From: a virus | Virus record (IMG/VR): IMGVR_UViG_3300023257_000801 | Coordinates: 1 to 23,406 of that record | Length of the DNA stretch: 23,406 bases | Strand: one strand, 5' to 3' | Shown here: positions 1 to 23,406 of the stretch, one piece after another | How the letters are laid out: every line of letters begins with the position of its first letter | How positions within the stretch are numbered: the first letter of the stretch is position 1 | Translations under genes and position numbers: made by a program | Notes under the pieces: model-generated | Databases searched by the model: none | What the model was told of the DNA's origin: nothing | Seen by the model: the letters and a program-made list of their open reading frames with translations, nothing else

Positions 1-2
1 GA

Positions 3-1187
3 GTCATCCACTACCTAGTTGACATGCCCATATCGCCTAAGCGGAAAATGTCAAAAGCCGATGTGCGAAATGGGAATATCAATCCGTATGGCAGTATTAT
101 ATATCCGCACCAGCTAAGAGATTGGTCGCTCGATAAAGAAGGACGATTCCGATGGGTGATCATAGAATCAGTTTTCTACAGAGATCTGGACCCAACGGTA
201 GAGAGAGAAGAGGAGCTTCACTATAAGCTTATCACTACAGAAAATTGGGAGATCCAGAATGAAGATGGTGAGTCGGTAAAGTTTGATGACGGTACTCCCC
301 CGAAAGGGGATAACCCGTTAGGGGTGGTTCCCATTGCGACAATGTATCACACAGCCAATTATGGTGATGACAAAATTGGTGAGTCGCTGATAAAGGACGT
401 TGTATTCATAAATAGAGAGATAATGAATTTTTGCTCTCTCATATCAGAGAGTATTGCACGCCAGGCATTTAGCCAATTGGTGGTCCCCGATGATGGCTCA
501 TTGGCCGAGGCCGCAGAGGACGGAACGGCTAATCCGTTAGTAAAACTTGGTACGTCATCCGTGTGGACTTATAGTTCAGAATCACGCACTATGCCTGCTT
601 ACATTTCTCCAGACGCAGAAATTATATCAACAGTATGGAGATTGACGACTGATCTGGTGAAAGAGTGTTTTCGCCTTGCTTCACTTGTTGGTGGAACTTC
701 AGATCTTTACACCCAGTCTTCAGGTCGTCAGTCACAGATGAGCTTTATGGGGGTAAATGCAGCCCTGAGTGATAAAGCTATGTCTTATCAGAAATTTGAA
801 AACAGCCTTTCTAGGTTAGCTCTTATGCAGCTTGGTAAGGATGTTGAGAGTTTTGAAGAAGTGAAATATCCAACCAGTTTTGATATTGCAGCTCTTGAAG
901 AGGAACTTCTAAATTATATGAATATTATGGAGCATAATTTTTCACCAGTTCTCAACAAAACCATACAGAAGAATATAGTGCGAAGAGTTATACCCACCAG
1001 TCCTCAAAGTATTCGTACTCAGATAGAATCGGAGATTGAGAGTGGAGACGGCATAGTTGAACCTGTTGCAGCTAATACAGATAGCCTTACAGATGAGCGC
1101 GGTAATCCAAATACAGACTTAGGTAAAACTACCAAGACTAGTGAACAAAAAACTAAAGAAGGAACAAGTCATAGAAAAGAGAAATAA
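3..1187 (+). CDS. Portal protein, 5' partial
   Basis: Portal proteins form the ring at the head vertex through which DNA is packaged and ejected. The reading frame is open to the left edge (first whole codon at base 3), and the ATG at 24 has no Shine-Dalgarno sequence, so the gene begins outside the window. The visible part opens with a segment reading LVDMP, then NPYGSIIYP and DW-x8-RFRWV, and later a GDDKIGESLIKDV segment followed by a helix-rich stretch (INREIMNFCSLISE). These resemble the wing and stem regions of tailed-phage portals. The C-terminal about 60 residues are charged, Thr/Glu/Lys-rich and probably disordered. Its place upstream of scaffold and capsid genes fits. The family call rests on recognised sequence texture and gene order, not a search. 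Confidence 0.8.
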   Translation, partial: VIHYLVDMPISPKRKMSKADVRNGNINPYGSIIYPHQLRDWSLDKEGRFRWVIIESVFYRDLDPTVEREEELHYKLITTENWEIQNEDGESVKFDDGTPPKGDNPLGVVPIATMYHTANYGDDKIGESLIKDVVFINREIMNFCSLISESIARQAFSQLVVPDDGSLAEAAEDGTANPLVKLGTSSVWTYSSESRTMPAYISPDAEIISTVWRLTTDLVKECFRLASLVGGTSDLYTQSSGRQSQMSFMGVNAALSDKAMSYQKFENSLSRLALMQLGKDVESFEEVKYPTSFDIAALEEELLNYMNIMEHNFSPVLNKTIQKNIVRRVIPTSPQSIRTQIESEIESGDGIVEPVAANTDSLTDERGNPNTDLGKTTKTSEQKTKEGTSHRKEK

Positions 1188-1229
1188 CAATCTATCATGA
1201 TATGCAGTGTTAAATGGAGAATATAACCT

Positions 1230-1379
1230 ATGAGATGTTTTCAATGTGGAAATAAAGCCACCATTAAAGACACAGATCCGTACCTTGATGAGTTTCCAGA
1301 ATTGTTGGAGAAAGACGAAGAAAACAAAGAAGAATGGTGGTGTGAAGACTGTTATCAGGATAGGTTAAACAGCATTTAA
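1230..1379 (+). CDS. Small zinc-ribbon protein, 49 aa
   Basis: A short open frame starts at the ATG at 1230 behind a GGAGAATATA ribosome site. The product has two CxxC pairs, CFQC at residues 3-6 and CEDC at 38-41, separated by a Glu/Asp-rich linker. That is the layout of a minimal zinc ribbon. It lies between the portal gene and a gene for an exported protein, in the same direction. Function unknown; tiny zinc ribbons of this type are common in phage genomes and may bind nucleic acid or a host protein. Confidence 0.6.
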   Translation: MRCFQCGNKATIKDTDPYLDEFPELLEKDEENKEEWWCEDCYQDRLNSI

Positions 1380-1424
1380 TAATTTACAGTTTTTGGGAGC
1401 ATAAAAATAAATTGGAGGATAAAG

Positions 1425-2123
1425 ATGAAAAGTACAATATGGGCATTCTTACTTGTATTCCTATTTTCAAGTTGGACTTATGCAATGTCTAAGAACGAAT
1501 TTGCAATTTCCATTTTGAAAGATGGAAATCCTGTTAGGGAGTTTAATGGTGAAGTAGCTGTTCCTTTTGGTACAGAATATAAGATACGTATAAAGAATAA
1601 TAATATTCGTAGATGCTCTGCTACAGTATATATTGATGGGGCTAAAGTTAGCGAGAGAGGCGATTTCATTATTGATTCTACAGACTATCTTGATCTTGAG
1701 CGATTTCTTGATAGATCACTTACTGAAGGAAAGCGGTTCAAATTTGTTCCTATTAATCATCCTGATGTAGATGATTCAAGTAGGGTTGAGAATGGTATTG
1801 TTAAGGTTGAGTTCAGGCTTGAAAAGTTGGCTAGGATAATGTCGAAGGATTGGTATCAAGAAATAGGTACCATTACGATTGCTGGTGATGGTGTTTATTG
1901 GCTTTCAGATGGATCTTTGCTTTTTACAACAGATACTTCAATTACAATTGACACTAGTGATTACACCTTGATCTCTGATATGTCTCAGGTTATCTTATGT
2001 TCATCCACAAGTGCTGGTGCAACTATCTCAGGGGGTTATTCAAGTCAATCGTTTTATAAGGTTGATTTTGAGGGAGAAGATGAAATTGTATCTTTACAAT
2101 TAAGAATGGTTGGTATAAATTAA
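1425..2123 (+). CDS. Exported protein of unknown function
   Basis: The start at 1425 follows a strong ATTGGAGGATAAAG ribosome site. Residues 1-20 form a signal peptide: Lys at 2, a hydrophobic core (IWAFLLVFLFSSW), and a likely cleavage site after TYA. The mature part begins with a predicted beta domain of roughly 110 residues (FAISILKDGNPV, then FGTEYKIRIKNNN, VYIDGAKV and a RF-x10-KRFKF segment), followed by a second Ser/Thr-rich beta region. I do not recognise a catalytic motif. A signal peptide is unusual for a protein encoded next to the portal gene, because head proteins assemble in the cytoplasm. It may act in the envelope of the infected cell, or be a cargo gene. Confidence 0.7.
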   Translation: MKSTIWAFLLVFLFSSWTYAMSKNEFAISILKDGNPVREFNGEVAVPFGTEYKIRIKNNNIRRCSATVYIDGAKVSERGDFIIDSTDYLDLERFLDRSLTEGKRFKFVPINHPDVDDSSRVENGIVKVEFRLEKLARIMSKDWYQEIGTITIAGDGVYWLSDGSLLFTTDTSITIDTSDYTLISDMSQVILCSSTSAGATISGGYSSQSFYKVDFEGEDEIVSLQLRMVGIN

Positions 2124-2140
2124 TTCTATCGGAGAATGTT

Positions 2141-2323
2141 ATGGCTGAAATTATTAAGCCCCTAAAGATTAGAAAGTTAGATAAATCAGTTATTATAAAT
2201 GTTACAATAAAGTACACAAAAGAATTTAGAATACGTTTAGCAATAGCTAAATATTTAATTCGAGTTGTTGGGTGGGTTCTCGATTGTAGTGTGATTGTTA
2301 AAAATAATTCTATCGGAGGATAA
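2141..2323 (+). CDS. Hypothetical small basic protein, 60 aa
   Basis: The frame starts with ATG after CTATCGGAGAATGTT. The product is Lys/Ile-rich with a moderately hydrophobic stretch around residues 34-53. Its last codons read through the Shine-Dalgarno sequence of the next gene and its stop is 1 base before that gene's ATG, so the two are probably translationally coupled. The same ATTCTATCGGAG ribosome-site sequence occurs in front of this gene and the next. No function recognised. Confidence 0.5.
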   Translation: MAEIIKPLKIRKLDKSVIINVTIKYTKEFRIRLAIAKYLIRVVGWVLDCSVIVKNNSIGG

Positions 2324-2324
2324 T

Positions 2325-2546
2325 ATGGGGGTAATGACAGTTGAAGATAGGAAATGGAGAGCAGAATCAGATGCTTATGCCTTAATGGAAGCAGAGGCTA
2401 TTAGAGCAGACAAATCTAGAATGAATGCTGCTCTTAAGGAGGCCAAGAAATTAGCTGTCAAGAAGGAAAAAGAGGTTAAAGCTATAAAGAAGGTTGCTAA
2501 TAAGAAGCCTATTAAAAATAAAAAACAAGCAAGGAAAAGGAAATAA
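2325..2546 (+). CDS. Small Lys/Ala-rich protein next to scaffold
   Basis: I chose the ATG at 2325 because CGGAGG lies 5-6 bases upstream; an earlier in-frame ATG at 2295 lies inside the previous gene and lacks a ribosome site. The 73-residue product has an acidic-to-neutral helical N-terminus (about residues 6-35: EDRKWRAESDAYALMEAEAI) and a very basic Lys-rich tail. Small proteins with this texture often sit just upstream of the scaffold in phages with this head-gene order. Function unknown; the tail could contact DNA or another head protein. Confidence 0.6.
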   Translation: MGVMTVEDRKWRAESDAYALMEAEAIRADKSRMNAALKEAKKLAVKKEKEVKAIKKVANKKPIKNKKQARKRK

Positions 2547-2573
2547 TAATCTATTGGAGGATAAAAGAATAAT

Positions 2574-3491
2574 ATGACAGACGAAGAGAAAGCAGCTCAG
2601 GCTGAGGCGGAGGCTAAAGCAGAAGCTGAAGAGAAAGAAGCGGATGCTAAAAAGAAGAAAGAAGGGAAAGACGAAGATGTTGATTCCCTAAAAGAAGAAC
2701 TTAAAAAGGTAATTGGACAAAGGGATTCTGCAAAAACAGATAAACGTAAGCTCAAAAAAGACTTGGATGAGATCAGGAGTACTATAAAAGATATTCCAGA
2801 TAAATCTGATATTGAGACAATGATTGAAGAGCTTAAAGATCTCAAAGAGTATAAAACTGGAGTAACCGAAAAAGAGGAAGAGGACAAACTCAAGAATGCA
2901 GATGAGTTTGAAAGGAAGTCATTAGAGTTTGAAAGACAATTCAATAAGCTGAAAGATAAGATGGCTAGTGAGACAACTGCTCTTTCCTCTAAAGTTGAAG
3001 AAAAAGAAAAAGAATTAGAACAAAAAGAAGAGCATATAAATCTTTTGAGAGGGGCTAAGCTTGAGAATGAGATTACTAAAGTGGCTGTAAAACATAAGGC
3101 ACTTAATCCATCTCAGGTTGTTAGGCTGCTTGAGAGAGAATTTAGTTACGACTCGGATTTGGATAAATTCGTTTTTTTGGAACGTGATGCTAAAGGTAAA
3201 TTGAAGGATGAGAAGACTGTCGAGGAGAGGGTCGAAGACTTTCTATCAGATGAGGACAATGAGAATTTGATAGAAGCTACGATCAATACGGAGGGCACCG
3301 GAACCAAGCAGTCAGAGACGTCTACAACTACTAAGAGCACACAAAAGCAGACAGATGGCTATGACCCAAAAGATGAGGCTCTTATCAAAGAGGCCGATTT
3401 CAAGCGACTTAGTGTTGAGGATTTAATTGATACTAAGAAGCTGAGGGATGCTAAATTTGCTGCAATTGAAGAGAAAAGAAAGAACTTATAA
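2574..3491 (+). CDS. Capsid scaffolding protein
   Basis: Scaffolding proteins nucleate procapsid assembly around the portal and leave before DNA is packaged. This 305-residue protein is very rich in Glu, Lys, Ala and Asp. It has long predicted coiled-coil stretches (about residues 1-60, 70-165) and a more mixed C-terminal part after a Thr/Ser/Gln linker near residues 240-260. It has no signal peptide or catalytic motif. It lies between portal and decoration/major capsid genes, where scaffolds are normally found. The ribosome site GGAGG is about 13 bases from the ATG, somewhat long. The call rests on composition and position; sequence conservation among scaffolds is weak. Confidence 0.75.
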   Translation: MTDEEKAAQAEAEAKAEAEEKEADAKKKKEGKDEDVDSLKEELKKVIGQRDSAKTDKRKLKKDLDEIRSTIKDIPDKSDIETMIEELKDLKEYKTGVTEKEEEDKLKNADEFERKSLEFERQFNKLKDKMASETTALSSKVEEKEKELEQKEEHINLLRGAKLENEITKVAVKHKALNPSQVVRLLEREFSYDSDLDKFVFLERDAKGKLKDEKTVEERVEDFLSDEDNENLIEATINTEGTGTKQSETSTTTKSTQKQTDGYDPKDEALIKEADFKRLSVEDLIDTKKLRDAKFAAIEEKRKNL

Positions 3492-3503
3492 CCCAATGAA
3501 TAT

Positions 3504-3579
3504 GTGGGGGTGAGGAGTAGCTACCTCGTAGAAAGGCACCTATACTGCGTTTCGACCCCCATCACTTAGTATAGGAGGG
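3504..3579 (+). promoter_or_regulatory. Structured leader RNA of HNH gene, pseudoknot on Shine-Dalgarno
   Basis: A G-rich/C-rich stem, GTGGGGGT 3504-3511 with ACCCCCAT 3555-3562 (8 pairs, one G-U), encloses a small hairpin GAGG 3512-3515/CCTC 3524-3527 and a second possible stem CGTAG 3527-3531/CTGCG 3545-3549. Within the enclosed region CCTATACT (3539-3546) is exactly complementary to AGTATAGG (3568-3575), the strand that carries the Shine-Dalgarno GGAGGG (3574-3579). This forms an 8-bp pseudoknot that would hide the ribosome site; part of the second stem competes with it. The same design occurs in the 9176 and 15203 leaders. Confidence 0.6.
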
Positions 3580-3588
3580 TGGTACAAC

Positions 3589-4401
3589 ATGAAATACTGC
3601 GGAAAATGTGGTAATTGGAAGGATGAATCTGCTTTTAGGGTATATAAAGTATTAGACTCAGGTAAGATTTATTATAGACATCCTTGCAGAGATTGTGAGA
3701 ATGCTATAAAGAGATTACGAAGGCAGATAATCAAGGTTCTCAAATACAAAGTTTGGTATGAAGAGAATCAAGAGTATATTGATTTAGGATTGAAGCAATG
3801 TACTGTATGTAATAAATGGAAACCTACAGATGAGTTCTATGCTAGGTATTCCCAATGTAAAGACTGTCACAAAGAGAAGACCCGAAAGAGGTATTATTCT
3901 AGGTCTGAAGAGGCAAAGAAGGCGTATAGAAAAATCTATCGTACTTGGGCCGCCAATAATATAGGCAAGGTACAAGGTTATTCTAAGTGCTACTATGAAA
4001 AGAAGAGGGGTTCTCCCTCTTACAAGATTGGTAAAAATATGTCTAGGGGAATTCATCATTCTTTAGTTGACGGAGAAGGTAAGAATGGCAGACATTGGGA
4101 AGATATTGTAGGTTTCACTATAGATAAACTCAAGGCCTACTTAGAAAGTAACTTTGAGGTAGGTATGTCTTGGAGTAATTACGGGAAGGCTGGATGGCAT
4201 ATAGACCATATTATTCCTAGGAATTCTTATGAATTCACATCCACAGATGACGTGGAGTTTAAAAAATGTTGGAGTTTGGTAAATCTAAGGCCCTGTTGGG
4301 CACTAGAGAATACTTCGATTAAGAAAGATAAAATGGATTGGGATTTAATTAAAAATATCCCTAACTATGAAGATATATTACCAGACAAATTCAATAAGTA
4401 A
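3589..4401 (+). CDS. HNH homing endonuclease with zinc ribbons
   Basis: A free-standing homing endonuclease gene, 270 residues. Its N-terminal half has paired Cys motifs that look like two zinc ribbons (C4-x2-C7 with C33-x2-C36; C71-x2-C74 with C90-x2-C93), likely for DNA binding. The C-terminal half carries an HNH nuclease core: GWHIDHIIP at 202-210 (H204, D206, H207), then N232 and N241 in a NLRP-x6-EN pattern. It sits between scaffold and decoration genes, which are normally adjacent, so it is an insertion in the head module. Its ribosome site is covered by the leader structure described separately. Whether it still cuts DNA is not visible from sequence. Confidence 0.88.
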   Translation: MKYCGKCGNWKDESAFRVYKVLDSGKIYYRHPCRDCENAIKRLRRQIIKVLKYKVWYEENQEYIDLGLKQCTVCNKWKPTDEFYARYSQCKDCHKEKTRKRYYSRSEEAKKAYRKIYRTWAANNIGKVQGYSKCYYEKKRGSPSYKIGKNMSRGIHHSLVDGEGKNGRHWEDIVGFTIDKLKAYLESNFEVGMSWSNYGKAGWHIDHIIPRNSYEFTSTDDVEFKKCWSLVNLRPCWALENTSIKKDKMDWDLIKNIPNYEDILPDKFNK

Positions 4402-4419
4402 AAGGATGGTGAATAATTA

Positions 4420-4887
4420 ATGGCAGAAATTAGGTATGGAATAAGGGAAGGTGATGGCAAGGGTAGAGAATATCCTGTAGCCAGCAGCCAAGTATTTTAT
4501 CGTAGAGGTGGAAAGTTTGTATTTATGGACAGCACTGGTGCTGTTACATTAGCAGACTGTAATGCAGCTACTACGGTAATGGGTTGGGCAGTAACGCCCA
4601 AGGATGATAGTGGGCAGGCTTATTGGACTTCTAGTTCAACAGCCAAGGCTGATCGAGTATTTGTTATATACGATCTCGCTAACGGTGTTTTTGAAATGCC
4701 GTGTTCGGATACCTCACTAACGGCCACTAACGTGGGCCAGGGAGCTGCAATTGTAACTTCTGGTGGTATGCAGTATGCCGATATCGGCAACACCGCATCT
4801 GTTGAGATGCTGACTGTTGTTGACTTCGATGACACGAATGACACAGTATTCGTGAAAGTAAAGCCCAAATATTGGGAAAATGTATAA
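4420..4887 (+). CDS. Head decoration (capsid cement) protein
   Basis: 155 residues, mostly short beta strands with Gly/Thr/Ser-rich turns, no signal peptide and no catalytic motif. It lies immediately upstream of the major capsid gene (16 bases), the usual place for head stabilisation proteins that bind the outside of the expanded capsid. The N-terminal segment (YPVASSQVFYRRGGKFVFM) and the later VMGWA segment resemble cement proteins of the DUF2190 type, though I cannot confirm the family. Base composition is clearly less AT-rich than the neighbouring endonuclease gene. Confidence 0.6.
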   Translation: MAEIRYGIREGDGKGREYPVASSQVFYRRGGKFVFMDSTGAVTLADCNAATTVMGWAVTPKDDSGQAYWTSSSTAKADRVFVIYDLANGVFEMPCSDTSLTATNVGQGAAIVTSGGMQYADIGNTASVEMLTVVDFDDTNDTVFVKVKPKYWENV

Positions 4888-4903
4888 GGGAGGTGTTTAG
4901 AGT

Positions 4904-5869
4904 ATGGCAGGTGTACATAGAAGTCAGTTTACAGAAAGCATGAAAAAGGACGCCTATAAATATTTCTGGGAAGCTTATCCCGAAATGCCTCCGGTTTATG
5001 AGGAACTTTTTGAAATTGTTCCTTCGGACGCGGCCTACGAACAATTCACTTCGGCCATTGGCCTTGGAGAGTTGTTAGAAAAGCCTGAAGGCGAGGACAT
5101 GCAGACCGATACTCCGATTGAATCCTACACCATAGTGTGTAAGAATCGTTCTTTTGGTCGTATTGTTCGTATGAGTTATGAGACTGTTGCGGATGCTCAG
5201 AAGGTTGGGAATATGCTGCAGACTACTGTCGGTACTTGGGGTAGACAGCTCCCAATTACCAAAGAGAAGTTCTACGCTAAATTTTTCAACCATGGGGCGT
5301 TAACTGCAGGGAGAGATGATCCGTTTGATAATACCATTACTGGTGTTGTTACCGATTCGTCTGGAGACTTTATTTATGATAGTCTTCCTCTGTTTGATAC
5401 AGCGCATCCTGATAAGGTTGGTAATACGTATATTAATTATACTGCGACTAGGGCGCTGACTGCGGCTAATATTAAGACCACGTATACTACGTTTACTACT
5501 ACTAACAACAGGGATGAGAGAGGGGATATCATAGATATCTCTCCTGATACTCTGTTAATCCCGCCGGCACTTAAGTTTACTGCCGATGAGATTCTTAATA
5601 GTACGTTGATTCCTGGATCACAGGACAACGATGTGAATGTTTTGAAGAGTATTGTGGCTCCGCTTCAGTGGCATTATCTTACTGATGTTGATGGTTGGTT
5701 CTTACTGAAACGCAAGTTTGGTTTCATGGCAACTGATCGCCAAGATATCGAGTTAGACTTTTGGCAGGATGAGACTTCCAAGGACTATTTTGCTTCAGTA
5801 TTTACGAGATGGGGTGGATGCATAACTAATTGGAGGGGCACTTATGCAGCAAATATTGCTGCAAGTTAA
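4904..5869 (+). CDS. Major capsid protein (Mu gpT-like, HK97 fold)
   Basis: 321 residues, a normal length for a major capsid protein without a cleaved delta domain. The N-terminal part includes PPVYEELFEIVPSDAAYEQF and a TDTPIESYTIVCKNRSFGR segment, typical of the Mu-like head subunit (gpT) family. The later region contains DTAHPD and an ISPDTLLIPPAL-x8-LNST segment characteristic of the same group, and the C-terminus has the aromatic-rich YLTDVDGWFLLKRKFG-type beta region. A GGGAGGTG ribosome site precedes the ATG. Scaffold, decoration and capsid genes follow the classical order. The last codons contain a stem that may be part of a transcription terminator. Confidence 0.88.
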   Translation: MAGVHRSQFTESMKKDAYKYFWEAYPEMPPVYEELFEIVPSDAAYEQFTSAIGLGELLEKPEGEDMQTDTPIESYTIVCKNRSFGRIVRMSYETVADAQKVGNMLQTTVGTWGRQLPITKEKFYAKFFNHGALTAGRDDPFDNTITGVVTDSSGDFIYDSLPLFDTAHPDKVGNTYINYTATRALTAANIKTTYTTFTTTNNRDERGDIIDISPDTLLIPPALKFTADEILNSTLIPGSQDNDVNVLKSIVAPLQWHYLTDVDGWFLLKRKFGFMATDRQDIELDFWQDETSKDYFASVFTRWGGCITNWRGTYAANIAAS

Positions 5870-5877
5870 ACTTTTTT
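5845..5877 (+). terminator. Possible terminator at end of capsid gene
   Basis: An 8-bp stem TGCAGCAA (5845-5852)/TTGCTGCA (5856-5863) with a 3-base loop overlaps the last codons of the capsid gene. A run of six T follows at 5872-5877. The T run lies about 8 bases beyond the stem, so the signal is imperfect. A strong promoter begins 33 bases later, which supports a transcript boundary here. Confidence 0.4.
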
Positions 5878-5909
5878 ACTTATATCATATTTGACATATA
5901 CGATTTTAC

Positions 5910-5938
5910 TTGACATATATGTTCAAATGTGATATAAT
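5910..5938 (+). promoter_or_regulatory. Perfect sigma70-type promoter
   Basis: TTGACA (5910-5915), 17-base spacer, TATAAT (5933-5938), both boxes matching the consensus exactly. The expected start is around 5945, at AAAAGTGGGGATAG. A second TTGACATATA lies 19 bases upstream (5891) without a good -10 box. The downstream promoter at 12363 shares GTGATATAAT and AAAAGTGRGGATAG. It would drive the region 2 genes from a free-standing endonuclease onward. Confidence 0.85.
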
Positions 5939-5945
5939 ATAGTCA

Positions 5946-6002
5946 AAAGTGGGGATAGGGTCATTCCCGAAAAGAGGTTTTCCTGACCTCCCTCCCCACT
6001 TT
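5946..6002 (+). promoter_or_regulatory. 5'-terminal hairpin of the region 2 transcript
   Basis: AAAGTGGGGA (5946-5955) pairs perfectly with TCCCCACTTT (5993-6002). Inside, GGG 5958-5960 can pair with CCC 5990-5992, and GAGGT 5974-5978 with ACCTC 5986-5990. The predicted transcription start lies at or one base before the stem, so the hairpin caps the RNA 5' end. There is no T run directly after it, which argues against a terminator. Unlike the 3504, 9176 and 15203 leaders, I find no long complementarity between its loops and the Shine-Dalgarno region. Confidence 0.55.
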
Positions 6003-6033
6003 AAACTAACAGGGGTTATCTTAGGAGGATAAT

Positions 6034-7389
6034 ATGATTATTAAAGCACAGAAAAATGGTAAAGATGTAGATCTAAGTTTAGTTGGTAAATATGGGTACA
6101 AGTGTGTAAGAGTTTGGTATTCGTGTGATGGGTGTGGGGAGGTCAAAGAAACTGTATGGTATGCTCTTCATAGAAAAGATAGAGTAGAGCACCAATACTG
6201 TAGAAAATGTACCATAAAGAGAAATGGCTCAGTTCAGAAACGAAAAGATACCTGTACAACTAAGTATGGGTCTGACAACCCAATGAAGGTAGAGAAATTT
6301 GTAGATAAGTTCAAACAGAGCAATTGTGATTTACCAAGCCAACAACGAGTTGATGTAAGTGTTATTAGGGAAAGTTTTGAGTCCAAGAAGTACATATTAG
6401 ATGCAGATTTAGAAAAAACTTATGTTAATAATAAAACACCTATAAATTATATTTGTCCTAAAGGACACGATTATTCTATTTCATGGAATAGTTGGATTAA
6501 TGGTAGGGGGTGTTTTGTGTGTGGTAATAGGTTATCTAGAGCTGAACAAGAGATATTTGATTTAATAGAACCTAGTTTTACAGACACCATAAGAAATGAT
6601 AGAACAATAATAAAACCGTTTGAGTTAGATTTGGTAATCCCCTCAAAGAAGTTAGCCATTGAATATTGTGGTTTATACTGGCACTCAGAAAAGTTTAAAA
6701 AAAGCAATTATCATTTAGATAAATTAGAGAAATGTACTAAGGCTGGTTATGATTTGATAACTATATTTGAGGATGAATGGCTTAATCGAAGGGATGTAGT
6801 TGCATCCAGATTATTATATAAGTTAGGGATATCCAATAGTGAAAGAATTGCTGCTCGTAAATGTGAAATTAGAGAAATATCACCTAAAGTAAAGAATGAG
6901 TTCATCAATAAGCACCATCTTCAAGGAGCAGACACTTCTAAAGTTAAGCTGGGGGCATTTTATTCAGATAGGCTTATATCTGTAATGACTTTTGGTAAAC
7001 CTAATGTTTCGAGGCGTAGTGACAATGAATGGGAACTCAACAGGTTCTGTACAGATTTTAATGTTATTTCGGCAGGAATGGCGTCTAAACTTTTTAAGCA
7101 CTTTGTGAAATGTTTTAATCCAAAAACAATGGTAACGTATGGGGATAAAAGATGGTCACGAGGGAATTTGTACCAATACTTAGGATTTGAATATTCACAT
7201 GATTCTAAGCCTAATTACTGGTATATAGTTGGAGATAAGAGAGTACATCGGTTTAACTTCAGAAAATCAGTGCTTTCTAATAAGCTTGAAAATTTTAATA
7301 AGGAACTAACAGAACGTGAGAATATGAGGAATGCAGGATATAGGCGTATATATGATTGTGGTAACACAGCTTGGAAATGGAGTCAATAG
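6034..7389 (+). CDS. EDxHD (Vsr-like) homing endonuclease
   Basis: 451 residues behind a TTAGGAGGATAAT ribosome site. Order of parts: N-terminal Cys-rich finger (C24, C31, C34, C56, C59); a KYGSDNPM motif around 77-84 common in phage homing enzymes; one zinc repeat (about 119-163, NNKTPINYICPKGHDYSISW with closing CFVC) of the kind tandemly repeated in the 9255 gene; the nuclease core ELDLVIPSKKLAIEYCGLYW (197-216) followed by H217, H227 and IFEDEW (244-249), as in the Vsr-related EDxHD family; and a C-terminal domain of about 170 residues (INKHHLQG, GDKRWSRGNLY) shared with Hef-like enzymes. It separates the capsid gene from later structural genes and is first behind a strong promoter. Confidence 0.9.
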   Translation: MIIKAQKNGKDVDLSLVGKYGYKCVRVWYSCDGCGEVKETVWYALHRKDRVEHQYCRKCTIKRNGSVQKRKDTCTTKYGSDNPMKVEKFVDKFKQSNCDLPSQQRVDVSVIRESFESKKYILDADLEKTYVNNKTPINYICPKGHDYSISWNSWINGRGCFVCGNRLSRAEQEIFDLIEPSFTDTIRNDRTIIKPFELDLVIPSKKLAIEYCGLYWHSEKFKKSNYHLDKLEKCTKAGYDLITIFEDEWLNRRDVVASRLLYKLGISNSERIAARKCEIREISPKVKNEFINKHHLQGADTSKVKLGAFYSDRLISVMTFGKPNVSRRSDNEWELNRFCTDFNVISAGMASKLFKHFVKCFNPKTMVTYGDKRWSRGNLYQYLGFEYSHDSKPNYWYIVGDKRVHRFNFRKSVLSNKLENFNKELTERENMRNAGYRRIYDCGNTAWKWSQ

Positions 7390-7402
7390 GAGATGATTTT
7401 AT

Positions 7403-7501
7403 ATGCCCAACCGAGATGGCACAGGCCCCCGCGGAAATGGCCCAAAAACGGGCAGAGGTAAAGGTACTTGTAAGCCACGTAAAGGCGGTAGACGTAAATA
7501 A
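7403..7501 (+). CDS. Gly/Arg/Lys-rich mini-protein (DUF5320-like motif)
   Basis: 32 residues starting MPNRDGTGPRGNGPKTGRG, with one Cys at 23 and a basic tail ending GGRRK. The start follows AATAGGAGATGATTTTAT, the same ribosome-site style as neighbouring genes. The pattern (M-P-x-x-D-G-T-G-P-x-G-x-G-P-x-T-G-R-G-x-G-x-C) matches the N-terminal signature I associate with the DUF5320 family of small proteins. Its stop overlaps the ATG of the next gene (TAATG), so translation is coupled. Function unknown. Confidence 0.65.
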   Translation: MPNRDGTGPRGNGPKTGRGKGTCKPRKGGRRK

Positions 7502-7836
7502 TGGCATTCAGTAATAGAACCAAAACAGCAATTGCATCTACTCTAATCGCTCCAGAGGATGATTTATATCCTGATAGGAGTCTTACAGATAGGTCTATCA
7601 CTACAGGTACCCCAATCCCAAGATTGCCTGACACAGTTCCAAGAACTTCAGTGGATATGTCTAAGGCATACCAGTGGGAGCACGGGGATACGTTGTATGG
7701 TACTTTTGCTAAGGAGAGCCCAGGCATGAAGGCCTACAGAGATGATATTGATAGAGCGTGGGGAACTGAAGATGATTACAAGCCTTTTTATGTAGATACC
7801 ACAAAACCAGTAGCAGAACAGTTAGAGAAGAGGTAA
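7501..7836 (+). CDS. Hypothetical phage protein, 111 aa
   Basis: Begins by a one-base overlap with the preceding mini-gene. The N-terminal half is Pro/Thr/Asp-rich and probably extended; the C-terminal half has more aromatic residues (AYQWEHGDTLYG, DDYKPFYVD) and ends in a charged helix. No signal peptide, membrane segment or known motif. Its place between capsid genes and later small virion-type genes suggests a structural or assembly role, which is inference only. Confidence 0.6.
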   Translation: MAFSNRTKTAIASTLIAPEDDLYPDRSLTDRSITTGTPIPRLPDTVPRTSVDMSKAYQWEHGDTLYGTFAKESPGMKAYRDDIDRAWGTEDDYKPFYVDTTKPVAEQLEKR

Positions 7837-7838
7837 AA

Positions 7839-8057
7839 ATGATTTTAACAGATAAACAGGCACATTTCTTGGTACATCTTTTACAGGATACTCTCAAAAT
7901 AACTGTAGTGGGTTATTTATCAACTACGATGAAAGATAGATTAGCAATTTTGAATGAAATAATGAATCAACAATCTGATACTCCAATCCAATTAACAGAC
8001 TATAATTGGGGGAGCGATAGTAAAAACACTGAAGAGTATGGATCATGGAGAAAATGA
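7839..8057 (+). CDS. Hypothetical phage protein, 72 aa
   Basis: Starts two bases after the previous stop, with AGAGAAGAGG just upstream as ribosome site. Residues 1-45 look helical and amphipathic (TDKQAHFLVHLLQDTLK, then MKDRLAILNEIMNQ); the C-terminus is polar (YNWGSDSKNTEEYGSWRK). No motif recognised. Confidence 0.6.
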   Translation: MILTDKQAHFLVHLLQDTLKITVVGYLSTTMKDRLAILNEIMNQQSDTPIQLTDYNWGSDSKNTEEYGSWRK

Positions 8058-8112
8058 TGTCTATAGACATATGTTCAACGTGTTGAAAGAATTTCTTAAA
8101 GAAGGCAAATAA
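8038..8112 (+). CDS. Possible 24-aa ORF overlapping the previous gene
   Basis: An ATG at 8038 opens a frame for 24 residues (MDHGENDVYRHMFNVLKEF, ending LKEGK) that overlaps the end of the previous gene by 20 bases and stops 12 bases before the next start. The helix-like C-terminus and position fit a tiny gene in a compact operon, but the ribosome site is poor. It may be chance. Confidence 0.3.
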   Translation: MDHGENDVYRHMFNVLKEFLKEGK

Positions 8113-8124
8113 GCGGAGAAAATA

Positions 8125-8733
8125 ATGACAGAAACAACAGAAATGATAAGATGTCACATTTGTAGCAGAACATTTAAAGATTTAGAAAGCCATATAGTGA
8201 ATTATCACAAAAAAACAATGGAAGAATATGCAGAGATAGTTAAAGAGAAAGACAATTCTCCTAAGAAAGAGAATTGTAATATCTGCAATGAGGGCTTCCT
8301 TAATTTAGGAGCTCACCTTAAAAACAAACATAATATTGACAAAGAAGAGAATGATCGTTTAGGGGAAGAGGCTAATGTTGTAGAAGTGCCTGGAATAGCT
8401 CCTGCAGAAATATCTAAACGGATATTTGATGTAAAAGAGAAAGATAATACCTTAAAGGGATTCTTGGATGAGTTTGGCATGAAAGAAAAAGACTTGAGGG
8501 CCATTGCTCATAATTTTATGTTAGGATCGGATTTACCTGTACAAGTTCAGATTCAACATCAGATGAACAAAGCAGAAATGGAAGTGGAAAGATTGAAAAA
8601 ACAGTCAGTAGTTCGTACTCCAAATCTGAGTGTTGCTGAACTGCTTGTAACTGTTCATGATTTTACAGTTCGGGAAGTTCGGGGGAAAACTGAGAAAAGA
8701 GCAAAAGAATGGGTTTTAGATAAACCCAAATAA
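8125..8733 (+). CDS. Double C2H2 zinc-finger phage protein
   Basis: 202 residues behind an AGCGGAGAAAATA ribosome site. Two classic C2H2 fingers with identical spacing lie at the N-terminus: C10-x2-C13-x9-H23-x4-H28 and C51-x2-C54-x9-H64-x4-H69. The rest is charged and helical (about 95-200) with a basic C-terminus. Fingers of this spacing occur in prokaryotic Ros/MucR-type DNA-binding proteins, but the long helical tail is not theirs. Placed among small structural-type genes, it could be a DNA-binding regulator, a packaging factor or a virion protein. The zinc fingers are directly visible; the role is not. Confidence 0.75.
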   Translation: MTETTEMIRCHICSRTFKDLESHIVNYHKKTMEEYAEIVKEKDNSPKKENCNICNEGFLNLGAHLKNKHNIDKEENDRLGEEANVVEVPGIAPAEISKRIFDVKEKDNTLKGFLDEFGMKEKDLRAIAHNFMLGSDLPVQVQIQHQMNKAEMEVERLKKQSVVRTPNLSVAELLVTVHDFTVREVRGKTEKRAKEWVLDKPK

Positions 8734-8740
8734 AAGAGAT

Positions 8741-8805
8741 TGATACTGTCCGGTATCATACCGTTACCTCTTCCCAAAAGGAGGTAGCGCACTCTAACAA
8801 AGGGG
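8741..8805 (+). promoter_or_regulatory. Structured leader with alternative hairpins
   Basis: TGATAC (8741-8746) pairs with GTATCA (8753-8758), but CGGTA (8751-8755) can instead pair with TACCG (8759-8763), so the two hairpins exclude each other. A 9-bp stem follows, CGTTACCTC (8762-8770) with GAGGTAGCG (8781-8789, one G-U), which buries an AAAAGGAGG sequence that has no start codon at a usable distance. The working ribosome site appears to be the AAAGGGGATGAT just after it. Confidence 0.45.
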
Positions 8806-8814
8806 ATGATTATT

Positions 8815-9165
8815 TTGGGAACCAGCCATTATCGCAGTTCGCTCCAGGGAAAGGTAGGAACGGAGACAATAAGTAACTTTTCCACTATAACAGCAGATTC
8901 ATTTGTAGGTGCAGTTACAGGAGATGTAACAGGAGATGTGAGTGGTGCAATTGTGAAGGCAACTAGCTATGTGAAGTTGGGTAGTACTGCCTACATATTT
9001 TCTGGTGCGGTATCTACAAACTCCGCATCAATTATTGCAGCTGCTAGTCCATTAGTTTCGGTTGCAAGTTTACCTGGAAGTTTGTACCTTAGTCAAAATT
9101 CGGGTGCAGGTGAAGCATGGATCTTTGTATCTAGCATATTGGCAACTACACTAACTACTGGATAA
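8815..9165 (+). CDS. Small virion (head-fibre-like) protein
   Basis: 116 residues with TTG start. I prefer TTG at 8815 to the ATG at 8806 because the ATG abuts the AGGGG with no spacing, while AGGGGATGATTAT-TTG matches the spacing and texture of neighbouring starts (for example AGGAGTGATTTTC-ATG). The product is Ser/Ala/Thr/Val-rich with a GAVTGDVTGDVSGA repeat at about 33-46, a pattern seen in phage head fibres and other virion decorations. No Cys, few charged residues. Structural role is inferred from composition and context. Confidence 0.65.
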   Translation: MGTSHYRSSLQGKVGTETISNFSTITADSFVGAVTGDVTGDVSGAIVKATSYVKLGSTAYIFSGAVSTNSASIIAAASPLVSVASLPGSLYLSQNSGAGEAWIFVSSILATTLTTG

Positions 9166-9175
9166 ACTATTTAAC

Positions 9176-9247
9176 ATAGGGTAAGAGTCTAATTAACTCT
9201 GAATGGGGGTGCCTTAATCACCCCCAACCCTTAACCTATTAAGGAGG
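9176..9247 (+). promoter_or_regulatory. Pseudoknotted leader RNA, copy 1
   Basis: Outer stem ATAGGGTAAG 9176-9185/CTTAACCTAT 9230-9239 (one mismatch); hairpin AGAGT 9184-9188/ACTCT 9196-9200; hairpin GGGGGTG 9205-9211/CACCCCC 9219-9225. The 7-base loop CCTTAAT (9212-9218) is the exact complement of ATTAAGG (9238-9244), which runs into the AAGGAGG ribosome site of the endonuclease at 9255. Adjacent stems share one or two bases, so alternative states are likely. Copy 2 at 15203 is 68/72 identical, and all four differences preserve this pairing. Confidence 0.85.
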
Positions 9248-9254
9248 AATTGAG

Positions 9255-10484
9255 ATGGGAAAGAAATTAACGATTGAGTATGTGAGAGGCAAAATTGAAG
9301 AAATTAAGTACAGGTTGTTGAGTAATGTATATGTTAATAGCAAGCATAAATTAAAAATTAAATGTGATAAGGGTCATGAGTATTTAAGTACTTGGGGTAA
9401 TTTTTATGCTGGTAGTAGGTGTCCTAAGTGTTACCCCAATAGAAAGAAAACCATTGATGAGATTAGGATTTATATTGAGAGTAAGGGGTATAAGCTTTTG
9501 AGTAATGTATATATTAATGCCTTTGATAAATTATTACTTAGGTGTAGTAGAGGGCATGAGTATAAGGTTATTTGGAATAATTTTCAGCAGGGGCAGGGAG
9601 GCTGTCCAGAGTGTGACCCTTCCAGGAAGAAAACTATAGAAGAGGTTAGGGCTTATATTGAAAATATGGGGTATAAGCTTTTATCTAATGAGTATGTTAA
9701 TAATAAGACTGAGTTACTTATTAGATGTCCAGATGGTCATGAATTTTATACGAATTGGGAATATTTTAGTAGTGATCGTAGATGCTCAGAGTCAAGAGGG
9801 AGTAGACGTAAAACAATAGAAGGAATTAGGGAATATATCGAAAGTGAAGATTATGAACTTTTGTCTACAGAATATATAAATGCACATACAAAGATGCTAA
9901 TGAAATGTGATAAGGGGCATAAGCTTTGGATGAGTTGGGACGCCTTTGGTATAGCGGGTACTAGATGTACTAAGTGCTCTGGACGCGGAAAGAAAACTAT
10001 AGAAGAAATTAGGAGTGAGATAGGAAAGATTAAATATGTTCTTAAAACTGACGTATATAAAAATAATAATACTAAAATGTTAATGGAATGTAATGAGGGG
10101 CATGAATTTTGGATGAGTTGGAGCTCCTTTAGGGGGGGTACTAGATGTAGGAAATGCTATGAGAAGAAAAAAATTAAATATAGGGGGGATAGTATTATAG
10201 ATTACTATTCATATAGAGAATGTGTGGATAGATTAACTAATCATAGCTATCATAAGTATTTTTATCGGATAAACCCCCAAAAATACAAAAGAAGTAGTAT
10301 GGGATATCATTTAGATCATATATTTTCTGTTGCTGATGGTTATAAGTATAATATACTCCCTAGAATTATAGCCAGTCCTATTAATCTGCAGATGCTCCCA
10401 GCCACGGAAAACATAAGAAAGAGAGATGTGTCTGCTATAACAAGAAAAGAATTACTTAAACGATATAAAGAACTTTGTTTATAG
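9255..10484 (+). CDS. HNH homing endonuclease with five zinc repeats
   Basis: 409 residues behind AAGGAGGAATTGAG. It has five tandem modules of about 58-61 residues (roughly 1-59, 63-120, 124-180, 183-241, 245-301), each running KKTIEEIRxYIE, YxLLSxxYxN, a Cys before KGHEF, a Trp, and a closing CxxC. They are likely treble-clef-type zinc domains that bind DNA. The third has CSES instead of CxxC and may have lost its metal. The C-terminus carries an HNH-type core: YHLDHIFSV (351-359), N377, and N386 in LPATENIRK. It is a free-standing homing endonuclease inserted between small virion-type genes, with its own structured leader and a large inverted repeat after the stop. Confidence 0.88.
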   Translation: MGKKLTIEYVRGKIEEIKYRLLSNVYVNSKHKLKIKCDKGHEYLSTWGNFYAGSRCPKCYPNRKKTIDEIRIYIESKGYKLLSNVYINAFDKLLLRCSRGHEYKVIWNNFQQGQGGCPECDPSRKKTIEEVRAYIENMGYKLLSNEYVNNKTELLIRCPDGHEFYTNWEYFSSDRRCSESRGSRRKTIEGIREYIESEDYELLSTEYINAHTKMLMKCDKGHKLWMSWDAFGIAGTRCTKCSGRGKKTIEEIRSEIGKIKYVLKTDVYKNNNTKMLMECNEGHEFWMSWSSFRGGTRCRKCYEKKKIKYRGDSIIDYYSYRECVDRLTNHSYHKYFYRINPQKYKRSSMGYHLDHIFSVADGYKYNILPRIIASPINLQMLPATENIRKRDVSAITRKELLKRYKELCL

Positions 10485-10488
10485 TGCA

Positions 10489-10539
10489 ACATATATTGCA
10501 CATTAAATCCTATTTTGGTGTTTAATGTGCAATATATGT
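10489..10539 (+). repeat. Perfect 19-bp inverted repeat after endonuclease gene
   Basis: ACATATATTGCACATTAAA (10489-10507) and its exact reverse complement (10521-10539) flank a 13-base loop. Three more pairs form beyond one mismatch (10485-10487 with 10541-10543, one G-U). No T run follows, so it is not a standard intrinsic terminator, though it could block read-through or protect the RNA 3' end. It starts four bases after the endonuclease stop. The remaining bases to 10650 hold no convincing gene. Confidence 0.8.
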
Positions 10540-10664
10540 CGTATTATCCTTCCATATAAAAATTTATTACTTCCTTCTACTATTGATCTGTTGCTGTATA
10601 TTTCTCAATCTCACGCTCGCGCTGTTTGGAAGATGTTATTATCTTAATTTAAGGAGTGATTTTC

Positions 10665-11036
10665 ATGTCTGTAATGAGTCAATCTGGCAGGTGGATGTTT
10701 AATGCTGCCACCGTCACTGCCACAACTTACGTATATACCGCCGCAGGAGGAAACAATGCTACTGCTGGACTTTTTCCAATGAAGGCCGATTCCACAGTCG
10801 TTCAATACGGATGCGCAACCCTAAATGCTACGACGCTTTATCTCAGAATCGAGGGAAAATTTTCACCTCTAGATAGATGGGCCGAGGTCTATTCTACTAG
10901 TGTTACCTCAGCTTCTGTTGATCAATTAGTTAATATCTCGGAAAGTTTATCTGACATTAGAATGGGCGTAAAAGTTAGCAATTCTGCTACCCCCAACATT
11001 TTCTACGGGGGACTTGTGCTCACCGAACTGAAATAA
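10665..11036 (+). CDS. Small probable virion protein, 123 aa
   Basis: The ATG at 10665 lies 8 bases after AAGGAG; an in-frame GTG at 10656 overlaps the ribosome site and is unlikely. The product is beta-rich, with many Thr/Ala/Ser residues (FNAATVTATTYVYTAAGG), a central YLRIEGKFSPLDRWAEVY segment, and a C-terminal NIFYGGLVLTEL. No signal peptide or catalytic motif. It resembles small decoration or fibre-associated proteins in composition only. Confidence 0.6.
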   Translation: MSVMSQSGRWMFNAATVTATTYVYTAAGGNNATAGLFPMKADSTVVQYGCATLNATTLYLRIEGKFSPLDRWAEVYSTSVTSASVDQLVNISESLSDIRMGVKVSNSATPNIFYGGLVLTELK

Positions 11037-11050
11037 GGGGGGATCTATAT

Positions 11051-11221
11051 ATGGCTTATACAATTTTTGATTTTAGTGCTGGTAGTAGTAAAGATTTCAC
11101 TCGTATGTTATGGGAAACTCCTAGAGGTATGAATACAAATGATGGTTTGGTTATCAGAAGTCAGAATGGGTCAGATAGTGGTACCTGTACCTATAACGTA
11201 ACTGCGATCTATAGAGACTAA
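11051..11221 (+). CDS. Hypothetical small protein, 56 aa
   Basis: ATG at 11051 behind AAGGGGGGATCTATAT. The product MAYTIFDFSAGSSKDFTRML continues with a Gly/Asn/Ser-rich stretch and ends YNVTAIYRD. It lies 14 bases after one virion-like gene and before the lysis cassette. The codon pattern and ribosome site support a real gene. Function unknown, perhaps a small virion component. Confidence 0.6.
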   Translation: MAYTIFDFSAGSSKDFTRMLWETPRGMNTNDGLVIRSQNGSDSGTCTYNVTAIYRD

Positions 11222-11238
11222 GGATGGTGTGATTCTGC

Positions 11239-11454
11239 ATGGACAACAAAGAGGTTGTAACAGAAAAGAATTTATTTACTCATATTGAATATATTAGAGA
11301 AGATGTTAAAGAAATTAAAGTACGACTTGAAAAACATTATATTACTAAACAAGAGTTCGAACCTATCAGGAAGTTAGTCTACGGAGTAGTTGCTTTGATA
11401 GGAACGTGTATTGCAGGGGCTATACTAAAGATATTATTAATGGGGTGGGTTTAA
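11239..11454 (+). CDS. Coiled-coil membrane protein, holin/XhlA-like
   Basis: 71 residues. The N-terminal about 45 residues are charged and helical (IEYIREDVKEIKVRLEKHYI), and the C-terminus holds one membrane segment (LVYGVVALIGTCIAGAILKI, about 47-66). This layout, with a helix then a single C-terminal membrane span, resembles the XhlA/holin-accessory group. Its stop overlaps the next start (TAATG), and the endolysin follows one gene later, so a role in lysis is likely. Whether it is the holin itself cannot be decided from sequence. Confidence 0.6.
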   Translation: MDNKEVVTEKNLFTHIEYIREDVKEIKVRLEKHYITKQEFEPIRKLVYGVVALIGTCIAGAILKILLMGWV

Positions 11455-11933
11455 TGATAAGAAATATATTGTTGTACTCAGTTCTCATTTTATCCCTTTT
11501 ATTTGCTATTGGAATAGCGGCTATTTATCTTGTTCCTTGGTATATCTTATCACCAGTAATTGAGGTCAAACATCAAACCTACAATCCTGGGGGGACTGTA
11601 TGTGTTAAATTTACATGTAACGCTTTAATTAATATGAGAGCTGTAGCTATGAGAGAATTAGTTAGGGTTGATAGTGAAGGGGCTTATCATGAAGAAGCTA
11701 GGGTTACGTGGGCAGTAAATATTGAAAAAGGGAAAAGGACAATCTGGGTGAGTTATCCACTCCCAGACTGTTGTGATGAGAGTGAAAAGATACGTAGAAA
11801 TGGGTTTCCTTGTGTTTATTATGAAGAGAATACCTATAGATTTACTGGTAATACTACTTACAAGGTTCTTGGATTAATAAACCGAACGGTCTATTGGGAA
11901 AGTAATTCATTCAGGATAGAGTTGGTGGGATAG
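11454..11933 (+). CDS. Membrane-anchored protein in lysis cassette
   Basis: 159 residues from the ATG at 11454, chosen because it overlaps the upstream stop (TAATG) and follows ATGGGGTGGG; an in-frame ATG at 11406 lies within the previous gene. Residues 4-30 form a strong hydrophobic segment (NILLYSVLILSLLFAIGIAA and onward), a signal anchor, followed by an outward-facing beta-type domain with five Cys, including a CC pair in PDCCDESEK. It is coupled by overlap to genes on both sides. Possibly a spanin-like or host-envelope factor, but no spanin signature is visible. Confidence 0.6.
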   Translation: MIRNILLYSVLILSLLFAIGIAAIYLVPWYILSPVIEVKHQTYNPGGTVCVKFTCNALINMRAVAMRELVRVDSEGAYHEEARVTWAVNIEKGKRTIWVSYPLPDCCDESEKIRRNGFPCVYYEENTYRFTGNTTYKVLGLINRTVYWESNSFRIELVG

Positions 11934-12334
11934 TGGAAACTCTTAAAGAGCGAATAAAGAGACATGAAGGATTTAGTTCAGCTCCATATAGGTGTACCAG
12001 TGGAGCGTGGACAATTGGATATGGCCATTTTATGGGGCAGGGATGTAAGATCTCTAAAAGAGTGGCAAAGCTTATCTTAGAAGAGGATATTCATCAGGCC
12101 CAATTTGAGGTTATTAGTTTAGGAATAGATTTTTTAACAAAGAACAGACGAGAAGTTTTGGTAGAGATGGTATTCAACTTGGGGCTTACTAAGTTGTTAG
12201 GCTTCAAAAAGATGTTTTTAGCCATGGATCTAAGAGACTATAATACTGTAGCTGATGAGATGTTAGATAGTTTATGGGCGCGGCAAGTTAAAAATAGAGC
12301 TGTAGAATTAGCAGATATAATGAGAAAAGGATAA
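11933..12334 (+). CDS. Endolysin, T4-type lysozyme (GH24)
   Basis: A muramidase that cuts the MurNAc-GlcNAc bond of peptidoglycan at lysis. The GTG start at 11933 overlaps the previous stop (TAGTG). The 133 residues carry the family's E-8x-D/C-5x-T triad as E12 (in RHEG), C21 and T27, followed by IGYGH (28-32), with Cys at the position of T4 Asp20, a variant known to be functional. Further matches are DIHQA, RREVLVEMVFNLG (about 72-84) and LLGFKKM. It is shorter than T4 lysozyme (164 residues). It has no signal peptide or wall-binding domain, so export should depend on a holin. Confidence 0.92.
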   Translation: METLKERIKRHEGFSSAPYRCTSGAWTIGYGHFMGQGCKISKRVAKLILEEDIHQAQFEVISLGIDFLTKNRREVLVEMVFNLGLTKLLGFKKMFLAMDLRDYNTVADEMLDSLWARQVKNRAVELADIMRKG

Positions 12335-12362
12335 AAATCGACTATACCATGTCGCTTTTTAC
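12335..12362 (+). terminator. Possible weak terminator after endolysin
   Basis: AAAAATCGAC pairs with GTCGCTTTTT across an 8-base loop (TATACCAT), with one T-C mismatch, giving a short stem flanked by A and T runs just after the endolysin stop. The GC core is only 4 bp, so the call is weak. A promoter follows directly, which makes a transcript boundary plausible. Confidence 0.4.
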
Positions 12363-12391
12363 TTGACTTTTGAGTCAAAGTGTGATATAAT
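12363..12391 (+). promoter_or_regulatory. Sigma70-type promoter, second copy of phage promoter
   Basis: TTGACT (12363-12368), 17-base spacer, TATAAT (12386-12391). Its surroundings match the promoter at 5910: GTGATATAAT over the -10 box and AAAAGTGAGGATAG at the predicted start near 12398. It would transcribe the protease gene at 12441 and possibly the glycan genes beyond, as no other promoter of this quality is evident up to 23406. Confidence 0.8.
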
Positions 12392-12440
12392 GTACTTAAA
12401 AGTGAGGATAGTTAAATAAATAATATAAAGGAGAAGAAAG

Positions 12441-13214
12441 ATGAGATCTTTAATAATTCTAGCTCTGAGTATGTTATTGGCATTGGGTTTCTGTTCTCCA
12501 ACATTGGGACAGGAGATCGAAGAAAAGATTTGTCCTGTAAAAGACCATCTTGATGTAGATAATGTTGAACAATGTTTTAAATGCCATATGGCGGGCACAT
12601 TCAAGGTTAGGAAAGTTAACCCCCTTGATAGATATCTATTGCCAGATATAACTGGTGTGAAGATATCTTATAATGATAATGATGATTTAACCTTTTATTA
12701 TGTTTTAGGTGATATCAATGATGGTGCCATATTCACTGTCATTAAATGGTTAGATTGGCACCCGGAAATTATAAACCTAATTGTTGAAATTCAAAGTCCG
12801 GGGGGATCATTACTAAACGCTTGGCGAGTCATAGGTCTTTTGGAGGCTTGGAAGATTAGAGGTACTGGGCGCTCAATCGAAACAAGAGTAAATGGCTTAG
12901 CTGCAAGTGCTGGACTTTTGATTTTTATGGTGGGGAATATTCGATCTGCAAGCCCCACTGCAGAATTAATGTGGCATGAGGTATCTATGACCGGCTATGG
13001 ATTTCACAGAAGCACGTCGTCAAATACTACAGAAAAAGCAAAAACTTTATCTCATTTGCAAAATACAGCAACAGAATATATATCTAGTAGATGTGGCATG
13101 ACACAGGAACAATTATTGGACGCAATACGGGATGGGAAGGAATTTTGGATAAATGGCAAGGAAGCCAAGGAATTAGGTGTTGCAACAAAACTACTTTGGG
13201 GAAACAATCAATAA
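12441..13214 (+). CDS. Exported ClpP-like serine protease with CxxCH motif
   Basis: 257 residues behind AAAGGAGAAGAAAG. Residues 1-23 form a signal peptide. The mature N-terminus has CFKCH (45-49), the covalent haem-binding pattern of c-type cytochromes, although it could bind metal instead. From about 80 it follows the ClpP/crotonase-type serine protease fold: oxyanion loop SPGG (119-122), nucleophile S156 in LAASAG, and base H179 in MWHE. The acidic third residue is uncertain (D231 or E234), near EFWINGKEAKELGVA, which corresponds to the ClpP C-terminal motif. An exported, single-domain ClpP relative cannot work with a cytoplasmic Clp ATPase, so it may process or destroy envelope or virion proteins. 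Confidence 0.82.
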   Translation: MRSLIILALSMLLALGFCSPTLGQEIEEKICPVKDHLDVDNVEQCFKCHMAGTFKVRKVNPLDRYLLPDITGVKISYNDNDDLTFYYVLGDINDGAIFTVIKWLDWHPEIINLIVEIQSPGGSLLNAWRVIGLLEAWKIRGTGRSIETRVNGLAASAGLLIFMVGNIRSASPTAELMWHEVSMTGYGFHRSTSSNTTEKAKTLSHLQNTATEYISSRCGMTQEQLLDAIRDGKEFWINGKEAKELGVATKLLWGNNQ

Positions 13215-13318
13215 GTTGTTATGATAAACAAGGAAATATTATATCTTGGTTGATAGGTCTTATGTGTGGTTTAGCTGCAAATGGGCTGATAGTATTATCT
13301 ATAATGATAACAATGTGA
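13196..13318 (+). CDS. Possible small membrane protein, 40 aa
   Basis: A frame overlapping the end of the protease gene encodes a clear membrane segment (ISWLIGLMCGLAANGLIVLS) before a TGA at 13316. A TTG at 13196 would give about 40 residues but has no good ribosome site; a later TTG would give only the membrane segment. Location just after an exported protease makes a tiny membrane partner plausible. The start is unresolved. Confidence 0.3.
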   Translation: MGKQSISCYDKQGNIISWLIGLMCGLAANGLIVLSIMITM

Positions 13319-13328
13319 GGCGTTAATA

Positions 13329-13520
13329 ATGAATGAATCACCAAATAAACTGTGGAACAACCTAGCTAAAAGAGGTGGTCACACAGTATACTCTTTTAAA
13401 GTCAATCTTTTTGCTATACGTGATTGGTGGATTGAAAGAAAGAAAAAGAAATTAGAATCATATAATTGGGGATATGAATGTGGATGTGGTGCTGTTGGTT
13501 ATTTATCGACTCCGTATTGA
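13329..13520 (+). CDS. Hypothetical basic protein, 63 aa
   Basis: ATG at 13329 after GTGAGGCGTTAATA. The product has a basic, Trp-containing middle (IRDWWIERKKKKLESYNW) and a C-terminal CGCGAVGYLS segment. No signal peptide or long hydrophobic stretch. Part of a string of tiny genes between the protease and the glycan cassette. Function unknown. Confidence 0.5.
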   Translation: MNESPNKLWNNLAKRGGHTVYSFKVNLFAIRDWWIERKKKKLESYNWGYECGCGAVGYLSTPY

Positions 13521-13563
13521 CCAGTACACGGTCTTCGTCTTGTGCGAAGAAAGGTAAAGAATA

Positions 13564-13680
13564 ATGATAACTGAACAGAAGCTCTATTTTAGGGATTGGA
13601 AAGTTAGCTGGCTAAGGTGGGTATGGACAAGAATTAAATTGTCGTTACTCAATATGTGGAATGGAATAAGATGGTGGTAA
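13564..13680 (+). CDS. Trp-rich mini-protein, 38 aa
   Basis: ATG at 13564 after GAAAGGTAAAGAATA. The product contains seven Trp in 38 residues, mixed with Arg/Lys and Leu (RDWKVSWLRWVWTRIK), which would make a cationic amphipathic helix able to lie on a membrane. A 6-bp hairpin TCTTCG/CGAAGA (13532-13550) lies just upstream of its ribosome site. No known family recognised. Confidence 0.45.
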   Translation: MITEQKLYFRDWKVSWLRWVWTRIKLSLLNMWNGIRWW

Positions 13681-13693
13681 ATTTAGAGGAGAT

Positions 13694-15211
13694 ATGACAG
13701 ATAAAGAATTGTATTTTGGGCCGGACGAGAAGATAGTGGTATTCTTTTCAATATCAGAATTAGGTTGGCACTTACAGATGCTACAAGGACGTATGAGACA
13801 ACTCAAACAAACTAAGTATCCAGATCATAAGTTCATTTGTTTTTGTGATTTAGATAGGCACGTATTTCATCAAGATTTCGTATTCACAACAATCGCCCTT
13901 CCCAACTTTTTCTACGAAGCGGGGCTAGAGCGAGATTGCTTTGAGGCACCTCCTCCAGAGTCTCCTCCAGGAGCACTTACAGATCCAGTTATGTATGCTC
14001 GTCTGATAGAGTACTTTAGGGGATTCTACGATCATACTTCTGAAAATACTGTGGAAATTTGGCCACCTAGAGGTTGCAGTCAATGGGCTAAGAATCAAAT
14101 TCAACTTTTCTGCAAATACACGACTGCGCCAATCCCCAATGAACGTCCGGTCATAACGATTTTTCCAAGGGGAAGGGCGAGAGCGGCAAATAGAAACGTA
14201 CCACCCTCTGTTTGGCACGGGATAGTGGATAGTCTGAAACAGACATTCACAGTAGTTTTAGCGGGCACACCGGAAGGTGCTTGTTTAGGCAATTATCCGA
14301 AAGACCAAAGTGTGATTAATTTGATAAGCGATACTCCAGATACTGAACGAATTATACAGTGGCTTAATACAAGTGTATGTTCCATTTCTTCACAGAGTGG
14401 GGGAACTCATATTAGCTTACTTTCAGGATGTCCTTCATATATCATAGGCCACGAAAGACAACGCCATTGTGTAGACGAAAATAGACTTAACACACCAACT
14501 ACTTTTAGAACTGTCCCTGGGAATAGTTATATGAGTATTAGTGCGGAGCAGGTGTTGGATGATGTGCAAACTTTTCTTTATAACTTGCAAGAGGCTGGCA
14601 TGTTCGAAAAATTGGACCGCCCGGCTCTTCGCAATTTACAAGGTCAGAAAGATCTTGTTGGTGTTGAGTTAGGAGTTTTCAAGGCGGCTAATGCAGCGAA
14701 TATTCTTCAGTTCCTTGACATTAAGAAGCTGTATTTAGTTGACCCATTTCTTAGTTATGCAGGGAAAGAATTGGACGTGAAGACTTCAGAGGAAATTGAA
14801 AAAACAGCAAACCTTAATTTGAGGCAGTATCCAGCAGACAAGGTGGAGTGGATTAAAAAGAAATCTGTTGATGCTGTTGATGACATCCCAGATGATTTGG
14901 ATTTTTGTTATCTTGATTCTGATCATACTTACGAAAATGTTATGGTTGAGCTTGAATTATACTACAAAAAAGTCAAAGATGGTGGAGTTATTGGTGGCCA
15001 CGATTACGATAAATCCTCTGCAGACAATGGGGTAAAACGTGCAGTGGACAGCTTTTTTAAGGAGAAGGGTTTGGAAGTTCATTCTAAGATGTGTCGTGAT
15101 AGTGGAGGTCATACTATAGATTGGTGGGTAATAAAACCTACTACGTATGATAAAGTGTTAGAGAGAGACGCAGATATTCTAAGAGAAATGATAGATAAGT
15201 CAATAGGGTAA
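13694..15211 (+). CDS. Glycosyltransferase-methyltransferase fusion
   Basis: 505 residues behind TTTAGAGGAGAT. The N-terminal part (about 1-300) looks like a GT-B glycosyltransferase of the heptosyltransferase/GT9 type: VITIFPRGRARAANRNVP (153-170), a VVLAGTPEG strand-turn (188-195) and a SQSGGTHISLLSGCPSYIIG acceptor/donor loop (233-252). The C-terminal part (about 315-482) is a class I SAM methyltransferase (Methyltransf_24-like): GVELGVFKAANA (323-334), YLVDPF (347-352), CYLDSDHTYENV (405-416) and GGVIGGHDY (430-438). Together they could add and methylate a sugar. Its last two codons and stop (ATA GGG TAA) belong to the repeated leader element at 15203. Confidence 0.75.
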   Translation: MTDKELYFGPDEKIVVFFSISELGWHLQMLQGRMRQLKQTKYPDHKFICFCDLDRHVFHQDFVFTTIALPNFFYEAGLERDCFEAPPPESPPGALTDPVMYARLIEYFRGFYDHTSENTVEIWPPRGCSQWAKNQIQLFCKYTTAPIPNERPVITIFPRGRARAANRNVPPSVWHGIVDSLKQTFTVVLAGTPEGACLGNYPKDQSVINLISDTPDTERIIQWLNTSVCSISSQSGGTHISLLSGCPSYIIGHERQRHCVDENRLNTPTTFRTVPGNSYMSISAEQVLDDVQTFLYNLQEAGMFEKLDRPALRNLQGQKDLVGVELGVFKAANAANILQFLDIKKLYLVDPFLSYAGKELDVKTSEEIEKTANLNLRQYPADKVEWIKKKSVDAVDDIPDDLDFCYLDSDHTYENVMVELELYYKKVKDGGVIGGHDYDKSSADNGVKRAVDSFFKEKGLEVHSKMCRDSGGHTIDWWVIKPTTYDKVLERDADILREMIDKSIG

Positions 15212-15274
15212 GAGTCTAATTAACTCTGAATGGGGGTGCCTCTATCACCCCCAACCCTTAACCTATAGAGGAGG
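15203..15274 (+). promoter_or_regulatory. Pseudoknotted leader RNA, copy 2
   Basis: Same fold as copy 1: outer stem 15203-15212/15257-15266, hairpin 15211-15215/15223-15227, hairpin GGGGGTG 15232-15238/CACCCCC 15246-15252. Loop CCTCTAT (15239-15245) pairs with ATAGAGG (15265-15271), which overlaps the AGAGGAGG ribosome site. Compared with copy 1, two loop bases and their two partner bases have changed together. The element begins inside the upstream coding sequence and supplies its stop codon. Confidence 0.85.
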
Positions 15275-15281
15275 TAGAGAG

Positions 15282-15425
15282 ATGCGTAGTAATAAGAAAA
15301 AAACAATAGAATTTATTATGGGGTATGCCGCAGGTAGGAGAGGGGATGAGCTCTTATCCAAGATATACATAAACAATAAGATTAAGTTGAAATTTAAGTG
15401 TGGTAGAAAAGGGCACATATTTTGA
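15282..15425 (+). pseudogene. Homing-endonuclease zinc-repeat remnant, 47 codons
   Basis: The frame starts correctly after the copy 2 leader and encodes one partial repeat of the family found in the 9255 gene: KKTIEFIMGYAAG, then DELLSKIYINNKIKLKFKC and GHIF. It matches the consensus KKTIEEIRxYIE-YxLLSxxYxN-TKLLxxC-KGHEF. It stops at a TGA where the Trp and closing CxxC should follow, and no nuclease domain remains. The next gene starts 18 bases on, in the same frame. Most likely a decayed or deleted homing endonuclease; a small functional DNA-binding peptide is less likely because half the zinc site is gone. Confidence 0.75.
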
Positions 15426-15443
15426 TCTACAAGAGAGGAATGT

Positions 15444-16346
15444 ATGCAACCAATAATAGTCATTGGCGTATCAGACGTAGAATCATCAACTACAGTATCA
15501 ATTTGTAAAGCATTTGCTAAGATCCGACCAGTCATACCTATTAATTATAGGACGATTATATGGAGATTCGGAATGCCATATTTCGAGCGGCTTGTTTTAG
15601 ATACTGTAAAAAAGTATGATCCCTATATGATGTTCTGCTGCAAGATTAATGGCGTTAATCCGCAACTTCTTAAAGATTGTAGTGAGCTTACAAAAGTAAT
15701 TTATTGGCTCATGGACCCTCCAGAAACAGGAAAACAGTGCGGGGCAATACCTTTAGCTAAAGCTTCTCATTTCTCATTTTGTAGTGGGGGCGGTGCAGTA
15801 CAGTGGATGATAGATGAAGGCGTTGAAAATTGTCATTTGGTGTTTGATGGCTGTGATACTGATATTTTTAAGCCAGTTCCAGCTGTATCTAATTATATGG
15901 CTGATATCTCTTTTATAGGAGCTAAGAATCAAGAAAGGGACCTTTTCTTACAGGCCTTAGCAAACAATGGATTCCACACAAAAGCATATGGTTCAGGCTA
16001 CAGTAAGTCAGTCATCAATAAAGAATTCGCCCAAGTCTGCAACAGCTCAAAGATGATGTTATCTATGAACACATACAATCATCCAGACTATTTCTCAAAT
16101 AGACTTTTACGGTATATGGGATGTGGGTCATGCGTCTTACACTATGATCCGACAGAAACCTTACAGAAATATTTTAAACATATGAAAGAGATAGTCTTAT
16201 TCAAAGACAAAGAAGACTTGGTAGAGAAAGCTAAGTCACTTACAGATGAGCAAATTGGTAATATTGGTTTGGGCGGTAGGGATCGTACGATTAAACACTA
16301 TACTTGGAGCCATACGACTAACCACATCCTTCAGAGAATAAAATGA
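15444..16346 (+). CDS. CgeB-like glycosyltransferase
   Basis: 300 residues, ATG at 15444 behind AGAGAGGAATGT. The C-terminal half carries the glycosyltransferase family 1 type motif of CgeB-like proteins (PF13524): NSSKMMLSMNTYNHPDYFSN followed by RLLRYMGCGSCVL, and the tail segment GRDRTIKHYTWSHTTN. The N-terminal half is a Rossmann-like domain (IIVIGVSDVESS; VIYWLMDPPETG; CHLVFDGCDTDIF). It should transfer a sugar from a nucleotide donor to a glycan in the cytoplasm. It overlaps the next gene by ATGA, opening a coupled run of genes to 23136. Confidence 0.75.
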   Translation: MQPIIVIGVSDVESSTTVSICKAFAKIRPVIPINYRTIIWRFGMPYFERLVLDTVKKYDPYMMFCCKINGVNPQLLKDCSELTKVIYWLMDPPETGKQCGAIPLAKASHFSFCSGGGAVQWMIDEGVENCHLVFDGCDTDIFKPVPAVSNYMADISFIGAKNQERDLFLQALANNGFHTKAYGSGYSKSVINKEFAQVCNSSKMMLSMNTYNHPDYFSNRLLRYMGCGSCVLHYDPTETLQKYFKHMKEIVLFKDKEDLVEKAKSLTDEQIGNIGLGGRDRTIKHYTWSHTTNHILQRIK

Positions 16347-17293
16347 AAATATTACTGATGTTTGATAGATATATCCCCCGCGATAGTAGGACGCGCGTTG
16401 GTTTTGCAGCTAAGTTAGGGGGAGACACACACGAATTTATGGTATATGGCCCAGGTGAAGATAGCAAAGTATCTCCAGTTGAATATGATGAGAAGATTAC
16501 TGCAAAGGATTTATTAGATCTCACTCATCCAGATGTCTTACTTTTCTTATTCTATTCTCCTAGGAGTTATGACTGGGTTCCAAAAGATATTTGTAAATTG
16601 TCAATTCCATCAGTAATTGTGGAAGAGGATCACTATATAGTTGGAAGAGATGATAGTGTTTTTGATTGGTATAAAGAGATGAACTTCTCCCTATTAGTTC
16701 GTAGACATTACTATGATGAGAAAGCTCCTATGTCGTCAGTATGGCTACCATTTAGTGCTAATGAATGGGAGTTTGAACCTACAGACGGGGTAAGATTAAA
16801 CAAGATCGGGTTTGCAGGAAGTTGGAGAAGTAGCCAACCAGCATATGATATAAGACGAAAAGCTATTAGTGTTTTAGTTGAGAGTGGGCAGTTAGACAAA
16901 AAGTATGGTAGAATTTGGGGCAAAGAGTATACAAATTATTTACAGGAACATATTGGTTGTTTGGCTTGTACTGGGGGATTTTTACATACACCACTAGCTA
17001 AAACATTCGAGATACCACTTTGTGGTACTGCAATGCTAACTAACAGAATGGAAGAGGAAAAGTTGTTGTGGGGCAAAGATAAGTGCTATTTTGAGTATAA
17101 AGATGATATGTCAGATATAGTTGATGTTGCTAATGTGATTTTAAATGACAAGGATCAGGTTGCAGAAGTAACAGCTAATGCCTTGAGGGAAGTTAGAGCT
17201 AAACATACTGATGAGAAAAGGCTTATAGAATTTGAAAATATACTAGAGGGATTAATAGCGGGTAAAGAAATACCACGAATTTGGGGTCAATAA
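16343..17293 (+). CDS. CgeB-like glycosyltransferase
   Basis: 316 residues, starting inside the previous stop (ATGA). The N-terminal domain begins KILLMFDRYIPRDSRTR; a central KIGFAGSWRSSQPAYDIRRK (about 152-171) begins the second Rossmann domain, followed by GCLACTGGFLHTPLAKTFEI and PLCGTAMLTNR, the CgeB-family pattern of donor-binding loop. The C-terminal helix (EVTANALREVRAKHTDEKRL) is typical. It overlaps the next gene by one base (TAATG). Sugar donor and acceptor cannot be read from sequence. Confidence 0.72.
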   Translation: MKILLMFDRYIPRDSRTRVGFAAKLGGDTHEFMVYGPGEDSKVSPVEYDEKITAKDLLDLTHPDVLLFLFYSPRSYDWVPKDICKLSIPSVIVEEDHYIVGRDDSVFDWYKEMNFSLLVRRHYYDEKAPMSSVWLPFSANEWEFEPTDGVRLNKIGFAGSWRSSQPAYDIRRKAISVLVESGQLDKKYGRIWGKEYTNYLQEHIGCLACTGGFLHTPLAKTFEIPLCGTAMLTNRMEEEKLLWGKDKCYFEYKDDMSDIVDVANVILNDKDQVAEVTANALREVRAKHTDEKRLIEFENILEGLIAGKEIPRIWGQ

Positions 17294-18009
17294 TGGAAAA
17301 CAGATTTTTGATTTTTAGTTGTGGATTTAATTGTGAAGATTATATTAGGGAACATTTACTTAGTGTTGCAGCACAAACATATAAGAACTATACACATATT
17401 TTAGTTGATGACGCTAGTACAGATAGGACTGTTAGAGTTGCCCTGTCAACTTGTACTGATGCTTTAATCATAGAGAATAACGAGAATAAGGGGTGGTTGT
17501 ATAATTCAGTTGACTATTTACGCCCAGAAGATGATGATATTGTAGTTATCTTAGATGCTGACGATTTGTTTAGTACCCCATATGTACTACAGATTTTAGA
17601 TGCTGTATACAAGAAAGAATCACCGTGGATGACATATGGTAGCTTTATTTGGAAAACTAAAAACATTGTAGAAGGTAAGGCTTATCCTGAAGAATGTGAC
17701 TATAGAAATTTTGAGTGGCGGGCGGTTCACTTACAGACCTTTAAGGGGTTTTTATGGAATGAAATAGATAAAGATGACTTTATTCTTCCAGCTGGGAGCT
17801 ATGCCCAAAGTTGCTATGATCAAGCAGTGATGATACCGATCTTGGAGATGGTCCCTTTTGAGAAACAAATGTTCATTTCAGATGTTCTTTATGTTTATAA
17901 TGATGGTAATCCTTTAAATATAGGGCACACTAGGAAGCAGGAACAGATAGATAATGAAATGTATTTTCGTGGTTTACCCGAATATGAGGAATTAGAAGTA
18001 TGCGAGTAG
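17293..18009 (+). CDS. GT2-family glycosyltransferase
   Basis: 238 residues from the ATG at 17293, chosen because it overlaps the preceding stop; an upstream in-frame TTG lies inside the previous gene. GT-A fold with nucleotide-sugar motifs: SVAAQTYKNYTHILVDDAST (24-43), then VVILDADD (85-92) containing the metal-binding DxD, and an ED-like region around SCYDQAVMIPI. The last 10 bases overlap the radical SAM gene. Part of the surface-glycan operon. Confidence 0.82.
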   Translation: MENRFLIFSCGFNCEDYIREHLLSVAAQTYKNYTHILVDDASTDRTVRVALSTCTDALIIENNENKGWLYNSVDYLRPEDDDIVVILDADDLFSTPYVLQILDAVYKKESPWMTYGSFIWKTKNIVEGKAYPEECDYRNFEWRAVHLQTFKGFLWNEIDKDDFILPAGSYAQSCYDQAVMIPILEMVPFEKQMFISDVLYVYNDGNPLNIGHTRKQEQIDNEMYFRGLPEYEELEVCE

Positions 18010-19067
18010 CACTATTAACAGCTAAACCTAATGAAGATTGCTTAGTAGGACCTCACCGTTTTGCGACTGACGAGAAGAGATTTCCAATAGGAATCGGTAT
18101 GCTATATTCGGTTCTTAAACAGAACCATATTGATGTTGAAATATTTGATAGATATTGTGCCCCTAATGCTTGGGACAAAGATAACTTTGAAGACTATAGT
18201 TTTGTTGGTATCTACACAGCTTCGGTCTGTACAGATGATATATTTGATAGTATAGATAAGTTGAAATGTGAAGTTATTGCAGTTGGTGGTCCTCACGCAT
18301 ACCTCTATCCAGATAGTTTTCCTGAGAAGGTATCTTATATTGTTAGAGGTGAGGCAGAAAAGATCATTGTACCATTGGTTAATGAAGAGTTTATTGAGAG
18401 AGTCATAACAACAGATAGGATAAAGAACTTAGATGAACTACCCAGATACCCCTATGGTATATTCCTCAACAGGGACATATACACATGGGAGTACCCATTT
18501 AGCAAAACAACTCCTATTGTAGTTGTCAATAGCTCACGCGGATGCCCATTCAATTGCTCATTCTGTAGTGTTAAGAAGATTTGGGGTCGTGTATATACGT
18601 ACTATTCTGCAGAGAGGGTATTAGACGATTTACAGTACATCAAATCTATTGGTGGTAAGGGAGTCTATTATCGAGAGGATAACTTCACCTGTAACAAGAA
18701 AAGACTCATAGAGCTCTGTGAACTTATGATTAAGAACAACGTTAATCTCGAATTCGCCTGTGAATCTAGAGTGGATACTGTAGACTATGAGACAATGAAA
18801 TTAATGAAAGATGCTGGATGTGTAGGATTTTACGTTGGCGTTGAAAGTCTATCTAATAGAATGCTCGATATATATAATAAAGGAGTTACCTCAGATCAAA
18901 CCATAGAATTCTTTGAGAATGCCAATAAGCTTGGTATAAAAACAGCAGCCAGTATGATAAAAGGACATCCAGAAGAGACTGTAGAAGATATAAGAATACA
19001 AAATAGGTTAATTCATAAATTAAAACCCACAATGTTATGGTATAATCAGTTCAGGAGTGAGGGATGA
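18000..19067 (+). CDS. B12-binding-type radical SAM protein
   Basis: 355 residues. Residues about 1-140 form a cobalamin-binding-like Rossmann domain (IGIGMLYSVLKQN, VIAVGGPHA, YIVRGEAE) without the DxHxxG cobalt-ligand motif. The radical SAM core follows, with C182-x3-C186-x2-C189 in RGCPFNCSFC binding the 4Fe-4S cluster, a GGKGVYYREDNF strand and CESRVDT, then VGVESLSNRMLD. The reading frame ends soon after KPTMLWYNQF, where relatives usually run on further, so it may be shortened at the C-terminus. In a glycan operon it could methylate or rearrange a sugar or lipid; the substrate is unknown. It overlaps the next start by ATGA. Confidence 0.82.
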   Translation: MRVALLTAKPNEDCLVGPHRFATDEKRFPIGIGMLYSVLKQNHIDVEIFDRYCAPNAWDKDNFEDYSFVGIYTASVCTDDIFDSIDKLKCEVIAVGGPHAYLYPDSFPEKVSYIVRGEAEKIIVPLVNEEFIERVITTDRIKNLDELPRYPYGIFLNRDIYTWEYPFSKTTPIVVVNSSRGCPFNCSFCSVKKIWGRVYTYYSAERVLDDLQYIKSIGGKGVYYREDNFTCNKKRLIELCELMIKNNVNLEFACESRVDTVDYETMKLMKDAGCVGFYVGVESLSNRMLDIYNKGVTSDQTIEFFENANKLGIKTAASMIKGHPEETVEDIRIQNRLIHKLKPTMLWYNQFRSEG

Positions 19068-19453
19068 TTAAATTAAACTTAGGTTGTGGCGGAAGACCTC
19101 TTAAGGGCTATATCAATGTTGACTGGGATACTTTAGATGAGTTAAGGGTGAGATATCCCACATATAAATTTGATGATGATTTGATTGTTAAGCAGTACGA
19201 TATATTTAATCTCCCATTTGAAGATAATTCAGTTGATGAAGTTAGAGCAGATGCTTTATTAGAACATCTATCTTTTAAGGAAGAGCCGATATTCCTATAT
19301 GAGGTTAAGAGAGTACTGAAATCGAATGGTATATTCAAATTTTCTGTGCCCGACTTTGCTAACTTAGTAAAGAAATGGTTAATTGGAGTTGATGATTGGA
19401 AAGACTATGAGAATATTAGAATGACAATCTTACAGGAGATGCTACAATGTTAG
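19064..19453 (+). CDS. SAM methyltransferase, short
   Basis: 129 residues with the class I methyltransferase core: KLNLGCGGRPLKGYINVDW (residues 3-21, SAM-binding loop), YDIFNLPFEDNSVDEVRAD (45-63), HLSFKE and an EVKRVLKSNGIFKFSVPD segment (80-97). It ends at TILQEMLQC, about where the last strands of a full domain would begin, so it looks truncated by some 50-80 residues. The following gene starts inside its last codons (7-base overlap), which suggests a deletion joined the two. Activity is doubtful. Confidence 0.72.
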   Translation: MIKLNLGCGGRPLKGYINVDWDTLDELRVRYPTYKFDDDLIVKQYDIFNLPFEDNSVDEVRADALLEHLSFKEEPIFLYEVKRVLKSNGIFKFSVPDFANLVKKWLIGVDDWKDYENIRMTILQEMLQC

Positions 19454-20253
19454 TAAGTGTTGTATTATTATTGTATAATTCTATGGGCTTTTTAAAAGAA
19501 ACTATGGATTCTATTTTATCACAGACATTTACAGACTTCGAATTGATTATAATAGATGATTGCTCTACAGATGGGTTATATAAGACATGTAAGGGTTATA
19601 ATGATGATAGAATTAAACTACATCGAAATAAAATCAATGCTGGGGTATTTAAAGCTGGACCAAAGGCATATGAATTGAGTACTGGAAAATATTTTCTTGT
19701 TGCTGGTCATGATGATATAATATCCCCAAATTATTTAGAGTCTTTAATTGTACCATTAGAGGAAGATAATGATGTAGTTATAGCTTTTCCAGATATCTAT
19801 ACTATAAGGTATAATGATAGCTACGAAGGTAAAGAATTGTTGGATCTGTCGGAATTGTATGAAGATGTTGATTGTATAGAAAACGCAAAGACTTATATGT
19901 TTATGCCTGAAAGTGGTGGTAAGGCCAATATATATCATAGTTTGATTCGTAAGAGTGCTATGGAAAAAACAGCAACGTTATTTAAGCCATACAATGTTGT
20001 AGGTTGGGGGGATGATTACCTACACATTTTTCATTTGATGCTTAGTGGTAAAATAAAGCATGTGAAAGATACATATTTATATAAGAGAATTATTCCTGGC
20101 AATAGATGGTCTGGTAAGGGGGATATAGGACCTGCTAAAAAGGATTACTTGAATACATATAAATCAATTATAAAATCGTACCCTCTTCCAGATGATATCA
20201 GGATTTCTTTATTGAAAGAAGCTGATAAGAAAGTGACCCAAGGTATAAGATGA
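19447..20253 (+). CDS. GT2-family glycosyltransferase
   Basis: 268 residues. GT-A signatures: VSVVLLLYNSMGFLKETMDS (3-22), LSQTFTDFELIIIDDCSTDG (24-43), and LVAGHDDIISPNYLE (about 79-93), where GHDD takes the place of the usual DxDD metal-binding motif. A later WGDDYLHIFHL fits the catalytic ED region. Overlaps the next gene by ATGA. Confidence 0.82.
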   Translation: MLVSVVLLLYNSMGFLKETMDSILSQTFTDFELIIIDDCSTDGLYKTCKGYNDDRIKLHRNKINAGVFKAGPKAYELSTGKYFLVAGHDDIISPNYLESLIVPLEEDNDVVIAFPDIYTIRYNDSYEGKELLDLSELYEDVDCIENAKTYMFMPESGGKANIYHSLIRKSAMEKTATLFKPYNVVGWGDDYLHIFHLMLSGKIKHVKDTYLYKRIIPGNRWSGKGDIGPAKKDYLNTYKSIIKSYPLPDDIRISLLKEADKKVTQGIR

Positions 20254-21095
20254 CTTCAATGTTTAAAGTGAATTTGGATGGTAGCATAAATAGTATGTCA
20301 GAAAAACCAAAAACTATAGTTGGTTTTTTACATATACCTAAGACTGGCGGAACAACTATAATACAAGAAGAAACTGATGAACCCTACATGTTATCTAATA
20401 TGAAAGATTTGGGGCATGGATGGATTGTACACAAAGATGGCATACCAAATCCTATATACGAATATCATGATTCTGATAGGGCAGATCTTAAACTTCCAAG
20501 CCTTGAGCTTGTTAAAAACTTAAAGGTATTTTGTAATGTTAGAAACATATTTAGTTGGTTAGTTAGCTATTTAGAACATGCTGCTGGATGGACTGAGAGA
20601 TATAGGAATGTTGATCATTATGATTACGGAACAGCCCAAAGGGGATTTGATTATCTAATAAAAACTATATCTGATAGAGAAGATATATGGCCCAATAGAA
20701 AGTTTATATTTTTTCCTGTGTTTTGTTCTAATGGTAATATAGCAGTTGATTGGATAAATAGAACAGAAACTTTAAGAGAAGATTTGTCTATTATGTCATA
20801 TCATTATAAGGTAGCTTTTGATTCTTCTCTACCAAACCAACGTGTGGGTGTTCATAGAGATTATAGAGAGTATTATACTACAGAACTAATTGATATAGTT
20901 TATGAAACTTGGGGTAGAGAGCTTAGATTATACGAATATGAATATGAAACTCCACCAGAACAGGAAAATATAAATCCTATTCAATCACCAAAATGTGGTG
21001 GTTTATATCGAGAGATAACCAAAAGAGAAAAGGATACTATAAAATATCATTGGTATAGTGACAGTTTCGTAGATGTAAGAGAGTTAAAGATATGA
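20250..21095 (+). CDS. Sulfotransferase-like protein
   Basis: 281 residues. FLHIPKTGGTT (26-36) is the 5'-phosphosulfate binding loop of PAPS-dependent sulfotransferases, and FCNVRNIFSWLVSYLEH (94-110) fits the 3'-phosphate site (R98 and a downstream Ser, S102 or S106). The C-terminal half includes RTETLREDL and VGVHRDYREYYTTELI, patterns seen in the Sulfotransfer_2 type. It would transfer sulfate to a glycan hydroxyl in the cytoplasm. Starts inside the preceding stop (ATGA) and overlaps the next by ATGA. Substrate unknown. Confidence 0.78.
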   Translation: MTSMFKVNLDGSINSMSEKPKTIVGFLHIPKTGGTTIIQEETDEPYMLSNMKDLGHGWIVHKDGIPNPIYEYHDSDRADLKLPSLELVKNLKVFCNVRNIFSWLVSYLEHAAGWTERYRNVDHYDYGTAQRGFDYLIKTISDREDIWPNRKFIFFPVFCSNGNIAVDWINRTETLREDLSIMSYHYKVAFDSSLPNQRVGVHRDYREYYTTELIDIVYETWGRELRLYEYEYETPPEQENINPIQSPKCGGLYREITKREKDTIKYHWYSDSFVDVRELKI

Positions 21096-22009
21096 TGATA
21101 GATAAAACTATTCTAGTTCTTATGCTGCATGTAACATATGATTTGACTAAGAATCTAGTTGCGCCTCTAGAAGACATATTTAAGAATGTCATTAGCTATA
21201 ACTATATAGATAGAAGCAACATACTCGGCGTTAAGAAGATGAATACAGAATTAATAGATTTAGTTAAGAAAGAGAAGCCTGAGTATGTATTTTATCATAC
21301 GTATCAAGATCATATACGACTTAACACATTAGATAGAATTAGAGAAATGGGATCACAGATATTATGTTGGGGATCTGACGATCAGTGGAGACAGAGTTTT
21401 TCGCTTGCCTTCTGTCCTCATATTGATTACACCTTAACTACAGATAATGTTACAGCTATTAAGTGTAAAGAGTTAGGATACAAAGCCATAAAGACTCAAT
21501 GGGCGGCTAACCCAAAATATTATATGAAGTTACCTTTTCCTAAATTTACTAATATTTCTTTTGTTGGACAATTACATAGCAATAGGCGTGAATATTTAGA
21601 ATACATAAAAAAGAACTTTTCCCAAACCAAAGTTTTTGGTAGACAAGCCGGTGGATATATTTCGTTTGAAGATATGATAAAAGTATATAACTCCTCTAGA
21701 ATTAATTTGCATTTTGCGAGGGGGTCTAATAATGATGTTCAGCAAATAAAAGCCTCTGCATTTGCCATTCCTATGTGTGGAGCATTTCTGCTTACAGAAT
21801 ATGCAGATGGATTAGAGGAATATTTTGAGTTAGGTAAAGAGATAGAGACTTTTAAATCTCAACAAGAAGCTGTTACTAAAATAGGCTTTTATTTAGATAA
21901 TGAGAATGATAGACAGACTATTGCAGAAGCTGGTTATCAGAGGGCTTTGAAAGATCATACGTACCAAAAAAGGTTCACAGACATATTCAAACAGATAGAG
22001 GGACTATGA
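21092..22009 (+). CDS. CgeB-like glycosyltransferase
   Basis: 305 residues. The N-terminal domain has KKEKPEYVFYHTYQDH and QILCWGSDDQWR; a central ISFVGQLHSNRREYLEYIKK opens the second Rossmann domain. This is followed by the CgeB-family block MIKVYNSSRINLHFARGSNN, IKASAFAIPMCGAFLLTEYA and DGLEEYFELGKEIETF, closing with ALKDHTYQKRF. Third gene of this family in the operon and the most typical. ATGA overlaps on both sides. Confidence 0.82.
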   Translation: MMIDKTILVLMLHVTYDLTKNLVAPLEDIFKNVISYNYIDRSNILGVKKMNTELIDLVKKEKPEYVFYHTYQDHIRLNTLDRIREMGSQILCWGSDDQWRQSFSLAFCPHIDYTLTTDNVTAIKCKELGYKAIKTQWAANPKYYMKLPFPKFTNISFVGQLHSNRREYLEYIKKNFSQTKVFGRQAGGYISFEDMIKVYNSSRINLHFARGSNNDVQQIKASAFAIPMCGAFLLTEYADGLEEYFELGKEIETFKSQQEAVTKIGFYLDNENDRQTIAEAGYQRALKDHTYQKRFTDIFKQIEGL

Positions 22010-23136
22010 ATTGGCCATTACAGGAAAATGCTATAGATGAAGTAGATATCAATCTTTTAGCTGAATTTGTTAAAACTACTAAAAGATTTACACAAGGTGA
22101 AAAGGTACTGGAGTTTGAAGAGACATATTCAAAGTGGTTGGGCACAAAATACTCAGTGTTTGTTAATTCTGGATCGAGTGCGAATCTCCTTTTGATAGCA
22201 TCTTTGAAAGAGTTATATAGATGGGGTCCCGAAGCTGAGATTATAGTTCCTACAGTAACTTGGAGTACTAACGTGGCTCCCATAATCCAGCTTGGATTGA
22301 AACCTGTGTTTGTAGATATAAATTTATATGACCTATCTTTTAACCACTATAAAATGGTGCTTGCAATAACACCAAATACTAAAGCAATTTTTGTCACTCA
22401 TTTATTAGGTATTCCTGCAGGTATCCCAGAAGGTATGATGGTGATTGAGGATTGCTGCGAGGCACATGGAGCCACTATAGATGGGATTAAAGTAGGCAAC
22501 TTCGGGATCGGTTCAACCTTCTCATTTTATTGGGGACATCATATAACTTCAATTGAAGGTGGGATGGTTTGTACAGATGATGAGGAGTTATATAAGCTTC
22601 TGTTACTAAAGAGATCTCATGGGTTGGCTAGAGAGCTACCAGAACAATATCATGCAGAAATAAAGGAGAGGTATCCAGATGCTAATTTTTCTTTTTTGTT
22701 CCTTACTGATGGCTTCAATTTACGTAATAGCGAATTCAACGCGGTGGTAGGATTGCAACAACTACGAAAGATTGATGAGTTTATAGATAAAAGGAATGAA
22801 AACTACAAATACTTTTTAGGGATTTGTAAGCCTTACGGAGATCACTTATTGTTACTTGATAGTGAAGGTATATCTTCTTTTTGTTTACCTTTTATATTTA
22901 GAAAGAAAGAGATGTTGAAAGATTTCTTAAAGGTTCTTGAAGAGAATGAAATAGAAAGTAGATCCCCTATAGTGGGGGGAAATCTCACTAAACATCCATT
23001 TTTAGCCCAGTATAGTGGGGATTTTCCAAATGCAGATTTTGTTCACACTAATTCTTGCTATATAGGAAATAATCAATTTGTTGATTATGATAGATTGGAT
23101 AGGCTAAAAGAAATATTGAGGAAGTTTTTTAAGTAA
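22006..23136 (+). CDS. DegT-fold PLP enzyme, probable sugar 3-dehydratase
   Basis: 376 residues, DegT/DnrJ/EryC1/StrS fold. PLP-binding elements are visible: NSGSSANLLL (54-63), VPTVTWSTN (81-89), and D149 in VIEDCCEAHGA for the pyridine nitrogen. The loop that normally carries the Schiff-base Lys reads SFYWGHHITSIEGG (173-186), with H178 in place of Lys. The same HHIT pattern occurs in ColD and in RfbH/DdhC-type enzymes, which remove the 3-hydroxyl of a 4-keto-6-deoxy nucleotide sugar rather than transaminate. The four-Cys iron-sulfur motif of RfbH is not evident, so ColD is the closer model. It likely makes a 3-deoxysugar for the operon's transferases. Confidence 0.8.
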   Translation: MNWPLQENAIDEVDINLLAEFVKTTKRFTQGEKVLEFEETYSKWLGTKYSVFVNSGSSANLLLIASLKELYRWGPEAEIIVPTVTWSTNVAPIIQLGLKPVFVDINLYDLSFNHYKMVLAITPNTKAIFVTHLLGIPAGIPEGMMVIEDCCEAHGATIDGIKVGNFGIGSTFSFYWGHHITSIEGGMVCTDDEELYKLLLLKRSHGLARELPEQYHAEIKERYPDANFSFLFLTDGFNLRNSEFNAVVGLQQLRKIDEFIDKRNENYKYFLGICKPYGDHLLLLDSEGISSFCLPFIFRKKEMLKDFLKVLEENEIESRSPIVGGNLTKHPFLAQYSGDFPNADFVHTNSCYIGNNQFVDYDRLDRLKEILRKFFK

Positions 23137-23148
23137 GGAGATGATTAA

Positions 23149-23406
23149 ATGCCGAAGAAATTGTCAATAAATGGTGTAAAGAGCGCACTATCTGATAAAG
23201 GGTACGAGCTATTAAATAGAGGTACTGTGAGTAAGGCCACTCTCATATCTATAAAATGCATGAAATGTGAGAGCGTAAGACAGATTGTTGCAGGCAGCTA
23301 TATGGCACCAGGGGAATGTTCAATATGTAAACCTGTAATAGAGGAAAAGGATGAAAATACCGTTTTGCAAGCCAAATCTGAAGATTTCCGAGTCCGAATT
23401 AACTGA
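23149..23406 (+). CDS. Single zinc-repeat protein related to homing endonucleases
   Basis: 85 residues behind AAGGAGATGATTAA; the stop is the last three bases of the window. It matches one repeat of the 9255 gene: VKSALSDKGYELLNRGTVSK, C37-x2-C40, then C57-x2-C60 in GECSICKP, so four Cys form a complete zinc site. The GHEF segment is replaced by KCESVRQI. A polar tail of about 25 residues follows, with no nuclease domain. It may be a shortened endonuclease or a repeat-only DNA-binding protein. It closes the glycan operon, 12 bases after the previous stop, and lacks the structured leader. Confidence 0.65.
   Translation: MPKKLSINGVKSALSDKGYELLNRGTVSKATLISIKCMKCESVRQIVAGSYMAPGECSICKPVIEEKDENTVLQAKSEDFRVRIN

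Follow-up and report, generated by a model that had tools for sequence, protein, structure and literature searches.

In the preQ1-II and SAM-II riboswitches, a loop pairs with the Shine-Dalgarno (SD) region, and a three-way junction combined with a pseudoknot on the SD is typical riboswitch anatomy. The operator of T4 gene 32, a replication gene, is an autogenous, protein-bound pseudoknot and not a kissing loop on the SD. Among the homing endonuclease genes (HEGs) of the T4 group, RNA hairpins hide the ribosome site of I-TevI, I-TevII, I-TevIII, segB and Aeh1 mobE, and in the T4 scheme a late promoter inside the structure trims the hairpin and frees the SD (PMC2988022). T4 gene 32 is a precedent for translational control by a phage leader pseudoknot (PMC535899). 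Here we analyse a 72-nt element that, judging from its sequence, we take with a probability of about 0.7 to be the 5' leader of a mobile HEG, acting as a cis-acting translational lock.

The stretch of DNA analysed (the window) is the whole 23,406-nt IMG/VR virus record IMGVR_UViG_3300023257_000801. It carries two copies of the element, both 72 nt long and differing at four bases, with the following parts.

9176-9247, plus strand: leader copy 1
9178-9182 and 9227-9231, plus strand: outer stem P1 of copy 1
9184-9188 and 9196-9200, plus strand: hairpin P2 of copy 1, loop CUAAUUA
9204-9211 and 9219-9226, plus strand: hairpin P3 of copy 1
9212-9218, plus strand: loop L3 of copy 1, CCUUAAU
9238-9244, plus strand: L4 of copy 1, the SD strand, AUUAAGG
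9235-9237 and 9245-9247, plus strand: stem P4 of copy 1, CCU and AGG
15203-15274, plus strand: leader copy 2, folded as copy 1
15239-15245, plus strand: loop L3 of copy 2, CCUCUAU
15265-15271, plus strand: L4 of copy 2, AUAGAGG

In DNA letters, L3 is CCTTAAT in copy 1 and CCTCTAT in copy 2, L4 is ATTAAGG and ATAGAGG, respectively, and each L3 is the exact reverse complement of its own L4, the four differences making two compensatory pairs. On re-check, the sequence-only reading was exact on both the four differences and their compensatory nature, and the outer stem with two hairpins that it had drawn is the minimum-energy fold (P1, P2 and P3; z = -3.1 for 9176-9240). Folds that include the SD region have ordinary single-sequence energies compared with shuffles (z about -1), and the case therefore rests on covariation. 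In six window-type leaders, four of them from other contigs, 26/26 pairs hold in every sequence, 13 with double changes, and the covariation score is 0.569 against 0.250 for shuffled alignments (0/500 shuffles as high). The 7-bp pseudoknot that had been proposed on the ribosome site thus stands as a covarying pairing, with its form revised: because L4 usually sits in the loop of hairpin P4, it belongs to the kissing-loop class, and in most relatives it is a kissing loop with this SD hairpin. P4 is weak in copies 1 and 2, at only 3 bp. The stop codon TAA of the upstream ORF 13694-15211 falls inside copy 2, at 15209-15211.

The pairing of the loops was assessed with a pattern that leaves three bases free in each loop (GTGCC-NNN-ATCAC ... 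TAT-NNN-GGAG), searched in IMG/VR. The free triplets were exact complements in 51 of 67 distinct matches, where chance (about 1 in 64) would give about one; loop and ribosome site do not vary independently. Pairs 2-4 of P4 and 4-7 of P3, most of which the pattern leaves open, formed in 86-100% of these 51 leaders compared with about 31-44% of the 16 others, in which P3/P4 pairing was not above background; for the P4 pairs alone, the range in these others was 38-44%. When the pseudoknot was included in the structure, 95.7% of cells in the 51 leaders were paired (76.2% shuffled) and covariation was 0.492 (0.131 shuffled, 0/500), a signal that was lost when the partner was slid by one to three bases; because the 51 had been chosen for complementary loops, only P3 and P4 are independent evidence in this score, and the evidence for loop pairing is the 51/67. 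For the leader alignments, linkers that differed in length were spliced out of the sequences, and one alignment had its rows arranged by structure, which biases it towards that structure.

Relatives were found in unrelated viral contigs of IMG/VR with a pattern of P3 loop plus SD. A second pattern that left the SD unspecified returned more, and every match with the TTTGTAGCTACA-type 5' motif has the exact loop complement on the SD. At the core of the class, hairpin P3 presents a loop of 6-7 nt, L3 (usually CCNNNAU), that is exactly complementary to L4 (usually AUNNNGG), the loop of the SD-bearing hairpin P4. In nearly all relatives the SD strand is itself the P4 loop, as in L057 (P4 ACUCU[AUUGAGG]AGAGU, L3 CCUCAAU) and L028 (P4 UUAUCUCU[AUAAAGG]AGGGAUAA, L3 CCUUUAU). 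P1 and P2 form a three-way junction in the window type; elsewhere they vary or are missing. A structural descriptor of the core gave 51 matches in real sequence and 3 in shuffled sequence at a score of at least 28, and 37 and 0, respectively, at a score of at least 32. After further scans there were 92 distinct descriptor matches at a score of at least 29, a few of them probably due to chance (L014, L036 near 1200, L182, L197, L223 and the second L219). In all, the scans gave about 90 distinct leaders in unrelated phages. These IMG/VR scans thus yielded the further copies before endonuclease-type genes, with further paired changes, that the sequence-only reading had called for.

When 80 EndoVII loci were retrieved solely on the basis of their protein, 7 had a descriptor match, some from near-duplicate contigs. 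A prokaryote genome scan gave 16 matches, among which only L036 is a leader by the descriptor; no leader was present upstream of the HEGs sampled from about 16 named phages, and BLASTN of the leaders against named phages and plasmids gave no full-length match. Strict orthogonality of L3/L4 pairs within one phage was ruled out by L148 and L151, in each of which one loop occurs twice. In L015, L029, L053, L145, L181 and L213 the leader begins shortly past the 3' end of a tRNA gene, as if the cassettes of these six phages favoured tRNA 3' ends.

The genes behind the leaders are mostly of endonuclease type. Among 82 downstream ORFs, Pfam matches were to Endonuclease_7 (19), HNH (10) and HNH_5 (6), and further to NUMOD3, GIY-YIG, MUG113, SegE, T5orf172, DUF4379 and PDDEXK_5, and many ORFs lacking a Pfam match resemble HNH or EndoVII by eye. 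For a minority of leaders, the next gene is not an obvious HEG but encodes a primase (L149), an HTH_36 protein (L030 and L152), a DUF5055 protein (L180) or a secreted protein (L022/L036). One leader fold is thereby common to EndoVII, HNH, GIY-YIG and DUF4379 endonucleases in unrelated phages. This breadth bears on autogenous control, in which a zinc-finger endonuclease would bind its own leader and stabilise the closed form. Several of the proteins do contain treble-clef zinc fingers, and T4 gene 32 offers a phage precedent for such control at an mRNA pseudoknot, but the same leader serves unrelated endonuclease folds and the L3/L4 sequences differ freely, which makes this explanation very improbable.

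The window itself holds two more leaders of this kind and the genes that follow, together with a scar of a lost HEG. The sequence-only reading had passed over these two leaders, as it had the kiss with an SD hairpin and the spread of the class across unrelated phages and endonuclease folds.

1185-1225, plus strand: scar holding only the last codons of a lost HEG; leader and HEG are present in L003 at 2937-4080
3504-3582 (approximate), plus strand: third leader, same plan, before a HEG ORF
3589-4401, plus strand: HNH-type ORF behind the third leader, assigned by eye, no Pfam match
5910-5938, plus strand: perfect sigma-70-type promoter, TTGACA-17-TATAAT, which would start transcription at the fourth leader
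5946-6033 (approximate), plus strand: fourth leader, Rfam int-alpA RNA (5948-6014) plus SD hairpin
6034-7389, plus strand: ORF behind the int-alpA leader, with DUF7487, MTES_1575-like nuclease and Mom-like domains; endonuclease-type
9255-10484, plus strand: endonuclease-type ORF behind copy 1, with CapR/DUF4379 treble-clef zinc-finger repeats and a C-terminal HNH-like end
15282-15440, plus strand: relic of the endonuclease gene behind copy 2, with an internal deletion after 15424

The third leader consists of P1 (GGGGGU/ACCCCC), P2 (GAGG(AGUAGCUA)CCUC), P4 (CACUU/AGGGUG) and a P3 loop, ACCUAUACU, whose 8-nt complement AGUAUAGG (3568-3575) lies on the SD. In the fourth leader, UUAGGA (6021-6026) in the loop of the SD hairpin is a possible partner for L3 (UUUUCCUGA, 5978-5986), and CAGGGG just upstream of UUAGGA is an alternative one. 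The int-alpA assignment (RF02996) scores 38.8 bits against a gathering cut-off of 35.8; L003 9364-9433 also exceeds this cut-off and is likewise followed by an endonuclease-type ORF. The int-alpA model did not match copy 1 (121 nt searched) even at E values up to 10, and in a search of the whole window it matched neither copy. The other Rfam matches in the window were chance matches to animal families below gathering, and an Rfam search of the leaders returned no family other than int-alpA and no riboswitch family. A hammerhead-type ribozyme was rejected by eye, as the junction does not fit its consensus. A flavivirus xrRNA was also rejected: its topology is alike on paper, but its sole match, on the minus strand (E = 8), is chance.

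Other structured elements were seen in the same region. The promoter regions at 12357-12411 and 5904-5958 are 80% alike, with a TTGAC...GTCAA-like inverted repeat around each -35 box, and at 12357 an int-alpA-like leader is reduced to its first bases, ahead of a Clp-protease-like ORF. Another structured leader, at 8735-8826 in the window and about 11653-11760 in L003, precedes ORF 8806-9165, which shows no sign of encoding an endonuclease. Its P2 (TGATAC(tgtcc)GGTATCA versus CTACAT(tgtcc)GATGTAG) and P3 (TACCTC/GAGGTA versus TTGCC/GGCAA) covary between the two phages, the loop UGUCC and the junction UACCG are kept, and its P3 loop is again able to pair with the SD (UUCCC:GGGGA; CCCUU:AAGGG). 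Behind the endonuclease gene, a long hairpin (window 10481-10547; L003 about 13112-13190) shows compensatory changes between the phages (GCACATTAAA/TTTAATGTGC versus GCTCATTAAG/CTTAATGAGC) and is perhaps the transcript end.

The behaviour of the cassettes was revealed by comparison with contig 3300025697_001371, of which L002 and L003 are pieces. This contig is about 94-99% identical to the window over most shared stretches and has endonuclease cassettes at other sites. Leader and HEG are gained and lost together between the window and L003: the scar at 1185-1225 faces a complete cassette, whereas the third leader and its ORF are missing at the same site in L003 (5458-5506). The gene reduced to a relic behind copy 2 is intact in the related contig (L002 3701-4465). 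Around copy 1, a 116-nt run (window 9172-9287) covering the leader and the first codons is identical to L003, whereas the proteins are 35% identical (106/304); similarly, L003 retains the leader at the int-alpA site with another endonuclease type behind it (9456-10562). Because the leader is kept while the gene behind it differs at these two sites, the leaders appear to be reused with different endonucleases. The major capsid gene of this sister phage is broken at two places (L003 6014-7494 and 8286-8400), with inserted ORFs and matches to group I introns; the capsid gene of the window is uninterrupted.

Travel with a mobile gene and the long identical run around copy 1 would also be expected if the inverted repeats acted as DNA, as a recombination site or endonuclease target, with the position of the SD incidental. 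However, L4 always bears the SD at start-codon distance, P4 tolerates G-U pairs, and the L3/L4 sequences vary freely while their complementarity stays, so that a role as DNA is hardly credible.

The geometry of the start site is consistent with a translational lock. The 3' end of L4 lies a median of 8 nt upstream of the start codon, and the GG of L4 together with the AGAG/AGG of P4 is therefore taken as the SD. Promoters matching at least 10/12 positions of the sigma-70-type consensus, the only type searched, were found within 110 nt upstream of 18/84 leaders (1.95 expected), and in several leaders the -10 box lies merely 4-11 nt ahead of P3. Since promoters, where found, sit just upstream of the leader or P3, the transcripts would contain both P3 and P4. 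This argues against temporal control of the T4 type, the logic described for I-TevI, segB and Aeh1 mobE (PMC2988022), in which read-through transcripts would be locked and a promoter inside the leader would give one-armed transcripts translated late. With the whole lock in the transcript, and no sigma-70-type promoter-like site within either copy 1 or copy 2 on the coding strand, we regard such control as quite improbable here. Some leaders whose transcripts would start at P3 (the second copy of L028, L189, L191 and L202) are missing P2, and P1 and P2 are dispensable in some leaders.

In the favoured reading, the translational lock, L3 of P3 would pair with L4 of P4 just before the start codon, a pairing that covariation itself shows, and the SD would be paired twice over, one part of it in L4 and the other in the 3' arm of P4. 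In the window type, the three-way junction of P1 and P2 would position P3. The lock would depend on the kiss, given that the window copies have a weak P4 and that, for some leaders, a fold computed with the kiss left out exposes the SD. The leader structure is shown by covariation at the sequence level, and from it we infer translational repression: ribosomes would start only once the kissing loop and P4 open, the endonuclease would be produced in small amounts and protected against read-through transcription at any site where the cassette has inserted, and the leader would be a part of the mobile unit that is reused with unrelated endonucleases. Of the translational switch proposed earlier for an HEG cassette, the covarying pseudoknot on the ribosome site and the cassette are retained; a switch or sensor is a possible alternative to a fixed brake.

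Sensing was considered in two forms. In the first, the junction and P2 would sense a metabolite, an ion or a phage protein and would make or break the pairing between L3 and L4 at a particular stage of infection. The three-way junction with its SD pseudoknot resembles riboswitch anatomy, P2 loops are non-random, and the window-type junction bases recur (UA in J1/2, GAA/GUA in J2/3; int-alpA keeps UA and GAAAA). However, many leaders lack P1 and the junction, some lack P2, and no long unpaired core is conserved in all leaders, which leaves regulated switching an unlikely explanation. The second form concerns P2, whose loops are often self-complementary. A 6-nt palindrome occurs in 16/34 distinct P2 loops of 6-9 nt, where letter shuffling would be expected to give 2.5 (highest count 9 in 20,000 shuffles), among loops that are not fully independent because related leaders are included. 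Hairpin picking favours 6-nt loops, yet 13/23 loops of 7-9 nt also contain such a palindrome. The palindromes (UAAUUA, UAGCUA, UUAUAA, UGUACA, UGAUCA, UCAUGA and CGGCCG) differ between leaders, for example between window 9189-9195, L009, L148, L151 and L194. Leaders might work in pairs, with copies kissing through P2 and thereby coupling the SD lock to leader concentration or phage copy number, a proposal to which we give slightly less credence than to regulated switching. If true, P2 kissing would be a copy-number sensor for homing endonucleases. Local loop geometry would fit the palindromes as an alternative.

The translational lock, if correct, has several implications. Control of free-standing homing endonucleases, which are common selfish phage genes, is known for a few T4-group cases only, and a fold shared by several endonuclease types and unrelated phages points to one general solution against harm to the host phage. 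The leader class gives the int-alpA family a testable function and provides a marker for HEG cassettes in metagenomes, and its natural matched kissing-loop pairs could be used as designable translation controls.

A search of the open-licence literature brought up no account of homing-endonuclease leaders with a kissing loop, and an earlier description elsewhere is possible. The suggestion that the element is undescribed is supported by the absence of Rfam matches for the two copies and weakened by int-alpA, which occurs in the same window and shares its topology. Both int-alpA and the window-type leaders have a P1-P2-P3 three-way junction with UA in J1/2 and a P3 loop whose complement lies 3' of P1. 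The Rfam consensus is itself complementary in this way (P3 loop aaCCuUua, 3' strand uaAgGG), and two E. coli copies covary at the loop pairing (GCCUUA:UAAGGC and ACCUUA:UAAGGU). In E. coli, however, where the RNA follows an integrase gene and precedes a gene of unknown function, the strand that pairs is situated upstream of the start region; no description of int-alpA function was found in the open-licence literature, the original description probably lying outside that scope. The preQ1-II and SAM-II riboswitches differ in that the present leaders match no riboswitch family, have a freely variable loop and precede endonuclease genes, not metabolic genes. T4 gene 32 shares with them a phage leader pseudoknot, whereas the kissing loop on the SD is found only here. 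The T4-group HEG leaders likewise bury a homing-endonuclease SD in RNA structure. In contrast to the hairpins used there, the leaders described here have a hairpin-hairpin kissing lock with the promoter upstream, and they occur with many endonuclease folds and in many phages. We therefore rate RNA-hidden HEG ribosome sites as already known, and this architecture and its breadth as new.
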